Positions 1 to 64,000 of a DNA stretch of 64,000 nucleotides are shown in pieces (position 1 is the first letter of the stretch; every line of letters begins with the position of its first letter). Under the pieces are notes generated by a model that searched no databases, had not been told where the DNA came from, and saw only the letters and a list, made by a program, of their open reading frames with translations. A program made the position numbers and the translations under genes. The stretch is from positions 1,781,051-1,845,050 of the forward strand of contig NZ_LT629731.1 in assembly GCF_900104575.1 (NCBI RefSeq). The letters run 5' to 3'. The DNA is from Bacillus tuaregi. GTDB lineage: Bacteria; Bacillota; Bacilli; Bacillales; Cytobacillaceae.

Positions 1-288
1 GAGGTGAATAACAGCTATGCAAATGCGGAGCTAACAGATTGTGCAACGGTAAAAAATCATCGTAAATTTGGGCTTATGAAATTTATCTTAGCTAAATTGG
101 AAGAGGCTTTAAAGGAACAAGGCATTTTCTGTGCCTATTCGATTGCTCGTGCGCAATCGTTCGGTATGAATGCTGCTCTACACCAGCTTGGCTATGCTTA
201 TCGAGGAAGATTAGTAAACAACTGCTACATCTTTAATCATTTAGAAAATATGAACATGTGGGTGAAGAATCTTTCTATGCCGTCTTAA
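1..288 (+). CDS. ablB: beta-lysine N6-acetyltransferase, C-terminal part (cut by window edge)
   Basis: The reading frame is open from the first base and ends at 286-288, so this is the 3' part of a longer gene. The visible 95 residues are the end of a GNAT acetyltransferase: NAELTDCAT, a basic helix region, then SFGMNAALHQLGYAYRGRL and NNCYI, which I recognise from AblB proteins. AblB acetylates beta-lysine made by lysine 2,3-aminomutase to give the compatible solute N-epsilon-acetyl-beta-lysine. The presence of ablA 1.6 kb downstream supports this. An internal GTG at position 4 is not the true start. The motif residues of the acetyl-CoA site lie largely outside the window, so family assignment is stronger than proof of activity. 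Confidence 0.85.
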   Translation, partial: EVNNSYANAELTDCATVKNHRKFGLMKFILAKLEEALKEQGIFCAYSIARAQSFGMNAALHQLGYAYRGRLVNNCYIFNHLENMNMWVKNLSMPS

Positions 289-386
289 TCACTGTCTAAT
301 CCATAACTGCGCTAAGTTTTCGGCATTCTGATGACAAATATTCGGCACCGGCTCATAGGATAGTAATATGAGAGGGGGGAGAAAGA

Positions 387-1781
387 TTGCATCAGGAAAA
401 CATGATTTCAAAGGAAATTCTTTCGGCCATATTACAGGGGATTGATGAAGGAATACATGCCGTTAATTTATCTGGCGAAACCATCTTTTATAACCCTATT
501 GCAGCAGCGCATGACGGACTTGTGGTTGAGGAAGTAATTGGAAAATCGATCTTGGAGGTTTTCCCTTCACTGACAAGGCATTCAAGCACATTGTTAAAGG
601 TCATTCTGACAAAAAAGCCGATATATAATCAAGTGCAGCGTTATGTCAATCTTCATGGGAAAAAGATTGAAACCATAAATACAACGCTGCCTATTTTTAT
701 CGATGGCGAGTTAGCGGGAGCTGTTGAAATCGCAAAGGATTATTCCCGTTTGAAAATGCTATCGGAAAAGCTGCTTGATTTGCAGCAAAGGATGCAGAAA
801 AGATATGGAAATAATGCTGGTTCGAAAGGGAGTACTGCTTATCAATTTTCGAGCCTAAAAAGTATCAATCCTGAGTTTATTAGCATGATAACGGGAGCGG
901 AAAGGCTAGCGAAATCGGATTCACCTATTCTGGTATATGGCGAAAGCGGTACCGGAAAGGAGCTTTTTGTCCATGGTGTTCATCACGCGTCAGTACGAGC
1001 ACAGGGACCTTTTATTGTTCAAAACTGTGCGGCAATCCCGGAAGCCTTACTTGAAAGCCTGCTGTTTGGGACATCAAGGGGAAGCTATACAGGAGCCGTT
1101 GAAAGAGCTGGCTTATTTGAATTGGCTGACGGTGGGACCTTGTTTCTTGACGAGCTTCATGCGATGCCAATTGAACTGCAGGCGAAGCTCCTTCGGGTGA
1201 TTGAGGATGGAATGATACGAAGAGTTGGCAGTACAAAATCCCACTATGTCAACGTCAGGGTGATAGCAGCAATGAATATCTCGCCTAATGAAGCACTGGA
1301 AGCGAGGATGCTGAGACCTGATTTATTTTATCGCTTAAACGTACTCATGTTCAGACTACCACCGCTACGGGAGCGAAGCGAGGATATCCCTTATTTAACA
1401 GATTATTTTCTTTCCCTCTATAATAAAAAGCTACAAAAGCAAATAACAGTAATCGATAAGCAGGTTCGACAGCTGTTTCTCTCCTATAGCTGGCCTGGAA
1501 ATGTACGTGAACTGAAGCATGCCGTAGAATATATGATGACGGTTTGTGAAGGGAACGCGCTGACTCTGGAGGAGCTGCCGATTATGTTAAAGAAAAATTG
1601 GCAGGTGACAGAAGAGCGGACGATGGAGCATCAGGTTTCCCTTCGAGAAAAGATTGACCAGTATGAAAGAAGCATGATTCATCAGGCTATGCTGCAGAGT
1701 GAAGGAAATATCCAAAAAGCGGCAAAGCTTCTCTGTATCCCACGTCAAACTCTGCAATATAAATTAAAAAAGCAGAATTGA
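387..1781 (+). CDS. sigma-54-dependent transcriptional activator, RocR-like (PAS-AAA+-Fis)
   Basis: A 464-residue bacterial enhancer-binding protein. Residues ~5-110 form a PAS-like sensor similar to B. subtilis RocR; ~165-395 are the AAA+ domain with Walker A GESGTGKE (~185-192), the sigma-54 contact loop as GSYTGA (~231-236) instead of GAFTGA, and Walker B GGTLFLDEL; ~438-461 are a Fis-type helix-turn-helix (GNIQKAAKLL). The TTG start at 387 is chosen because it follows the strong SD AGAGGGGGGAG; an ATG at 402 is the alternative. It sits between ablB and ablA, and a -24/-12 promoter lies directly before ablA, so it very probably activates the lysine aminomutase gene. The sensed ligand is unknown; lysine or an osmotic signal would be guesses. 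Confidence 0.9.
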   Translation: MHQENMISKEILSAILQGIDEGIHAVNLSGETIFYNPIAAAHDGLVVEEVIGKSILEVFPSLTRHSSTLLKVILTKKPIYNQVQRYVNLHGKKIETINTTLPIFIDGELAGAVEIAKDYSRLKMLSEKLLDLQQRMQKRYGNNAGSKGSTAYQFSSLKSINPEFISMITGAERLAKSDSPILVYGESGTGKELFVHGVHHASVRAQGPFIVQNCAAIPEALLESLLFGTSRGSYTGAVERAGLFELADGGTLFLDELHAMPIELQAKLLRVIEDGMIRRVGSTKSHYVNVRVIAAMNISPNEALEARMLRPDLFYRLNVLMFRLPPLRERSEDIPYLTDYFLSLYNKKLQKQITVIDKQVRQLFLSYSWPGNVRELKHAVEYMMTVCEGNALTLEELPIMLKKNWQVTEERTMEHQVSLREKIDQYERSMIHQAMLQSEGNIQKAAKLLCIPRQTLQYKLKKQN

Positions 1782-1863
1782 AAAGAGCCAAAAAATTGGC
1801 AGCTGCTAGAAGCAATTATTTTTAAACGGGCTAAATAGCTGGATTATCCCCTCCTTTTAGCAT

Positions 1864-1880
1864 TGGCATTAAACTTGCAT
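1864..1880 (+). promoter_or_regulatory. sigma-54 (-24/-12) promoter of ablA
   Basis: TTGGCAT-TAAAC-TTGCAT has the invariant GG (1865-1866) and GC (1877-1878) exactly ten bases apart, as required for SigL/RpoN promoters. It lies 53 bases before the ablA start and just after the gene of an enhancer-binding protein. Upstream, GCCAA-AAAA-TTGGC (1787-1800) and AATTG...CAATT (1794-1817) are inverted repeats that could be the activator site. Confidence 0.85.
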
Positions 1881-1932
1881 ATAAATAGTGTATGTCATGT
1901 TTATTGTGCAATAGCGATGAGGAGGAATCGAT

Positions 1933-3342
1933 TTGAAACCGTTCTTATATAAACCTAAACGACATTGGAAGGATATCGAGCTGTGGAAGGATGTCACCGA
2001 TGAGCAGTGGAATGATTGGCTATGGCAGCTAACGAACACGATTCGAACGTTGGAGGATTTAAAAAAAGTAATTCAGCTTACACCTGAAGAAGAAGAGGGC
2101 GTCCAGATATCCACGAAAACCATTCCGTTAAATATCACCCCATATTATGCTTCACTCATGAATCCCAATGATCATAGATGCCCTATCCGAATGCAATCAG
2201 TCCCCATTGAGAAGGAAATATACAAAACGAAATATGATTTAGAGGACCCTTTATACGAAGATGAGGATTCGCCGGTACCTGGGTTAACACATCGATATCC
2301 GGACCGTGTTCTGTTTCTCGTCACCAATCAATGCTCTATGTATTGCCGATATTGTACTCGGCGCCGCTTTTCGGGTCAGATAGGCATGGGTGTTCCGAAA
2401 AAGCAGCTAGATGCTGCGATTGAGTATATCCGCTCTACACCCGCTGTCCGTGATGTTCTCATTTCTGGCGGTGACGGTCTTTTAATCAACGACCAAATAT
2501 TAGAGTATATCTTAAAAAATCTCCGTGGTATTGAGCATGTCGAAATCATTCGAATCGGTACAAGAGCACCGGTAGTATTTCCGCAGCGAATTACAGAAAA
2601 TTTATGTCAAATCCTAAAAAAATATCATCCCGTTTGGTTAAATACACATTTTAATACGTCGATAGAAATTACCGAGGACTCGAAAAAAGCCTGTGAAATG
2701 CTAGCAAATGCAGGCGTGCCGGTTGGAAATCAATCGGTTATCTTAGCCGGAATTAATGACAGTGTGCCGATTATGAAAAAATTAATGCATGATCTCGTAA
2801 AAATCCGGGTGAGACCTTATTATATTTACCAATGTGATTTATCTGAAGGAATTAGTCATTTTCGTGCACCGGTTTCAAAGGGTCTTGAAATTATTGAAGG
2901 GTTGCGGGGACACACTAGCGGGTATGCGGTGCCGGCCTTCGTCGTAGATGCTCCTGGCGGGGGCGGTAAGATTACCTTGCAGCCGAATTATCTTATTTCG
3001 CAGAGTGCAGATAAAATAGTACTACGAAATTATGAAGGGGTTATCACAACCTATCCCGAACCAGAAAATTATATACCAGGCCGTGCAGAAGCTTATTTTA
3101 AGGAGACCTATCCAGAAATGGAGGAGAAACGTTCCAATACAGGAATTTCTTCACTATTGAACGATACTCAGTTTAATTTGATACCAGAGGGTCTAAACCG
3201 TATCAATCGAAGGAAGGAGTATGCAGAGAATCCGCGGCATCAAACCTTAAAGGATAAGCGGGAAAAGCGTGATGAATTAAAAGAGAAAAAGTTTCAAGCC
3301 CAACAAAAAAAGAGCACACCGAAAGTGAAGGAGGATGAGTAG
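1933..3342 (+). CDS. ablA: L-lysine 2,3-aminomutase
   Basis: A radical-SAM, PLP-dependent enzyme of 469 residues that converts L-lysine to beta-lysine (also called KamA; B. subtilis yodO). The cluster motif CSMYCRYC gives Cys ~134, 138 and 141, followed by TRRRF as in lysine aminomutases; the GGGGK segment near residue 343 carries the likely PLP lysine. The C-terminus (~400-469) is Lys/Glu-rich. TTG at 1933 is used because it follows GGAGGAATCGAT at the right distance. The gene is preceded by a sigma-54 promoter and followed by yokU with overlap. With AblB it makes N-epsilon-acetyl-beta-lysine, an osmolyte; a catabolic role for lysine is the alternative. Confidence 0.95.
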   Translation: MKPFLYKPKRHWKDIELWKDVTDEQWNDWLWQLTNTIRTLEDLKKVIQLTPEEEEGVQISTKTIPLNITPYYASLMNPNDHRCPIRMQSVPIEKEIYKTKYDLEDPLYEDEDSPVPGLTHRYPDRVLFLVTNQCSMYCRYCTRRRFSGQIGMGVPKKQLDAAIEYIRSTPAVRDVLISGGDGLLINDQILEYILKNLRGIEHVEIIRIGTRAPVVFPQRITENLCQILKKYHPVWLNTHFNTSIEITEDSKKACEMLANAGVPVGNQSVILAGINDSVPIMKKLMHDLVKIRVRPYYIYQCDLSEGISHFRAPVSKGLEIIEGLRGHTSGYAVPAFVVDAPGGGGKITLQPNYLISQSADKIVLRNYEGVITTYPEPENYIPGRAEAYFKETYPEMEEKRSNTGISSLLNDTQFNLIPEGLNRINRRKEYAENPRHQTLKDKREKRDELKEKKFQAQQKKSTPKVKEDE

Positions 3343-3343
3343 C

Positions 3344-3619
3344 ATGGAAATTTGTCCATGGTGTGAGGTGGGGAAGCTTTCATCGGTAACGGATACCGTG
3401 TATTGGGAATTACCAGATGGAACAAGGGCTGTTGAAATCAATGAAACACCATCCTTTTATTGTGATAATTGTCGTGCGTTATTTCAAAGCGATGAGCTTG
3501 TTAAGCAAATTGAAGACCAGTTATTTTTAATTGATACAAAACAACTTGGTAAGCAGACGACGTATGATGAATTAATGAATATGAAAAGACTATTGAAACG
3601 CAATTATTTTGATTTTTGA
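3344..3619 (+). CDS. yokU: YokU family zinc-finger protein
   Basis: A 91-residue protein with two zinc-binding pairs, CPWC near the N-terminus and CDNC about 40 residues later, in the YgiT-like zinc-finger arrangement. The start is set at ATG 3344 because the SD AAGGAGG (3328-3334) ends directly at the earlier ATG 3335 and is correctly spaced only for 3344. The ribosome-binding site lies inside the end of ablA, so the two genes are translationally close. In B. subtilis yokU also neighbours kamA. The function is unknown; a DNA-binding or regulatory role is only suggested by the zinc finger. Confidence 0.85.
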   Translation: MEICPWCEVGKLSSVTDTVYWELPDGTRAVEINETPSFYCDNCRALFQSDELVKQIEDQLFLIDTKQLGKQTTYDELMNMKRLLKRNYFDF

Positions 3620-3634
3620 CAAGGATGAAATCGG

Positions 3635-3665
3635 GAAGGCTGAGTTTTAACGGCCTTCTTTTTTG
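3635..3665 (+). terminator. rho-independent terminator after yokU
   Basis: GAAGGC (3635-3640) pairs with GCCTTC (3653-3658) and is followed by a run of T. It closes the ablA-yokU unit. Confidence 0.8.
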
Positions 3666-3805
3666 TGTTCTCTAGCTCTGTTTAAGCATTCATTACTTTT
3701 TCGAAAAGAGTTGTTCACATAATTTTCATACTTTTTTCACAAAGGTTATTCTTTCCATCTCTATAATATAAAAGGGATTGTTTTTTGAAAATGGGAGGAA
3801 TAAGA

Positions 3806-3997
3806 ATGAAATTGGTCTTAATGCTATTACTTGCCTTGGCAATGTTTGTGTTATTTTTTTGCGGATATTATACAGGGGTCATTAAAGAAAAGTATGGGAA
3901 AAGCTGGCTTCAAGCGGTTCCAGTTACAGTTGCGATCTTAATGTTTAATGTGATTTGGGCATTGACTGAATTGGCAAAGACCGACAGATGGCAATAA
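3806..3997 (+). CDS. small membrane protein, unknown
   Basis: A 63-residue protein with two likely membrane segments: MKLVLMLLLALAMFVLFF at the start and AVPVTVAILMFNVIWAL near the end, joined by a short charged loop (KEKYGKSW). ATG 3806 follows GGGAGGAATAAGA, a good SD; a TTG at 3785 in frame lacks one. It is a single-gene unit between two terminators, with a TATAAT-like element at about 3762-3770. I do not recognise the family and assign no function. Confidence 0.7.
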   Translation: MKLVLMLLLALAMFVLFFCGYYTGVIKEKYGKSWLQAVPVTVAILMFNVIWALTELAKTDRWQ

Positions 3998-4013
3998 TGA
4001 TAGGAAAGTGATT

Positions 4014-4041
4014 CAGCCCGGGGAAATCCTCGGGCTGTTTT
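4014..4041 (+). terminator. rho-independent terminator
   Basis: CAGCCCG (4014-4020) pairs with CGGGCTG (4031-4037) and is followed by TTTTAT. Confidence 0.85.
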
Positions 4042-4130
4042 ATGTAGCTTTTTTTTGCAAACTAGTGGACGAATTACAGTGTTTTCCTTTATAGTAGGAA
4101 CAATCAAGTTTTATGTAAGGGGAGTAATTG

Positions 4131-4358
4131 ATGATGGCCAAATCGTTTTATCATTTTTTGATGAAATATCGTCATCCTGAGCCGAAGGATGACATTAGCT
4201 TATTTGCAAACCATGCCTATCGAGACCATAGTTTTCCGAAGACATATACAAATTATGATCAATTAAGTTCCTACCTCGAATTAAATGGTTCTTATTTGAA
4301 AAGTATGAGAGTGTTTGATGAAGCCTGGGAGCTATATTTATTCCATGAATATGAGTGA
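4131..4358 (+). CDS. yozE: YozE family protein (UPF0346)
   Basis: A 75-residue conserved Firmicutes protein; SFYHFLMKYRHPEPKD at the start and SYLELNGSYLKSM...FDEAWELYLFHEYE at the end match my memory of YozE/UPF0346, a small SAM-like helical fold of unknown role. Three starts are packed together (TTG 4128, ATG 4131, ATG 4134); 4131 gives the best spacing to AAGGGGA (4118-4124). It lies in the conserved yod-type gene block, followed by yodN. Confidence 0.9.
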   Translation: MMAKSFYHFLMKYRHPEPKDDISLFANHAYRDHSFPKTYTNYDQLSSYLELNGSYLKSMRVFDEAWELYLFHEYE

Positions 4359-4469
4359 AGCTGTACCTTTTGAGTGAAATTAAGTGTTTATGATTATTTC
4401 CATATCGACTGCTCATGCATATACTATGTTAACTACCTTAAACGGCTTGACCATGAGGAGAGGGATGAT

Positions 4470-5150
4470 ATGGGAAGAAGAAGAAAATCGAAATATCAAA
4501 TTGGCGACACTGTCGTGATTACACTATACGGTACGGTTGGCAAAGTGACAAAAGTTCAATGGCTAGATGATACTTATGTTTATGAGGTTAATAAGAGCGA
4601 AGAATTGTATAAAGAAACAAGTCTGCAATTGTTAGAAGAATATGATGGTGAAATATATGAAAAAGAACATATTGACATTGAATATAAATTTTTTATTGGT
4701 GATATTGTTCAAGTAAAGGGTCAAGGATATGACCTCTATAAGGTGGTTGGTTTCCGAACGGAAATATGGCGTTATAAGGAAAGCTCTTGGGAAGACATTA
4801 TCTATGAATTGGCACGTATTAATGATGGAGAATGGCTTGAAGCCAGTGAATCAGATTTAACATTGCTGGCAGATGAAGAGAACGCAGAGGCATTTCTACA
4901 GAAGCTAGGTCTCTTATACTTCATCAAAAACCAGAATGGGCAGCCCGTCAAAGAAATAGCCTTTTCCCTTGAAAATAAGGAAGCCCCAGTCGAAGATAAA
5001 CGAATGGAACAAATCAACCGCTTACTTGATATCTATAATGACTATCGTTTTCTATATGAATGGTTTAAGGATGAAGAATATCGTCAAATCATGCGGGCGG
5101 CGATTCTTGAATTGAAAAAATTAACAATGGATGATAAGAAACCATCTTAA
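4470..5150 (+). CDS. yodN: YodN-like protein of unknown function
   Basis: 226 residues with a basic start (GRRRKSKYQ), two short beta-rich KOW-like or SH3-like stretches (QIGDTVVITLYGTVGKV at ~10-26 and FIGDIVQVKGQGYDLYKVV at ~70-90) and a helical, acidic C-terminal third. ATG 4470 is preceded by GAGGAGAGGG and gives a compact N-terminus; an in-frame ATG at 4374 would add 32 non-conserved-looking residues. The symbol rests on synteny with B. subtilis (kamA-yokU-yozE-yodN-yozD-yodL-deoD) more than on motifs. Function unknown; the beta modules could bind nucleic acid, but that is inference. Confidence 0.8.
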   Translation: MGRRRKSKYQIGDTVVITLYGTVGKVTKVQWLDDTYVYEVNKSEELYKETSLQLLEEYDGEIYEKEHIDIEYKFFIGDIVQVKGQGYDLYKVVGFRTEIWRYKESSWEDIIYELARINDGEWLEASESDLTLLADEENAEAFLQKLGLLYFIKNQNGQPVKEIAFSLENKEAPVEDKRMEQINRLLDIYNDYRFLYEWFKDEEYRQIMRAAILELKKLTMDDKKPS

Positions 5151-5166
5151 TTGACTTATATATCGC

Positions 5167-5337
5167 TTACGGAAGCTTACCAAATGATATCAGCACATAA
5201 ATAAGAAAAGGGATACCTAGCAACATGGTCAGCTGGAAGCTTGTTTGTAAAACCCGGTTGAAAATTGTAAGCGTCATACTTTCTTCATTATTCACATCTG
5301 CCTTTATGAACTCAATCATTTGGGTAATCTTCACCAT
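5167..5337 (-). CDS. small single-pass membrane protein, unknown
   Basis: A 56-residue minus-strand gene. The start ATG at 5337 is preceded, on the minus strand, by AGAGGGGGAAT, a strong SD. The N-terminal half is soluble and mixed-charge (VKITQMIEFIKADVNNEES), the C-terminal half has one membrane helix (LTMLLGIPFLIYVLISFG) and ends LP. It runs against yodN and its stop is 17 bases from the yodN stop. An overlapping plus-strand frame at 5225-5419 lacks an SD. The family is not recognised. Confidence 0.65.
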   Translation of the reverse strand: MVKITQMIEFIKADVNNEESMTLTIFNRVLQTSFQLTMLLGIPFLIYVLISFGKLP

Positions 5338-5482
5338 TATTCCCCCTCTTATACTTTTTCCTGTACTTCAAATGTATGCTTGTCATACAGAAAAATGCTT
5401 TTCAATTTTTATGAAATAAAAATCCTTTTTCGGTCTATCTAGATTTATAGGCTCATATATTTTTTATAAAGGGGGCGACGCT

Positions 5483-5656
5483 GTGAAAGAAATTGAGGTC
5501 ATAATAGATACCGATGAAATTGCTGAGTTTTTCTATCAGGAGTTATTAAAAAGAGGCTATGTTCCTTCAGAAGAAGAATTAGATGACCTCGCTGATATCA
5601 CTTTTGACTATCTCATAGAAAAATGCATTATAGATGAAGAAATTAATGAAGAATAA
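5483..5656 (+). CDS. yozD: YozD family protein
   Basis: A 57-residue acidic protein starting with GTG at 5483 after GGGGGCGACGCT. The sequence KEIEVIIDTDEIAEFFY...LLKRGYVPSEEELDDLADI...YLIEKCIIDEE matches what I remember of B. subtilis YozD, which also lies between yodN and yodM/yodL. The role is unknown. The gene is below the usual length cut-off for annotation, but its SD, start and synteny are good. Confidence 0.85.
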   Translation: MKEIEVIIDTDEIAEFFYQELLKRGYVPSEEELDDLADITFDYLIEKCIIDEEINEE

Positions 5657-5749
5657 ATCTGATGATGAATGAAACCGAAAAGAACCGAATCGATGTTAAC
5701 CGGTGCTTTTAATAGGTTTTTTGAATAAGTTGAATAAAGAGAAAGGACA

Positions 5750-5785
5750 AAAATGACGAGCATTTGTTTCGTCATTTTTGTTCTT
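5750..5785 (+). terminator. rho-independent terminator after yozD
   Basis: AAAATGACGA (5750-5759) pairs with TCGTCATTTT (5769-5778), followed by TGTTCTTTTTT. Confidence 0.75.
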
Positions 5786-5859
5786 TTTTCTGAAATCATT
5801 GAAACCTATTGGCTAGCTGTAACGTATAGAAGGCAGAGGATTTCAAGGGAGGAACCATT

Positions 5860-6042
5860 ATGTTAAAAAAATTATTAAGGTCCATCTTAAATCAATCATC
5901 ACACCACCGTAAATACAACAGTTCCAGTCATGCCTTTCGGCGTCATAGTCATCGCCACCACTCACATAGGGGACATGGATATTATAAAAAGAGTCGAAAA
6001 AGCAGTTTTTTCTCAAGTATGAGCGGATTTTTCAGCAGTTAA
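5860..6042 (+). CDS. small basic His/Ser-rich protein
   Basis: A 60-residue protein: an N-terminal MLKKLLRSILNQ helix, a centre packed with His, Arg and Ser (FRRHSHRHHSHRGHGYYKK) and a Ser/Phe-rich tail (SSFFSSMSGFFSS). ATG 5860 has the SD GGGAGGAACCATT. It lies 40 bases before a protein kinase gene, so the two are probably co-transcribed; the many Ser residues make it a possible substrate, but this is only inferred from proximity. It could alternatively bind metal or nucleic acid through the His/Arg cluster, or be a spore component. Family not recognised. Confidence 0.7.
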   Translation: MLKKLLRSILNQSSHHRKYNSSSHAFRRHSHRHHSHRGHGYYKKSRKSSFFSSMSGFFSS

Positions 6043-6082
6043 TGATTGACCAAGAGTTACTGACAAAAAGGGAATATAATCC

Positions 6083-6871
6083 ATGTTAAGAGGTGCTTTA
6101 CTATTTACGGTAAATGTTCTTGAAAAAAAATTACCTAATGGGATGGTTATTAATTCTCGTTATAAAGTTAAAGATTTTCTTGGCAGGGGGAGCTATGGAA
6201 GCAGTTATCTTGTTTATGACACACAAGAAAAGTCACAAGTCGTATTAAAGTTATTACGAGTGCATAGACGATGGAAAAAATCAGGTAGATTAGCTTTCGA
6301 GCATGAGCAGGAGCTACTGAAGGAAATCAATCACCCATACTTTCCTAAATTTTTCGAAAAGGGTGAATATAACAGCAAGCCTTATTTTACAATGGAGTAT
6401 GTGAATGGCAAAACCTTTGAGGAATTGATATTTGAGGAAGGTAAAGTCTATGGTGAAAAGGAAGCATTTCAAATCGGTTTAGAACTACTGAAAATGATGG
6501 AATGGCTCCATGACAATGGAATTATTCATCGTGATATTCGAATTCCAAACGTCATGCTTTGTGAAAATCGTTTACGACTGATAGATTTTGGCCTTGCACG
6601 GAGGTTTGAGAAGAAAAAGCTTGGTCCTTTTTCTCTCAATCAGATCAAGAGGATTTTATCTCCAATTAGTGATTTTTATGCTCTTGGTCATTTTTTATTA
6701 TTTCTATTATATTCATCCTATGAAGTGAAGGAAAATGAACAGGAAAGAAGCTGGGAGGATGAGCTGGACATATCTATTCAAGCAAAAGGTATTATCCGAA
6801 AATTATTAGCCATCGATGAACCCTATCAATCCTGTCAAGAAATTGCCCAAGACGTTATGCAATTGACGTAG
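6083..6871 (+). CDS. small serine/threonine protein kinase
   Basis: A 262-residue cytosolic protein kinase domain with no membrane segment or PASTA repeats. Visible elements: Gly-rich loop GRGSYGSSYLVYD (~35-47), ATP-anchoring Lys in VVLKLLRV (~57), Glu in the C-helix (HEQELLKEI), catalytic loop HRDIRIPN (~150) and DFG in LIDFGLAR. The catalytic-loop Lys that normally follows HRD by two residues is Arg here, which can lower activity. The domain ends near the family minimum, so it is a stand-alone kinase. SD AAGGGAA precedes ATG 6083. It follows the His/Ser-rich gene and precedes spo0M, suggesting a sporulation or stress link. Confidence 0.9.
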   Translation: MLRGALLFTVNVLEKKLPNGMVINSRYKVKDFLGRGSYGSSYLVYDTQEKSQVVLKLLRVHRRWKKSGRLAFEHEQELLKEINHPYFPKFFEKGEYNSKPYFTMEYVNGKTFEELIFEEGKVYGEKEAFQIGLELLKMMEWLHDNGIIHRDIRIPNVMLCENRLRLIDFGLARRFEKKKLGPFSLNQIKRILSPISDFYALGHFLLFLLYSSYEVKENEQERSWEDELDISIQAKGIIRKLLAIDEPYQSCQEIAQDVMQLT

Positions 6872-6922
6872 ACTTAAAAAACAAAGCGTTTTATGTTGCT
6901 GAGCATAAGGGAGGAATTGAAT

Positions 6923-7693
6923 ATGTCTTTTTTTAATAAGGTGCTAGCGAGTGTTGGAATTGGAGCGGCATCAGTTGATACAAAGCTTGAAAAGGATCGG
7001 GTTTATCCTGGTGAAGAGATTAAAGGGGTGGTTGAAATTCGCGGCGGCAATGTTGAGCAGCAAATTGATGATATTTATCTGTCTGTTAACACCCAATATA
7101 TTAAGGAATCAGACGATAAAAAGTACTATGCTACAGCAACCATTGAGCGGATTCGCTTAGCCTCCGGTTTTACTGTTGCCGCTAAGGAAACAAGGGCCAT
7201 TCCATTTTCCTTTCATCTGCCCATTGAAACACCTGTTTCAATGGGCAAAGCGAAGATATGGGTAGCAACTGGACTTGATATTAAAAATGCAGTGGACCCT
7301 TCTGATAAAGATTATTTGAATGTTAAGCCAAGTGCACTATTAGATGGTGTGTTAAATAGTATTACATCATTAGGCTTTCGTTTACGTGAGGTAGAATGTG
7401 AACAAGCCCCTTATCATTTACGTGGAAAACAGCCATTTGTACAGGAGTTTGAGTTTGTTCCAACCTCTGGGCCATTCCGCGGACGTTTAGATGAGCTTGA
7501 GCTCGTCTTTCTTCCTACATCCCATAATACAGTTGATTTGTATTTCCAAGTAGACCGAAAAGCACGTGGATTAGGCGGTTTTCTAGCTGAAGCGTTAGAA
7601 ATGGATGAAACGAATGTCCGCTTGTCCATTACGACAAGTGATTTAGCAACCTTACCGCAGAGCTTACGGTCTCTTTTAGAAAAATATTCATAA
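6923..7693 (+). CDS. spo0M: sporulation control protein Spo0M
   Basis: 256 residues of the Spo0M/arrestin-like family: MSFFNKVLASVGIGAA, then DTKLEKDRVYPGEEIKGVVEIRGG, characteristic of the beta-sandwich N-terminal lobe, and a second lobe with GPFRGRLDELELVF. In B. subtilis Spo0M affects early sporulation and cell division by an unclear mechanism. ATG 6923 follows AAGGGAGGAATTGAAT; an in-frame upstream ATG at 6893 lies before the SD and was rejected. No membrane segment. A terminator follows directly. Confidence 0.93.
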   Translation: MSFFNKVLASVGIGAASVDTKLEKDRVYPGEEIKGVVEIRGGNVEQQIDDIYLSVNTQYIKESDDKKYYATATIERIRLASGFTVAAKETRAIPFSFHLPIETPVSMGKAKIWVATGLDIKNAVDPSDKDYLNVKPSALLDGVLNSITSLGFRLREVECEQAPYHLRGKQPFVQEFEFVPTSGPFRGRLDELELVFLPTSHNTVDLYFQVDRKARGLGGFLAEALEMDETNVRLSITTSDLATLPQSLRSLLEKYS

Positions 7694-7700
7694 TAAGGTA

Positions 7701-7735
7701 AAAAGGATGGTCGATGAAGATCATCCTTTTTATCG
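7701..7735 (+). terminator. rho-independent terminator after spo0M
   Basis: AAAAGGATG (7701-7709) pairs with CATCCTTTT (7722-7730), followed by TATC. Confidence 0.8.
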
Positions 7736-7860
7736 GTAATTGAAAAAATAACCAATCGACAAAAATAGAAGAAATTCCTCAAAGGAATCGACAAGGCTTT
7801 TCGCTAATATCTATAGTTAAAAAATATATGGATATTTTGAAAAGCTTGGGGGTAGGCAAA

Positions 7861-8169
7861 ATGTTGCTGGAATTATTGCGAACAAGAAAAAAAGAGTACG
7901 ATGTAACGATTTTTCAAACACCCATATTTAGGCAAAAAAAAGGCTATCAGCAGGTATATAGACTTCAAATTGAAGGAGCAACTCATAGTGAATGTTTAGA
8001 GGAAGTGTTCTCTCGATTTAATATAACTGACCGCATTCCAGCTGATTTTGAAGGCCGATTCATTGGTACAGGAGACATCTGTTTTATTGATGAGGGTAGA
8101 AGAGGTCAATTCTATTATCAATTAAAGCCGGGCGGCTGGGTAGAGGTCAATCGCATCCACGTTTGCTAA
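7861..8169 (+). CDS. yodL: YodL family protein
   Basis: 102 residues: RKKEYDVTIFQTPIF, QKKGYQQVYRLQIEG, RFNITDRIPADFEGRF, GTGDICFIDEGRRGQFYYQL and PGGWVEVNRIHV match the YodL family that in B. subtilis lies next to deoD. ATG 7861 is preceded by GGGGGTAGGCAAA; an in-frame ATG at 7828 has no SD. B. subtilis YodL has been linked to cell-shape control through MreB, which is family knowledge and not visible here. It is followed by a perfect hairpin shared with the converging small gene. Confidence 0.9.
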   Translation: MLLELLRTRKKEYDVTIFQTPIFRQKKGYQQVYRLQIEGATHSECLEEVFSRFNITDRIPADFEGRFIGTGDICFIDEGRRGQFYYQLKPGGWVEVNRIHVC

Positions 8170-8170
8170 T

Positions 8171-8202
8171 CGTAAAAAGGAGGGGGGCCCCTCCTTTTTA
8201 CG
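8171..8202. terminator. bidirectional terminator, 15-bp perfect stem
   Basis: CGTAAAAAGGAGGGG (8171-8185) is exactly complementary to 8188-8202, with T-runs on both strands. It lies between the converging yodL and the 44-residue minus-strand gene. Confidence 0.9.
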
Positions 8203-8206
8203 TTAC

Positions 8207-8341
8207 TTATGGATTGTTTTTTCTTCCCCCGGTTGCCCTATTTTCTTTTCCGTGTGCTTCCTGCTCAGCAACAATGGCTTCTGGTGGGATATGGTTATTT
8301 TTCTTTGGTGAATTAATGCGATTACGATGTTTCTTACCCAT
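8207..8341 (-). CDS. small basic hydrophilic protein, unknown
   Basis: A 44-residue minus-strand gene with a near-perfect SD (AGGAGGATATT) before ATG 8341. The product starts MGKKHRNRINSPKKNNHIPP and is rich in Lys, Arg, Asn and His, with no hydrophobic segment, like many small spore-associated proteins of Bacillus; I cannot name the family. It ends five bases from the shared terminator. The overlapping plus-strand frame at 8163-8354 has no SD and is a shadow. Confidence 0.75.
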   Translation of the reverse strand: MGKKHRNRINSPKKNNHIPPEAIVAEQEAHGKENRATGGRKNNP

Positions 8342-8488
8342 AATATCCTCCTAAATAAAGAAATGAATGTATGGTTACAAGGTTGCTACAAATAATAGTA
8401 TTGACTGGAGGACCCATCTTCATGCAGATGTAAGTGCTTGGTCAAATATGGTATAGTGATGAAAAAGATACATATGGAGGTTGTGTGA

Positions 8489-9193
8489 GTGAGCATACAT
8501 ATTGGTGCAAAGGAAAATCAAATAGCGGAAACGGTTCTATTACCAGGGGATCCACTAAGAGCCAAATATATTGCTGAAACGTTTCTAGAGGGAGCCGAAA
8601 AGTACAACGATGTTCGTAATATGTTCGGCTACACAGGTACCTATAAAGGGAAAAGGGTCTCCGTTCAAGGAACAGGGATGGGAGTGCCGTCGATTTCTAT
8701 TTATATTACAGAGCTGATGCAGGAATATCAGGTGCAAAATTTAATTCGAGTAGGAACCTGCGGGGCTATTCAAGCAGATGTTAAGGTTCGCGATGTTATA
8801 TTAGCCATGAGTGCTTCAACAGATTCGCAAATCAACCGTATTACCTTCTCCGGTGTTGATTATGCTCCAACAGCTAATTTTGAGCTGCTGAAAAAAGCGT
8901 ATGATACGGGAATGGAAAAAGGCTTGAATTTAAAGGTCGGGAATGTTTTAACCGCTGATCTCTTTTATAATGATAATTCTGAGTTGGAAAAATGGGCCAA
9001 TTACCAAATTCTAGCCTTGGAAATGGAGACAGCAGCCCTTTACACTTTAGCGGCCAAATTCAAACGCAAGGCCCTTTCCGTATTAACCGTTAGTGACCAT
9101 ATTCTCACTGGAGAAATTACGACCGCAGAAGAAAGACAAACAACCTTCAATGATATGATTGAGGTGGCATTAGAAGCAGTCAATAAACAATAA
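8489..9193 (+). CDS. deoD: purine-nucleoside phosphorylase DeoD
   Basis: 234 residues, the normal length of the hexameric DeoD family. It splits purine (deoxy)nucleosides with phosphate into base and (deoxy)ribose-1-phosphate. Visible: [23 protein letters not shown] (N-terminal phosphate/ribose-binding), [18 protein letters not shown], the conserved EMETAALY and SDH near the C-terminus. GTG 8489 follows TGGAGG with eight bases spacing. In B. subtilis deoD is also next to yodJ and yodL. Monocistronic here, with a terminator behind. Confidence 0.96.
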
Positions 9194-9222
9194 GAGGGAG
9201 CCAGTGGCTCTCTTTATTTTTT
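9193..9222 (+). terminator. rho-independent terminator after deoD
   Basis: GAGGGAGCC pairs with GGCTCTCTT around 9194-9214 with one bulge, followed by TATTTTTT. Confidence 0.75.
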
Positions 9223-9307
9223 GCTCTAGGTCATGATAACTATTCTTTCTATCAACATAATTATCTCTCGTAATTACGAGGAAAAATGATAGAATAGAGT
9301 TTGTAGT

Positions 9308-9402
9308 TAAAGGCTCCGGCAGATGTCACGGATTTTTTTATGATCATTTATCGATCGAGCTCGATAAAAATCCGGGTGGAAATTCACCGGGGCGAATTTG
9401 AT
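9308..9402 (+). repeat. structured interspersed repeat, copy A (3' module only)
   Basis: The 3' module of a repeat family with four copies in the window. It holds CTCCGGC, a long stem CGGATTTTT...AAAAATCCG, an inner stem TTTATCGA/TCGATAAA and a last hairpin AAATTC...GAATTTGAT. Copy A lacks the 5' module. In its last part GGTG/CACC replaces the bases seen in the other copies. It ends 17 bases before the yodJ start. Confidence 0.85.
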
Positions 9403-9418
9403 TAGATAGGTGGTAAAC

Positions 9419-10267
9419 ATGAAGAAAATCGCAATAACTCTAGGCAGCATAATCCTCCTCGCAGGCTGTAACGGAAATCCCTTTACAGAAAAAGGGGATG
9501 TAAAGCAGGACGAGCAAGCATCAACCCAGAATCAGAAGGAAATCGATGGAATAGAAAATGATGCTGGGGAAAATAAACAGAATAACAATGACGTTTCCAA
9601 CCCAGAAAGCACAAAAGAAGATTTGGTTTTGGAATCGGTATTTTTTAATGAAATAGCAGATGTTAATGGAAAAAAAGTGATTCAAAACCCAACCAATCGG
9701 ATGGTTCTTGTTAATAAAGAATATGCGTTACCAGATGGCTATGAACCGGAAGACCTTGTCCGCCCAAACGTGGCTTTTTCATTTGGTGATCAAGATATTG
9801 AAAAAAGCTATTTGCGAAAAGAAGCTGCTGAAGCTTTAGAAAAAATGTTTACAGAGGGTACGTCCAATGGAGTCCATCTTTTTGCCGTTTCAGGCTATCG
9901 TTCCTATGATCGACAGCAGCAGGTATTTACCGCAGAAGTTGGTAGAGTCGGTGAGGAGCTAGCTGTTCAAGCTGTTGCGGTTCCGGGCTATAGCGAACAT
10001 CAGACCGGTTTATCAATGGACATTTCCAGTGAAAGTGCTAGCTTTGGTCTTACAGAGCAATTCGGTGAAACGACTGAGGGTAGATGGCTGCAGGAAAACG
10101 CTCATCGATTTGGTTTTATTTTACGATATCCTAGTGGGAAAGAGAGTATTACAGGCTATCAATATGAATCCTGGCATTATCGTTATGTAGGAGTAGAAGC
10201 TGCAACAGAGATTTTTGAGAACAATCTAACCCTAGAAGAATACTTCAATATAGTGAAAAAAATATAA
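9419..10267 (+). CDS. yodJ: D-alanyl-D-alanine carboxypeptidase lipoprotein (VanY/YodJ)
   Basis: 282 residues. A lipoprotein signal peptide ends with LLAGC (Cys ~15), followed by a ~60-residue acidic, Asn/Gln-rich linker. The M15B peptidase domain has SGYRSYDRQQQ, the zinc motif SEHQTGLSMD (SxHxxGxxxD) and the ESWHYRYVG motif. It should trim D-Ala from peptidoglycan stem peptides on the outer membrane face. ATG 9419 is used (AGGTGG at 9408-9413); a GTG at 9410 lies inside the SD. The repeat copy A is immediately upstream. Neighbours deoD and ctpA match the B. subtilis order. Confidence 0.93.
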   Translation: MKKIAITLGSIILLAGCNGNPFTEKGDVKQDEQASTQNQKEIDGIENDAGENKQNNNDVSNPESTKEDLVLESVFFNEIADVNGKKVIQNPTNRMVLVNKEYALPDGYEPEDLVRPNVAFSFGDQDIEKSYLRKEAAEALEKMFTEGTSNGVHLFAVSGYRSYDRQQQVFTAEVGRVGEELAVQAVAVPGYSEHQTGLSMDISSESASFGLTEQFGETTEGRWLQENAHRFGFILRYPSGKESITGYQYESWHYRYVGVEAATEIFENNLTLEEYFNIVKKI

Positions 10268-10345
10268 AAACACTTTAGAGTGTCTTCTGAGCAGCCGATG
10301 GAGGACACTCAATTGTATCCTGCTTTTATGAGGTCGTACATTTTT

Positions 10346-10375
10346 TTGTTAAAATCCTCTTAAAAATGTTATTCT
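10346..10375 (+). promoter_or_regulatory. possible sigma-A promoter of ctpA
   Basis: TTGTTA (10346-10351), 18 bases, TATTCT (10370-10375), 60 bases before the ctpA start. Fit is moderate. Confidence 0.4.
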
Positions 10376-10434
10376 AAAAAGTAAGGAAAGGTGTTTATCC
10401 TAGTTAGTTTGAAACATGAAAGTGGTGAACTTGG

Positions 10435-11901
10435 TTGGAGAATGAAAATGTAAACAAAGAAACTCAGGAACAAAAACCCGGGTTTATTCGTATCAAAAGA
10501 TTCCATTTTATTATGCTTCTATTTTTTATTGTCTTTACTTCAGCAGGGATCACAACCGTTGCTCTAGCGTTTGGAGACGAGAAGGCAGTCACGGTTGCTG
10601 CTGACCGAAGTGAATTTGACAAGCTGTTTGCAGCGTTCGATACGTTAAAAAATAATTATTATGAAGAAGTTGATAAAGAAAAAATGATTAACGGAGCCAT
10701 TAATGGAATGGTCGAATCACTTAATGATCCTTATTCTGATTATATGGATTCAAAAGAAGCAAAAGGTTTTCATGAGAGCATTTCTTCTTCCTTTGAAGGG
10801 ATTGGGGCCGAAATTCAAGAACAGGATGGTTATATTACCATTGTGTCTCCAATAAAAGACTCTCCAGCTGAAAAAGCAGGCTTAAAGCCAAATGATAAAG
10901 TGATTAGTGTGGATGGGAAGAGCCTTCAAGGGATGAGTGCTACTGAAGCCGTATTATTGATTCGTGGGGAAAAGGGAACGACCGTTCAATTAACTATCCA
11001 ACGCCCCGGGGTCGAAGAGCAAATGGAAGTGCCTATCGTAAGGGATACGATACCAATTGAAACGGTTTATGGTGAAATGCTTGAAGATGGGATTGCGAAA
11101 GTACAGATTACATCCTTTTCAGAAAGTACTTCAAAAGAGCTGTTAAGTACATTACAGGATATGAAAAACCAAGGCATGAAAGGATTAATTCTTGATTTAC
11201 GCCAAAATCCAGGCGGCTTATTAGACCAAGCCATTACCATTTCAAGTCTATTTCTGCCAGATAATGAAGTTGTCTTACAAGTAGAGGATCGTGATGGCAA
11301 TAAACAGGAAATGAGATCCTCGACCAGTAAGGATAACCCGGATGTTCCATTAGTAGTTGTCATTGATAAAGGGAGTGCAAGTGCATCTGAAATACTGGCA
11401 GGTGCCGTAAAGGAATCAGGTAACGCTACGCTTGTCGGCGAAACCTCATTTGGCAAGGGTACTGTCCAAAAGGCACAGGATTTCTCTGATGGCTCCAATT
11501 TGAAATTTACAACAGAAAAATGGTTAACACCAAAGGGAAATTGGATTCATAAAAAAGGGATTAAACCAGATATAGAAGTTTCATTACCTGAATATGCATC
11601 CTTAACACTGCTGAATCCAGCAACAGAGCTTAAGCTTTCTAGTTCTTCTTCAGAAGTCAAAAATGCTCAGCAAATGCTATCTGCACTTGGATATGATCCT
11701 GGTAGAGTGGATGGATATTTTGATGAAACAACAGAATCAGCTGTTAAGGCTTTCCAAACTGAAAAGGGTCTTGAGGCTACCGGTGTTTTAACAGGTGACT
11801 CGACAACCGCATTAATGGAAGCCCTGCGTGAACAAATTAAAGCAAATGATACGCAGATATTAAAGGCGGTTGAGATATTAAAAGGTAAAATAGCTCAATA
11901 A
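10435..11901 (+). CDS. ctpA: carboxyl-terminal processing protease CtpA (S41, PDZ, peptidoglycan-binding)
   Basis: 488 residues: short cytosolic start, one membrane segment (~22-45), S41 N-terminal helix region, PDZ domain (~110-190, FEGIGAEIQ...SPAEKAGLKPNDKVISVDG), S41 protease core with the nucleophile Ser in DKGSASASEILAGA (~315) and the Lys in GETSFGKGTVQ (~340), and a C-terminal peptidoglycan-binding domain (~400-470, AQQMLSALGYDPGRVDGYFD). TTG 10435 is the only start fitting the N-terminus; its SD (AAGTGGTGAACTTGG) is weak. Synteny with yodJ-deoD indicates ctpA rather than the sporulation paralog ctpB. A membrane-anchored extracytoplasmic protease. Confidence 0.92.
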   Translation: MENENVNKETQEQKPGFIRIKRFHFIMLLFFIVFTSAGITTVALAFGDEKAVTVAADRSEFDKLFAAFDTLKNNYYEEVDKEKMINGAINGMVESLNDPYSDYMDSKEAKGFHESISSSFEGIGAEIQEQDGYITIVSPIKDSPAEKAGLKPNDKVISVDGKSLQGMSATEAVLLIRGEKGTTVQLTIQRPGVEEQMEVPIVRDTIPIETVYGEMLEDGIAKVQITSFSESTSKELLSTLQDMKNQGMKGLILDLRQNPGGLLDQAITISSLFLPDNEVVLQVEDRDGNKQEMRSSTSKDNPDVPLVVVIDKGSASASEILAGAVKESGNATLVGETSFGKGTVQKAQDFSDGSNLKFTTEKWLTPKGNWIHKKGIKPDIEVSLPEYASLTLLNPATELKLSSSSSEVKNAQQMLSALGYDPGRVDGYFDETTESAVKAFQTEKGLEATGVLTGDSTTALMEALREQIKANDTQILKAVEILKGKIAQ

Positions 11902-11929
11902 AAAAACTCTCCAGATGGAGAGTTTTTTG
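11901..11929 (+). terminator. rho-independent terminator after ctpA
   Basis: AAAAAACTCTCC (11901-11912), loop AGAT, GGAGAGTTTTTT (11917-11928). Confidence 0.95.
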
Positions 11930-11963
11930 CATCATCGAATGAATAAAATAGGAGGGTTCAACT

Positions 11964-12869
11964 TTGAATAAGACAGAGATCTACTTATTATCAGGCTTTC
12001 TCGGGAGTGGGAAAACAACCTTATTAAAACAATTACTGCAACAGGAAAAACAGGATGGACGAAAAGCAGCCGTCTTAATGAATGAGCTTGGCAGTGTTTC
12101 AATTGATTCTGACGCTGTAACAGATGTGCCTTTAAAGGAGCTTTTAGATGGCTGCATTTGCTGCACCATTTCCGATAAGCTTGAAGCCCAGCTGCAGGGG
12201 CTTTTAATGGAAAATAATCCAGAGGTCATCTATATTGAAGCAACGGGTGCCGCTCATCCAGTAGAGGTTCTTGACGCTGTTGTCTCACCATTATTTGCTG
12301 ATAGGATTGATTTTAAAGGAATCATCACAACCGTTGATAGTCGTCGCTGGCTTGATCGTAAAAAGCTAAGTCCACAAATCCAGCAGCTTTTGTTAGAGCA
12401 GGTTAAGCATGCTAATTTATTGCTGTTAAATAAAACAGATGAATTGGACGAAGATAACCAAGCAAGAATCAGTTCGGAAATTTCGAATATAAATCCTCAT
12501 GCTTTTTCGGTTCTTACGACATTTTCAAAGGTTCCGATGAAAGAGATTCGAAAAATGGGCTTCATACAGAAGCCGCGTGACCATGTCCATATCGATTTGA
12601 GCTTACGTAGCTTCATCTATCATTTTAAAAGCCATATCAAGCAGGAGGGATTCGAAAGCTTCCTGAAAAATATGCCTGACTCGATATATCGGATAAAAGG
12701 CTATGTAAAGTTTTCTGAATCTCATTATCCATACTTATTCCAGTATTCCTATGGCATGCCATTATATATGAAAGAATATATGAATATGCCATTAAATCTA
12801 GTTTTTATTGGTGAAAATGTAGATTGGACCGTTCTGGCTGCACAGCTTAAGGAATTAGAAGAAAATTAA
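11964..12869 (+). CDS. CobW/YjiA-type (G3E) GTPase, metal-chaperone family
   Basis: 301 residues. Walker A GFLGSGKTTLL (~11-21), the metal-binding GCICC motif (CxCC, ~66-70), the EATGAAHP switch region and the guanine motif NKTDE (~153-157). The C-terminal CobW_C part (YRIKGYVKFSESH) is present. It lacks the His-rich loop found in some zinc chaperones. G3E proteins deliver Zn, Ni or cobalamin-related metals; the substrate cannot be told here and no Zur box was seen upstream. TTG 11964 follows GGAGGGTTCAACT. Single-gene unit. Confidence 0.9.
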   Translation: MNKTEIYLLSGFLGSGKTTLLKQLLQQEKQDGRKAAVLMNELGSVSIDSDAVTDVPLKELLDGCICCTISDKLEAQLQGLLMENNPEVIYIEATGAAHPVEVLDAVVSPLFADRIDFKGIITTVDSRRWLDRKKLSPQIQQLLLEQVKHANLLLLNKTDELDEDNQARISSEISNINPHAFSVLTTFSKVPMKEIRKMGFIQKPRDHVHIDLSLRSFIYHFKSHIKQEGFESFLKNMPDSIYRIKGYVKFSESHYPYLFQYSYGMPLYMKEYMNMPLNLVFIGENVDWTVLAAQLKELEEN

Positions 12870-12908
12870 AAGCCTAAACTGTCTTGCTTGCACGACAGTT
12901 TAGGCTTT
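12868..12908. terminator. bidirectional terminator
   Basis: AAGCCTAAACTGTC (about 12870-12883) pairs with GACAGTTTAGGCTT (12894-12907), with A- and T-runs outside. It serves the G3E gene and possibly the converging minus-strand gene. Confidence 0.9.
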
Positions 12909-12942
12909 TTACTACTTAAGCGATAGTGATAGAATACATTGA

Positions 12943-13185
12943 TTATTTCATTTCACCAAACTTAACAAAGGTTTTTTCATCTTCAATTAATCCACAGGCA
13001 GCACACTGAACTCTAAGCTCAGGTCCTCGATAAGGCATATGGAATGCAGTTAAATTTTCGGAGGAAAACTCCTCGAGTATATTACCGTTATTCGGGTCCA
13101 TTTTGACAGCTTGTGGTAATTGTCTAATCAGGTTAAAACGGCTCTTATTTGTTTTGCAATTTGGACAGCGATAGGGTGTAGTCAT
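12943..13185 (-). CDS. small zinc-ribbon protein, unknown
   Basis: 80 residues with CPNC near the start (YRCPNCKTNKSRF) and CAAC near the end (VQCAACGLIEDEKTF), a zinc-ribbon arrangement enclosing about 60 residues. ATG 13185 is taken because the SD GGAAGGGAG lies between it and an upstream in-frame ATG at 13203, which therefore cannot be the true start. No membrane segment. I do not recognise the family with certainty. Confidence 0.75.
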   Translation of the reverse strand: MTTPYRCPNCKTNKSRFNLIRQLPQAVKMDPNNGNILEEFSSENLTAFHMPYRGPELRVQCAACGLIEDEKTFVKFGEMK

Positions 13186-13416
13186 TCGTATTCTCCCTTC
13201 CAAATATAGTCGTAATTATTTTTTGCAAATAGTTTTTTATTTATGTAAAAATAGTAGTAAGAAGCATGATAATATGTAGATGAAGGAATAAGAATATGCT
13301 CGATTATCATTAATAGAAGAATTGAATAAAAAGTAATAATGGAAAAGAGAAATTTCACAGTTTTCTCACAAGTTATTTATATAATGCTAGGATAAAATAG
13401 AGTCAGGAGTATAAAC

Positions 13417-14382
13417 ATGAAAAAAGTATTTGGACTTTTCATAATCCTGTTATTATTGATTCTAGCGGCCTGTTCAACTAAACAATATATACCGATATCT
13501 AATGATCTGGATTTAATTATTACCATAAATATTAAGGATTCAACGATTTCTTTTATAGATGCTAAAGAGAGAAAGAACCTGGAAAGATGGAAATTAGACA
13601 AACCATATTCAGGAGGAATGCTATTTCCGAATGGTGATACTTTATTGCTATATGGAAAACAGCTAGACACGGTAGACCTTTATTCACTTTCTTCAGGGAG
13701 GATTATTTCCAGTTGGCCTGTTGGCAAAGGCATCGTCAATGCCTATTTGTTAAATAATGAGGAGGAAATAGTATTTGCCGATCAGGAAAGAAATTTAGCG
13801 AGGTTTTTTACACTTGAGGGACATGAAATCGTGTCTGTGTCGACTGAAGCAAAGCCGTATACCATACTCGAGGGGGAGGACCGGCTCTATGTATTAAATA
13901 TCAGTGATGATATTTTAAATGTGATTAACTTAAAGAATAAAAAGAAACAGGATAATATCAATATACATTCCTATGCGGCCGGTGCTTTACTACTAAAAGA
14001 GAAAAATGAGCTCTGGATTGGCGGACATGGACTTGGAACGAATGTAGAATCGAATATTCATGTTTATGATAGTTCAAATGGGAGCTTGATCAATACCTAT
14101 TATGCACCTATGATGCCGATTAATTTCGCAGAATGGAATGATCATATATTCGTTCTCAGTCATGGCTCGAATACACTTTATAAGTTAACAAAGGCTGGTG
14201 AACAGGAAAAGTCGATTCAGATTGGTGCTAATCCGTTTGAATTACTCCTCTATCAGCATGATTTAGTAGTTGCAGGCTATGATAGTAACGATATCTACTT
14301 TTTAAATCCTATTAATCTAGAGGTTATACAAAAGCTTAATGTGGGAGAAGGCCCTTTTCAAATGATTGTGAGGGAGAGGTAA
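13417..14382 (+). CDS. lipoprotein with beta-propeller-like repeats
   Basis: 321 residues. Lipoprotein signal: LFIILLLLILAACS with the lipid-bearing Cys at ~19. The remainder is beta-rich with repeating segments such as DTVDLYSLSSGRIISSWPVGKG, YVLNISDDILNVINLKN and VLSHGSNTLYKLTKAGEQ, each resembling a YncE/WD-type blade. It begins an apparent four-gene operon (lipoprotein, response regulator 4 bases later, histidine kinase, YtkA-like lipoprotein), so it may be an extracytoplasmic sensor partner of the kinase. That role is inferred from context only. Confidence 0.8.
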   Translation: MKKVFGLFIILLLLILAACSTKQYIPISNDLDLIITINIKDSTISFIDAKERKNLERWKLDKPYSGGMLFPNGDTLLLYGKQLDTVDLYSLSSGRIISSWPVGKGIVNAYLLNNEEEIVFADQERNLARFFTLEGHEIVSVSTEAKPYTILEGEDRLYVLNISDDILNVINLKNKKKQDNINIHSYAAGALLLKEKNELWIGGHGLGTNVESNIHVYDSSNGSLINTYYAPMMPINFAEWNDHIFVLSHGSNTLYKLTKAGEQEKSIQIGANPFELLLYQHDLVVAGYDSNDIYFLNPINLEVIQKLNVGEGPFQMIVRER

Positions 14383-14386
14383 CAAA

Positions 14387-15067
14387 ATGACAAACTATCG
14401 AATTTTAATCGTTGATGATGAAGAAGACATGCGCCATTTAACACAAATGTATTTGGAAAACTCAGGATTTACCTGTGTACAGGCTGCTGGAGGTAAAGAA
14501 GCTTACGAGATACTTGAGCAGGATAATATTGATCTTATCCTGCTTGATATTATGATGCCGGAGGAGGATGGCTTTCAAGTATGTCAAAAAATTCGTGAAA
14601 GCTATGATATTCCGATTATTTTTCTCTCCGCAAAGGGTGAAGAATGGGATAAAGTGCGTGCTTTTCAATTAGGTGGTGATGATTATATTGTAAAGCCCTT
14701 CAGTCCTGGTGAAATGGTGGCTAGAATTCTAGCGGTATTGAGACGGTTTCATCAACATCATCATCAGGATGAATTGCAGAAAATTGGCAATATCACGATC
14801 AACCAACATGCCCGCACAGTGATGGTAGACGACCAGATAGTACCGTTAACATTAAAGGAATATGAATTACTGCTATTTTTAATGGAACATCAACATCAGG
14901 CATTAAGTAGAGAACAGCTATTAGAGCAAATCTGGGGAATGGACTATATTGGTAGTTTAAGAACCGTTGATACTCATATAAAAACACTTCGAATGAAGCT
15001 GGGACTGGCTGACTATATTCAAACAGTTTGGGGAATTGGGTATAAATTTGAGGTTCAAGAGGCATGA
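14387..15067 (+). CDS. OmpR-family response regulator
   Basis: 226 residues: receiver domain 1-120 with the acidic pair DDEED, phospho-acceptor Asp in LLDIMMPEEDG (~54), conserved Ser in IFLSAK and Lys in DDYIVKPF; then an OmpR/PhoB winged-helix DNA-binding domain (~130-225, LTLKEYELLLFLMEH, RTVDTHIKTLRMKLG). The start follows GAGAGGTAACAAA. Its stop overlaps the kinase start by four bases (ATGA), showing translational coupling. Regulon unknown. Confidence 0.96.
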   Translation: MTNYRILIVDDEEDMRHLTQMYLENSGFTCVQAAGGKEAYEILEQDNIDLILLDIMMPEEDGFQVCQKIRESYDIPIIFLSAKGEEWDKVRAFQLGGDDYIVKPFSPGEMVARILAVLRRFHQHHHQDELQKIGNITINQHARTVMVDDQIVPLTLKEYELLLFLMEHQHQALSREQLLEQIWGMDYIGSLRTVDTHIKTLRMKLGLADYIQTVWGIGYKFEVQEA

Positions 15068-16473
15068 CACAGATTTCCAATAGTCTGGCGAAAAAATTAT
15101 GGATTTCCATATCCGCTGCCATCTTGATTACGATTATGTATTCTTATTTTTTATCCTATTTCTTTTATGAAAAATTATATGTTGAAAATATTGAAACCGC
15201 TCTATTAGACGAAGGATATCGATTGGCAACGGATTATCAAGGAGGTTCGTTAACAGACGAATGGAAAAGTAAAATGGAATGGTATAATTCAAAATCTGAA
15301 GTAGAAGTATTTGTTGTCAATAATCCAAAGGAACTGAGCGCCTGCTTGCCTTTTGAAATGGATACTCAGGCGTTAATTGGCGCAGAGGAAAGAGAACAAT
15401 TGCTTGCTGGAGAAACGATTGAAAAGGTAGGCTATGAAGAAAGGTTTGACCGCAAAATTATTTCTGTCATTATCCCATTATTAGATGGCCAGCGTTTAGA
15501 AGGAATTATTTATATGTATATGCCGCTGGCCAAAATTACTGAGCTGACAAAGGAGTTCGCTTACCTTTGGTTTATTGCAGCCTTATTATTTCTTGTTATT
15601 GCTTTATTTGTCGGAATAAAAGTGATTCAAAAATTAACGAATCCACTAATAGAAATGAAACAGGCTGCTGAACAGGTTTCACGGGGGAATTATTTCACGA
15701 GATTGGCCATTCAGTCTCAGGATGAGGTTGGTGAATTGGCCGCAGCCTTTAATCATATGGCTGAGTCAATCCAAAAGGAGGATGAAAGAAAAAAGGAATT
15801 TCTAGCGAATGTATCTCACGAATTAAGAACTCCCATCAGCTATGTAAAGGGCTATAGTGATGCCATGCTCTCTGGTTTAGTACAGACTAAAGAGGATGAG
15901 GAACAATATCTGCAGCTCATTCATCGGGAAGCAGGAAGAATGGAACGACTTGTAGGTGATTTGCTGGATTTATCAAAGCTTGACACGGATGAGTACCAGC
16001 TTGTGAAGATGCCATTGCCGCTTGCTCAGCTGATTGAAGAAGCAACGGTAAGATATATTCCTGTTATGAAGGATAAAGATCTTGTATTACAGCTTGATTT
16101 AGACCCAGATATCATTATTAATGGTGATGCAGGACGAATGGAGCAGATTATCCTAAATGTTATGGATAATGCATTAAGATATACAGAAAAGGGAGTAATA
16201 AAAATAGCATTAAAAAAAGCGGGGAATCAATGTTTTATCCGTGTTAGTGATACCGGAAAAGGCATCCCTGCAGAGGATATTGATAAAATTAAACAGCGCT
16301 TTTATCGTGTGAATAAAGCAAGAACTCGCTCGGATGGGGGAACAGGCTTAGGACTTGCCATTGTCGATAAGCTAGTCATTCTTCACGGGGGACATGTAGA
16401 GATTAGTAGTAAATTCGGAAAAGGCACGATGGTGGATATCTACCTACCTGTGCTTGATGATATGGAAGTATAG
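15064..16473 (+). CDS. membrane sensor histidine kinase
   Basis: 469 residues: membrane segment ~12-32, an extracytoplasmic sensing domain of ~130 residues, second membrane segment ~165-190, HAMP (~190-245), HisKA with phospho-acceptor His in VSHELRTPISYVKG (~260), and HATPase_c with NVMDNALRY (N box), DTGKGIP (G1) and GGTGLGLAIV (G2). Cognate to the response regulator it overlaps. Flanking lipoproteins encoded in the same operon suggest a cell-envelope signal. No specific ligand motif is visible. Confidence 0.96.
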   Translation: MTQISNSLAKKLWISISAAILITIMYSYFLSYFFYEKLYVENIETALLDEGYRLATDYQGGSLTDEWKSKMEWYNSKSEVEVFVVNNPKELSACLPFEMDTQALIGAEEREQLLAGETIEKVGYEERFDRKIISVIIPLLDGQRLEGIIYMYMPLAKITELTKEFAYLWFIAALLFLVIALFVGIKVIQKLTNPLIEMKQAAEQVSRGNYFTRLAIQSQDEVGELAAAFNHMAESIQKEDERKKEFLANVSHELRTPISYVKGYSDAMLSGLVQTKEDEEQYLQLIHREAGRMERLVGDLLDLSKLDTDEYQLVKMPLPLAQLIEEATVRYIPVMKDKDLVLQLDLDPDIIINGDAGRMEQIILNVMDNALRYTEKGVIKIALKKAGNQCFIRVSDTGKGIPAEDIDKIKQRFYRVNKARTRSDGGTGLGLAIVDKLVILHGGHVEISSKFGKGTMVDIYLPVLDDMEV

Positions 16474-16503
16474 GTAGAATTTATAATATTAAGATAGGGG
16501 TAT

Positions 16504-16941
16504 ATGAACATGAAATGGAAAATATCAGTTGTAGTAATCATAATGCTAGCCATACTTACTGCTTGTTCAGGAGGTCAGGAAAGAGAGGAAATGGTTCCAC
16601 AATTTCTTGATGTTCAGTTAACGGTAAATCCTGAGCAGGGAAACGTCAATGAGCCGGTGACATTTGAAGCGAAGGTCACCTATGGTGATAAAGAAGTGAC
16701 AGACCCTAATGAAATTGACTTTGAAATTTGGCGTGCAAATGATGAAAACCATGAAACATTTATTCCAGAGCATGTAGGAAACGGTGTATTTAAATTAGAA
16801 AAGACCTTTACAGAAGAAGGCACATATTATGTATTCTCCCATGTAACGGCTGAAAATATGCATAACATGCCAAAGAAAGAATTTGTCATTGGAACACCTA
16901 GTGATCCGGAGGATAGCATTACCTCTACAATAATGGAATAA
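16504..16941 (+). CDS. YtkA/FixH-like lipoprotein
   Basis: 145 residues. A lipoprotein signal ends with AILTACS (Cys ~21). The mature part has the YtkA-like immunoglobulin-type fold: LTVNPEQGNVNEPVTFEAKVTYG, then a central EIDFEIWR, and FTEEGTYYVFSHVTA plus a His/Met stretch (HVTAENMHNMPKK). Members of this family often occur with copper or cytochrome assembly genes, and the His/Met residues are consistent with metal binding; neither is proven. It follows the kinase by 30 bases and ends the operon at a terminator. Confidence 0.82.
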   Translation: MNMKWKISVVVIIMLAILTACSGGQEREEMVPQFLDVQLTVNPEQGNVNEPVTFEAKVTYGDKEVTDPNEIDFEIWRANDENHETFIPEHVGNGVFKLEKTFTEEGTYYVFSHVTAENMHNMPKKEFVIGTPSDPEDSITSTIME

Positions 16942-16950
16942 TTTTGAAGT

Positions 16951-16991
16951 AAAAAGAACAGTCTCGTGATACTTGAGTCTGTTCTTTTTTG
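16951..16991 (+). terminator. rho-independent terminator of the two-component operon
   Basis: AAAAAGAACAG (16951-16961) pairs with CTGTTCTTTTT (16979-16989). Confidence 0.85.
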
Positions 16992-17038
16992 TTATTGACT
17001 ATTTGGGAAGCGATGGATGCTAGAGGAACTGATGTGAT

Positions 17039-17524
17039 TTAGAAAATGTCTGTCACATTTACTTCAGCATAGTTTGTATCAATTTCTTTCGACAATTTTA
17101 TTTCAAGTGTTTGATCCTTATAGTGGGCAGTAGTCCCTCTTTTTTTTACCAGAGAGGGAAGAGGAATAGAATGTTTTTGACCATTTTCCGGGATATGTTC
17201 AAGTAAAAGCAGATGTGACGTATGGGATAGCTTTAATCTTGTTAACCAGTCTTCTGATTCGATTATGATTCGGACAAAAATAAAGTCATGTGTCTCAAAT
17301 ACAGAATGTTGAATGGGCGCTTCAACTGTTGTGTCATCATCTTGTGCCTGAGGAAATACTTGAGCGTGTTTCATCATATCCTGCAGAGTCATCTGGTTCG
17401 GAAAAGGAGATTGAAAGACTTTTCCAAGCATACTTTGTACATATTGATTAACCTCTTCCGGCTTCATGTTCTTCATTTTTGACTGGATGTTTTTGTCAAA
17501 GGGAAATAAATTCCACGGGAACAT
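17039..17524 (-). CDS. Hsp20-like spore protein, GerT-like
   Basis: 161 residues starting MFPWNLFPFDKN, a short N-terminus like the spore-associated GerT/CotP group, followed by a region resembling the alpha-crystallin beta-sandwich: HDFIFVRIII, WLTRLKLSHTSHLLLLEHIP and a C-terminal TLEIKLSKEID. The first ~70 residues have a helical segment (MKPEEVNQYVQSMLGKVF). SD AGGAAG precedes ATG 17524. Classic Hsp20 chaperones have an I-x-I tail, which is not clear here. The GerT assignment is from memory of the N-terminus and is moderate. Confidence 0.6.
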   Translation of the reverse strand: MFPWNLFPFDKNIQSKMKNMKPEEVNQYVQSMLGKVFQSPFPNQMTLQDMMKHAQVFPQAQDDDTTVEAPIQHSVFETHDFIFVRIIIESEDWLTRLKLSHTSHLLLLEHIPENGQKHSIPLPSLVKKRGTTAHYKDQTLEIKLSKEIDTNYAEVNVTDIF

Positions 17525-17677
17525 CTTATACTTCCTTTCGTGTATACTAACAAGAATATTTCATGGTTACTCATGACAATCAAAGCTTACTCTGGAAATA
17601 TACTATGCGAAAAAAGAGCAGACAGTTAATATTTCTTTTCTCCTCATGAACAAAAAAATAAAAAAAATATGTAAAAT

Positions 17678-17710
17678 AGCGGCTGACCAACGTCTGGTCA
17701 AGCCGCTTTT
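17678..17710. terminator. bidirectional terminator hairpin
   Basis: AGCGGCTGACCA (17678-17689) pairs with TGGTCAAGCCGCT (17695-17707) with one bulged base; T-runs on both sides. It probably ends the minus-strand GNAT transcript; repeat copy B starts directly at its right edge. Confidence 0.75.
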
Positions 17711-17865
17711 AACTTCATTCAGCAGAAGTCCTCCACTTCTACAAGTGGGGGTTCAAACCCCGGCTGAATGAAGTAAAGCCTCCGGCGGATGTCTCGGATT
17801 TTTTAAAGGTAATTTATCGAGCGAGCTCAGGTAATCCGGACGCAAATTCGACGGGCGAATTTGAT
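17709..17865 (+). repeat. structured interspersed repeat, copy B (5' and 3' modules)
   Basis: The 5' module is bounded by TTCATTCAGC (from 17715) and GCTGAATGAA (17763-17772), and contains the hairpin CCTCCACTT/AAGTGGGGG and GGTTCAAACCCC. The 3' module (17775-17865) has CCTCCGGCGGATGTC, CGGATT/AATCCG and the last hairpin CAAATTCG/CGAATTTG. Relative to copy D it lacks about 38 bases inside the 5' module. Confidence 0.88.
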
Positions 17866-17934
17866 GCTTTCGTATGCAAAAATCATGTTTTCTAAACAAA
17901 TACCCAAAATATGCGATACATGAACAAGCTATAG

Positions 17935-18486
17935 CTATGCTTCCAATCTTTGAGTATCCTCGATGGTTGTTCTTTTTGTATGCAGCGTATAAAGGTCCTT
18001 TGGAATTTCAAACAACCTGTAAATGTCACCATTTGAGTTTAATTGCTCGAAAAGGGATTTACGGGATTCCTCAGCATTGATGGTGTAGGGAAGTTTTTCA
18101 GCGGCTTTTTGTGAGCGGATATTTTCTGTACGGATACGCATAAAGACTGTTTCAATGTTTAGCTCATAGAAGAGTTCCTCAAAGAAGGCAGCTTTTGCAC
18201 GCTGATTATATCCTTTTCCGTGAAAGGGCCTACCAAGCCATGTTCCTAAGAAGCCGGCATTTTCCTGGATATCATATAGGCTGATTGTGCCGATTGGGGC
18301 TCCCCAATCATCAAGAATGGTTCTAGAGATTAGTTCGCCACGCTCTTCGGCCTCAATGGTTTGCTTTGTGATAAATAAAAATTCCTCATAGGATCGAGCT
18401 TTATGGCGCACAAAAGGGAAGACATCAGGGTGTATCATCAAGTCATATAATTCATGGCATTCATGTAGTTCGCGTTTCTTCAGCAT
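17935..18486 (-). CDS. GNAT-family N-acetyltransferase (RimJ/RimL-like)
   Basis: 183 residues of a RimJ/RimL-type acetyltransferase: LKKRELHECHELYDLMIHP at the start, GAPIGTISLYDI, FLGTWLGRPFHGKGYNQRA (the acetyl-CoA phosphate-binding segment, G-x-G-Y form) and FMRIRTENIRSQKAAEKL. ATG 18486 is chosen because TTGGAGGGG lies eight bases before it; an in-frame GTG at 18543 would start inside a strong hairpin. Substrate unknown. Its leader contains a tRNA-like fold and a hairpin overlapping the SD (see those entries), so translation may be regulated. Nothing around it resembles a GNAT-toxin antitoxin. Confidence 0.88.
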   Translation of the reverse strand: MLKKRELHECHELYDLMIHPDVFPFVRHKARSYEEFLFITKQTIEAEERGELISRTILDDWGAPIGTISLYDIQENAGFLGTWLGRPFHGKGYNQRAKAAFFEELFYELNIETVFMRIRTENIRSQKAAEKLPYTINAEESRKSLFEQLNSNGDIYRLFEIPKDLYTLHTKRTTIEDTQRLEA

Positions 18487-18492
18487 GGTTAA

Positions 18493-18509
18493 CCCCTCCA
18501 ATTTGAGGG
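18493..18509 (-). promoter_or_regulatory. possible Shine-Dalgarno-sequestering hairpin
   Basis: On the minus strand CCCTC (18509-18505) faces GAGGG (18498-18494) across a six-base loop, and GAGGG is part of the SD of the GNAT gene. A second GAGGG at 18547-18543 could pair with the same CCCTC instead. Confidence 0.5.
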
Positions 18510-18538
18510 CAGTTTTTCTCCATGACAAAGAGTTATCG

Positions 18539-18586
18539 CCCACCCTCGAAATTTTTTATAATCTTACTAAAAAATTTCGGGGTGGG
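18539..18586 (-). promoter_or_regulatory. long hairpin overlapping the tRNA-like element
   Basis: 18539-18557 and 18569-18586 are complementary over 18 pairs with a single bulge (CCCACCC-T-CGAAATTTTTT against AAAAAATTTCG-GGGTGGG on the plus strand) around an 11-base loop. One arm consists of the T-arm 3' strand and acceptor 3' strand of the tRNA-like fold, so the two structures exclude each other. No T-run follows, so a simple terminator is unlikely. Confidence 0.7.
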
Positions 18587-18639
18587 AATCGAACCCACTA
18601 GAACCAGAATGACTGGTGGCGCACCATTTGCCTTCCCAA
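18577..18639 (-). ncRNA. tRNA-like cloverleaf (pseudo-tRNA) in a gene leader
   Basis: Read on the minus strand from 18639: acceptor TTGGG pairs with CCCGA; D-arm GGC/GCC with a nine-base loop containing GG; anticodon-like stem CCAG/CTGG with a five-base loop TCATT; variable region TTCTA; T-arm GTGGG-TTCGATT-CCCAC with a canonical T-loop. It has a five-pair acceptor, too small an anticodon loop and no CCA end, so it cannot be a normal tRNA. It lies 91 bases before the GNAT start. It could be a degenerate tRNA copy left by recombination, or a tRNA-mimicking leader; the overlap with a competing hairpin favours the second slightly. Confidence 0.6.
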
Positions 18640-18879
18640 TTACCTTTAACACAATATAATATTTTCTGACTGAACATAAGCAACATCGTATCGATGTTAA
18701 CTAATATCGTCTCCTTTGAAAAAAATTCAAGTTCAAATAAATGACAGATTGAATAACATCTATTCGTATTTTACATAAAAAAATCAAAAAAGAAAATGTT
18801 GTTTTTGTAAATTATCGATAAAGATTATGGACAATTTTTGACAAGAAATCATACTATTGTAAAAAAATGATATGTTGTG
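18640..18879. other. intergenic region, promoter side of the GNAT leader
   Basis: AT-rich. On the minus strand AACATCG-ATA-CGATGTT (about 18682-18699) is an inverted repeat, and TTGCTT followed 17 bases later by ATTATA is a possible sigma-A promoter leading into the tRNA-like element. No reading frame with an SD was found. Confidence 0.4.
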
Positions 18880-19662
18880 TTAAAAGGTACCAGACAGCTG
18901 TAAGGCGAGAACAATAAAACCTAATATCCATACATAAATAGCAAAGACTTTTAATGAGTTTTTTTGTAGATATCGAATCATCCAGACAATAGCTGCATAA
19001 CCAAATAATGCAGATGCTAATGTGGCAACTAATAATGAGCTGAAGGAAATTGCCTCAACCTGTCCTGACGCTAATTCACCAAGCTGAAAAACAATCCCAC
19101 CAGCGATGGCCGGAATCGATAGTAAAAAGGAGAACCAGGCTGCGGTTTCACGGTCAAGCTTTCTAAAAAGACCAGCTGCAATGGTCAATCCTGATCTAGA
19201 GACGGCGGGAAAAATGGCAGCAGCCTGAAAGGTTCCGATAAATAAGGCATCCTTGTAGCTGATTTGCTCCATTTTTTTACTGCCTTTCTTTACACCATCT
19301 GCCATCCATAGGATAAAGCCCGTAAACAAAAACTCCCAGCCGATTGTTGCGCCAGATTCCGAAATCGAATCAAATAAATCGTTTAACACCAGGCCAACAA
19401 TAACGGCGGGAATCGTTCCAATTATGAGTAGCATAGAGAGATGACCAAAGGGCTTTCTCAGGATTTGCAGCAACTCCTTCTGATACACAACCAAAACAGC
19501 TAACAAAGTCCCAACATGCAGCATCGTATCAAGAAACAGACCTGCTTCATCCAGGCCAAATAAATGCCTTCCTAAATATAAATGACCTGTACTAGATATA
19601 GGTAAAAATTCTGTTAACCCTTGGATTATTCCTAAAATAAATGCTTCTATCTTAGACATCAT
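18880..19662 (-). CDS. uppP: undecaprenyl-diphosphatase UppP (BacA)
   Basis: 260 residues, a polytopic membrane enzyme that dephosphorylates undecaprenyl pyrophosphate to recycle the peptidoglycan lipid carrier and gives bacitracin resistance. The two family motifs are visible: (E)FLPISSTGHL (~18-27) with the catalytic Glu/Ser region, and FPAVSRSGLTIAAG (~150-163). About eight hydrophobic segments. ATG 19662 or the next codon (both Met) can start; GGTGATTTAG lies before them. Monocistronic on the minus strand. B. subtilis has several such enzymes, so paralog identity is not fixed. Confidence 0.95.
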   Translation of the reverse strand: MMSKIEAFILGIIQGLTEFLPISSTGHLYLGRHLFGLDEAGLFLDTMLHVGTLLAVLVVYQKELLQILRKPFGHLSMLLIIGTIPAVIVGLVLNDLFDSISESGATIGWEFLFTGFILWMADGVKKGSKKMEQISYKDALFIGTFQAAAIFPAVSRSGLTIAAGLFRKLDRETAAWFSFLLSIPAIAGGIVFQLGELASGQVEAISFSSLLVATLASALFGYAAIVWMIRYLQKNSLKVFAIYVWILGFIVLALQLSGTF

Positions 19663-19894
19663 CTAAATCACCCTCTGTTCAATTCTAAATATGTAAAATA
19701 AGCATAAATAAGGTTGTCTACCACAAATATATTCATCATTACGTAAACAAGAACAACTAAGAGAAAAGAAGGAGAAAAATATGAATCCTTTCTTGGTGAA
19801 ATACGTATTATAGATAGGAATCCTCTGAAAACTAGGTTTTTGGAATTATTGATTATTATTCGAAAAATAAATGTTAGGAAATGGGGGATGGCAA

Positions 19895-20218
19895 ATGCCG
19901 ACAAAGGAAGAAAGAGTATTAGCTGCAGTCCTTTATGTTGCGAGTTTTTTTACCGTCTTTATTGGCCCACTGATTATATGGCTGATTAAAAAAGATGATT
20001 CAGCATTTATTGATTATCATGGAAAGGAGTATTTTAACTTTTTAATTTCCTATACCGTATACACGGTAATCAGTATTATCCTGATGATTATATTAATTGG
20101 TATCCTCACGATTTGGCTGGTAGGAATCTATGTCTTCATTTTTACGATTATTGCCGCTGTAAAGGCATATGAGGGAGAGGTATATAGGATTCCGTTAGTA
20201 TTTCGAATTATTCGTTAA
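19895..20218 (+). CDS. DUF4870 membrane protein
   Basis: 107 residues with three membrane segments (VLAAVLYVASFFTVFIGPLIIWLI, the FLISYTVYTVISIILMIILIGIL region, and LVGIYVFIFTIIAAV) and the DUF4870 signature D-Y-H-G-K-E-Y-F-N-F following the first hairpin. ATG 19895 has the SD GGGGGA; an in-frame ATG at 19871 precedes it. Function of the family is unknown. Single-gene unit with a terminator behind. Confidence 0.85.
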   Translation: MPTKEERVLAAVLYVASFFTVFIGPLIIWLIKKDDSAFIDYHGKEYFNFLISYTVYTVISIILMIILIGILTIWLVGIYVFIFTIIAAVKAYEGEVYRIPLVFRIIR

Positions 20219-20220
20219 TA

Positions 20221-20260
20221 AGCCCGAAAAGCTGTTCTTGTATGAGAGCGGCTTTTTTTG
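20221..20260 (+). terminator. probable terminator
   Basis: AGCC...GGCT and AAGC...GCTT pairings enclose 20221-20252 and a run of seven T follows. The stem is imperfect. Confidence 0.55.
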
Positions 20261-20349
20261 TTTAATTATTTTCATAAATAGAGGCTGTGATTAATAGAAT
20301 CATAATAATGAATCTAAAAATTGATGTTTTGTGGACAAGGAGTACTTTT

Positions 20350-21126
20350 ATGAATATCCAACAATACTATCAGCAATCAGCCGCCGTTTCTTTAAATGCA
20401 GGTCTCGCTGCATTCATCCCATCAATCGTTATCCTTATTTACGTCTTTTTTATTTCACATTTCTATCAGCTTATTATACTAGTTAGTCCATTTCTTATTT
20501 ATAGTTTTTTCTGCTATCAAAAATATCTATTAAATCAAAAACGAGCAAAAGCAGTAAAATGGTCATCGACTAGCCTCGAATCATCGGACCAGAACTTATT
20601 TGCTGGAAAACTATTATTTGCCTTTCTGCCAGCTCCTTCGCTAAGACTGCTCCTGTTCACACCAAATGGAAAAAAAGCAGGAGAGATCAGAGATCAATCG
20701 TTTTCTTGGATTAAATGGTTTACCCCCAACTTTCTGGATCGCTTGTTTGTGAATAAGTATATACTGATTGATGACTCAGACCAGCCAATCGCCTTTTTTC
20801 GTGACTTAAAAGATCGAATAGAGATTATTTCTCCAGCAAACGAAAAAGTAGTTGTTTTCAAACTGAACGGAGGAAAAAAGAAAGAGTACTGCTTGGAAAA
20901 CAAGCGTATTACTATTAAAAATAGCAGCTTACAAGACTATTATTTTTTACTACCTGATGAAACGATACTAGCGGAAATTCAAACAGGCTGGATGCCGATA
21001 GAGTGGGGAGATCGCTTTGTTGACAGTAATACACCTATTCTAACAATGAAGGGGGACTGGTCGGAAAGAGAGATCGTTCAACTATTTTCACTCCTAGTTT
21101 GTCTCTATAAATTTAGAAATCATTAA
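20350..21126 (+). CDS. membrane-anchored hypothetical protein
   Basis: 258 residues. Two membrane segments near the start (LAAFIPSIVILIYVFFI and LIILVSPFLIYSFFC) are followed by ~190 residues of soluble, beta-rich sequence with basic and aromatic residues (LLLFTPNGKKAGEIRD, FVNKYILIDDSDQPIAFF, VVVFKLNGGKKKEYCL). ATG 20350 follows AAGGAGTACTTTT; the in-frame ATG at 20287 has no SD. Repeating segments like IDDSDQPIAFFRD recall phospholipid-scramblase or tubby-like proteins, but I could not confirm this. Function unknown. Confidence 0.65.
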   Translation: MNIQQYYQQSAAVSLNAGLAAFIPSIVILIYVFFISHFYQLIILVSPFLIYSFFCYQKYLLNQKRAKAVKWSSTSLESSDQNLFAGKLLFAFLPAPSLRLLLFTPNGKKAGEIRDQSFSWIKWFTPNFLDRLFVNKYILIDDSDQPIAFFRDLKDRIEIISPANEKVVVFKLNGGKKKEYCLENKRITIKNSSLQDYYFLLPDETILAEIQTGWMPIEWGDRFVDSNTPILTMKGDWSEREIVQLFSLLVCLYKFRNH

Positions 21127-21262
21127 CAGGCTAAAAACAATCATAGTCAGTTACTATATATTCAGGTTAGACACAAAAATTTAACAATAAATGACTATTG
21201 ATTAGCGTAATACATTGTCTCTTATTTTGAACTATGATACTATAATGTTAATTTAATAAGGA

Positions 21263-21401
21263 ATCCTTCGGGGCTGGGTGAAATTCCCAACCGGCGGTGA
21301 TGAGGTGATGCCTCTTAGTCCGTGACCCGGTTTCAGTAATGAAAACGGTGGATTTGGTGAAATTCCAAAGCCGACAGTGAAAGTCTGGATGGGAGAAGGA
21401 T
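21263..21401 (+). promoter_or_regulatory. FMN riboswitch (RFN element)
   Basis: The closing stem ATCCTTC (21263-21269)/GAAGGAT (21395-21401) encloses the conserved RFN blocks: GGGGCTGGGTGAAATTCCC, ACCGGCGGT, AGTCCGTGA, GGATTTGGTGAAATTCC, AAGCCGACAGT and AGTCTGGATGGGAGA. FMN binding should cause termination at the hairpin 21478-21512. A promoter with TTGTCT and TACTAT or TATAAT lies just upstream. Confidence 0.97.
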
Positions 21402-21477
21402 ATGGAAGCGACACGTTAAAAAATGAGAGTATACTAACGTTTATTTAGTGTTCCGTTTTTTATGGTATTGCATGATG

Positions 21478-21512
21478 AAGCCCTGTACAAACTAATTGTA
21501 TGGGGCTTTTTT
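21478..21512 (+). terminator. riboswitch-controlled terminator
   Basis: AAGCCC (21478-21483) pairs with GGGCTT (21503-21508), reinforced by GTACAA/TTGTAT inside, then TTTTTT. It is the expression platform of the FMN riboswitch. Confidence 0.85.
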
Positions 21513-21683
21513 AAGTTTTTACCACCAAAATGATCATGGAAATAGTCTGTCATTAATTAACCGCATTTTATGATCTCCTCCAATGTGTTTTATTATCCTT
21601 TTCTCCTGCAAAAGTTACCCCACAGCGAACGGATACCGATAAATTTCCCCATATATACTACAGCTAAAAGGAGGAAAACTGCC

Positions 21684-22334
21684 TTGTTCACTGGACTCAT
21701 TGAAGAGTTAGGAACGATTAAAAGAATCAATGCAAAAGGACATACATTGGCTCTTGTGATTGAAGCACAAAAAATCATGAATGATTTAAAGCTTGGCGAC
21801 AGTATCGCAGTTAACGGGGTTTGTTTAACTGTTACAAATTTCGCGAAAACTCAGTTTGAAGCAGATGTGATGCCAGAAACCTTTAAAAACACCTCACTTT
21901 CCTCGTTAAAGGAAGGTTCAAAGGTTAATTTAGAGCGAGCGATGCTGGCAAATGGGCGTTTTGGCGGACATTTTGTCACTGGCCATATTGATGGAACAGG
22001 TCGTATTCGTAAGCGAACGAATATGGAAAATGCGATTCTGGTTGAGATAGAAATCCCTGAAACGGATGCAAAGTTTGTCTTAGAGAAAGGTTCGATTGCG
22101 ATTGATGGTACATCGCTTACTATTTTTAAAACCGGAAAAGATTCAATTACTGTCTCCCTCATTCCTCATACAGCAAAAGAGGCCCTGCTTGGCTATAAAT
22201 CCGAAGGGGAAATAGTGAATCTAGAATTCGATGTTATGGCAAAATACTTTTATTCATTTATGAATCATCAGCAAAGTGAAGAAAAACCAAAGGGATTAAC
22301 TGCCGACTTCTTAAAAGAAAATGGGTTTTACTAG
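21684..22334 (+). CDS. ribE: riboflavin synthase alpha subunit
   Basis: 216 residues, the usual length. It dismutates two 6,7-dimethyl-8-ribityllumazine molecules to riboflavin. The two internal lumazine-binding repeats are visible: FTGLIEELGTI...DSIAVNGVCLTV and FVTGHIDGTGRI...GSIAIDGTSLTIF. TTG 21684 follows AAGGAGGAAAACTGCC; the longer frame from 21570 has no SD and lacks the family N-terminus. First gene after the FMN riboswitch; ribD, normally first in this operon, is absent. Confidence 0.96.
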   Translation: MFTGLIEELGTIKRINAKGHTLALVIEAQKIMNDLKLGDSIAVNGVCLTVTNFAKTQFEADVMPETFKNTSLSSLKEGSKVNLERAMLANGRFGGHFVTGHIDGTGRIRKRTNMENAILVEIEIPETDAKFVLEKGSIAIDGTSLTIFKTGKDSITVSLIPHTAKEALLGYKSEGEIVNLEFDVMAKYFYSFMNHQQSEEKPKGLTADFLKENGFY

Positions 22335-22386
22335 AAGAAATGCAGCTGGGGATACGAGAAAAGTATTCATTTAAGGAGGAAAAAGG

Positions 22387-23583
22387 ATGTTTCATACAAT
22401 TGAAGAAGCGCTTGAGGATTTAAAAGCTGGTAAAGTGATTATTGTTGTTGATGATGAAGACAGGGAAAACGAAGGTGATTTTTTGGCGCTTGCCGAATTC
22501 GCTTCACCCGAGACGATTAATTTTATGGCCAAGGAGGGAAGAGGGCTGATTTGTACACCAGTGACAGAAGAAATTGCCAGCCGTTTTAATCTCCATCCAA
22601 TGGTGACGAACAACACGGATGCAAAGGAAACGGCTTTTACAGTGACAATTGATCATAAAGACACAACGACAGGCATCAGTGCTTACGAACGTGCTTTTAC
22701 GATTGAAAAGTTGCTAGATCCCCATACAAAAGCAGAGGATTTTAATCGTCCAGGGCATATCTTCCCGCTCATTGCAAAAAATGGCGGTGTCTTACGGAGA
22801 GCAGGTCATACGGAGGCAGCCATTGATTTTGCCAGACTTGCCAATGCGGCACCTGTAGGAATTATTTGTGAAATCATGAATGATGATGGTACAATGGCCC
22901 GCCTGAATAGTTTGAAACAGGTAGCTGAAAAATTTGACCTTAAGCTTGTATCGATTGAACAGCTAATTGAATATCGCTTAGCACATCACGATACAAACGT
23001 AAAGCAGGAAGTCGAAATCACACTTCCAACTGAATTTGGTGAATTCAAGGCATTTGGCTATACAAGTATCCTGGATGGGAAAGAGCATGTTGCGCTTGTT
23101 AAAGGAGAAATTAATGGTGCTGAGCCTGTCTTATTACGAGTACACTCAGAATGCCTAACGGGAGATGTGTTCGGTTCTAAACGCTGTGATTGTGGTCCAC
23201 AGCTAGCAGCTGCCCTTCATCAAATTGACGAAGAAGGTAGGGGAATCCTCCTGTACATGCGGCAAGAAGGCAGGGGCATCGGACTGATCAACAAATTGAA
23301 GGCATACAGACTTCAAGAAGAAGGCTATGATACGGTGGAGGCCAATCACAGGCTTGGCTTTGATTCAGACTTGCGGGATTATGGAATCGGTGCTCAAATC
23401 CTCAGGGATTTAGGTGTTAAGAAGATGAAGCTATTGACCAATAACCCGCGAAAAATTGCTGGCTTAAAAGGGTATGGACTTGAGGTAGTAGAACGCGTTC
23501 CGCTGCAAATGCCGACTGAAAAAGAAAACGAGCGCTATCTTAAAACAAAAAAGGAAAAACTAGGACATTTACTAACCTTTTAA
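22387..23583 (+). CDS. ribBA: bifunctional DHBP synthase / GTP cyclohydrolase II
   Basis: 398 residues. N-terminal 3,4-dihydroxy-2-butanone-4-phosphate synthase (~1-200) with [11 protein letters not shown] and the [10 protein letters not shown] region; C-terminal GTP cyclohydrolase II (~205-398) with the zinc site [15 protein letters not shown] (~255-269) and QEGRGIGL. It makes both precursors of riboflavin. ATG 22387 follows AAGGAGGAAAAAGG. Co-transcribed with ribE and ribH under the FMN riboswitch. Confidence 0.97.
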
Positions 23584-23629
23584 CAAGAATAAAAACACTT
23601 AACACATATACCTAAAGGAGAGAAGTATA

Positions 23630-24100
23630 ATGAAAAAAGTTATTGAAGGACATTTAATTGGAACAGGACTTAAGATTGCCATTGTTGTAGCTAGATTCAA
23701 TGAGTTTATTAACAGCAAATTATTATCAGGTGCAGAGGATGCTTTAAAGAGACATGGAATCCAAGATGAGGATGTAACCATCTATTGGGTTCCAGGTGCC
23801 TTTGAAATTCCTTTAACTGCACAAAAATTAGCAGAGAAGGGCGAATATGATGCAGTGATTACGCTCGGCTCTGTCATCAGAGGGGCAACACCACATTTTG
23901 ATTTTGTTTCAAACGAAGTAGCAAAAGGTGTTGCACATGCTGGAATGCAGACAGGAGTACCGGTTATTTTCGGAGTTCTAACAACAGATTCGATTGAGCA
24001 GGCAATTGAACGTGCGGGTACAAAAGCTGGCAATAAAGGCTATGATGCTGCGATGACGGCAATCGAATTGGCGAATTTATATCGTGAAATTGCCCAATAG
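23630..24100 (+). CDS. ribH: 6,7-dimethyl-8-ribityllumazine synthase
   Basis: 156 residues. It condenses the RibA-pathway pyrimidine with dihydroxybutanone phosphate. Motifs: [10 protein letters not shown] (substrate-binding Phe), [26 protein letters not shown] with the catalytic His, and [27 protein letters not shown] precedes ATG 23630. It forms the capsid-like 60-mer with RibE in Bacillus. Last gene of the operon. Confidence 0.97.
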
Positions 24101-24155
24101 GGATAGAAAATAGTGCTTTATAGAGGCTTTTTGTCATCTGTAGAGGCATGAACAA

Positions 24156-24188
24156 GGGATGTCGCATGATTGTGACATCTCTTTTTTA
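24156..24188 (+). terminator. terminator of the rib operon
   Basis: GATGTC (24158-24163) pairs with GACATC (24174-24179), then TCTTTTTT. Confidence 0.8.
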
Positions 24189-24291
24189 TTTTTCTGATGC
24201 ATAGTACAATTTTCGACACGATTATTGGTTTGAATAAGGTAAACTGTTCATAAATGTAAATTACACATATAAGAAAGTCGGAGGGAGTCAT

Positions 24292-25560
24292 ATGGAGGTT
24301 TTTGTAGCTAGACAACCTATCTTCAATATTGAGGAAGAAATTGTTGGATATGAGCTTTTGTATCGAAAAGACCTGACAAATGTCTTCCCCTTTATAGACG
24401 GTGATCAAGCCACAGCAGAGGTTATTATTAATAGTTTTCTGAATATCGGGCTTGAACGCTTAACAGAAGGGAAAAAGTTTTCTATTCATTTTACAGAAAA
24501 TTTACTAGAACAAAAATTACCCACCTACTTTAGTCCAGACGAATTAATGGTAAAAATATCAAAGGAAGTCATGGTATCTAATAAATTGGTAACGATTTGC
24601 CGCGAGCTCAAGGAACGAGGCTATTTAATCATTATTGATGATCAAGTTCTGTTTCACGAACATCCGGCGATTGAAGAGCTCTTACCCCAAATCGCAATGA
24701 TAAAAGTCGATTTTCGTAAAGAATATTCTCATCTGCTTAAACAGATTGAAGGAATGACGGCGAAATACCCTATAGAGCTTTTTGCTGAAAAAATCGAGAC
24801 AGCAGAGGCGTTTAGTGAAGCAAAAAATAGAGGCTACGTTTATTTTCAAGGCTATTACTTTTCGGAACCGTTAATTGAATCGACCTATGACATACCGACA
24901 ATCTTTTCTTCTCATTATCATGCAATACAAAGTATGTCATTAGAAGAAATAGACGTTGATGAATTAGCTGAATTAATTGAGAAGGACCTATCTCTTTCGA
25001 TTAAACTACTAAAATTAATTAATACCTCGTCATTTGGTTGTGATCACAAAATATGTTCGATTCGGGCTGCTATTGCCTTACTTGGTGTTGATAAAATAAA
25101 AAATTGGGTACATGTCCTGTCTACACGGGAGTCATCGGGCGAGCCCTCAAGATTATCTGATCGATGTACACAGCTGATGCTGACTAGAGCAAAGCTTTGT
25201 GAAACCATTGCACGGCAAATCGGCACAGAGTATCCATCGGGTTATTATATGGCGGGATTAATTTCAACGATAAAGGAGCTGGTAAATCTCTCAATGGAAG
25301 AAATCCTAAAGGATCTACCACTAAAACAAGACATTCATGATGCATTATTGGGAAAGGAAAACAGCTACAGAATGGTGTTAGATTTAGTAGAGGCAGTCGA
25401 ACAAGCAAAATGGAAGGAAATAAACCATATATGTAAACGGTTAAACATAACAGAACGGGACTTGTTTAGAATCTATGCAGAATCATCTAATTGGACATCG
25501 GAGATGATTCGCGAGGAAAAAAAAGCACATAATGGTCAGGACACAATCATTTTAAAGTGA
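24292..25560 (+). CDS. EAL-HDOD signalling protein (YuxH-like)
   Basis: 422 residues: an EAL-like domain (~1-190) joined to an HDOD domain (~195-390). The EAL signature is degenerate: YELLYR in place of E-A-L-x-R, and later acidic metal ligands of active phosphodiesterases are only partly present (IIIDDQ, LFAEKIET). It is therefore probably a c-di-GMP-insensitive or receptor protein rather than an enzyme. The HDOD part has LAELIEKDLSLSIKLLKLINTSSFG. Similar to B. subtilis YuxH. GGAGGGAGTCAT precedes ATG 24292. Alone between two terminators and intergenic spaces. Confidence 0.88.
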   Translation: MEVFVARQPIFNIEEEIVGYELLYRKDLTNVFPFIDGDQATAEVIINSFLNIGLERLTEGKKFSIHFTENLLEQKLPTYFSPDELMVKISKEVMVSNKLVTICRELKERGYLIIIDDQVLFHEHPAIEELLPQIAMIKVDFRKEYSHLLKQIEGMTAKYPIELFAEKIETAEAFSEAKNRGYVYFQGYYFSEPLIESTYDIPTIFSSHYHAIQSMSLEEIDVDELAELIEKDLSLSIKLLKLINTSSFGCDHKICSIRAAIALLGVDKIKNWVHVLSTRESSGEPSRLSDRCTQLMLTRAKLCETIARQIGTEYPSGYYMAGLISTIKELVNLSMEEILKDLPLKQDIHDALLGKENSYRMVLDLVEAVEQAKWKEINHICKRLNITERDLFRIYAESSNWTSEMIREEKKAHNGQDTIILK

Positions 25561-25664
25561 ACATGAAAATAGTTGAGAATCTAACTATTCTGCTATCTCC
25601 TTATCTGGAAAATATGGTACAGTAAAACCATAACAATCAGATAATTATACGGAGGTAGTATTGC

Positions 25665-26645
25665 GTGAATATTGACTTAATTAAATGCCACGGTTCAGGG
25701 AATGACTTTTTATTAATTGATGAAATGGATGGAAGGCTTTCGTTTTCCGAGGAGGAGCGGGCGAAGCTAGCGCTTTCACTATGCAATCGTGAGTCAGAAT
25801 TAGGGGCAGATGGAATATTATTTGTATTAGACAGTGAAGAATCGGATGCTAGAATGCGTGTCTTTAATGCAGATGGCTCTGAAGCTTCAATGTGTGGAAA
25901 TGGACTGCGTTGTGTTGCACGATATGTTTGTGAAAAATTGAATAAAGATGAAGCTGTAATTGAGACGATGAAGGCCCATTTACAGGTGAAAAAACAACCA
26001 GAGCTTTTCCCTGAAATTCCAACTTACATGGTGGAGATTTCACCGGTTTCTTTTCAATTAAAGGACCTGCCATTAGAGCTTGAGCAGGATACATTGATGA
26101 ACCAACCAATCCATGGGTTATCAGACCTAGCGTTCACAGCGCTCTCGGTACCTAATCCACATATCGTGTCGATTGTTGAATGTGATGATATACAATCAGA
26201 TAGTCAAAAAAAGATTAGTGAATATGTGAATGGTCCCAATCCTTACTTTCCAGATGGTGTGAATGTCAGCTTTGTTAAAAGCCTGACAAAAGGGGCTATC
26301 TATGTAAGAACCTTTGAAAGGGGTGTAGGCTTTACAAATGCATGTGGCACTGCCATGTCAGCATCAAGTCTTGTGACATGTTTACATGGTTTAAATGTAA
26401 AAGAGCAGACCATCGAAGTATATAATAATGGTGGTAAAGTACGCTGTGTGGTTCATGAAACGGAAAATGGTTATTGGATTGAATTAATTGGTAATGCTAC
26501 TTATGTTTACCGAGCGACTATTCAATTGCCAGATTTGAGCGAGGGCAGTTTTACTGTATCGAGCAAAGATGAGTTTGAGGAGGAAAATGCTCAGTACGCC
26601 AAATTAGGGGAAGAAGCGCAAGCGTTTATCCGCCAGTATATGTAA
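25665..26645 (+). CDS. dapF: diaminopimelate epimerase
   Basis: 326 residues, about 40 longer than typical. It interconverts LL- and meso-diaminopimelate for peptidoglycan and lysine. Both catalytic cysteines are visible: ASMCGNGLRC (~Cys76) and FTNACGTAMSAS (~Cys226); KCHGSGNDFLLID marks the N-terminus. The extra length lies mainly after residue ~285 (SEGSFTVSSKDEFEEENAQ), an acidic tail of unknown role. GTG 25665 follows GGAGGTAGTATTGC. Confidence 0.93.
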   Translation: MNIDLIKCHGSGNDFLLIDEMDGRLSFSEEERAKLALSLCNRESELGADGILFVLDSEESDARMRVFNADGSEASMCGNGLRCVARYVCEKLNKDEAVIETMKAHLQVKKQPELFPEIPTYMVEISPVSFQLKDLPLELEQDTLMNQPIHGLSDLAFTALSVPNPHIVSIVECDDIQSDSQKKISEYVNGPNPYFPDGVNVSFVKSLTKGAIYVRTFERGVGFTNACGTAMSASSLVTCLHGLNVKEQTIEVYNNGGKVRCVVHETENGYWIELIGNATYVYRATIQLPDLSEGSFTVSSKDEFEEENAQYAKLGEEAQAFIRQYM

Positions 26646-26658
26646 ATTGAGCAGGTGT

Positions 26659-26694
26659 AAAAGGATAGGTCCATATTTGGCCTATCCTTTTCAA
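26659..26694. terminator. bidirectional terminator between dapF and ligD
   Basis: AAAAGGATAGG (26659-26669) pairs with CCTATCCTTTT (26681-26691). Confidence 0.9.
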
Positions 26695-26724
26695 AAATCA
26701 TATAAACGTGTCATTTGCAATGAA

Positions 26725-28593
26725 TTATTTCGTCTTTAAAAATTGCAGGACTGGATCAAAGTTTTGTTTCTGCTTTGCTTCAAAAAAACCGGCAAAAGGG
26801 TTGCCAACGCGATCCATTCTTTCAAGGATGGTAGGGATCTGAAAGGATTCCATCGTTAATCCTTTCTTTACCTCCTCCCAATAAAGCGGAGCAGCTATCG
26901 TCGCCTTCGGATTTCCTCGCGGAGAAAAGGGGGCAATAATCGTTTTACCTTCTGCATGCTGTACATAATCGACATAAAGACGGCCACCTCGTTTCTTTTT
27001 CATCCGCTCTACAGTAAAGGAATCTGGGTCCTTGACAATTAAATATTCGGCCATAAAGGCCGTAAACAGTCTGGTGTCATCAAAGCTATACTGATTATCT
27101 GGAAGTGGAATATAGATTTGAATACCTTTATTTCCTGAGGTTTTCACAAAGCTGATTAAATGGAGGCTGTCGAGTACCTCTTTAATCATATTGGCTGCTT
27201 TAATAGCTAATGAGAAAGCATCCTTTGAAGGCGGATCGAGATCAAAGACAATCTCACTTGGACTTCCATTTCCCTCGATTGTTTGAAAAGGAATATGAAA
27301 TTCAAAGGCCAATTGGTTCCCTAGCCAAAGAAAGGTTTCCAGGTTATTGCAGACGATATAATTAATTCCCTCGGATTCTTTCGTTTGAACAAAACCGGGT
27401 GCATAATCCGGACAGTTTTTCTGGTAAAAGGGATCGCCAAACATGCCGTGTGGATAACGAATAACCGTTAATAGGCGATTATGTAAAAACGGTGAAATAT
27501 AAGGGAAAATCCCGTGTAAATATTCAATGTATTGTTGCTTGTTTATGGCTGGCTCTTTCCATAAAGGTTTGTCAGGGTGGCTGATGTTCTCTTCCTCTGA
27601 TAACGACGTTGCTTGTTTCGCTTTTGGCTGTTTTATAGCTGCTTGCAAGTCATCAGGCAGCATGCAATCCTTGGCAGGTATTTCTGTGAAGGCCTGGATA
27701 CTTGGCTGCCTAAGTGTTTTTCCTTCTGGCCATTCAATATATTGTACCTTAACAGTCAGCTCAGGACGAACCCATATCGCATCCTTGATTCTCTCTGGTT
27801 CATTATAAAAGGGTTTATCCGCTAATTTCATCGCTTCAACTTGATTTGTAAGCTCCTGCCAATCCTTCCTTGACATTTTACCTGTCCCACAATGCCCGAT
27901 ATACCATAAATGTCCTACATGATCATATAAACCAAGTAATACAGAGTTTACGACTTCTGCGCGATAGGTAACACCCGCAATTACGGCGATAGTATCTTGA
28001 TAGTTTTTCACCTTCTGCCAGCTTGCATCCTTACCGTCGATGGTGTATGAGCTATTAAGGTTTTTGCAGACAATTCCTTCTAAATGATGCTCTTTCGCTA
28101 CTTTCCATAGGGCGACAGTGTCTTCTTGTGAAGGGACAAGTTGAACATGGGCATGGGGGCGTACGCAGTCATGCAAAATGGAAAGACGTTCTTTCAACGG
28201 TCGGTCATGAATCCAGCTTCCATTGTAGTAAAGGATATCAAATATCATATAAAAAATCGGTACTTCATGTTTAACAAGCGGAATGCGATTCATTTTTCTT
28301 AACCCATCCCGCCGCATGACTTGATGAAAGGAGGGATTTCCTTTTTCATCAAGGGCGATCACTTCCCCGTCAAAGATCACGGACTTTCCCTTAAAATAAT
28401 CAGTAATGGCTGTGATTTCAGGGAAATGCAACGTCCTTTCACGTAGCTTGCGATTAAATAATTGAATCTCATTCCCGTCATAATAAGTTAATATTCGAAC
28501 CCCGTCCCACTTAATTTGCGAAATCCACTCTTTGCCGCTTGGAATTTTTTCTGATGAAACAGGTTCAAAGGGAATGATTGGTTTTAGATCCAT
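26725..28593 (-). CDS. ligD: NHEJ DNA ligase D (ligase-polymerase)
   Basis: 622 residues. ATP-dependent ligase domain (~1-310) with the adenylated Lys28 in KWDGVR, GEVIAL and EGIVCKN; C-terminal primase/polymerase domain (~335-610) with VIRYPHGM, FDLDPPS (metal-binding Asp pair) and ERMKKKRGGRLYVDY. It lacks the phosphoesterase domain of Mycobacterium and Pseudomonas LigD, as in Bacillus YkoU. With Ku it repairs double-strand breaks, notably in spores. ATG 28593 follows AAAAAAGGAGTTAACCTA. Divergent from ku with a 137-base shared promoter region. Confidence 0.96.
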   Translation of the reverse strand: MDLKPIIPFEPVSSEKIPSGKEWISQIKWDGVRILTYYDGNEIQLFNRKLRERTLHFPEITAITDYFKGKSVIFDGEVIALDEKGNPSFHQVMRRDGLRKMNRIPLVKHEVPIFYMIFDILYYNGSWIHDRPLKERLSILHDCVRPHAHVQLVPSQEDTVALWKVAKEHHLEGIVCKNLNSSYTIDGKDASWQKVKNYQDTIAVIAGVTYRAEVVNSVLLGLYDHVGHLWYIGHCGTGKMSRKDWQELTNQVEAMKLADKPFYNEPERIKDAIWVRPELTVKVQYIEWPEGKTLRQPSIQAFTEIPAKDCMLPDDLQAAIKQPKAKQATSLSEEENISHPDKPLWKEPAINKQQYIEYLHGIFPYISPFLHNRLLTVIRYPHGMFGDPFYQKNCPDYAPGFVQTKESEGINYIVCNNLETFLWLGNQLAFEFHIPFQTIEGNGSPSEIVFDLDPPSKDAFSLAIKAANMIKEVLDSLHLISFVKTSGNKGIQIYIPLPDNQYSFDDTRLFTAFMAEYLIVKDPDSFTVERMKKKRGGRLYVDYVQHAEGKTIIAPFSPRGNPKATIAAPLYWEEVKKGLTMESFQIPTILERMDRVGNPFAGFFEAKQKQNFDPVLQFLKTK

Positions 28594-28730
28594 TAGGTTA
28601 ACTCCTTTTTTCTTATTGTTGCCTTCCTACACTAGGTATCATTCACTGGGATTACTGCAATAAATTACTTTGTATTTGTCTGTATGTACTACACAAATTA
28701 ATAAAAATAACTAGGAATGGAGCATCAGCT

Positions 28731-29570
28731 ATGCACACAATTTGGAAAGGAAGTATTAGTTTTGGGCTTGTCAATATACCGATAAAACTGCATTCAGCAA
28801 CAGAAGATAGAGATGTTAAGCTAAGAACACTCCATAAGGAATGTCATTCGCCGATTAAATATGAAAAGGTATGTTCTGCTTGTAATGTTGAGGTTAAGCC
28901 GGAGGAAATTGTGAAGGCTTATGAATATACAAAAGGCAAATATATCGTATTAGATGAAGAGGAGCTCGAAAAATTAAAGAAGGAAAATGAGGACAAAGCG
29001 GTTGAAATCATTGATTTCGTAAAAATGGAGGAAATTGACCCAATTTATTATGATCGCAGCTATTATATGTCACCTGGGGAAAATGGAGGCAAAGCCTATT
29101 CTTTGCTACGTAAAGCTCTAGCAGAAGCAGGGAAGGTCGGAATGGCAAAAATCATGATCAGGTCAAAGGAACAAATGGCTGTTATTCGTGTTCTTGATAA
29201 CACAATGGTGATGGAAACGATTCATTTTCCTGACGAAGTGCGGCCAGCGATTGATGTGCCCAATGTTCCTGAAGAGGACAAAGTAACGAAAAAAGAGCTT
29301 GATACCGCGATTATGCTAATTGATCAATTAACGACGGAGTTTGATGCTAGTAAATATACCGATGAATACCGGACAGCGCTACTTGATTTAATTGAATCGA
29401 AGCGGAGCGGCCAGGAGGTTGTTACTTCCTCTCCTCAGAAGGAGGTAAAAGCGAATGTGACGGATTTAATGGCTGCACTCCAGGCGTCAATCGACCAAAC
29501 AAAGCCAAAGAAAGAACCGGTTAAGAAGAAGCGTACAGCAGCAAAACCAAAATTGAAAAAGGAAGCCTAA
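28731..29570 (+). CDS. ku: NHEJ DNA end-binding protein Ku
   Basis: 279 residues. The bacterial Ku core spans ~1-230: TIWKGSISFGLVNIPIKLHSA at the start, the CH...C zinc-like pattern (HKECHSPIKYEKVCSAC), SYYMSP and YRTALLDLIESK; the tail (~245-279) is Lys/Pro-rich (KPKKEPVKKKRTAAKPK), as in other bacterial Ku proteins where it binds DNA. Homolog of B. subtilis YkoV. It binds DNA ends and recruits LigD encoded divergently. Terminator behind. Confidence 0.96.
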   Translation: MHTIWKGSISFGLVNIPIKLHSATEDRDVKLRTLHKECHSPIKYEKVCSACNVEVKPEEIVKAYEYTKGKYIVLDEEELEKLKKENEDKAVEIIDFVKMEEIDPIYYDRSYYMSPGENGGKAYSLLRKALAEAGKVGMAKIMIRSKEQMAVIRVLDNTMVMETIHFPDEVRPAIDVPNVPEEDKVTKKELDTAIMLIDQLTTEFDASKYTDEYRTALLDLIESKRSGQEVVTSSPQKEVKANVTDLMAALQASIDQTKPKKEPVKKKRTAAKPKLKKEA

Positions 29571-29587
29571 CTCATTGGCCATTTGCC

Positions 29588-29613
29588 AAAGCGGATGAAT
29601 TTCATCCGCTTTA
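29588..29613 (+). terminator. terminator after ku
   Basis: AAAGCGGATGA (29588-29598) pairs with TCATCCGCTTT (29601-29611). Another small stem TTGGC/GCCAA lies at 29575-29589. Confidence 0.65.
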
Positions 29614-29669
29614 ATAACGATTAGCAAGTAAAAGCTTCAATTGACACATACATATGAAGGGATGAGAGA

Positions 29670-30329
29670 ATGGAAACGTATGTACGTTCAGGAAAGAAGC
29701 TACAGTATTTAGGGGTTGCTGCTCTTCTGTTACTTCTTTTCCTCTATGGTTTTATTAAAATGTCCCAGCAGCTGAGCGGATTCGATATACAAGTTTTTGA
29801 TCATCAAATGATAGCCTATATTCAATCGGCCATTTCCCCACAATTAACAGCCTTGATGCTAGTGATTACTTTTTTGGGCTCTGTCGGATGGATAACCTTT
29901 ATTGTTGTTGTGCTTGTAATCGTTTTTCTTGTGAAGAAAAAGAGGGCATTAGCACTTTTTTTTGCTGCTTCGAGTGGCATCGGTGCATTATTTAATATGC
30001 TGCTGAAATGGCTGTTTAAAAGAGAAAGACCTGATATATTGCCCCTCATTAGTGAAGAAGGCTATAGTTTTCCCAGCGGTCATTCAATGGGTTCTTTGAT
30101 TTTTTATGGATCCCTTGCCTATGTTTTACTTCATCTAGTAACTAAAAAGAGTCTTCAAACTGCTATCGTTATTGTCAACAGCATGACCATCCTTTTCATT
30201 GGATTATCAAGAATATATTTAGGTGTTCACTATCCAAGCGATATTGTCGGCGGCTTTTTAGCCGGGGGCGTCTGGCTGCTATTCTGTATCATTCTTTTTC
30301 GATATTACGAATACCGGCATGACTTATAG
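29670..30329 (+). CDS. PAP2-family phosphatase (lipid phosphatase)
   Basis: 219 residues with six membrane segments. The three PAP2 motifs are KRERPD (KxxxxxRP form, ~115), FPSGHSMGS (PSGH, ~132) and SRIYLGVHYPSDIVGG (SRxxxxxHxxxD, ~171-186). Such enzymes remove phosphate from phosphatidic acid, phosphatidylglycerol phosphate or undecaprenyl pyrophosphate on the outer face. In B. subtilis yodM belongs to this family, but here the gene is far from the yod block. GGGATGAGAGA precedes ATG 29670. Confidence 0.9.
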   Translation: METYVRSGKKLQYLGVAALLLLLFLYGFIKMSQQLSGFDIQVFDHQMIAYIQSAISPQLTALMLVITFLGSVGWITFIVVVLVIVFLVKKKRALALFFAASSGIGALFNMLLKWLFKRERPDILPLISEEGYSFPSGHSMGSLIFYGSLAYVLLHLVTKKSLQTAIVIVNSMTILFIGLSRIYLGVHYPSDIVGGFLAGGVWLLFCIILFRYYEYRHDL

Positions 30330-30355
30330 TATATTCAACGGATTAGGAATGATAA

Positions 30356-31882
<1,527 letters not shown>

Positions 31883-31940
31883 TATCATAGGCGAGTCTGC
31901 ACGTTCAAAAGCACAGGCTCGCTCTGTTACTGGAAGAGAA

Positions 31941-32304
31941 TTGACAAAAGAAGAAAAAACCCTTATTCTTAAGTAGGACATATTTTCGTATTGAACGAAA
32001 GTAAGATGTTTTGCTGTACTAGAGGACCATCGCAAGTAAGTACTATCACCTTCCAATAATACTTCCTTACATGAACGAATGTAATGTATCTTCGTATATC
32101 CAACACTCTTTGTAAAAAATCTCAAATCATCTTTTTATCACATTATAAGCAAAACCTGATTCCTATTGGCGCGGTCTCGGAACCGTATAGATGGAAGAGA
32201 GGCAGGGCTTCTGTTGTATTAGGTTTATTAATGATTCTAACTGAAAATATATTAATATAGATATGTCTAAAAAGGATGATCACAGGAACATGGTCATCCT
32301 TTTC
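31941..32304 (+). ncRNA. candidate non-coding transcription unit between glpK and csp
   Basis: TTGACA (31941-31946), 17 bases, TATTCT (31964-31969) is a good sigma-A promoter; AAAAGGATGA (32270-32279)/TCATCCTTTT (32294-32303) is a good terminator. Between them no reading frame with an SD was found; local stems TTTCGT/ACGAAA and CGGT/ACCG occur. It could be an RNA of roughly 330 bases. The rest of 31883-32337 holds nothing else I recognise. Confidence 0.45.
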
Positions 32305-32337
32305 TAATTTGATAAGCTAGATTAGATAATTTATGTG

Positions 32338-32366
32338 TTGACATTAATGGCAATAGCGATTATAGT
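32338..32366 (+). promoter_or_regulatory. sigma-A promoter of the cold-shock gene
   Basis: TTGACA (32338-32343), 17 bases, TATAGT (32361-32366). The predicted RNA start near 32373 gives a leader of about 160 bases. Confidence 0.8.
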
Positions 32367-32410
32367 AAAGATACGCTATTAAGTTCGGATATATATTTTT
32401 GGATAAGTTG

Positions 32411-32475
32411 TCGTAGCTGCGAAATCTGTAGTCGATGTTTATTCCTACAGATAAATATAGGCTACGATTTTTTTT
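32411..32475 (+). terminator. leader attenuator of csp
   Basis: TCGTAGC (32411-32417)/GCTACGA (32461-32467) encloses CTGTAG (32426-32431)/CTACAG (32445-32450), followed by eight T. It is a complete terminator inside the cold-shock leader, 60 bases before the start codon, so regulated read-through is likely. Confidence 0.7.
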
Positions 32476-32534
32476 ATGGTAAATATTATATGTAAAACTT
32501 AGAGTGAATTTTTTATTTTTTCGGAGGTAACACA

Positions 32535-32735
32535 ATGAACACAGGTAAAGTAAAATGGTTTAATGCAGAAAAAGGTTTTGGATTCATCGAATCTTCAGAA
32601 GGACAAGATGTATTCGTACACTTTTCCGCTATTCAAACTGAAGGCTTCAAAACTTTAGAAGAAGGCCAAGACGTTTCTTTTGAAATCGTTGAAGGTAACC
32701 GTGGACCACAAGCTGCTAATGTAGTGAAAGCATAA
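32535..32735 (+). CDS. cold-shock protein (CspA/CspB family)
   Basis: 66 residues, the whole OB-fold: [16 protein letters not shown] contains RNP-1 and DVFVHFSAI contains RNP-2, with [10 protein letters not shown] at the end. It binds single-stranded RNA and DNA as a chaperone. TCGGAGGTAACACA precedes ATG 32535. A second csp copy lies at 34606, the two flanking a DEAD-box helicase. Control by the 32411-32475 attenuator is probable. Confidence 0.96.
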
Positions 32736-32749
32736 TAATTGCTTATCTG

Positions 32750-32780
32750 GGTGATGCACTAAAAGATGCATCACCTTTTT
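32750..32780 (+). terminator. terminator after first csp
   Basis: GGTGATGCA (32750-32758) pairs with TGCATCACC (32767-32775), then TTTTT. Confidence 0.95.
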
Positions 32781-33040
32781 CATGTGATTATTACTAGTAC
32801 CTATTCTTTATAGAGGAATCCAAGCTGGATGATTCTATAAGGTCAATGGTGAGCTATTCACCGTTAATAAACCCGTTCGGACAAGCTTTTTTAGGTGAAT
32901 GAGCAATATCCAATGGTTTTCTAGTACGGCTGTTTACTTTTTCTTAGCTAATCATGAAAAAAAGACAGGGGAAATGGAAACCATAGTATCGTACAGTGGG
33001 AATGTTACGATTTTAGTTATTTAAAGGAGGAAATTAAATT

Positions 33041-34492
33041 TTGACAACTTTTTCAGATTTCGGCTTATCAAGAGAACTTGAACAAGCCGTTTATAATATG
33101 GGCTTTGAGGAGCCATCACCGATTCAAGCGCAAGCCATTCCAATCGCATTAAGCGGTAAGGATATGATTGGGCAGGCGCAGACAGGAACCGGTAAGACTA
33201 CTGCTTTCGGTGTACCTCTTTTAGAGAAGATAAGTGTTGATGCAGGCATTCAAGGACTTGTTGTTTGTCCTACCCGTGAACTTGCAGTCCAAGTGGCAGA
33301 AGAGCTTAATCGGATTGGGCAAGTAAAGGGAATACGCACCCTGCCTATATATGGTGGACAGGATATCGGACGACAAATTCGAGCATTAAAGAACCGTCCA
33401 CAGGTCATTGCAGCTACACCAGGCCGCTTAATCGACCATATTGAGAGAAAAACGATTCGTCTAGACCATATTAAAATGGTGGTGCTAGATGAAGCAGATG
33501 AAATGCTGAATATGGGATTTGTAGAGGACATTGAAAAAATCCTAGCCAAAGTACCTGATGAAAGACAAACGCTGTTATTTTCTGCTACTATGCCAAGACG
33601 AATCCAGGCATTAGCAGAAAAATTCATGGTAGAGCCTGAGCTTGTCAGAATCAAAGCGAAGGAAATGACGGTAACAAACATTGAGCAGCATTATATCGAA
33701 GTACATGAGAAGCAAAAGTTTGATGTTTTATGTGGTTTGCTTGATATTCAATCGCCAGATTTAGCAATCGTTTTTGGCAGAACAAAAAAACGGGTTGATG
33801 AGGTTGTTGAGGGGCTAATTAAAAGAGGTTATTCTGCAGAAGGAATACACGGTGATATTCCACAGGCAAAGCGAGACACCGTCATTCGCCGTTTTAAAGA
33901 GCAATCAATTGATATTATGGTTGCCACAGATGTTGCTGCTCGTGGCCTTGATATCAGTGGAGTTTCTCATGTGTACAACTTTGACATTCCACAGGACCCA
34001 GAAAGCTATGTCCATCGTATCGGCCGAACAGGGCGTGCCGGGAACAAAGGGAAGGCAGTTACGTTTGTCACTCCAAGAGAAACGGATCATTTAAGAATTA
34101 TTGAAAACATGACAAAAAAGAAAATGATGAAAATGCCAATTCCTACAACACACGATGTATTGGCTGGTAACCAAAGGGTAGCCATTAATCAATTGTTGGA
34201 GACAATTGATAATAACGACTACCAGGAATATAAGCGATTAGCAGAAAATTTACTTGAAGATAAAGATTCTGTTACCCTTTTAGCCGCAGCCTTAAAATTA
34301 ATTACGAAGGAGCCCGATGCAACTCCGGTTAAGCTAACGGCAGTTGAGCCATTGAGATCGAAGAAGCCAAAAGGTGACTTTAGTAAGCGTCGCGGTAGTA
34401 ATGATAGAAATAGTCGTAATGATAAAGGCAGGTCTCGTGATCGGGACCGTAGAAGAGGTAGAAATCGTCCTTCTAACGAAAGAAATCGTTAA
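33041..34492 (+). CDS. cshA: DEAD-box RNA helicase CshA
   Basis: 483 residues. Q motif ([14 protein letters not shown]), Walker A AQTGTGKT (~47-54), PTREL, TPGR, DEAD in [12 protein letters not shown] (~150), SAT, and [10 protein letters not shown] (~328) are all visible; the last ~50 residues are an Arg/Asp/Gly-rich basic tail ([18 protein letters not shown]). It unwinds RNA, as part of the degradosome and in cold adaptation. TTG 33041 follows AAAGGAGGAAATTAAATT. The 5' region (about 32790-33040) contains small stems such as GGTGA/TCACC. Confidence 0.95.
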
Positions 34493-34555
34493 AAAAGATA
34501 AAATTTATGAGAAAAGCATTATAAAATTCGAGAAAATTACCCATATTATTAAAGA

Positions 34556-34578
34556 CAGAATTTCATTCTGATTTTTTT
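34556..34578 (+). terminator. weak terminator between cshA and second csp
   Basis: CAGAAT (34556-34561)/ATTCTG (34565-34570) with a three-base loop and T-run. Short; partial read-through into csp is likely, since no separate promoter is visible before it. Confidence 0.5.
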
Positions 34579-34605
34579 AGTTATTTGATTTAGGAGGAAA
34601 AGTAA

Positions 34606-34806
34606 ATGGCAACAGGTAAAGTAAAATGGTTTAATGCTGAGAAAGGTTTCGGATTTATTGAAGTCGAAGGTGGAGACGATGTATTCGTACACTACTCAGC
34701 AATCCAAACTGACGGATTCAAAAGCCTTGATGAAGGTCAAGAAGTTAGTTTTGATATAGAAGAAGGTCAACGTGGACCTCAAGCAGTAAATGTAAATAAA
34801 ATATAA
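34606..34806 (+). CDS. cold-shock protein (CspA/CspB family), second copy
   Basis: 66 residues, closely related to the product at 32535: [16 protein letters not shown] and DVFVHYSAI are RNP-1 and RNP-2, with QRGPQAVNV at the end. TTAGGAGGAAAAGTAA precedes ATG 34606. It lacks the long structured leader of the first copy and lies 113 bases after cshA, so it may be expressed partly by read-through from cshA. Confidence 0.96.
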
Positions 34807-34813
34807 TGAATGA

Positions 34814-34848
34814 TAAAGCCCGCTTTATAATAAAGCCGGGCTTTATTT
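34814..34848 (+). terminator. terminator after second csp
   Basis: TAAAGCCCG (34814-34822) pairs with CGGGCTTTA (34837-34845), with inner CTTTA/TAAAG. Confidence 0.9.
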
Positions 34849-34881
34849 ATGGAAGTTTGATTAGAGAACGGAGGAAAATAT

Positions 34882-35289
34882 ATGAAAACATTCAAAGTGC
34901 AGTTTCACCAGGAAGATCAAATGGATACGATGACAGTTCAAAAATTAAGTGAAGAAGATTTTAACAATCGAACAGAAGGTGGTACAAGGCATTTATTTGA
35001 GCTTGATACCAATGTTGGCTTTTTCATTTTCTTTGATGCGGTGGACAAGGATGGTAGAGAGTCCTATCTAGTTCTTCAATATGAAGAAGAAAGCGAAGAT
35101 CCTAGTGCTTGTTTTGGATTTGAATTAAGTGACTTTTATCAATTTACAGCATTATATTTAAATGATTTAGAATTTCAAGAGGAGCTTGAAGAGGGTGACG
35201 ACGAAGCAGAAGAAGTATATACGCCAATCCACCATCTTGCCCATCTAATGTATCATATCGTTGAAGAAGGAAAACAAATTGAAGCATAA
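34882..35289 (+). CDS. conserved acidic cytosolic protein, unknown
   Basis: 135 residues, strongly acidic, with no membrane segment. Features: KVQFHQEDQMDTMTVQKLSE at the start, RHLFELDTNVGFFIFFD, DKDGRESYLVLQY and CFGFELSDFYQFTALY in the middle, and YTPIHHLAHLMYHIVEEG at the end. I recall similar proteins annotated only as cytosolic proteins in Bacillus. ATG 34882 follows ACGGAGGAAAATAT. It follows the second csp after a terminator, so it is its own unit. No function can be assigned. Confidence 0.8.
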   Translation: MKTFKVQFHQEDQMDTMTVQKLSEEDFNNRTEGGTRHLFELDTNVGFFIFFDAVDKDGRESYLVLQYEEESEDPSACFGFELSDFYQFTALYLNDLEFQEELEEGDDEAEEVYTPIHHLAHLMYHIVEEGKQIEA

Positions 35290-35290
35290 A

Positions 35291-35319
35291 AAAAAGGGAT
35301 CCGGACGGATCTCTTTTTT
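35291..35319. terminator. bidirectional terminator
   Basis: AAAAAGGGATCC (35291-35302) pairs with GGATCTCTTTTT (35307-35318) with one G-T pair; shared by two converging genes and overlapping the stop of the minus-strand one. Confidence 0.9.
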
Positions 35320-35614
35320 ATGCTTCTTCTGTCTGGTCATAGTGGGTAATACAAAAATCATGGACCATTTTCTCTTCTTCATCCTCAAGAGCAAAATCCA
35401 AAAATTTATTTTCAATGCTGTCATAGAAGTGATAATTTAATATTTTGGCTTCGGCACCTTCAACAAAAAAGAGCACCTTTAATTGTAGTCCATGTTCATT
35501 GTAAAGCTCATCATCCTCAGGCACTTCAATGGTAAGAAAAAATTCATAACGCTCCCCAGCTAAAATCCCGGTTGGATCTTTTATTTGCTCAACTGTATAT
35601 TCAGTAATATTCAC
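35318..35614 (-). CDS. conserved Bacillaceae protein, unknown
   Basis: 98 residues: NITEYTVEQIKDPTGILAGERYEFFLTIEVPEDDELY, then VLFFVEGAEAKILNYHFYD and FLDFALEDEEEKMVHDFC. Acidic, soluble. GTG 35614 is preferred because AAAGG lies 10 bases upstream; an in-frame ATG at 35626 abuts the SD directly, but cannot be excluded. I remember similar domain-of-unknown-function proteins in Bacillus but cannot name the family with certainty. Confidence 0.7.
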   Translation of the reverse strand: MNITEYTVEQIKDPTGILAGERYEFFLTIEVPEDDELYNEHGLQLKVLFFVEGAEAKILNYHFYDSIENKFLDFALEDEEEKMVHDFCITHYDQTEEA

Positions 35615-35779
35615 TATATAATGCATCCTTTCGCGGTAAACTCATCATGTATAGCCTTATTATTATTGGTAAGACCTTTCTCATTATACACTAACTAGCT
35701 TGTCATGAAACTGTTTTTTCTCATACGAACAGTAAAAGTATTATAATGATTTTAGACTTGTGGGAAAGAGGGGAAGAAT

Positions 35780-37228
35780 ATGCATCTTTATAATGGTCAG
35801 CAAATTAAGGAGATTGACAAAAAAGCAGAGCATATGGGAATGTCTTTATTTTCACTAATGGAGAATGCAGGAGCTGGTCTATTTCGTCAGCTGGCATCAT
35901 TTATTAAAAGAAATGAAAAAATTCTGATTTTAGCCGGGAAAGGAAATAATGGAGGAGATGGAATTGTTCTTGCTCGTTATTTAAAAAATCACCATTATCA
36001 AGTTTCCTTAGTGTTTCCGATGGGAGAATCCAAAACAAAAACAGCACTAGAACATCTTGCCTACTATCAAGCCTGCGGCTATGACATAGATATATACTCA
36101 TCAGATTTACAGGCTGATTGGGTGATTGATGCTTTATTAGGAGTTGGGAGTCAATTACCATTACGAGCTGATGTAGCTGCAGTGACAGATTGGATAAACC
36201 ATACAGGTGCAAAGGTTGTAGCAGTAGATATTCCGACAGGTGTTTCCGCTGATAGTGGGGATATGGATGCTTATGCTATTCATGCTGATTATACTTATGC
36301 TTTGCATGGCTATAAACCGTCAGCTTTCTTATTTCCAGCTAGTGAGCATTATGGAGATGTTTCAGTCATTGATATCGGAATTCAGCAAACTAGCAGCTGG
36401 AAGGTGTGGACAGCAGACGATGTTCGAAAGACATGGTCAAAGCCAACAGGGAATACCCATAAAGGGACCTTTGGGACAAATTTATTGATTGCCGGCAGTG
36501 ATGAAATGCCTGGTAGTGCTGCTTTAGCTGCAATCGGTGCCCTGCGCTTTGGAACAGGCAAGCTGACTGTTGCCACGACAAAGCATGCTTCCACCATTAT
36601 TGGTTCGTTTGCACCTGAAGCGACTTTTTCCTATGAAACAAATTATCATGATATGGCCAAGCATTACTTATCAGTGGCAATTGGACCAGGTCTTAATCCC
36701 GATGATAAGCTCGAGAGCATGATTCAAGATCTATTGAAACAGCCTGTCTCGCTTATTCTTGATGCAGGAGCATTGAGCAAACGAAGCTATCAAAAGAGAA
36801 AAAATCCAACCATCTTGACACCGCATCCTGGTGAATTCAGTCGTTTGACAGGTATAGCTACAGCTGAAATACAAGGTAATCGTATTCGGTTAGCCTCACA
36901 ATATGCTGTTGAGAATGGATTAATTGTTGTTTTGAAAGGGAAAAATACGGTTATTGCGTATCCTGATGGGACAGGTGTTATCAATAGAACTGGTAACCGT
37001 GCCTTATCAAAAGGGGGAACAGGTGATACATTGACGGGAATGCTTCTAGCAAGCGTTGGAATTCAGCAAAATACTAAAGCTGCAATTGCTAATGCTGTTT
37101 TCATACACGGGGCTTGTGCTGATTATTGGATAAAAGAGAATGGGGACCAAGCCATGTCTGCGCATGATTTCGACCAGCTGCTTCCGAAGGTATGTCGGCA
37201 TTATGCAAGTAATATCGATGAGCTGTAG
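35780..37228 (+). CDS. nnr: bifunctional NAD(P)H-hydrate epimerase / ADP-dependent dehydratase
   Basis: 482 residues that repair hydrated NAD(P)H. N-terminal YjeF_N epimerase (~1-205): LAGKGNNGGDGIVLARYL and VVAVDIPTGVSADSG. C-terminal ribokinase-like dehydratase (~215-480): AIGPGLNP, DAGAL, TPHPGEFSRLTG, VLKGKNTVIAYP and the ADP/anion site SKGGTGDTLTGM (~413-424). ATG 35780 follows AAAGAGGGGAAGAAT. It is monocistronic; the converging cidB gene shares its terminator. Confidence 0.94.
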   Translation: MHLYNGQQIKEIDKKAEHMGMSLFSLMENAGAGLFRQLASFIKRNEKILILAGKGNNGGDGIVLARYLKNHHYQVSLVFPMGESKTKTALEHLAYYQACGYDIDIYSSDLQADWVIDALLGVGSQLPLRADVAAVTDWINHTGAKVVAVDIPTGVSADSGDMDAYAIHADYTYALHGYKPSAFLFPASEHYGDVSVIDIGIQQTSSWKVWTADDVRKTWSKPTGNTHKGTFGTNLLIAGSDEMPGSAALAAIGALRFGTGKLTVATTKHASTIIGSFAPEATFSYETNYHDMAKHYLSVAIGPGLNPDDKLESMIQDLLKQPVSLILDAGALSKRSYQKRKNPTILTPHPGEFSRLTGIATAEIQGNRIRLASQYAVENGLIVVLKGKNTVIAYPDGTGVINRTGNRALSKGGTGDTLTGMLLASVGIQQNTKAAIANAVFIHGACADYWIKENGDQAMSAHDFDQLLPKVCRHYASNIDEL

Positions 37229-37242
37229 AGGGTTATATAAAA

Positions 37243-37281
37243 ATGATGCTTTGGTAGGGAAAATGATTTCCAAAGCATCAT
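37243..37281. terminator. hairpin between nnr and cidB
   Basis: ATGATGCTTTGG (37243-37254) pairs with CCAAAGCATCAT (37270-37281). On the minus strand a TTTT run follows, so it ends mainly cidB. Confidence 0.8.
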
Positions 37282-37967
37282 GGCATGATTGTCATTAACG
37301 TAGGAATGAGAGAGTTGACCCAAAATAGTGATATCCAGGCTGCAAAAATCATCGCAATCATTGAAAAGGTTGCCTCCTTTTCGCCATATTCCATCGCGGC
37401 GCTTGTACCTGAACCGTGTGCCCCCATACCAAGAGCCAAGCCTCTGGCAATTGGGGATTTAATAGAAAACCACTTAATAATGTATGGACCAATTATACCC
37501 CCAGTTATTCCGGTTACAATGACAAAAATGGTGGTTAAGGATGGAAGACCACCAATGTCCTTTGAAATTTCAATCGCAACTGGTGTTGTGATTGATCGAG
37601 GTAACAAACTTAATAAAAGGTCTGACTGTAAATGAGCGATGATGGCTAAGATAAAAGAAGAAATAATTGCCACAAATGTACCGGATGTGATACTGACAAG
37701 AATATTTCCAATATATTTTTTTAGTAATGGCAAATGCTTATAGATTGGAATGGCAAAGGCAACTGTTGCAGGACCTAGCATATGTGTAATAAATCTTGCA
37801 TCTGAAATATAGCTGTTTACCGGAATATCAATGAGCGAAACCAACCCAATAATGATCAATGTACTGATGACTAGCGGATTGAATAAAGGAAAGGACCATT
37901 TTTTGTAGGCTTTTTTTGTTAGGATATAAACAATAAACGTAACAGCAGTGGCAAACAAAATATTCAT
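37278..37967 (-). CDS. cidB: CidB/LrgB-family membrane protein
   Basis: 229 residues, polytopic. LVISTLIIIGLVSLID, LGPATVAFAIPIYKHLP, SITTPVAIEISKDIGG and the conserved GMGAHGSGTSAA with the family G-A-H-G-x-G-T motif are seen. ATG 37967 overlaps the cidA stop as ATGA, so the two are translationally coupled; an upstream in-frame GTG-like start at 37988 lies inside cidA. The family takes part in murein hydrolase control, and in B. subtilis the homologs are implicated in pyruvate or acetate export under overflow metabolism. Confidence 0.92.
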   Translation of the reverse strand: MNILFATAVTFIVYILTKKAYKKWSFPLFNPLVISTLIIIGLVSLIDIPVNSYISDARFITHMLGPATVAFAIPIYKHLPLLKKYIGNILVSITSGTFVAIISSFILAIIAHLQSDLLLSLLPRSITTPVAIEISKDIGGLPSLTTIFVIVTGITGGIIGPYIIKWFSIKSPIARGLALGMGAHGSGTSAAMEYGEKEATFSMIAMIFAAWISLFWVNSLIPTLMTIMP

Positions 37968-38332
37968 TCTTGTTCCCTCACTTTCCAATTATTGATTTTT
38001 TCGGCAATGTATGCAGTTGTGCCGATGACGATGAAGGTACTTAAGCCTACTAATAATACGGATTCAATTCCCTGCCAGCTGAATAATTCATCATAATTAA
38101 CAATACCAACCGCCGAAGGAATAAAGAAAAGTAAAAGCTCAGCTAACAACCAGTTACCGCCCTGTTCAATCCATCCTAATTTGACTATTTTAAGCATTAA
38201 GGCTGCTAAGAGAAGTAACAGCCCTACCATCGAAGCGGGAATCGGGATGGGGAATACCGATTTAATCAACGATCCAAGTAAGAGAAATAGATGGATAAAT
38301 AGGATTTGTAACATAATCGTCATGGCTTTCAT
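37964..38332 (-). CDS. cidA: CidA/LrgA-family holin-like protein
   Basis: 122 residues with four membrane segments: ILFIHLFLLLGSLIKSVFPIPIPASMVGLLLL, WLLAELLLFFIPSAVGIVNY and VLLVGLSTFIVIGTTAYIA. LFFIPSAVGI is the family signature. ATG 38332 follows AAGGAGTGAAGAAA; an in-frame GTG at 38341 overlaps the SD. First gene of cidAB, downstream of a LysR gene on the same strand, the CidR-like regulator. Confidence 0.93.
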   Translation of the reverse strand: MKAMTIMLQILFIHLFLLLGSLIKSVFPIPIPASMVGLLLLLAALMLKIVKLGWIEQGGNWLLAELLLFFIPSAVGIVNYDELFSWQGIESVLLVGLSTFIVIGTTAYIAEKINNWKVREQE

Positions 38333-38479
38333 TTTCTTCACTCCTTCAACATTCCGTTTGGTTACTTATACTATAATGGGAATGCTGCTTACGGTAAAAT
38401 ACCATTATTTTATCATTGGCATAACTAAAAGTTATGAAAGGGCTTTTTATTATGAGAAAATGTTTTCATAAGATGGAAC

Positions 38480-39355
38480 CTATTTTTGGTTGAGAATGAA
38501 GTTCATGAATGTTCTAGCCGCATTTGATATATATTTGTCCTTTTTCATCACAACGGCAAGATTCCAGGGAGTGGCTGGTAATAAATGAATCATTTTGATC
38601 TGTTCATTATCTATCCGGTTACAAATAGATTCAGGCATAATCGTCACCCCTAAGTTGGCTGCCACAATTTCAGCTATAAAGTCCCATTGTGAACTTTTAA
38701 AAAGAATATTTGGTGCAAACCCTTCGCTAATACATTGCTTCCAGATAATATCGTGGAGCGCAAAATCCTCACTGAAGAAGATAAATTCCTCCTGTTCAAG
38801 CTCCCTTAAATAAACAGCTTCCCGGTAAGCTAGCGGATGATCCTTTTGTACAAGTAGCTTGAGCTCTTCACTGACAATTGGCAGGATCTCAAGGTCATCC
38901 TCCTGCACGGGTAAGACGGCAATACCAAGTTCAATTTCTCCCTCAAGCACCTTTTTGGTCAATCTAGGTGCTGCATACTCAGTAATATTTATTTTTATAT
39001 TGGGATATGCCTTATGAAATGCAGCTAACACCTTAGGGAAAAATAGACTCCCGGCAATTGGAGGTATCCCAATCTGAATCATTCCTCTTTTTAGATTAGA
39101 CATGTCCTCTAATGTTGTAGACATTTCATCAAGCAGGGCTAGCATTTTCTTGGCGTATTCCATCACAATATAGCCAGCATCTGTAACCTCGCTCGATTTA
39201 TTACTGCGGATAATTAATGTCATGCCAAGCTCTTCTTCAAGACCTTTTATCATTTTGCTAAGAGCGGGCTGTGAGATATGAAGAATCTCTGCCGCCTTTG
39301 TCATGTTTTTCTGTTTAGCTACCTCAAGAAAATAGATTAATTGACGTATGTCCAT
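38480..39355 (-). CDS. cidR: LysR-family regulator, CidR-like
   Basis: 291 residues: winged helix-turn-helix (~1-60, MDIRQLIYFLEVAKQKNMTK, ILHISQPALSKMIKGLEEELG) and the periplasmic-binding-protein-like effector domain (~90-290, IQIGIPPIAGSLFFPKVLAAF). In Bacillus and Staphylococcus CidR activates cidABC in response to acetate or carbon overflow; assignment here comes from position directly before cidAB. A possible operator is any inverted repeat in 38333-38479; I did not pin one down. Confidence 0.88.
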   Translation of the reverse strand: MDIRQLIYFLEVAKQKNMTKAAEILHISQPALSKMIKGLEEELGMTLIIRSNKSSEVTDAGYIVMEYAKKMLALLDEMSTTLEDMSNLKRGMIQIGIPPIAGSLFFPKVLAAFHKAYPNIKINITEYAAPRLTKKVLEGEIELGIAVLPVQEDDLEILPIVSEELKLLVQKDHPLAYREAVYLRELEQEEFIFFSEDFALHDIIWKQCISEGFAPNILFKSSQWDFIAEIVAANLGVTIMPESICNRIDNEQIKMIHLLPATPWNLAVVMKKDKYISNAARTFMNFILNQK

Positions 39356-39421
39356 TTATATAACCACCATTTCACATTAAAACTTTACATTAATGATACT
39401 ATTTAAGCGGACAAAATGCTT

Positions 39422-39568
39422 TTAACTTCATTCAGCAAATGCTTTTTGTACTGAAAGCTTGCGACAGGTACAGAAGTTAAACCTCCGGCGGATGTCTCGG
39501 ATTTTTTAAAGGTATTATCGAGCGAGCACGATAAAAATCCGGACGCAAATTTGACGGGCGAATTTGAT
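39422..39568 (+). repeat. structured interspersed repeat, copy C
   Basis: 5' module begins TTAACTTCATTCAGC and ends CAGAAGTTAA, so its outer stem is TTAACTTC/GAAGTTAA. Its interior differs completely from copies B and D (TGTAC/GTACA pairing). The 3' module has CCTCCGGCGGATGTC, CGGATTTTT/AAAAATCCG, TTATCG/CGATAA and AAATTTG...CGAATTTGAT. It lies 75 bases before a HAD gene on the same strand. Confidence 0.85.
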
Positions 39569-39643
39569 CAAATAGGCGTTAAGCGAAATCAGTTGGTTTT
39601 TCTGGCTATTTTTGTTACATTACGTAGGTAAGGAGAGGGTTAA

Positions 39644-40513
39644 ATGATTAAATTACTTGCTATTGATCTTGATGGTACATTACTTGATAAAGGAAAATAT
39701 ATCAGCAAAAGGAATATTGCAGCCATTCAAACTCTAAAGCAAAGGGGAGTAGAAGTGGTGATCGCAACGGGCAGGGCGAACTTTGATGCTCAGAATATAT
39801 TCAAGGATATTCCCTTCGACCCTTGGATTATTGGGACGAATGGTGCGACGATTCATAAGCCAAGTGGAGAGTTATTCCAATCGATTCCACTTGAAAAATC
39901 ATTAGCGCTGACAATGCTCGAGACATTGGAAAAGGAACAGCTTTATTATGAGGCCTTTATTGAGGGAGAAATATGTGCACCGGAGTATGGACGAAAGCTA
40001 TTGTTCCAAGAGATGGATCGTCTTCATAGCGGGAATCCAGACCTTGATATTGATTTACTCCGTCTGGAGGTCGAAATCCAATTTGGACAATCTTCTTTTC
40101 AATTTATTCCTTCCTATCAGAAATTACAGGATATAGACAGCGATATTTACAATATCTTAACTTATTCCTTTGACGATGATAAGCTAAAAAAAGGCTGGTC
40201 ACAATTTACGGATATTCAGGATGTCACCATCGTTCAATCAGGAATCCATAATTTCCATCTTCAACATAAACAAGCATCCAAGGGGAATGCCTTAAAGCTG
40301 CTTGCTGAAGAGCTGCAGATTAATCTATCAGAATGTGCAGCAGTCGGTGATAATTATAATGATTTGTCTATGTTAGAGATTGCCGGACTGAGTGCTGCAA
40401 TGGGGAATGCTGATAGAGAAATTAAAGAAGCCTGTAGCATTGTCACGAAGTCAAATAATGAGGATGGTGTGGCACACTTTATCGAAGCATTTCTTCTGGA
40501 AAATAGAGGATAA
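39644..40513 (+). CDS. HAD-superfamily Cof-type phosphatase
   Basis: 289 residues. Motif I LLAIDLDGTLLD with the nucleophile Asp8; motif II in VVIATGR; the C2B cap domain spans ~85-190; motif III Lys in KQASKGNALKLL; motif IV GDNYNDLSMLE. This is the Cof/YbdK-type sugar-phosphate or nucleotide phosphatase group; the substrate is unknown. SD AAGGAGAGGGTTAA precedes ATG 39644. Repeat copy C lies upstream, and the tRNA gene downstream. Confidence 0.93.
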   Translation: MIKLLAIDLDGTLLDKGKYISKRNIAAIQTLKQRGVEVVIATGRANFDAQNIFKDIPFDPWIIGTNGATIHKPSGELFQSIPLEKSLALTMLETLEKEQLYYEAFIEGEICAPEYGRKLLFQEMDRLHSGNPDLDIDLLRLEVEIQFGQSSFQFIPSYQKLQDIDSDIYNILTYSFDDDKLKKGWSQFTDIQDVTIVQSGIHNFHLQHKQASKGNALKLLAEELQINLSECAAVGDNYNDLSMLEIAGLSAAMGNADREIKEACSIVTKSNNEDGVAHFIEAFLLENRG

Positions 40514-40584
40514 AAGAGCAGAGCTAATGAAGCTTCCCTTGGATTTGTAATTGGTACAAATATTTGAACAAATAAAGTACTCTA

Positions 40585-40612
40585 TTTACTATTTCTATTG
40601 ATACGCTATAAT
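40585..40612 (+). promoter_or_regulatory. promoter of the tRNA-Thr gene
   Basis: TTTACT (40585-40590), 16 bases, TATAAT (40607-40612), 43 bases before the tRNA. Confidence 0.6.
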
Positions 40613-40655
40613 GAAAACGTCCATAAAAAGAGACCATTAAGGGCTTCCATAGGCT

Positions 40656-40728
40656 GCTGGTGTAGCTCAGTCGGTAGAGCACTTCACTCGTAATGAAGAG
40701 GTCGCAGGTTCAAGTCCTGTCTCCAGCA
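40656..40728 (+). tRNA. tRNA-Thr (anticodon CGU)
   Basis: 73 bases forming a standard cloverleaf: acceptor GCTGGTG/CTCCAGC with one T-T mismatch at the sixth pair, D-arm GCTC/GAGC, anticodon arm CTTCA-CTCGTAA-TGAAG reading CGT, variable AGGTC, T-arm GCAGG-TTCAAGT-CCTGT, discriminator A. The CCA end is not encoded (ACT follows), unlike most Bacillus tRNAs, so it must be added after transcription. It reads the ACG codon. Confidence 0.95.
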
Positions 40729-40737
40729 CTCATAAAA

Positions 40738-40790
40738 AAACAAACAACCACTTGATCAATTAGTAAGGGTGAAGTGGTTGTTTGTTTCTT
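40738..40790. terminator. bidirectional terminator after tRNA-Thr
   Basis: 16 paired bases: AAACAAACAACCACTT (40738-40753) with AAGTGGTTGTTTGTTT (40772-40787), then CTTTT. It also ends the converging YppF-like gene. Confidence 0.9.
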
Positions 40791-41015
40791 TTAGCTTGTA
40801 AAATAATATATTTCATATGGATTGCTTTTAATAAAATAATTTTCAGGCTTTACGGCATTGCGTTGATCCAGTTCAGAAAAAATCAGCTTGTATTCTGAAG
40901 CAGAGAGTTCGCCATAAAGATAAGCTTTTTGCGTATAATCGAGCAGTTCATTGACATGTAACGGTTTTCGTTTCTTTTCAAGTGTAAAGCGATAAATGAG
41001 GTTTTCAATTAACAT
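40791..41015 (-). CDS. yppF: YppF family protein
   Basis: 74 residues: MLIENLIYRFTLEKKRKP, VNELLDYTQKAYLYGELS and YKLIFSELDQRNA match what I recall of YppF, a small Bacillus protein of unknown function. Soluble, helical. SD AGAGGGGAAACAAC precedes ATG 41015. Its 3' end abuts the shared terminator. Moderate confidence in the family name. Confidence 0.7.
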   Translation of the reverse strand: MLIENLIYRFTLEKKRKPLHVNELLDYTQKAYLYGELSASEYKLIFSELDQRNAVKPENYFIKSNPYEIYYFTS

Positions 41016-41373
41016 TGTTGTTTCCCCTCTTTCTTTTACAATTGATTTATGTAATGTGTAATGATTTCTAAATCAAGTATAACATGTTGAGTTGATTAAA
41101 ATTATTTTTATAAAATTCAAACTTACGACACATTTTTACAATAATATTGCTTGAATGGAAGTGAAGAACCTTAATAACATGTCTGTTAAGTCGTTTGTGC
41201 CGTATCAAATGATAAAAAAGAAACAGAAGGTTTGTTGAATTTTGTCGAAAATACTAATTTATGGACGTTTTAAGTATAAAGTTAGCTTGAAATCAGTGGA
41301 AAAGTACACCAAATATGTAAATATTTATCCGTTACTTCCTTTATCATGGTAAAATGTCATGAGGAGGGGAGTT
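41016..41373. other. intergenic region without recognised feature
   Basis: AT-rich spacer between two divergent genes. No SD-led frame or strong hairpin was found beyond the SD of the lipoprotein gene at its right end. Confidence 0.5.
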
Positions 41374-41808
41374 ATGAGAATCAAAATCATTATTAGCATT
41401 TTACTCTTGATTTCAGTAACAGGATGTCAATCTCTAATCCAGATGTCAACTAAAAATGAGGATCAGGATAAGCTTAACAGCAGGGAAATGACGGAAGAAG
41501 AACAAGCATATATTGAATTTTTATTAACCGAGGAATATGATGAGTTAATTTCTATAACCGAAGATCGAAAGTCAGAGGTAAAACAAGACTATTATCTTCT
41601 CGCAGCTTCACTGAAGCAGTATGATGAAGCAGAAGAAAGAAAACAGAATCCGGATGTAACCAATGAAGAACTTGAATTACGCTATTCACTTATCCTGCAG
41701 CAATTAAGAAAAGTATCTTATATTCCGACAGAGATTAAAGATCAAATTATAGAAGTAAAAAAGTTAGCATTATACCAAAAAGAATATTATGCAAATCAGC
41801 AATTATAA
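41374..41808 (+). CDS. small lipoprotein, unknown
   Basis: 144 residues. A lipoprotein signal (IKIIISILLLISVTGCQS, Cys ~18) is followed by a charged, mostly helical domain (EEEQAYIEFLLTEEYDEL..., DYYLLAASLKQYDEAEERK). ATG 41374 is chosen: GAGGAGGGGAG (41361-41371) precedes it, so the earlier in-frame ATG at 41359 cannot be the start. No known domain recognised. Single-gene unit ended by a strong terminator. Confidence 0.75.
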   Translation: MRIKIIISILLLISVTGCQSLIQMSTKNEDQDKLNSREMTEEEQAYIEFLLTEEYDELISITEDRKSEVKQDYYLLAASLKQYDEAEERKQNPDVTNEELELRYSLILQQLRKVSYIPTEIKDQIIEVKKLALYQKEYYANQQL

Positions 41809-41844
41809 TAGGATACATAGAACTCAAAAGTTTGAAATTCTTTA

Positions 41845-41886
41845 ATCCTTGCTGGCTTATTAAGAATAGCCGGCAAGGATTTTTTA
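41845..41886 (+). terminator. rho-independent terminator
   Basis: ATCCTTGCTGGC (41845-41856) pairs with GCCGGCAAGGAT (41869-41880), then TTTTT. Confidence 0.95.
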
Positions 41887-41912
41887 CTGTTATTCCATGG
41901 GATAAAAGGTGT

Positions 41913-42650
41913 TTATTTTTGAATTTTTACATCCTGTAGGGTTAAATATTGGCCATCTGAAACCGTAATATACATATCAGCCTGAACATTTTCATTGGTT
42001 ACAACACTCGTCAACTGATGACTGCTGTCAGAGCTCACCTCTAAATACCCCATACCAATTGAACTGTCTAGAATAACCTTGTATTCTCCAGCAGGAATAT
42101 CTTGTCCTACCTTAAACATTCCATTATCGTATATTCCATCTTCTGGTATAACTGAGGGTGCAGAGGATATGGGATACATTTCTGCGTCCTGCAGCTTAAA
42201 ATATTCTCCTTCGTGTAAAGTTACATAGGTATGGGCGCCATTACTTAAATTTTCATTAAATAGGATGCTGTCTAACTGTCCTGTGCTGTCTGATGCACTT
42301 TCAATATAAGCAAATCCCTTTGCAAAAACTAAATATTCACCGACTGGTATGTCTGTACCTACCTTATAGGTTCCTTTTGTGATTTTTTCCTTTCCCTTCT
42401 CTTCAGCAGGCGGCGTAGATTTCTTTTCCTCATTTTCAGGAGGTGCATCTGGAGTAGTAGTGTTTTCATTTTGTGCACTGTCCGCTGTTAGTTGATCCAA
42501 TTGTTTATCGTGATTTAGATTTTCATTCTCTAGCGCCTTGTCACGGTCACCTTCATCAAAAAAGGCTGGGAGTGCAAAAATGAATAAGAGTGCGAGCAGC
42601 CAAACCCACCATTTCTTGTAGAATGGTTTTTCCTTTCTTTCGCTTGCCAT
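41913..42650 (-). CDS. membrane-anchored protein with two tandem beta repeats
   Basis: 245 residues: a cytosolic start (ASERKEKPFYKK), one membrane segment (WWVWLLALLFIFALPAFF, ~14-31), an acidic Pro/Glu-rich linker (~60-95) and two ~70-residue repeats, each beginning YKVGTDIPVGEY / FKVGQDIPAGEY and ending with GEYFKLQDAEM / GQYLTLQDVKI. The repeats probably form extracellular beta domains. The G-x-D-I-P-x-G-E-Y segment occurs in many Gram-positive secreted proteins of unknown function. SD TTGGAGGTAACTGC precedes ATG 42650. No enzyme motif is seen. Confidence 0.8.
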   Translation of the reverse strand: MASERKEKPFYKKWWVWLLALLFIFALPAFFDEGDRDKALENENLNHDKQLDQLTADSAQNENTTTPDAPPENEEKKSTPPAEEKGKEKITKGTYKVGTDIPVGEYLVFAKGFAYIESASDSTGQLDSILFNENLSNGAHTYVTLHEGEYFKLQDAEMYPISSAPSVIPEDGIYDNGMFKVGQDIPAGEYKVILDSSIGMGYLEVSSDSSHQLTSVVTNENVQADMYITVSDGQYLTLQDVKIQK

Positions 42651-42821
42651 GCAGTTACCTCCAAAGTTTAGAATTAGTGGCTTTCGTACGTATTTTGGTC
42701 GTAAGAGGCTAATTCAATGCATTGAATAAAGCGTACAAGAAATAAAACGTAATCTACCTCCATTTTATTAACTATTAAGTATGTATATAGATTTATGTCG
42801 AAAATTGATATACGGAAATAA

Positions 42822-42850
42822 TTGCAGGTGAAAGCGCTTTCTGTTAAGAT
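42822..42850 (+). promoter_or_regulatory. promoter with embedded cre (CcpA) site
   Basis: TTGCAG (42822-42827), 17 bases, TAAGAT (42845-42850). Between them TGAAAGCGCTTTCT (42829-42842) fits the CcpA cre consensus TGNAANCGNWNNCW, which would repress this promoter when glucose is present. Confidence 0.6.
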
Positions 42851-42856
42851 AAAGTT

Positions 42857-43112
42857 AGGTTGGATGGCACGCGTGGCCATCATCGTATTTAGCGTAGGCG
42901 GGGCTAAATACAGGGGATAGCTTTTGAAATCATAATGATTGGTCAGTACCTTTTAATAAAAACTTGAAATGTATTTTGACAGGCTGGTTATCTGATACAC
43001 TATGTGTATGGCGATTAAAGGAAGCTGTCTCTAAAATATGAAGGTTCTATTTAAACTTTAGAACATTTATGGGCAAAGCCTATTCGTACAAAACGGATAG
43101 GTTTTATTTATT
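42857..43112 (+). ncRNA. candidate CcpA-controlled small RNA locus
   Basis: Two tandem hairpins lie early: GATGGC/GCCATC (42863-42881) and GTATTTAGC/GCTAAATAC (42885-42911). A terminator (CCTATTCGT/ACGGATAGG, 43079-43101, then TTTT) ends it, with GTTCTA/TAGAAC in between. The surrounding genes are on the minus strand, so this plus-strand unit has no coding purpose I can see. A second possible promoter TTGACA (42976) and a palindrome ATACAC-TAT-GTGTAT (42995-43009) lie inside, so it could be two RNAs. Confidence 0.5.
43076..43112 (+). terminator. terminator of the small-RNA locus
   Basis: AGCCTATTCGT pairs with ACGGATAGGTT over nine or more pairs with one G-T, then TTTTATTTATT. Confidence 0.75.
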
Positions 43113-43145
43113 GGTGAGAGTTGAGGATGTTACTCCATGTACTGG

Positions 43146-43307
43146 CTATTGGTTTTGTTTTTGATATTGCACAATTAATTCATCAAGCTTTTGACTTGCA
43201 GTAAGGGTCTGGACGCTATTGAATCCATGCTTTAAGCCTGTTTCAATTAATACTTTTCGATGTAATTCAATCATTGATTCGATTTTTTGATTATATATCA
43301 TTCTCAT
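43146..43307 (-). CDS. Spo0E-family aspartyl-phosphate phosphatase
   Basis: 53 residues, too short for most gene finders. The sequence has the helical hairpin of the Spo0E family: IESMIELHRKVLIETGLKHG, then the signature ASQKLDELIVQYQ (SQxLDxxI). These proteins dephosphorylate Spo0A-P and block sporulation entry. SD AGAGGTTAG precedes ATG 43307. Two other small proteins downstream (44336 and 45065) have a related S-x-E-L pattern. Monocistronic. Confidence 0.85.
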   Translation of the reverse strand: MRMIYNQKIESMIELHRKVLIETGLKHGFNSVQTLTASQKLDELIVQYQKQNQ

Positions 43308-43498
43308 TAGACTAACCTCTTTTATTAAAAAATCAACATTATCAATTTTACAGTTAAGATAGACAATTGTAAATTTGTAATTTCTATAGATAACTATTGA
43401 TATAATAGATGCTACTTTTGACTAAGCAGCTACAGCCTATTAAAATGAATGTATGTACGTTAAATACAGCTAAAATAAGGATAATTGAGGGAAATACT

Positions 43499-44056
43499 AT
43501 GAAATTTGGATTTGATATTGATGATACATTAATTAATTTACGTGAGCATGCCTTTCATATTTATAATAAAAAATTAAACACGATGGCTTCTTTAGAAGAA
43601 TTTTACGCTTTAAAACGGGTGGAAATTCATGAACCTTTTGGTTTATCAGATGAAGAGGGGAAGGAGATGTGGAATCGTTCGTTAGAGGATATTTATTATA
43701 CGGATTGTCCTGCATTTCCTGATGCAGTGGAAACCTTGAATAGATTAGTCATGGAAGGCCATGAAATCTACTATATAACATCAAGACCTAAAGAACATGG
43801 AGAACGAACAAAGGAATGGATGAAAAGGCAGGGATTTCCGATAATGGATGATCGGTTTTATTATGGTATGCAGGATGATGAGAAGGTCGGAATTATCCAA
43901 AGCTTACAGCTTGATTATTACTTCGACGATAAGCCTGCCGTATTAAATACACTTTCTTCCGATTCATTAAAGGTCATTGTAAAGGATCAATCGTATAATC
44001 GTGATGTTCAATTCCCTCGTCTCATCCACTGGAATGAGTTACAGAAGATATTATAG
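43499..44056 (+). CDS. HAD-family 5'-nucleotidase-like hydrolase
   Basis: 185 residues. HAD motif I FGFDIDDTLIN with the nucleophile Asp, an insert of ~60 residues, motif II in YYITSRPKEHGERT, and the acidic motif IV YYFDDKPAV. This fits the 5'(3')-deoxyribonucleotidase group (NT5C-type; B. subtilis YqfW-like). ATG 43499 is taken because GAGGGAAATACT precedes it and the family N-terminus begins KFGFDID; an in-frame ATG at 43409 is too far out. Substrate unknown. Confidence 0.85.
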   Translation: MKFGFDIDDTLINLREHAFHIYNKKLNTMASLEEFYALKRVEIHEPFGLSDEEGKEMWNRSLEDIYYTDCPAFPDAVETLNRLVMEGHEIYYITSRPKEHGERTKEWMKRQGFPIMDDRFYYGMQDDEKVGIIQSLQLDYYFDDKPAVLNTLSSDSLKVIVKDQSYNRDVQFPRLIHWNELQKIL

Positions 44057-44077
44057 TAAGCCGATGAAACGAATGAT

Positions 44078-44106
44078 AAAATCCGCTGCTTATTCTGCGG
44101 ATTTTT
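44078..44106. terminator. bidirectional terminator
   Basis: AAAATCCGC (44078-44086) pairs with GCGGATTTT (44097-44105); shared by the HAD gene and the converging zinc-finger gene, whose 3' end it overlaps. Confidence 0.85.
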
Positions 44107-44230
44107 CGTTCTCTTCTGCGCAAGTAAAACAAAGCGTTATCTTGTCATCTGTATGAATCCCATTGAAAAATCCATCTATACAATAAATCGCTTTACCACA
44201 CCTGCTACACTTACTGACTATTTCGTTCAT
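44090..44230 (-). CDS. small zinc-binding protein, unknown
   Basis: 46 residues: MNEIVSKCSRCGKAIYCID, then GIHTDDKITLCFTCAEE. Two CxxC pairs (CSRC and CFTC) make a zinc ribbon. ATG 44230 has the SD AAAGGGAGTGTCTTA; the longer upstream frame up to 44425 is hydrophobic and has no SD, so it is not used. Family not recognised. It could be an anti-sigma or adaptor-type protein like Gin, but there is no sequence proof. Confidence 0.7.
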   Translation of the reverse strand: MNEIVSKCSRCGKAIYCIDGFFNGIHTDDKITLCFTCAEENEKSAE

Positions 44231-44335
44231 TAAGACACTCCCTTTTTGGTGAGATGGATAAAAATGATAGACATATTTTCTAGACATCATGGAGAAGATA
44301 AATGTTAAATGCACTGTAACTAGGAGGTTGAAGGG

Positions 44336-44521
44336 ATGAATAATCAGTGGCAAGGCCTTCGTGAGGATAAAAGACAGCAATTGGCTGAACAAATATTCCA
44401 TGAGATGCAAGAAGGTTATTATCAATCCACGATGGATTTTTGTCAGGAGATTTCGAAGGAATTAGACGGCACCATTCATGCATTAGACTTGACTGTTAGA
44501 CAGAAACAAAACTACGACTAA
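44336..44521 (+). CDS. small helical protein, possibly Spo0E-like
   Basis: 61 residues, all helical: REDKRQQLAEQIFHEMQEG, then TMDFCQEISKELDGTIHAL. The ISKELDGTI segment resembles the SQELDxxI signature of Spo0E phosphatases, and the gene lies between other Spo0E-like genes. TAGGAGGTTGAAGGG precedes ATG 44336. The spacing between helices is somewhat longer than in standard Spo0E, so the assignment is tentative. Confidence 0.6.
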   Translation: MNNQWQGLREDKRQQLAEQIFHEMQEGYYQSTMDFCQEISKELDGTIHALDLTVRQKQNYD

Positions 44522-44586
44522 TACTAGTAATGAAAAAGGGAGGGGACGCTCTCATTTGATTTAGATGCCCGAAACTCCCTTCTGGC

Positions 44587-44943
44587 CTATTTAAATAGCT
44601 TTTGATAAATAATATTAGCATATTCTCGAAATTTCGAATTGAACCGCAGTTTTCGCTCATCGACCATTTCATCGAATTTCATTCTTCTTTCGTAATGGCC
44701 TTTTTCAAGTCCATCTGTTGCACAGTGAATTAAATCCTCGAACGTGATCATTGGATTTCTTTTATCCTTCTGCTCTGAGAGATAGCCGGCATTTTTAAGC
44801 ATTCGGTAGCCCATTTTTAATTCAGGTGATAAACCCGGTAGGTCATCTGAATCGTCTAAAGGTTTTCCTATACCTGGAAGGTCATTAAACTCGCCATTAT
44901 CTACTGCTTTTTTTATTTTTTCCTCAACAAAGTAATAATACAT
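44587..44943 (-). CDS. DUF1992 (DnaJ-like family) protein
   Basis: 118 residues. The N-terminal signature EEKIKKAVDNGEFNDLPGIGKPL followed by D-D-x-x-GLSPELKMGYRMLKNAGYL is typical of DUF1992 proteins, sometimes annotated as DnaJ homolog subfamily C members. Soluble, charged; C-terminal half has RRMKFDEMVDERKLRFN. Function unknown. A candidate hairpin AAGGGAG...CTCCCTT (44535-44581) lies past the stop. Start ATG 44943 has a SD of moderate strength (GGGAGCTGAGCAAG). Confidence 0.85.
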   Translation of the reverse strand: MYYYFVEEKIKKAVDNGEFNDLPGIGKPLDDSDDLPGLSPELKMGYRMLKNAGYLSEQKDKRNPMITFEDLIHCATDGLEKGHYERRMKFDEMVDERKLRFNSKFREYANIIYQKLFK

Positions 44944-45064
44944 CTTGCTCAGCTCCCTGCAAAACCAATTGGAAGGTATTTAGATTATGTATAAAAGAAA
45001 TGAGACTGTCAAAAATATAACAAAAGTCAATTAGTAACCCATAATAAATAGGTGGAGGAACGGT

Positions 45065-45262
45065 ATGGAAAACGATCAAGTGACTGCAAAGACAGAAGTT
45101 TATGGTTTGGATCAGCAACGTCAGCAGCTCGAACAATTTATGTATCAAGAAGCACAGAGGGCTGGATCTCCCGCTTCGATGGACCTATACAAGGCCGTAT
45201 CGCAGGAGTTAAACAATATGTCTGACAGGGGAATTGAAATTATGCTCCGTCATAAGCATTAA
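45065..45262 (+). CDS. small helical protein, possibly Spo0E-like
   Basis: 65 residues: LDQQRQQLEQFMYQEAQRAG, then SMDLYKAVSQELNNMSDRGI. The second helix carries SQELN, one residue from the Spo0E signature SQELD, and the layout parallels the protein encoded at 44336 (SMD/TMD before the motif). SD GTGGAGGAACGGT precedes ATG 45065. The Asp-to-Asn change at the signature would weaken phosphatase function, so it may be an inactive relative. Tentative. Confidence 0.6.
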   Translation: MENDQVTAKTEVYGLDQQRQQLEQFMYQEAQRAGSPASMDLYKAVSQELNNMSDRGIEIMLRHKH

Positions 45263-45291
45263 CTAAATGGGACAGAGCTAGTTCTATAAAT

Positions 45292-45328
45292 AAAAGCCAG
45301 GAACTTGTTCGTCAGTCCTGGCTTTTAG
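45292..45328. terminator. rho-independent terminator
   Basis: AAAAGCCAGGA (45292-45302) pairs with TCCTGGCTTTT (45316-45326). Confidence 0.95.
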
Positions 45329-45369
45329 TGTGTATAGGCGGATTCTTTTTCTGAAGCAGGTTTGAGTGA

Positions 45370-45546
45370 TTAACCATCCACTAAATTAGCATAGGATTCA
45401 GAAATATCCTTGAATTCACCTTCTGTCGTAATAAATCCAGGATTTTCATCGAAACAATCAGCATGTGTCAGTTTACTAAAAATATCTAATACTACTTGAT
45501 CATCATCTTTAAATACAGCTTGGCATTTACTGCAAATGTTATTCAT
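45370..45546 (-). CDS. small Cys-pair protein, unknown
   Basis: 58 residues: NNICSKCQAVFKDDDQVVLDIFSKLTHADCFDENPGFI and an acidic end. One CxxC and a later Cys suggest zinc binding. SD GAGGGAATGGAAA precedes ATG 45546. The sequence LTHADCF with Cys recalls nucleic-acid-binding zinc knuckles, but I recognise no family. A gene of this size would be missed by length filters. Confidence 0.65.
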   Translation of the reverse strand: MNNICSKCQAVFKDDDQVVLDIFSKLTHADCFDENPGFITTEGEFKDISESYANLVDG

Positions 45547-46020
45547 TTTCCATTCCCTCTTTCTTTTGTTGTTGAGATTATTCTAACATGGAAGTGCTTA
45601 CATAAATTTGAATAAATAAAGAAATTAATATAAGCAAGTTAAAAATAATAGAATCAAGCGAAAATGGAGCGCTTAAGCCAACAATCAATAGGGAATGAAT
45701 TCAATGGTAGATAGAAATAATTTTGAACATTTTGTGTCTAAATTATATGAAAATTCAATAAAAGTGAAATTTATATGAGAAATATGTGAAATATTATTTC
45801 ATTAATATACTTAAATGAATAAAAAATATATAAATAGTGTTAAATATAAAAACTACAATTATAGTGATATTGTACATGAGATTCAAAGTTAAAGAAAGGT
45901 TTTTCGGTAAAAAAACAAAAAATGTTTTATAGTTGTTTTTTGCTGAAAAATAAGATGTTTACTAGGAGTAAGACAGGTTTTATATTAATGGATTGAATGT
46001 TCTACTCAAATCCCTAAAAA
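45547..46020. other. AT-rich intergenic region
   Basis: Very AT-rich and without SD-led frames. It contains TGAAAT-ATT-ATTTCA (about 45788-45802), a 15-base palindrome, but no promoter I can assign; upstream of the regulator's 3' end it may simply be non-coding. Confidence 0.4.
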
Positions 46021-46062
46021 AACCCAAAACCTCTTAAGAAGTCTCTAAAGAGGTTTTGGGTT
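46021..46062. terminator. terminator of the Crp/Fnr regulator gene
   Basis: AACCCAAAACCTCTT (46021-46035) pairs with AAGAGGTTTTGGGTT (46048-46062), 15 perfect pairs, overlapping the stop codon. Confidence 0.95.
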
Positions 46063-46754
46063 TAGGCAATAATTTCTTGTTGGAGATGTACAGGGTTTAA
46101 AATGAGATATCCATCTTCATCCAGTCTCAAAAATCCTTTTTTCTTAAGCAGGTTTACGGTTCTGCTAATGGTTTCACGTGAGGTTCCAATCATATGAGCA
46201 AGTTCACGGTTTGTAAAATGGGTAGTAAGTTTGTAATAGTCTCCATACTTTACTCCATTTGATTTACATAGTCTTATAAACAAGAGAATAATTTGTTCAT
46301 ACGTATTATGTAGTATTTGTTCTTCAAGACGTGCATGGAGATCGACGATTTTCTCGCCAAGAATATTAAATAATTTAATACACATTTCTGGGTTACTTAA
46401 CAGTATTTTTTCAAATTGATAAATAGGTAAAATTGTCATATGTACTTCTTCTATAACCTTTGCAGTGGCAGGGTGTTTTCCACTTCTGAAAAATCCAACA
46501 TAAGGAAACATTTCACCGGCTTCTAAGAAAGACATAATTTGCTCTCTTCCTAAAGAGTCACTTCTGAAAAACTTCACCTTACCAGAATGAAGAATAAAAA
46601 TTTTAGTCAGGGGAGTCCCTTGCATACATATATACTTTTTTGGTTTATAGATACGATATTGCGCTATTTTATAGATATTGGCAGTCTCATTATCTGATAA
46701 TTCATTAAATAACGGAATGACTTTTAGCTTCGTCAACCAATCTTCAAACTTCAA
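46062..46754 (-). CDS. Crp/Fnr-family transcription factor
   Basis: 230 residues: cyclic-nucleotide-binding-type beta barrel (~20-130, FILHSGKVKFFRSDSLGREQIMSFLEAGEMFP), dimer helix, and a C-terminal HTH (~165-215, FTNRELAHMIGTSRETISRTVNLLKKKG) with the recognition helix TSRETISR. It lacks the Fe-S cysteine cluster of B. subtilis Fnr, so sensing is probably of another type (NO, haem, or none). TTG 46754 is used since AAAGAGGTGG precedes it at good distance; GTG 46763 sits in the SD. Divergent from the qNor gene, whose promoter has two Crp/Fnr-type sites. Confidence 0.9.
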   Translation of the reverse strand: MKFEDWLTKLKVIPLFNELSDNETANIYKIAQYRIYKPKKYICMQGTPLTKIFILHSGKVKFFRSDSLGREQIMSFLEAGEMFPYVGFFRSGKHPATAKVIEEVHMTILPIYQFEKILLSNPEMCIKLFNILGEKIVDLHARLEEQILHNTYEQIILLFIRLCKSNGVKYGDYYKLTTHFTNRELAHMIGTSRETISRTVNLLKKKGFLRLDEDGYLILNPVHLQQEIIA

Positions 46755-46777
46755 GGATGCCACCTCTTTTCATACAT

Positions 46778-46970
46778 TTAACTTCATTCAGCAGAAGTCC
46801 TCCACTTCTACAAGTGGGGGATGAATGCAAATGGTTCTTCGATTCAGTAGGGGTTCAAACCCCAGCTGAATGAAGTTAAGCCTCCGGCGGATGTCACGGA
46901 TTTTTTTTAGGTAGTTTATCGAGCGAGCTCAATAAAAATCCGGACGCAAATTCGACGGGGCGAATTTGAT
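46778..46970 (+). repeat. structured interspersed repeat, copy D (longest)
   Basis: 5' module: TTAACTTCATTCAGC, hairpin CCTCCACTT/AAGTGGGGG, ATGAATGCAAATGG, TTCTTCGATTCAGTA, GGGGTTCAAACCCC, GCTGAATGAAGTTAA. 3' module: CCTCCGGCGG, CGGATTTTT/AAAAATCCG, GAGC/GCTC core, CAAATTCG/CGAATTTG. It fills most of the space between the Crp/Fnr gene and the qNor promoter. Confidence 0.88.
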
Positions 46971-47005
46971 TTGTCAAAATTATATCAATCTACTAAGTAC
47001 AATTG

Positions 47006-47103
47006 TGTGACGCTTATCATAGAAACTGATTGGAATGTGACAAAAATCATATCTATCTATTGAGTGACGTCACTTTGTCAATAATTGATTCGATATATGA
47101 TAG
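47006..47103 (+). promoter_or_regulatory. qNor promoter with two Crp/Fnr boxes and a palindrome
   Basis: TGTGA-CGCTTA-TCATA (47006-47021) and TGTGA-CAAAAA-TCATA (47036-47051) match the TGTGA-N6-TCACA type, 30 bases apart (about three helix turns). AGTGACGTCACT (47063-47074) is a perfect palindrome next to TTGTCA (47075-47080); a possible -10 is TGATAG (47098-47103). These sites fit activation under low oxygen or NO. Confidence 0.75.
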
Positions 47104-47130
47104 CTGTATCAAATAGGAGGTGGAAATAAA

Positions 47131-49497
47131 ATGGGACTAAAACAGGAAGTACAAGTAAGTCAAACTGAACCAGCAAGAAGAAAAAATGGACTATTAAAAT
47201 CAATTCTTATCATAACAATTCTTGCTAGTTTTACCGTTTTATTAGTAGGGGGCTATTGGATCTTTAAAGACCAAGCACCTCGTCCCTTAGAAATAACGAA
47301 TGTACAAGGTGAGGTTATCTTAACAAAAGAAACGATCATGGGAGGTCAGGCAGTCTTTCAAAAATATGGATTAATGGACTATGGGACTGTTCTCGGACAT
47401 GGTTCTTATATGGGACCGGATTATACGGCTGAAGCCTTACAAGTGTATACAGAGGGAATGCAGGATTTTATGGCAAAAGAGAAATATGGTAAACCGTTTG
47501 CTGAGATTTCTAGTGAAGAACAATCTGTTATCCGTGATCTTGTCATAGAAGAAATGCGAGTAAACAGATACGATGCAAAATCCGATACGATGGTTCTAAC
47601 TGATGCTCAAACCTATGGTTATGAAAGAGTAGTCGAACACTATCAAATGGTCTTTACAGAAGGTGACGGCTGGGGCCTAAAACCAGAGTTAATTAAAGAA
47701 GAACATATGCCACAGGAGGGAAGAGCATACGTTGCAGAAGGTGATCAAATCGAACAGATTTCTGCATTCTTTTTCTGGACAGCTTGGCTATCAAGTACGG
47801 AACGAATCGGTGATGATATTACCTATACTAATAACTGGCCGTATTTTGAGGATGCCGGTAATGTGCTTTCGTTCTCTGCCATTTGGTGGAGTGGTGCTAG
47901 TGTGACAATCCTAGTATTATTCCTTGGGATTATTTTGTTTATCTTTTATCGTTATCATTTAGGTATGAAGGAAGCGTATACAGAAGGGAATTTTCCTAAG
48001 ATTCATCTACATAAGCTTCCCGTTACATCCTCGCAGCTGAAAACTGGAAAATACTTTTTCGTCGTTACAGCCTTGTTCTTTGTTCAGGCTATGTTCGGGG
48101 CACTCTTGGCTCATTATTATATAGAACCTGACAGCTTTTTTGGCATGAAATGGATTCATGATATCCTTCCGTTTAATATTGCGAAGGGCTATCACCTGCA
48201 ACTGGCCATCCTTTGGATTGCAACCGCATGGCTTGGTATGGGGATTTACGTAGCTCCATTAGTCGGCGGACGCGAACCGAAAAAACAAGGATTATTAGTA
48301 AATATTTTATTTTGGGCTTTAGTCGTCTTGGTTGTCGGAAGTATGCTAGGGCAATGGCTAGGGGCAAATGGTTATTTAGGCAATAATTGGTTCCTGCTGG
48401 GTCATACCGGCTGGGAGTATATTGAGCTTGGCCGCGTGTGGCAGATCATCTTGGCAGTAGGAATGGTCATTTGGTTGTTTATCGTCTACCGAGGAATTAG
48501 GAGCGGATTAAAACGGGAGTCAGATAAAGGTGGATTGATTCACCTGCTATTCTATTCTGCTATCGCCGTACCTGCATTTTATATTTTTGCCTTTTTAATT
48601 AACCCTGACACAAGCTTTACTTTTGCCGATTACTGGCGTTGGTGGATTATTCATCTTTGGGTAGAAGGAATCTTTGAGGTCTTTGCGGTGGTAGTAATTG
48701 GCTTCTTAATGGTACAAATGGGACTTGTTACAAAAAGCTCTACAGTTAAGGCTTTATACTTCCAATTAATTTTGTTATTAGGAAGCGGTGTAATCGGAAT
48801 TGGTCATCATTACTACTATAATGGCTCTTCCGAGGCCTGGATTGGCTTAGGCGCTGTTTTCTCAGCCTTAGAGGTTGTACCTTTAACGCTATTAATCTTA
48901 GAAGCATATGAGCATTATAAAACGATGAAAGCTGGAGGAATTGATTTTCCTTATAAAGGAACATTCTGGTTCTTAATTTCAGTTGGGATTTGGAACTTGG
49001 TTGGTGCTGGTGTACTAGGATTCTTAATCAATCTTCCTGCCGTCAGCTTCTTTGAACACGGACAATTTTTAACACCTGCACATGGTCATGGTGCCATGAT
49101 GGGTGTTTATGGTATGTTTGCGATTGCTCTTTTACTTTATTCTTTGCGTAATATTGTAAAACCTGAGAAGTGGAATGAAAAATGGGTGAAAATTAGCTGC
49201 ATTCTGTTAAATGTCGGTCTTGCCGGTATGGTATTTGCTTCATTGCTTCCAGTTGGATTCATGCAGTTAAAAGCTGCATACGTAAACGGATATGCGGCAT
49301 CTCGCTCGGCGGCCTTTCTAAAACAGGACTTAGTGCAAACCATATTAACATATAGAGCAATTCCAGATACAGTCTTCTTAATTGGTGTACTGATTTTACT
49401 AGTCTTTAGTTTAAAAGCAATGTTCAACCTCCGAAAAGTAACACATCAAGAAGGCGAGCAGCTTCCAGTTAAAGATTTATCAGCAGACGAAGATTAA
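47131..49497 (+). CDS. norB: quinol-dependent nitric oxide reductase (qNor)
   Basis: 788 residues, a haem-copper oxidase relative that reduces NO to N2O with electrons from quinol. First helix ~22-45, extracytoplasmic insert ~45-230 (TKETIMGGQAVFQKYGLMDYG, typical of qNor), then about 13 membrane helices. Haem/Fe-B ligands are visible as HLQLAILWIATAWLGMG, HLWVEGIFEVFA, GIGHHYYYNG and GHGAMMGVYGMF. AGGAGGTGGAAATAAA precedes ATG 47131. Regulated by the divergent Crp/Fnr protein, probably. It serves NO detoxification or denitrification. Confidence 0.95.
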   Translation: MGLKQEVQVSQTEPARRKNGLLKSILIITILASFTVLLVGGYWIFKDQAPRPLEITNVQGEVILTKETIMGGQAVFQKYGLMDYGTVLGHGSYMGPDYTAEALQVYTEGMQDFMAKEKYGKPFAEISSEEQSVIRDLVIEEMRVNRYDAKSDTMVLTDAQTYGYERVVEHYQMVFTEGDGWGLKPELIKEEHMPQEGRAYVAEGDQIEQISAFFFWTAWLSSTERIGDDITYTNNWPYFEDAGNVLSFSAIWWSGASVTILVLFLGIILFIFYRYHLGMKEAYTEGNFPKIHLHKLPVTSSQLKTGKYFFVVTALFFVQAMFGALLAHYYIEPDSFFGMKWIHDILPFNIAKGYHLQLAILWIATAWLGMGIYVAPLVGGREPKKQGLLVNILFWALVVLVVGSMLGQWLGANGYLGNNWFLLGHTGWEYIELGRVWQIILAVGMVIWLFIVYRGIRSGLKRESDKGGLIHLLFYSAIAVPAFYIFAFLINPDTSFTFADYWRWWIIHLWVEGIFEVFAVVVIGFLMVQMGLVTKSSTVKALYFQLILLLGSGVIGIGHHYYYNGSSEAWIGLGAVFSALEVVPLTLLILEAYEHYKTMKAGGIDFPYKGTFWFLISVGIWNLVGAGVLGFLINLPAVSFFEHGQFLTPAHGHGAMMGVYGMFAIALLLYSLRNIVKPEKWNEKWVKISCILLNVGLAGMVFASLLPVGFMQLKAAYVNGYAASRSAAFLKQDLVQTILTYRAIPDTVFLIGVLILLVFSLKAMFNLRKVTHQEGEQLPVKDLSADED

Positions 49498-49515
49498 CAA
49501 TCATAAATTATGCTG

Positions 49516-49549
49516 AAAAAACCACACTCCTTTGTCAGTGTGGTTTTTT
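49516..49549 (+). terminator. terminator after qNor
   Basis: AAAAAACCACACT (49516-49528) pairs with AGTGTGGTTTTTT (49537-49549). Confidence 0.95.
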
Positions 49550-49596
49550 CTATGGATAATAATACTTTAAAGAATGTACTATCATTAATATTTACA

Positions 49597-50259
49597 TTAC
49601 TGTTCGTTTAGGTCAAATGAAATGACCCGATTTGTGTTTGGATCATACAGAACATTTCCTTTAACCTTTATGGTTTCCTGTGGGGACTGTAATACAAATT
49701 CATAGCTTTGTTTTGTTCTTGTTGGGGACTCAGAAGATTTTCCTATATACTGATAATCCGTAACCCGATAACCTGGGTAGGCAGCTTGTGTGATTGTGAT
49801 TAAATATCTGCCCCATTCTTCCTGCTCTATTTCTGGTGAGTGGGTAATTTCAATATGAATAACACCTTCACTTGGCTTTGCTCCGAGTGCCTCAAATGCT
49901 CTTCGATGTAGATTAATTTTATTTACTGGATAACCTTGTACCTGATCCACTACATTAACCAATATTTCTTTCTGTGTTGATGGATTCAGTATCTTTAGCG
50001 TCTGACCGCAGCGGTATGGGGAACTGGCTCCAACTGCTGCCGTCATATATTCATTATTTGACCAGGGAATATTGCATAGTGTGACAGGACCGCCATCGGT
50101 CCACGTTGCCTGACCTCTTACAGGCTGTTGACGGTTAGAAGTGTAAGGGTCATAGGGATAACCTCGGTTATATTCATAGGGTTCATTGTGATAAACTGGC
50201 CATTGATAATAAGCATTTGGCTGTATGCTTGGGACGTAATAGGGGTGTCTTGGAAACAT
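49597..50259 (-). CDS. DPBB (RlpA/expansin-like) plus DUF3889 protein
   Basis: 220 residues. The N-terminal ~45 residues are Tyr/Pro/Asn-rich (YYVPSIQPNAYYQWPVYHN), then a double-psi beta-barrel domain (~48-130): GQATWTDGGPVTLCNIPW, AAVGASSPYRCGQTLKI and VDQVQGYPVNKINLHRRAF; then a DUF3889-like C-terminus (~145-215, YLITITQAAYPGYRVTDYQY, IKVKGNVLYDPNTNRVISFDL). No signal peptide, so it is probably a cytosolic or spore-coat-associated protein. Similar proteins exist in Bacillus near septation genes. SD GGAGGAAAATAG precedes ATG 50259. Confidence 0.75.
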   Translation of the reverse strand: MFPRHPYYVPSIQPNAYYQWPVYHNEPYEYNRGYPYDPYTSNRQQPVRGQATWTDGGPVTLCNIPWSNNEYMTAAVGASSPYRCGQTLKILNPSTQKEILVNVVDQVQGYPVNKINLHRRAFEALGAKPSEGVIHIEITHSPEIEQEEWGRYLITITQAAYPGYRVTDYQYIGKSSESPTRTKQSYEFVLQSPQETIKVKGNVLYDPNTNRVISFDLNEQ

Positions 50260-50402
50260 CTATTTTCCTCCTCAGTCAAAACTCTTTAATACCCTATGAA
50301 TCGACATGGTTGACCTGTGACATAAATTGAAGTAAATCCTTTACCTTCTTTAAGAAATGTAAACGATATGGGGGAAAGGAATAGAATCTGAATAAAGATA
50401 AG

Positions 50403-50741
50403 CTACCAATCAATGGTGTCCCCAATTTGAAATGAGTAAGTAGAAATGGTCCCGTTAGGCAATTCTAATACAGACACTGCCTTTTTTACCGGCGGAATAA
50501 TGGTCCATGGTTTGACGTTTTTCTTGAAAGAAATAATTTGTTGATTCTCATTTAAAAAAACTACATCTATGGCAAAAAACATAAAGAACATATGTATGGA
50601 ATTACAGGGATGAAGCCAAATTCCTTCGTTTACAATGGGTTTTATGCGAAACATTAAGCCGATTAATCGTCTTAGAAAGGTATCATGGTTAATAATTTCA
50701 ATTGGTATATTCTGGATATCTTTGTCAGTAATTAACTTCAT
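50403..50741 (-). CDS. DUF192 family protein
   Basis: 112 residues: FLRRLIGLMFRIKPIVNEGIWLHPCNSIHMFFMFFAIDVVFLN is the DUF192 core, and NVKPWTIIPPVKKAVSVLELPNGTI the second half. ATG 50741 has GAAGGCAGTGAATTTTTT before it; the longer frame up to 50798 begins with a hydrophobic Cys-rich stretch and lacks an SD. No function is established for the family; here it lies divergently next to the Tad pilus genes, as DUF192 proteins sometimes do. Confidence 0.85.
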   Translation of the reverse strand: MKLITDKDIQNIPIEIINHDTFLRRLIGLMFRIKPIVNEGIWLHPCNSIHMFFMFFAIDVVFLNENQQIISFKKNVKPWTIIPPVKKAVSVLELPNGTISTYSFQIGDTIDW

Positions 50742-51008
50742 AAAAAATTCACTGCCTTCACATAATAATACTGAGCAGCTAAAACAAAAAAATTCCAAAA
50801 GAAGGTTTTCCAGTATTAATCAATACAAGAATTATTTTGTGATTGTTGCTCGAAAAATGGCGTGGTAATATCACCTTACAAACAGCGATGCAACCCTATA
50901 AAAGGGAATTTAATCGTTGTTTCATGTACGAATCGCTAGATACTATTGTTTTGGTTTAAGTATCTTTTTATGCATAGAATTTTTCAAACATGAAAGGTGG
51001 TCACATCC

Positions 51009-51191
51009 ATGAGAAACCCAGTGAAAAGATTTTTGCAGGATGAAAAAGGACAAGGGATGACAGAGTACGGTTTAGTGTTAGGTGGGATTGCGGTTGTTGC
51101 AGTAGCAGTGGCAACAATTTTTGGTGATACAATTAAAGAAAAGTTCTCTGAATCAGCAGTAACTGGTTGGTTTGAGAAAAAAGGAGAATAA
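51009..51191 (+). CDS. flp: Flp/Fap-type type IVb pilin
   Basis: 60 residues. Short positively charged leader RNPVKRFLQDEKGQG, then the prepilin cleavage site before MTEYGLVLGGIAVVAVAV with the typical E-Y pair in the fifth region, and a short charged tail. ATG 51009 follows AAAGGTGG; a GTG at 50997 is too close to it. It is the major subunit of the Tad pilus. A strong terminator immediately follows, keeping the pilin transcript short and abundant. Confidence 0.92.
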   Translation: MRNPVKRFLQDEKGQGMTEYGLVLGGIAVVAVAVATIFGDTIKEKFSESAVTGWFEKKGE

Positions 51192-51230
51192 TTTTTCCTT
51201 TAAAAAGTATTATTTCTTAAGAAAATAATG

Positions 51231-51272
51231 CCCCTACTTTCACTCGGCTTACTATGAAAGTAGGGGTTTTTT
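51231..51272 (+). terminator. terminator between pilin and pilus-assembly genes
   Basis: CCCCTACTTTCA (51231-51242) pairs with TGAAAGTAGGGG (51255-51266), then TTTTTT. It reduces read-through into the assembly genes. Confidence 0.95.
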
Positions 51273-51287
51273 AAAAGGTGATCATAC

Positions 51288-51779
51288 ATGACAACATTTA
51301 TTCTATTTACAGCGTTAATCATTTCTTTCTTTACGGATGTAAAAGATAGAAGAATCTTTAATATTATTACTTTTCCAGCGATGATCATTGGTATTCTCAT
51401 CCATACCATGACAAATGGCTTGGATGGCTTGGTCTTCAGTATGATGGGATTAGGGACAGGCTTTGCATTACTTATTATTCCCTACGCTTTGAAAGGCATG
51501 GCCGCAGGGGACGTAAAATTACTAATGGCCATCGGAGCATTAAAAGGAACAGCATTTGTTATTGGATCCTTCTTATATATTGCCATTGCTGGAGGAATAA
51601 TAGCGTTAGCAATTTTAATTATAAAGAAGGAATTAATAAGCTCCTTAGAAAGGATTCTTTTTTCAGCTCGCATAAAAACATTGGATACCTTAAATAAAGA
51701 CGAGTTGCATCATGCCTTTCCATATGGTGTTGCCATTGTGTTAGGGACAATAGGCTATTACGGAGTGAATGTGTTTTGA
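51288..51779 (+). CDS. cpaA: prepilin peptidase CpaA/TadV
   Basis: 163 residues, about six membrane segments. The first catalytic Asp lies in FFTDVKDRRI (~16-22). The second site reads MAAGDVKLLMAIGALKG, where the family has G-x-G-D; the first Gly is Ala here (AAGD), while the essential Asp is kept. It cleaves the pilin and TadE-type pseudopilins. ATG 51288 follows AAGGTGATCATAC. It overlaps the next gene by four bases, starting the assembly operon. Confidence 0.9.
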   Translation: MTTFILFTALIISFFTDVKDRRIFNIITFPAMIIGILIHTMTNGLDGLVFSMMGLGTGFALLIIPYALKGMAAGDVKLLMAIGALKGTAFVIGSFLYIAIAGGIIALAILIIKKELISSLERILFSARIKTLDTLNKDELHHAFPYGVAIVLGTIGYYGVNVF

Positions 51780-52159
51780 TGAAATCGGAAAAAGGACAGG
51801 CAACTGTCGAATTAGCCTTTTCATTAGTCATCTTAATTTTTTTCCTTTTTGCGATTATTGATTTTGGAAGGATTTTTCATGCTTACTTAACACTTGAACA
51901 TGCCGGACGGGAGGCTGCACGAATAGCAAGTATTGGTGGGACAGATTCTGATGTATGGATAAGAGCGAAAGAATCCGCTTCGACACTAACCATAGATCCA
52001 AGAAATTTTTCTGTGTCTCCCACAGAACAAAATCGAAAAAGGGGTACATATGTAACGGTAAACATATCCTATCCCGTTTCTTTTTCCACTCCGCTAATTC
52101 AAAGTGTTTTGCCAAATCCGCTCATGTTACAGGCTAAAACTGTGATGAGGGTGGAATGA
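51776..52159 (+). CDS. tadE: TadE-like pseudopilin
   Basis: 127 residues: KSEKGQATVELAFSLVILIFFLFAIIDFGRIF is the TadE N-terminus with the pilin-type cleavage site before the hydrophobic helix, and the Glu in the fifth position. The mature C-terminal domain has TLEHAGREAARIAS and a beta-rich end. It overlaps cpaA by four bases and tadG by four bases. It initiates or caps the Tad pilus. Confidence 0.92.
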   Translation: MMKSEKGQATVELAFSLVILIFFLFAIIDFGRIFHAYLTLEHAGREAARIASIGGTDSDVWIRAKESASTLTIDPRNFSVSPTEQNRKRGTYVTVNISYPVSFSTPLIQSVLPNPLMLQAKTVMRVE

Positions 52160-53013
52160 GAATGAAGGCTTTCCTTCGGAATGAAGCAGGGCAGGTAATG
52201 GTTTTTGTTGCAATCCTAATGACTGTTTTTATTGGCTTTTTAGCATTAGTGGTTGATTTTGGCTCACTCTACTTGGAAAAAAGCAGGCTGCAAAAGACAG
52301 CAGATGCTGCAGCACTTGCAAGTGGTCAAGAGCTTCCTGGTAATAATCAAAGAGCGATGGAAGAGGCTATAAGGTCCATTCAACTAAATGATGAAAATCC
52401 AGATAATTTCAGCATCATACTTAAGGATCAACCAACCGCGATTGAAGTTCATGGGAGTAAAAAAGTCAGTCTATATTTTGCGAAATTATTTGGTGTCTCT
52501 GAGCAAACAATCACAGCAACTGCAAGAGTAGAACTAGAAGCAGGTCCGCCGATTAAATCTGCGACAAATACAGTTCCACTGGGTTTCCCTAAGTTAAACT
52601 ATTTAAAATATGGCTCATCCGTCATCTTTTTTGGCAAAGAGACGGTACATATCAATTATAGTGGTAAAAGTAATACCTTCAAAGAGGAATTAGAAAACGG
52701 TTTTAAGGGCAATATCAGTGTTAATAAAGTTTATGAAACCTACAATGGAAATCAATTAGGCAATATAAAAACAGCCATTGATGACCGGATTGGCGATTGT
52801 CCTCATGCTACTTATCGTCATTATCCTTCGGGATGCAAGCGAGTGGTGCTCGTCCCACTTTATGAGTCGCTGCCTAATAGTGACAATGTTCGTATTGTTG
52901 GTTTTGCATCCTTTTTCTTAAAAAGTGTTTCAAATACAAGTGCTGATGTAGAAGCCGTTTTTTTAGAAGAACTGACAGATCCTCCAACATTTAAACTCAC
53001 TAAGGTTGAATAG
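52156..53013 (+). CDS. tadG: TadG-like pilus-associated protein
   Basis: 285 residues: FLRNEAGQVMVFVAILMTVFIGFLALVVDFGSLYLEKSRLQKTADAAALASGQEL is the TadG N-terminal region (PF13400 type), followed by an extracytoplasmic domain with two conserved Cys later (DDRIGDCPHATYRHYPSGCKR). VWA domain motifs are not obvious, so it is a short TadG. Starts at GTG/ATG pair 52156 within the tadE stop. It probably anchors the pilus in the cell wall. Confidence 0.85.
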   Translation: MRMKAFLRNEAGQVMVFVAILMTVFIGFLALVVDFGSLYLEKSRLQKTADAAALASGQELPGNNQRAMEEAIRSIQLNDENPDNFSIILKDQPTAIEVHGSKKVSLYFAKLFGVSEQTITATARVELEAGPPIKSATNTVPLGFPKLNYLKYGSSVIFFGKETVHINYSGKSNTFKEELENGFKGNISVNKVYETYNGNQLGNIKTAIDDRIGDCPHATYRHYPSGCKRVVLVPLYESLPNSDNVRIVGFASFFLKSVSNTSADVEAVFLEELTDPPTFKLTKVE

Positions 53014-53022
53014 GTGATAGTT

Positions 53023-53547
53023 GTGAATACAAAAAAAATATGGCTATTAGCCATTCTCTTTGGCTTATTGATGTCCTTCACTTTTTTCATATTGACATCA
53101 AATAAGGGTAATACTAATGGTGTGGATGAAAATGCGGAACAAACCGAACAAGTCGAAGAAATGGAGAAAGAAAAAGATACACAGATAACCCCATTGGAGA
53201 TTCGTGCAGGGAAAAGGGCGATATCCATTGCCGTTGAGGAAGAACAGGGTGTTTCCGGTTTTATTAGACCTGGCTCATTTGTTGATATTGTAGTGGTAAA
53301 TAATCTAACGGATCAAGACATGGTATCAAACATCTTATTAGAAAATATTAGAGTGTTAGCAGTTGGCAATACGGTTACTGTTACAGAGGAAGAAGAACAA
53401 GAGCCATATCGTTTGGTTACGTTAGAAGTAAGTCCGTTAGATGGAGCAAACCTTGCTCTCGAAAAGGAGAGGGGAACCGTTACACTTATGCTGAGAGGCG
53501 TGAGTGAAGATGTACCAGCGATTAACGACATTCCTAAGAAACAATAA
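53023..53547 (+). CDS. cpaB: CpaB/RcpC-like SAF-domain protein
   Basis: 174 residues: one membrane segment (IWLLAILFGLLMSFTFFIL) and an acidic linker, then the CpaB/SAF-like domain (ITPLEIRAGKRAISIAVEEEQGVSGFIRPGSFVDIVVV, VLAVG, LVTLEVSPLDGANLALEKERGTVTLMLR). GTG 53023 is preferred as AGGTGATAGTT precedes it; GTG 53014 overlaps the SD. In other Tad systems CpaB is periplasmic. A secretin is absent, as expected in a Gram-positive. Confidence 0.85.
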   Translation: MNTKKIWLLAILFGLLMSFTFFILTSNKGNTNGVDENAEQTEQVEEMEKEKDTQITPLEIRAGKRAISIAVEEEQGVSGFIRPGSFVDIVVVNNLTDQDMVSNILLENIRVLAVGNTVTVTEEEEQEPYRLVTLEVSPLDGANLALEKERGTVTLMLRGVSEDVPAINDIPKKQ

Positions 53548-53561
53548 GGAAAGATGCCTTT

Positions 53562-54749
53562 ATGAACTATTATATTCATTCTGAAAAAAGAATGTATTCT
53601 ACTGCAGTAAAGCTGATGCTAGACGAATTAAATAAAAGCAGTAAAATCTTTGATCAGTTTCAAGATTTAGTATCAGCCCTTTGCGAGGCTAAAGGAAGTA
53701 TTGTTATCTTAGGACCGAATCAAACGATAGATCCTTTTGAAGCCTGCCTTGAAATCTCTCGGACCCAACAGCTTACAGCAGTTATTTTATTAGTTAACAA
53801 GGAAGAAATTGACTATAAAAAAGCCATGTACTCTGGAGCAATTGATGTATTAGATATTGAAAGTGATGAAGATGAGGTCATTGAAGCGATTTCAAAAGCT
53901 GAAAGTGTTGTAAGTCTTAAGGTAAAAGGAGATAAAGCGAATAGGATAGTAGATAAGGAAGCAAAAATTATAACTGTCTGCAGTACAAAAGGTGGTGTCG
54001 GAAAAACAACTGTCAGTGTGAATACGTCAGTCGCTTTAAATAAACACAATCTAAAAGTAGCAATTATTGATTTAGATCTGCAATTTGGTGATGTCTCACT
54101 GTTGTTTGATATTCAGCCTTCAGTCACAATCTACGATTGGGTCAAGCAGTCCTATGAGAATGGGGATAAATCCATCGAGGAGTATATGTTAAGACATAAA
54201 TCAGGAATTGACATATTGGCTGCCCCAACACAGCCGGAGTTTTCAGAAATGGTAACGGGAGAACATATTTCCTACTTAATTGAAGCCATGAAACAGGAAT
54301 ATGACATGATAGTTATCGATACTCCTCCTGCGTTTGTTGAAACAAGCTTAGTCGCTATGGAACTATCCGATATGATTTTGTTAGTCGCTTCACTAGATTT
54401 ACCAGCACTTAAAAATGGAAAACTCGCAATTGAAACACTTAATTTATTAGGTCTGAAGAATAAAGTACATGTTATCTTGAATCGAGATTCTGAGACGGAA
54501 GATATGACGAAGGAATTAGTAGAAGATGTACTAGGGATGAAAATAGAAGGAAGCATTCCAAGCGATTATCGAACAGTTATCTCCTCTATCAATAAGGGAG
54601 AATCCTTTGTCACACTAAACTCAAAAAGCGCTGTCGCGAAATCTGTCATGAAAATAAGTGAACAAATTATCAATGACAACCTAAGTGAGTATCTAACAAG
54701 GAAGAAAGAAAAGAAAAAAGGCTGGTTTTTTTCAAAAAGTAAAAAATAG
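53562..54749 (+). CDS. cpaE: CpaE/TadZ-type pilus localisation ATPase
   Basis: 395 residues: an atypical receiver-like domain (~1-120) that lacks a phospho-acceptor Asp where expected, then a MinD/ParA-type ATPase (~130-380) with deviant Walker A CSTKGGVGKTTVSVN (~142-155), Walker A' DLDLQFGDVSLLF and Walker B VIDTPPAFVE. It positions the pilus machine at the cell pole or membrane. AAGGAAAGATGCCTTT precedes ATG 53562. Part of the Tad operon. Confidence 0.92.
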   Translation: MNYYIHSEKRMYSTAVKLMLDELNKSSKIFDQFQDLVSALCEAKGSIVILGPNQTIDPFEACLEISRTQQLTAVILLVNKEEIDYKKAMYSGAIDVLDIESDEDEVIEAISKAESVVSLKVKGDKANRIVDKEAKIITVCSTKGGVGKTTVSVNTSVALNKHNLKVAIIDLDLQFGDVSLLFDIQPSVTIYDWVKQSYENGDKSIEEYMLRHKSGIDILAAPTQPEFSEMVTGEHISYLIEAMKQEYDMIVIDTPPAFVETSLVAMELSDMILLVASLDLPALKNGKLAIETLNLLGLKNKVHVILNRDSETEDMTKELVEDVLGMKIEGSIPSDYRTVISSINKGESFVTLNSKSAVAKSVMKISEQIINDNLSEYLTRKKEKKKGWFFSKSKK

Positions 54750-54760
54750 AGGAGATTTTC

Positions 54761-56104
54761 ATGTCATTATTAAAGAGGATAAATGAAAAAACCCTTACGA
54801 CCATTCCTGTTGAAGGGAAACAGGAAACACAGAAAAGGGAAGTAACGAGGCCCATTGAAAATGAATTAAAAAAACAGCTTCATATCCATTTAGTTACCGA
54901 GCTGAAAAAGCTGCCCGCTCTTTCCGATAAGGAGCAGCTCGAGCTAATTGAGAAAGAAGCGATGAAGTTTTTCAATGAGAAAAATGACCGCTTGACCTTT
55001 GAAGGTAGAAAAGAATTAGTCGATATGGTCTCCAATGAATTAATTGGCTTTGGGCCGATTACACCTTTATTGAATGATCCCGAGGTATCTGAAATTATGG
55101 TAAATGGTCCTTATCAGATCTATGTAGAAAAAAGCGGGAAATTAACGTTAAGCGATAAATATTTTCGCGATGATGAACATGCGTTACAGGTCATTGAGAA
55201 AATTGTTTCCCCGCTAGGAAGAAGAATTGATGAAAGTAGTCCGATGGTGGATGCTCGTCTTCCGGATGGCTCGCGGGTAAATGCTATTATCCCTCCCTTA
55301 TCATTGGTTGGACCATCGATAACGATTCGGAAATTCCCCCAAAACCGGCTGAAAATGCCGGATTTAATTAAATTTGGTTCCTTAACAGAAGAAATGGCAA
55401 AATTTCTTGATGCTTGTGTAAAAGCTCGGTTGAATATTTTTATCAGTGGGGGTACAGGGAGCGGCAAAACAAGTTTATTAAATGTTTTGTCTTCATTTAT
55501 CCCGCATGATGAGCGAATTATCACGATTGAAGATGCGGCGGAGCTCCAGCTGTTACAGGATCATATCGTTTCATTAGAAACAAGACCACCTAATATAGAA
55601 GGCAAAGGGGCCATAACGATAAGGGATTTAGTGAAAAACTCGCTACGGATGAGACCGGACCGAATTGTTATCGGAGAGGTTAGAAGCGGTGAGGCGTTAG
55701 ATATGCTCCAGGCAATGAATACGGGACACGATGGCTCCTTGGCAACTGGTCACTCTAATTCTCCTCGTGAAATGCTTTCTCGTCTTGAAACGATGGTACT
55801 GATGGCTGGAATGGATCTGCCGATTCGTGCAATCAGAGAGCAAATAGCAGGTGCAATTGATTTAATCATCCAACAATCGAGATTAAAGGACGGCAGCAGA
55901 AAGATAGTCAATATAACAGAAGTAATTGGGATGGAAGGTGAAACCATTATTTTACAGGATTTGTTCACTTTTAATCAAACTGGAACTTCCGCCAATGGGA
56001 AAGTAATTGGTAAGCATGTATCAACAGGTATCCGGCCGCATTGTTCTGAAAAATTAGCACAGTATGGCTTCGAGCTTCCTTCTGAATGGTTTAATGGAGA
56101 GTGA
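54761..56104 (+). CDS. cpaF: CpaF/TadA secretion ATPase
   Basis: 447 residues, a GspE-like hexameric motor. N-terminal helical region ~1-90, then the ATPase domain with Walker A SGGTGSGKTSLLN (~231-239), Asp box, His box ATGHSNSPREMLSR (~330) and Walker B RIVIGEVRSGEALDML. It powers pilus extension and, in some Tad systems, retraction. AGAGGAGATTTTC precedes ATG 54761. Its end overlaps tadB by four bases. Confidence 0.95.
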   Translation: MSLLKRINEKTLTTIPVEGKQETQKREVTRPIENELKKQLHIHLVTELKKLPALSDKEQLELIEKEAMKFFNEKNDRLTFEGRKELVDMVSNELIGFGPITPLLNDPEVSEIMVNGPYQIYVEKSGKLTLSDKYFRDDEHALQVIEKIVSPLGRRIDESSPMVDARLPDGSRVNAIIPPLSLVGPSITIRKFPQNRLKMPDLIKFGSLTEEMAKFLDACVKARLNIFISGGTGSGKTSLLNVLSSFIPHDERIITIEDAAELQLLQDHIVSLETRPPNIEGKGAITIRDLVKNSLRMRPDRIVIGEVRSGEALDMLQAMNTGHDGSLATGHSNSPREMLSRLETMVLMAGMDLPIRAIREQIAGAIDLIIQQSRLKDGSRKIVNITEVIGMEGETIILQDLFTFNQTGTSANGKVIGKHVSTGIRPHCSEKLAQYGFELPSEWFNGE

Positions 56105-57069
56105 CTAGTATGATCTTTATTATTTTCATTTTATCAACCATTCTTTTCGCATTTATTTTAACGAAATATGTTAATAAGAAACAAAAGGTCAGAAGAAGAA
56201 TACAGCAATTAACAAAAGTGGAAATAAACACGGTAGAGGCTGATTCAAAAGCTGAAGGACCAATGACATCTCCTATTAAAAAAATCCTCTCTATTCTATC
56301 TAAAAGCATAAAAACAACGGAAACGAAACGGATTAAAATAGAAAGTGAATTAGAGGGTGCAGGTATTCCACTTAAAGTGGAGGAGTTTATTACTATTAGA
56401 CTTGTTATGTTTACAATCGCTTTTTTCTTTTCTTTCTTTTTTGGCTTTCATTTACTAGTGGCTCTTTTGTGTGCAGTCCTCGGCTGGAATCTGCCATCAT
56501 TCTATATTCGAAGAAAAAAACAATCTAGATTAAATGCTTTCACAGCGCAGCTTCCAGATGCTTTAGAAACAATGGCTAGTGCGATTAAATCAGGCTTTAG
56601 CTTTATGCAGGCGATGCAGCTGGTTTCTAAAGAAATGGATCCGCCAATCGGTATTGAGTTTGCCCGGACAAACAAAGAAATTAACCTGGGGATTTCAATG
56701 GAGACGGCCTTTGGGAATTTGTTAAAGCGGATGCCAAACAAAGATTTAGAAATTGTCGTTACGGCGGTTTTGATTCAACGCTCTACAGGAGGCAATCTTG
56801 TACAAATGCTTGAAACCATCCATGCCACTATTTCTGAGAGAGTCCGTATGAAGGACGAGTTAAAGGCTTTAACCTCTCAGGGGAGGATGTCTGCCACCGT
56901 TATTTCCCTGCTGCCGGTCGCTCTAGGAGGTATTTTATATCTTATGGATCGCAGCTATTTTAATCCGATGCTATCTCATCCTATTGGAGTAGTGTTAATT
57001 AGTGCTGGTATCATTTCAGGGGTCATAGGCTGGCTCTTGATTAATAAGATTGTAAAGGTTGAGGTATAG
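56101..57069 (+). CDS. tadB: TadB-like membrane platform protein
   Basis: 322 residues with an N-terminal membrane segment, a cytosolic part, and a T2SSF (GspF) domain (~160-300): FTAQLPDALETMASAIKSGFSFMQAMQLVSKEM, FGNLLKRMPNKDLEIVVTAVLIQRSTGGNLVQMLE and two C-terminal membrane segments. It forms the inner platform with TadC. GTG/ATG start overlaps cpaF. Typical for Tad operons. Confidence 0.93.
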   Translation: MTSMIFIIFILSTILFAFILTKYVNKKQKVRRRIQQLTKVEINTVEADSKAEGPMTSPIKKILSILSKSIKTTETKRIKIESELEGAGIPLKVEEFITIRLVMFTIAFFFSFFFGFHLLVALLCAVLGWNLPSFYIRRKKQSRLNAFTAQLPDALETMASAIKSGFSFMQAMQLVSKEMDPPIGIEFARTNKEINLGISMETAFGNLLKRMPNKDLEIVVTAVLIQRSTGGNLVQMLETIHATISERVRMKDELKALTSQGRMSATVISLLPVALGGILYLMDRSYFNPMLSHPIGVVLISAGIISGVIGWLLINKIVKVEV

Positions 57070-57072
57070 AAG

Positions 57073-58008
57073 ATGATCTCATTTTTATTCGTACTCTTTA
57101 CTTTTTTGTTTTTTACCAGCGTTGGCTATCTTATACTACTACAGATATTTAAAAATAAAATGGTGATTTATCAAAGAGTCTCACCATGGCTGACGAGCAA
57201 AAACCAACTTGTATCACTTGAAACAAATGATGAGGACATTAGAAATAAATCCCTTTATATTCGGTTTGTTCAACCTGTACTGATAAAGGGACGAATGTTT
57301 TTCGTCAAGCGAATGCCGAAACAAAAAATGATTCAATTTGAAAAAAAGCTTCAAGCAGCAGGAAATCCTTTTGGAATTTCAGCAGGTGATTTTGTATTAA
57401 TCCAATATTTGTTGCCAGTTTTCTTATTCCTCCTTTTTATGTTTCTCCTTGGGCCTGCAACAGAGGATAAATTAAGGTTATTTATTGTCGCTCTCTTTGT
57501 ATCTTTTGCCTCTTATGGATATATCCATTACTACTTAATTGTCAAAAGCAAACAGCGCACAATGCTTATTGATAAAGCGATGCCTGACTTCTTTGATTTA
57601 TTAAATGTTTCGATTGAGGCAGGGATGGGGTTAGATGGAGCCTTAAGAAAGGTGGCTATGCAAATGAACACACCGTTATCTAAAGAGTTCTTGTCAACGT
57701 TAGAGGATATGAAGCTTGGTAAATCTAGGAAACAGGCATTTGCAGAGCTTAGGGAACGTGTACCATCTGATTTCTTCAAAAGCGTTATGAGCTCCATTAT
57801 CCAGGCCGATCAAATGGGAATTGGCATGAGTAAGGTGTTGAGGGCTCAAACGCAAAGAATCAGGGAAAAACAGCGCTTCAATGCAAAGGAACAGGCTATG
57901 AAGGCACCGGTAAAAATGTTGATCCCAATGGTGATTTTTATTTTTCCCACCTTGTTTATTGTTCTCCTTGGACCTGTTCTGATTAAGCTAATAACAGAGT
58001 TTTTGTAA
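57073..58008 (+). CDS. tadC: TadC-like membrane platform protein
   Basis: 311 residues: N-terminal membrane segment, two more around ~115-155, and a T2SSF domain (~170-290): DKAMPDFFDLLNVSIEAGMGLDGALRKVAMQM, ELRERVPSDFFKSVMSSIIQADQMGIGMSKVLRAQTQRIREKQ, then a C-terminal membrane segment (LIPMVIFIFPTLFIVLLGPV). Second platform protein, last gene of the Tad operon before a strong terminator. The gap to tadB is three bases. Confidence 0.93.
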   Translation: MISFLFVLFTFLFFTSVGYLILLQIFKNKMVIYQRVSPWLTSKNQLVSLETNDEDIRNKSLYIRFVQPVLIKGRMFFVKRMPKQKMIQFEKKLQAAGNPFGISAGDFVLIQYLLPVFLFLLFMFLLGPATEDKLRLFIVALFVSFASYGYIHYYLIVKSKQRTMLIDKAMPDFFDLLNVSIEAGMGLDGALRKVAMQMNTPLSKEFLSTLEDMKLGKSRKQAFAELRERVPSDFFKSVMSSIIQADQMGIGMSKVLRAQTQRIREKQRFNAKEQAMKAPVKMLIPMVIFIFPTLFIVLLGPVLIKLITEFL

Positions 58009-58037
58009 AGCTATGATGAATTCATCATAGCTTTTTT
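58007..58037 (+). terminator. terminator of the Tad operon
   Basis: AAAGCTATGATGAA (58007-58020) is followed directly by its complement TTCATCATAGCTTT (58021-58034) and T. Confidence 0.9.
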
Positions 58038-58143
58038 ACGTAAGCCTTTAACTATGAGCTATATGTAGTGGCAGACATAATCTTTTTTAGAAGGGTAACG
58101 CCATTGAAGACACTTTGAAGGGGGAGTGCTATATTAATAAGAA

Positions 58144-58177
58144 CAAGGGTTTCCTGACTTCTTTCAGGAAACCCTTG
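58144..58177 (-). terminator. terminator of the minus-strand hydrolase gene
   Basis: CAAGGGTTTCCTGA (58144-58157) pairs with TCAGGAAACCCTTG (58164-58177), seven bases past the stop of the minus-strand gene. Confidence 0.8.
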
Positions 58178-58183
58178 TGGTGC

Positions 58184-59815
58184 TTATTGAGCGTTTGCCT
58201 TAGTCTCAAATTCTTTAGACATTCGCTCCATTAAAGCAGCCATGTGAGCTCTTTTTGATGTTTCATTCGGACGGAAGGTTCCATCATCATAACCACTGAT
58301 AAAGCCTTTCTGTGCTAAGGCTTGGACAGCATTATATGACCATTGACCCTCCTGTATATCTTGAAAAGGATTTTCTGTATCTGGAATAGGGTAACTGAAG
58401 ATATTATATAAGATTTGAGCTAATTCCTGTCTCTTTAATGGTGCATTTGGATCGAATTTATTTGGTTCCTTACCATTTACATATCCTAGTTCCCTGGCAA
58501 CTTCAATTTCTTTTTGGGCCCAGTGACCTTTCGTATCAGTAAATTGATATTGGTCCGGTAGTTTATTTGCCTTCCCTAAAGCTCTTACAAGGATAACAGC
58601 ACCCTGTGCTCGTGTAAGTGTCGATCCTGGAGAAAAGGTTGTACTAGTAGTGCCATGCATCCAGCCTTTCTCCGAGACAAGGTCAATACTTTTTTGAGCC
58701 CAGCTAAAGCTTGCTGTAAGGTCTACGAAGAATTGTTTATTTAACCATAGAGAGTAATAATGCCACATTTCAGGTAATTCATGCTGTAAAGCCCAAGACC
58801 CTGTTCCTTTTATCCCATATTTTTTCGGCAGAAGAAGCTTGGCTTTTATTGACTGTTCATTTTCATACCAAATGACATATTCACCTTGTGTTAGTTTTGT
58901 TTTATTAATAATATAGTCTTGCCCCTTTGGAATCTTAAATGAAACCATTGGTGACTGAGTCTTTTCATCAAATTTAACGGTTCCATTGTACTCTTCTGTT
59001 AGGGATTTTATTCTTGAGCTTGATACTCCCATCCCATTGATTTTCTTATTTTCCAATGTAGGACCGTCTGTTTTCCACATCCTGCCGTAAAAAGGCAGAC
59101 CTGCTACAATCTTATCCTTTGGAACTCCTTGATTGAGCGCGTATTTAATGGATCTTTCAAAAAAGGATATACTGGATACCGGTCCAATTGGACTTTCCGG
59201 TGATTCCCAGCTTTCATCATAAGCCATAATCATTAAATAATCACAATGGTCAGACAATCCTTTATAATCATAGAAGCCGTGCCATCCTCCCGACCAGTTG
59301 TTAGGATTAGCAGCAACTGCTACAGAAACTTCTTTATTGTCCGGTATTTTTTTCCGTAATAAACGGATAAAATCGGTATGTTCATCACGGAAATCAGAGC
59401 TAACGCCTTCAATATCAACATTAACCCCATCTAAATGATACGTTTTAATCGCTTCAGCAATGCTTGTGGCCAGCTGCTCACGTTTTTTTAGCCCATTTAT
59501 TCCAGCCGTTTTATTCCAGTGATTGGCTAAGAATGGGACGACTTTTATTCCTCTTTTTTTCATTTCATTAATAAATGAATCATTTAGTGTCCAGGTGACT
59601 TCTAATTCTCCATTTTCAGCAATATCAAAATAGTTCGGCGAAACAACATTTAGGCTTCCTTGTGTTTTGTTTACTTGAGAGAGGTACGAATTTGGCACTC
59701 CAAAAAATAAATAAGACATATTAAATAAGCCGGTATTTGCATGCATGGGTGTGCTTTTCTGTAGTGCAGTAGAAAGTCCTAACATAAGAATCGTGAGGAA
59801 TATCAATCGCTTCAT
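58184..59815 (-). CDS. GH18 glycoside hydrolase with SLH domains
   Basis: 543 residues: a signal-peptide-like start (LIFLTILMLGLSTALQ), a family-18 barrel (~30-365) with the catalytic motif DGVNVDIE (the DxxDxE pattern, Glu near ~138), YLMIMAYDE and GLPFYGRMW, followed by three SLH domains (~370-420, ~425-480, ~485-540: SWAQKSIDLVSEKGWMHG, HWAQKEIEVARELGYVNG, QWSYNAVQALAQKGFISG). SLH domains attach it to secondary cell-wall polymers. It may hydrolyse peptidoglycan or chitin-like glycans. SD AGGTGCACCTATG-type region precedes ATG 59815; exact start moderately sure. Confidence 0.9.
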   Translation of the reverse strand: MKRLIFLTILMLGLSTALQKSTPMHANTGLFNMSYLFFGVPNSYLSQVNKTQGSLNVVSPNYFDIAENGELEVTWTLNDSFINEMKKRGIKVVPFLANHWNKTAGINGLKKREQLATSIAEAIKTYHLDGVNVDIEGVSSDFRDEHTDFIRLLRKKIPDNKEVSVAVAANPNNWSGGWHGFYDYKGLSDHCDYLMIMAYDESWESPESPIGPVSSISFFERSIKYALNQGVPKDKIVAGLPFYGRMWKTDGPTLENKKINGMGVSSSRIKSLTEEYNGTVKFDEKTQSPMVSFKIPKGQDYIINKTKLTQGEYVIWYENEQSIKAKLLLPKKYGIKGTGSWALQHELPEMWHYYSLWLNKQFFVDLTASFSWAQKSIDLVSEKGWMHGTTSTTFSPGSTLTRAQGAVILVRALGKANKLPDQYQFTDTKGHWAQKEIEVARELGYVNGKEPNKFDPNAPLKRQELAQILYNIFSYPIPDTENPFQDIQEGQWSYNAVQALAQKGFISGYDDGTFRPNETSKRAHMAALMERMSKEFETKANAQ

Positions 59816-59837
59816 AGGTGCACCTCATTTCTACATT

Positions 59838-60611
59838 TTAAATTTCATCGGTAATAATAGCAGTGAAGTTAAATCCCCGGTCCGTTCGTGTAATGGTGTA
59901 CTTAATATTTTCGTATGTCATCGTCGTATTCTTAACATTTTGTAAATCTGCATTAGGTCTGACGCCAATTTGATAGAAAAAGTCATCGACATCAAACATT
60001 TGAACCTCCGGATGTAATAGAAGTATAATTTGACCCCAGCCGCTTAACATCGAGTACACAGCAGAAGAGGATGAAGGATTGGATGTCACGAAAGCAATTT
60101 GGTGAATATTACCTTCTTGAACCTGGATATTTAGTTGATGATCCTTATTTAACGTCGCGCTATAGATTGTTTTGTCTTTCTCTACCTTTTCATTAAGTTG
60201 TTTAATGTATAGCTCTGACAGTTGATCATCTGAAATTGCATTCCATTTTTCCTTGAAATCTTGGAATGGCAGCTGTTCAAGTTCTTTTTCCATATCGTGA
60301 TCAGCCTTATTTGGTTCTATCTGTGTGTGGGGGCGACTATGTAGTGAATCAGTAATTTCCTCAGCTTGTAGAGTTTTTTCAACTTGCGGTATCGGATCCT
60401 GTTCTTTTTCTTCCGTTTGTTCACTATCTGATTCTGTCATAGGTTGTTCCTGTTCTTTCGTATAGTTATCTGGGATTGTTATCTGTTCTTCCGTTGATAG
60501 CTTTATATAGGGATTTGTTTTATTTTGACTAGATTCTTTCTGTGTCGTACAAGCACATAAGAATAAAATTAGTACTGTAAGCTTAGCTGTAAAGGTAAAG
60601 TATTTATACAC
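59838..60611 (-). CDS. lipoprotein of unknown function
   Basis: 257 residues. Lipoprotein signal with LTVLILFLCACTT (Cys ~21), an acidic, low-complexity linker with many Glu/Gln/Thr (~30-110), then a globular domain (~115-255): EKWNAISDDQLSELYIKQLNE, IHQIAFVTSNPSSSSAVYSM and FDVDDFFYQIGVRPN. The family is not recognised. It lies 22 bases upstream of the SLH hydrolase gene on the same strand, so the two form an operon. GTG 60611 follows AAAGGTACGTGATAAT. Confidence 0.78.
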   Translation of the reverse strand: MYKYFTFTAKLTVLILFLCACTTQKESSQNKTNPYIKLSTEEQITIPDNYTKEQEQPMTESDSEQTEEKEQDPIPQVEKTLQAEEITDSLHSRPHTQIEPNKADHDMEKELEQLPFQDFKEKWNAISDDQLSELYIKQLNEKVEKDKTIYSATLNKDHQLNIQVQEGNIHQIAFVTSNPSSSSAVYSMLSGWGQIILLLHPEVQMFDVDDFFYQIGVRPNADLQNVKNTTMTYENIKYTITRTDRGFNFTAIITDEI

Positions 60612-60804
60612 ATTATCACGTACCTTTCAAGAGAAAAATAAATTGACAATAAGCAGTTAATGTTTGGATAGGGGACTTAAGTAAACTGGTTATGCTAGTT
60701 CTTAAGGTGAACTGTTTGGAAGATTATTATGTATTGGAAATAGAGAACCTACTATATAGTTGAGATTTAACATAATAATATTATGTAGACTAAAAAGATA
60801 AAAG

Positions 60805-60835
60805 AGGAAATCCCCATCCGAGGAGGGGATTTTCT
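60805..60835. terminator. terminator of the MMPL transporter gene
   Basis: GAAATCCCC (60807-60815) pairs with GGGGATTTT (60824-60832); A/T-rich flanks on both sides. Confidence 0.85.
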
Positions 60836-60846
60836 TTCTTTTTTAA

Positions 60847-63800
60847 CTATTGAATTGGACGTTTAAACGGCCACCAGTTTGCTTTTCCAAAATTTTTCAC
60901 CATGACCGGTACAAACAACGGTAGGATGATAAAAGCATAAAGGAGCAAACCGGTTAAGATAATGGAAGCGATCTGCAGCAGGGATAGCATACCGGATGGC
61001 ATCATAGCAGCAAATGTACCGCCTAGGATGACAGCAGCCGAAATGATGACAGTTCCCATTTTCTTCATCGCTACATGCATCGCTTCTGTAACAGACAGAT
61101 CTTTATATTCATTGAAACGGTCCATTAAGAAAATACTATAGTCAACACCAAGTGCCATCAGAATAACAAAGGCAAAGAACGGAACAGCCCATGATATACC
61201 GGTATAGCCAAGTATATTCATAAAGATGACTTCATTGATTGATATGGCCGTATAATAGGTGAGAATCAATGAACCAATTAAATAAACAGGCATAATGATT
61301 GAGCGGAATAAAAAAACTAAGATTATCGAAATCCCGAGAAGCATATAAACAACAGTTTTCGAATAATCTCCATTGGACATCGTTTGTAAATCTGCATTCG
61401 TACTTGTGATACCACCAATAGCTACCTTGGCATTTTCTAATTTGGTTCCCTTTGTTGTTTGTTCTACGATGGTCTTAACCTCTTCAATGGAAGCCATCGC
61501 TTCGTTCGAATAGGGATTCGCTTGATACACAATATCCATCGTCATGACTTTTCGGTCAGGCGAGAAGTAGGTGTCTAATACTTGTGAAAACTCTTCACTT
61601 GTTAGCATTTCCTCTGGCAGATAGAAGGCAGAAGCTTTTGAGAGACCTGATAAATAATCCTGTGCCGATGTTAGTCCCTCTGACACTTGATCCAGTCCGT
61701 CTGCACTTTTTCCCAGCCCATCTGTTAACTCATTCATTTGCTCACCTAAGCCGCTAAAGCCATCAAGTAGTTGCTGCTGTCCATTATTTAGTTCTGAAAG
61801 GCCATCAGTCACAGCAGGGAAGTGGTTGACAATCTGTCCTTGACCATCCGCCAGCTGCTCTAAGCCGTCCTGTTGGGCTCCAATCCCATCGATTAGTGCC
61901 TGAAGGCCTTTTGCTAATTCATGCTGGCCGGCAATAACGGCTTCATAATTAGTATTGGCCGTTCCAACACCCTCTGAAAGGGGAGCTAGACCACTGTTAA
62001 GCTGTGCAATCGAAGCACTTAGCTCTGCTAACGGTCCCTGTACACCTGTGATGACCCCCTTAATTTTGCCGTATTCAGGTGAGTAGAGGATTTCCTCATA
62101 GCTTTCTTCAAGTGTTGTAAAATCCTCTGGCTTAATCTGTGATAGATTGCTAGATAAAAGGCTTAAACCCTCACCAACCTGCTGATAGCCACTATTTAAG
62201 GCCGATAAATTGGTTCCTATATCCTGATAAGCCTGTAACAGCTGCTGCTGACCGTTTAATAATTCTTCAGCACCTGCCTTCGCCTCAGCAAGACCAGCCT
62301 TAATTTGCGTCGATCCGGCAGTCCCCTGACGGATTCCTTCTTCAATTTTGGCTAGATTTGCCTCGATTTCTGACAAACCGGATTGTAAGTCACTTGTACC
62401 TGATACCAAGGTGCCGATTCCATCTGTTGCCTTCTTAAGTTCAGGGGCAGAGGAGGTAAGCTCACTTTCAGCCTCATGTAAACCTTCACTAATTTGTTCA
62501 ATACCGTCTTTACCTTCACCAAGACCATTTTCCAACGTTTCTGCTTGGCTAGAAAGGTAAAGCTCTTCAATTGTTTCCCCAACCGGTCTTGTCGCTGAGC
62601 GAACTTTATCAACTAAGTCAACCTTTTCGAGATTTTGAGATAGAGCTTCGATGATTTCAAGGTACTCAATCGAGTCCATTTTCTCATCATTTTGGAGAAC
62701 AATTTGTGTTGATAGGGCTTCACCAGGACTGAAGCTGTCAGATATCACATTAAAGCCTTTGATGGCTGGAACATCGTCACTAACTTCTTCAAGTGAATTA
62801 AAGGAAAGTGTGCCATCATAGGTGAAAAGGAATGGGACACAAATGACCGCTACCAGTAATAATGATAAAACCGGTCTTGAAAGTGAGAATTTCCCTGCAA
62901 GTCCCCACATTCTGCTTTCCCCATGCTCTGCCGCCTTTTTAGACGGCCAGAATAGCTTAGCTCCAAGTGTGGCCATGAAAAAGGGAACGACTGTAAATAA
63001 AGCTAATAAAAGCACGGCCACACCGACAGCAACGGCTGCTGCAGATTGATAAAGCTGGAATTCGGAAAATCCAATCGCTGCAAACCCAATCATAACAGCC
63101 AATCCGCTAAACAGGACGGTTCTTCCTGCATTTCGATAAGTCGCAACAATGGCTTCCGCAATCGTGTCGTTAGCCGATAATTCCTCTTTAAATCGGCTCA
63201 ATAGCAAAATACAATAGTCTGTTCCAATCCCAAACAATACTGCTACTAAAAAGATTTGTGTATAGCTTGAGATAGGGAAGTCTACTGAATCCACTAAAAA
63301 GGCTACAATCGACTGTGATGTCAGATACGTGATACCAACTGTCAATAATGGAATAAAGGGTGCAATGAATGATCTGAAAACAAGGAGCAAGACAATTAAA
63401 ATAAAGACAACCGTAATACCTTCCGTTTTCTTTAAGCCCTCCTGTGAGCTTGTAATCATCGCTTCACTAATCATCCAGCTACCTGTGTAATAATGCTCTA
63501 CTTCTATATCTTCAATGGTTTCATAGTACAGCTGGCGTAGCTCCTGTTCACTCATATCATCATTCCAAGTATGCTGAATCGAAACCATTATGGTTTTTCC
63601 ATCCTCTGAAACGAGCTGGTCCTTTAAGGATTCTTGATGAAAATGAGTTAAAATCTCTGTTATTCCAAGCTTTGCTTCATTTTTCTCAAGCAATTTTATC
63701 GCTTTTTCAGCTTCCGAAAGATCCTTAGCTGTCAAACCTTTCTCATTATGGAAAACAAGTGCAAGGGTTGAGGTGTCTCCAGTATCCTCTTGTTCCTGCA

Positions 63801-63969
63801 CTTTTTGTAATATTTCTCCTGCTAATGTAGAGGAATAACCGTCTGGTACGGTTATATCTCCTTTTTCGCGAACAAGTTCTCCCATATTTGGCGCTAGTAA
63901 AAATAAGCTAACAGCTGCCGCAATCCAGAGAAGCATGACAAGCCATTTGCCCTTTATTATTGCTTTCAC
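60847..63969 (-). CDS. MMPL/RND-family transporter
   Basis: 1040 residues. Two halves, each with a hydrophobic hairpin start, a membrane bundle and an extracytoplasmic loop: first bundle ~170-355 with the GTDYCILLLSRF motif (~250), second ~870-1030 with the matching LGVDYSIFLMDRF (~945). The central region (~455-790) is a long stretch of repeating short units (G-L-x-x-L-x-x-G, such as QLLDGFSGLGEQMNELTDG), probably a helical coiled-coil tower. The family exports lipids or drugs. GTG 63969 follows GGGGGAATAAT. No adjacent regulator is visible inside the window. Confidence 0.92.
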   Translation of the reverse strand: MKAIIKGKWLVMLLWIAAAVSLFLLAPNMGELVREKGDITVPDGYSSTLAGEILQKVQEQEDTGDTSTLALVFHNEKGLTAKDLSEAEKAIKLLEKNEAKLGITEILTHFHQESLKDQLVSEDGKTIMVSIQHTWNDDMSEQELRQLYYETIEDIEVEHYYTGSWMISEAMITSSQEGLKKTEGITVVFILIVLLLVFRSFIAPFIPLLTVGITYLTSQSIVAFLVDSVDFPISSYTQIFLVAVLFGIGTDYCILLLSRFKEELSANDTIAEAIVATYRNAGRTVLFSGLAVMIGFAAIGFSEFQLYQSAAAVAVGVAVLLLALFTVVPFFMATLGAKLFWPSKKAAEHGESRMWGLAGKFSLSRPVLSLLLVAVICVPFLFTYDGTLSFNSLEEVSDDVPAIKGFNVISDSFSPGEALSTQIVLQNDEKMDSIEYLEIIEALSQNLEKVDLVDKVRSATRPVGETIEELYLSSQAETLENGLGEGKDGIEQISEGLHEAESELTSSAPELKKATDGIGTLVSGTSDLQSGLSEIEANLAKIEEGIRQGTAGSTQIKAGLAEAKAGAEELLNGQQQLLQAYQDIGTNLSALNSGYQQVGEGLSLLSSNLSQIKPEDFTTLEESYEEILYSPEYGKIKGVITGVQGPLAELSASIAQLNSGLAPLSEGVGTANTNYEAVIAGQHELAKGLQALIDGIGAQQDGLEQLADGQGQIVNHFPAVTDGLSELNNGQQQLLDGFSGLGEQMNELTDGLGKSADGLDQVSEGLTSAQDYLSGLSKASAFYLPEEMLTSEEFSQVLDTYFSPDRKVMTMDIVYQANPYSNEAMASIEEVKTIVEQTTKGTKLENAKVAIGGITSTNADLQTMSNGDYSKTVVYMLLGISIILVFLFRSIIMPVYLIGSLILTYYTAISINEVIFMNILGYTGISWAVPFFAFVILMALGVDYSIFLMDRFNEYKDLSVTEAMHVAMKKMGTVIISAAVILGGTFAAMMPSGMLSLLQIASIILTGLLLYAFIILPLFVPVMVKNFGKANWWPFKRPIQ

Positions 63970-64000
63970 ACATTATTCCCCCAAGTTTTTATCTTTTGCC

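Follow-up and report, generated by a model that had tools for sequence, protein, structure and literature searches.

A tRNA elbow-like leader upstream of an acetyltransferase gene in Bacillus tuaregi and its relatives: a candidate translational switch

Organization of the leader

The window, that is, the whole 64,000-nucleotide stretch of Bacillus tuaregi DNA analyzed here, carries on its minus strand a gene for a GNAT acetyltransferase, preceded by a leader in which a truncated tRNA-like cloverleaf and a large hairpin overlap. All of the parts named in an earlier, sequence-only reading of the locus were found on that strand between 18637 and 18486, and they are listed here together with a promoter-like stretch and the gene.

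18766..18798, minus strand: promoter-like stretch, a T-rich tract followed by GTAAAATAC, aligned by eye to CTATTTCTTTTTT..GTATnATAC of relatives
18579..18637, minus strand: truncated tRNA-like cloverleaf, 59 nt, element position 1 being 18637 (sequence, covariation, covariance model)
18637-18635 with 18581-18579, minus strand: acceptor stem, 3 bp, GGG with CCC (sequence)
18632-18630 with 18620-18618, minus strand: D-stem, 3 bp, GGC/GCC (sequence)
18621..18629, minus strand: D-loop AAAUGGUGC with GG (GG in all 7 D-loop forms of 206 parsed leaders)
18603..18617, minus strand: variable arm at the position of the anticodon arm (pairs AC1-AC4 in 206/206, AC5 in 194/206)
18582..18598, minus strand: T-arm GUGGGUUCGAUUCCCAC (same T-loop in 209/209 leaders)
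18598-18594 with 18586-18582, minus strand: T-stem, 5 bp, GUGGG/CCCAC, with T-loop UUCGAUU
18539..18586, minus strand: competing hairpin, 18 pairs (folding, comparison)
18540..18547, minus strand: relay arm GAGGGUGG within the 3' arm of the hairpin (GAGGGTGG exact in 151 of 198 parsed leaders)
18505..18512, minus strand: linker segment CUGCCCUC, just upstream of the Shine-Dalgarno sequence (sequence, constrained folding)
18499-18493, minus strand: Shine-Dalgarno sequence (SD) GGAGGGG (sequence)
17935..18486, minus strand: RimJ/RimL-type GNAT acetyltransferase gene, 183 aa, start codon at 18486

The cloverleaf had been described as 63 bases long; its T-loop and D-loop GG are present as described, but the conserved form spans 59 nt, the extra 5' bases 18639 and 18638 having no conservation in relatives. 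In the window cloverleaf the stretch UCUA lies between the variable arm and the T-stem. The competing hairpin pairs 18586-18569 with 18557-18539, forming an upper stem of 11 pairs and a lower stem of 7 with a bulged A18546. Its 3' arm is GAGGGUGGG, including one bulged A, and the 5' strand of its lower stem is made up of the T-stem and acceptor 3' strands of the cloverleaf (CCCACCCC). The proposal that the 18-pair hairpin excludes the tRNA-like fold therefore holds, both by sequence and by conservation, since the two structures use the same strands. The linker segment CUGCCCUC can form 8 pairs with the relay arm, two of which are G-U, and can pair through its CCCUC with the SD.

The 191-nt leader of the window has a folding z-score of -3.72, with 1 of 200 shuffles equally good, but the stability of the cloverleaf on its own is ordinary (z of -0.80); single-sequence folding is thus weak evidence, and comparison was needed. 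ARAGORN called no tRNA at the window element or at four other loci (L001, L097, L110, and L124), and the leader departs from a tRNA gene in having a 3-bp rather than a 7-bp acceptor stem and an arm of 11 to 68 nt in place of a 7-nt anticodon loop. A scan with Rfam 15 at threshold gave no match over the element in the window or at 20 other loci, where the sole match was an FMN riboswitch elsewhere. Rfam includes the yjdF riboswitch family; neither yjdF nor T-box riboswitches were matched at threshold (the gathering threshold for yjdF) in the window and the 20 other loci, or in a permissive scan of the region, in which the element scored far below threshold as tRNA-Sec (15.2 bits) and YrlA (14.7 bits).

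Conservation and distribution

A DNA search of 61 genomes, comprising the genome of origin and those of relatives, found matches in 52, representing 40 of 49 genera. Of these 52 elements, 50 were used to train a covariance model (R1), two with long inserts (L044 and L049) being excluded. The model matched 225 of 299 sampled genomes of the same order, the weakest best hit having an E value of 9.6e-10. In a sample of 398 genomes of the class it matched 35, one of which (G494) was a tRNA, leaving 34 true carriers, of which 27 belong to the order and 7 to a single further family. Carriers among the matches listed include Priestia, Metabacillus, Neobacillus, Cytobacillus, Anoxybacillus, Parageobacillus, Oceanobacillus, Halobacillus, Jeotgalibacillus, and a Kurthia. 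A search of plasmids yielded one match, in Cytobacillus spongiae, likewise upstream of a GNAT gene; a search of phages for the element yielded none. Eight pattern matches in viral contigs are unlikely to be elements, an ARAGORN tRNA overlapping the match in 7 of the 8 and none being called in the other (L263). A match in a Daviesbacteria genome (L151) resembles a T-arm and has neither a GNAT gene nor a tRNA call by ARAGORN, and we do not count it as an element.

A relaxed search of 39 genomes with the model returned two groups of matches, one at 62 bits or more and the other at 40 bits or less. All 12 inspected members of the lower-scoring group coincided with an ARAGORN tRNA (10 tRNA-Gly, 1 tRNA-Glu, and 1 tRNA-Trp). 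That the next-best matches of the model are tRNAs is itself a sign of the tRNA likeness of the element. Descent from one particular tRNA is another matter: the best alignment, to tRNA-His, scored 19.0, which lies within the range obtained when the T-arm was kept and the rest shuffled (16.3 +/- 2.1, maximum 22.8, 40 shuffles), and so no such descent is established.

In an alignment of 49 distinct sequences, 98.5% of the base-pair cells of the cloverleaf and upper hairpin are paired, with 10 doubly changed pairs, and 0 of 500 shuffles of the same alignment reached any of the five measures used. The hairpin form, when a local alternative hairpin on its 5' side is included, has 94.5% of its cells paired; its seven doubly changed pairs all lie in the upper stem. 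Each pair of the lower competing stem is kept in 43 to 49 of the 49 elements, apart from the outermost (21 of 49), and no double change was seen in that stem among the 49.

For a larger comparison, tRNA loci and L135 were excluded, 8 loci were dropped in which the start, the 5' end, or the GNAT gene was not recognized, and loci up to L260 gave 209 distinct leaders from 239 loci. The D-arm pattern fits 206 of the 209, the remaining three having a G-U in the D-stem. In these 206 the acceptor, D-stem, T-stem, and first four arm pairs are standard throughout, the fifth (innermost) arm pair in 194, and compensatory changes occur in the T-stem, the variable arm, and the upper hairpin. Among the 209 T-arms, 201 have GUGGG/CCCAC, 5 AUGGG/CCCAU, 2 GUAGG/CCUAC, and 1 GUGGG/CCCAU, the G-C to A-U changes having occurred in two lineages, while the T-loop UUCGAUU is invariant. 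By contrast, the arm at the anticodon position ranges from 11 to 68 nt in 143 distinct sequences; the elbow is thus fixed, and no anticodon is kept. Most of the elbow stem pairs, including the D-stem and the acceptor, hardly or never vary, and covariation is no test of them. Judged across the aligned sequences as a whole, the comparative evidence is decisive for the reality of the element.

Linkage to the acetyltransferase gene

In all 52 loci of the first search, the start codon of the same GNAT gene lies 84 to 155 nt past the T-arm core, and among the 120 pattern loci listed, 119 have the gene within about 900 nt, the exception being the Daviesbacteria match described above. All 34 carriers in the class sample also have the GNAT gene (E of 1e-20), and inside the order 27 of 28 GNAT carriers in that sample have the element. 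When 27 element-free genomes of the order were checked, the gene was absent from 25 (E of 1e-10); the other two (G065 and G107, of one genus) have it without the element. Several families outside the clade that carries the element have GNAT orthologs without such a leader, and for this reason a GNAT gene that already existed probably acquired the element.

Comparison of the GNAT protein gave many RimL/SpeG-type matches and no clear substrate. Among the 50 matches listed, kinship was mainly to SpeG, RimL/RimJ, FdhC, PseH, MccE, and AAC(6')-Ib types; aminoacyl-tRNA-acetylating toxins of the TacT/AtaT type do not figure in that listing, which by itself proves nothing. PADLOC returned no family at an E value of 1 or below.

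Two loci depart from the usual arrangement. One genome (G108) has three elements, two upstream of GNAT genes and a third (L135) that no GNAT gene follows; the next long reading frame there encodes an unrelated, probably membrane-bound protein. In another (G337, locus L269) the GNAT is 66% identical to that of the window, and the T-loop is not recognizable in its leader, which reads GGGUA..UACCCGUAAAUUUUUU..AAAAAAUUUA..AAGGUAGG about 170 nt before the start codon and is perhaps a diverged switch of similar layout.

Relay pairing and predicted switching

The relay arm could be parsed in 198 of the 209 leaders; six of the remaining 11 were read by hand and added, giving 204 for tests of the arm. 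Eight pairs between arm and linker are available in 125 of 198 leaders versus 11% of shuffled linkers, and 6 or more in 193 of the 198 versus about 71%. Considered by itself, the duplex of linker and SD barely exceeds chance: 5 or more pairs are available in 181 of 198 leaders versus about 77% of shuffles. The segments that best bind the arm and best bind the SD do not overlap in 79 of 198 leaders. Where the relay arm deviates from the consensus (53 of 204), leaders' own arms scored better than permuted arms in 1000 of 1000 trials, but in the variant-arm leaders the consensus arm scores equally well (16.5 versus 16.2 for the real arm). Some leaders, such as L248 (UGGGGCAG with CUGCCCCA), L159, and L097, show apparent compensatory changes between arm and linker; these are suggestive but do not amount to a general pattern.

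The clearest test of the switch is forced folding, which was applied to 150 leaders with the consensus relay arm by using ViennaRNA energies, with dinucleotide-shuffled linkers as the control. With the cloverleaf forced, the relay arm is predicted to be fully paired in 54% of leaders versus 7.6% with shuffled linkers, and the SD is predicted to be more open in 107 of 150 (71%) versus 25%. SD opening was equal in 39 of the 150 and reversed in 4 (2.7% versus 21% with shuffled linkers). In the window leader forced into this form, the cloverleaf, the upper hairpin, and the relay helix are contiguous, with no gap. By secondary-structure energy, tertiary contacts being excluded, the OFF form is favored by a median of 7.0 kcal/mol over the 150 leaders, and the free minimum is the ON form in only 1 of them.

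Three leaders, L122, L177 (Scopulibacillus darangshiensis), and L183 (Pullulanibacillus pueri), have the cloverleaf before the GNAT gene and neither hairpin nor relay arm, and the lower stem is short in three more (L120, L161, and L248). The relay is thus not universal; leaders of the hairpin-free kind must work otherwise or through the fold itself, and perhaps the tRNA-like domain is a module used with other platforms as well.

Taken as a whole, the interpretation offered by the sequence-only reading is partly supported. It had proposed a three-strand scheme, in which arm-linker pairing does exceed that of shuffled linkers but linker-SD pairing is little above chance, and had held that the cloverleaf opens the SD, which constrained folding with its shuffled-linker controls favors but the three hairpin-free leaders do not follow. 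It gave each of the alternative folds a regulatory role; covariation in the cloverleaf and the upper hairpin agrees with this, whereas the lower competing stem offers no compensatory change. The covariance search of relatives that it had suggested recovered the element in three-quarters of the order's sampled genomes (225 of 299), and the lack of conservation at paired positions that it had named as grounds for abandoning the idea was not observed, nearly all cells of the cloverleaf and upper hairpin (98.5%) being paired.

Proposed mechanism and alternatives

We propose, with a probability of roughly 0.7, that the leader is a cis-acting translational switch with a sensor resembling the tRNA elbow, which is ON when the tRNA-like fold forms. 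In this model the 5' domain would be an elbow, consisting of a D-loop and a T-loop on short stems, a 3-bp acceptor stump, and an arm that is free to vary. When the domain is stable, the CCCACCCC strands would be occupied and the relay arm GAGGGUGG freed to pair with CUGCCCUC, leaving the SD open so that GNAT could be made. An unstable domain would be invaded by the relay arm, giving the 18-pair hairpin, and CUGCCCUC would then be free and able to cover the SD, with a fall in translation. Because OFF wins by secondary-structure energy, a signal, tertiary folding, or the order of events during transcription must favor the tRNA-like form. We infer the transcription of the element, the direction of the switch, and its signal. 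Our tentative first choice for that signal, which we rate somewhat short of an even chance, is a small-molecule inducer related to the substrate of GNAT; an inducer that stabilizes the fold would suit a gene whose enzyme would modify the inducer.

The main rival is a protein that reads the elbow, whether a TruB-type modification enzyme, an aminoacyl-tRNA synthetase, or GNAT itself, and that sets the same RNA switch. The invariant T-loop (209/209) and the GG present in every D-loop form are the contacts of a tRNA elbow, a structure that many proteins recognize (PMC4810234), and the leader is tied to only one gene. On the other hand, other bacterial families have the GNAT family but no such element, and binding of the cloverleaf by GNAT would turn translation on, a positive feedback that would be unusual for autoregulation; feedback by GNAT is accordingly the less likely version, because it would raise the enzyme's own synthesis. 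We consider a protein signal less likely than not, and rank it second among the candidate signals. Direct recruitment of the ribosome or a translation factor, in which the tRNA-like fold itself raises translation and the hairpin merely tunes the effect, is distinctly improbable. In the study of yjdF, translation rose 2- to 6.3-fold when cis-tRNA elements were present (PMC9142559), and the 3 of 209 leaders with a cloverleaf and no hairpin could be read this way, but the conserved relay arm and its complementarity to the linker would be needless in the other leaders, and the domain lacks a 3' end or a normal acceptor stem.

Transcription attenuation is very improbable. In the window the upper stem has UUUUUU at the end of its 5' strand, as though hairpin and U-tract made up an intrinsic terminator, but this tract forms the 5' side of a stem and lies 7 nt past the T-stem, and we reject the terminator reading on the 18 of 198 leaders that have no run of 5 U and all retain the upper stem (at least 6 pairs). 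The sequence-only reading had allowed that the element might be a functionless relic of a tRNA gene or a pseudo-tRNA, and a 16-base T-arm stretch is indeed identical to that in tRNA-His and tRNA-Gly(UCC/CCC) of relatives, but the element recurs in 40 of the 49 genera sampled and in 225 of the order's 299 sampled genomes, is attached to one gene, and shows compensatory changes; a relic is therefore scarcely credible, and we reject it. Two further candidates were rejected. A leader peptide starting at the AUG of the D-loop (AAAUGGUGC..UAG in the window) is contradicted by arm lengths of 14, 15, 16, 17, 18, and 19 nt, which break the frame, and by UUG or AAG at the AUG site in some leaders. A local hairpin, UGGUG/CACCA, that would replace the D-arm and the variable arm is seen in the free minimum-energy fold, but its changes are one-sided only, and 11 of 207 leaders have lost its outer pair; it may be present in the OFF state.

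Relation to known regulators

The closest counterpart is the yjdF riboswitch, in which ligand-stabilized folding of a tRNA-like structure opens the SD (Trachman et al. 2022, PMC9142559). Common to both are an mRNA leader, a tRNA-like fold with analogues of the D- and T-loops set against an SD-hiding form, and, as predicted for the present leader, control of translation, and the conservation and covariation described above support such a fold at the level of secondary structure. In yjdF it is the strand of the T-loop/P4 that pairs directly with the ribosome-binding site (PMC9142559), whereas here the relay arm intervenes in the predicted folds; a canonical tRNA T-arm and a GNAT gene also set the present leader apart. 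The element appears to work like the yjdF riboswitch and is not a member of that class, differing in its failure to match the Rfam model, in the way the SD is reached, and in the gene.

T-box riboswitches, likewise leaders of Gram-positive bacteria, also make use of the tRNA elbow in changing their structure (PMC4810234), but they bind a real tRNA, while here the leader itself is tRNA shaped. The pseudo-tRNA tRNA-Other of Bacillus cereus is also a tRNA-like RNA outside translation, in a relative; it is set apart by its Trp anticodon and its position beside a genomic island (PMC3399842), versus a gene leader with no fixed anticodon loop here. The guanidine-IV riboswitch and the orphan Gd4v candidate share the association with GNAT genes, but they are described as acting by transcription termination (PMC9788692), and Rfam gave no match to them at threshold here. 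No description of the element was found in the part of the literature that the search covered.

The layout common to riboswitches, a conserved aptamer and a mutually exclusive platform within the leader, is predicted for this element, with the platform absent in 3 of 209 leaders. We put at slightly better than even the chance that it is the founding member of a new riboswitch-like class of regulators in Bacillaceae and their kin, with an elbow-only sensor that is ON when stabilized by a signal and a third-strand relay to the SD. If true, this would be another case, after yjdF, in which an mRNA is switched by a tRNA-like fold of its own. To our knowledge, it would be the first in which the T-arm is that of a canonical tRNA and an arm free to vary replaces the anticodon arm. 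The element is widespread and bound to one uncharacterized acetyltransferase, and whatever stabilizes the fold could point to the substrate of the enzyme. The question also arises of whether an mRNA is a target of enzymes that modify tRNA or of factors that bind the tRNA elbow.

Surrounding sequences

Upstream of the element, relatives have a conserved T-rich tract and GTATnATAC without the usual -35 consensus. Of 204 upstream regions, 106 contain the motif GTATnATA, with 108 matches versus 16.4 expected from shuffles, and 94 of the 108 start 41 to 100 nt upstream of the element. The window's copy (18774-18766) deviates from the motif, and its assignment as a promoter is putative; if the motif is a promoter, transcripts would start upstream of the cloverleaf. 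A scan of the upstream regions for the sigma-70 consensus showed no excess (37% of 208 regions versus 39% of shuffles).

Just 3' of the GNAT gene, at 17690-17790 on the minus strand, lies an inverted-repeat unit of the GGGGTTTGAACCCC..CTTCATTCAGC type, which has 59 matching pieces in its own genome, itself included, and which we regard as an interspersed repeat, perhaps MITE-like. Elsewhere in the window, Rfam identified an FMN riboswitch (21260-21404, plus strand, 117.2 bits), followed by frames at 21570 and 22387 that by eye resemble riboflavin synthesis genes, and a BsrC-family RNA (32140-32227, minus strand, 59.9 bits).
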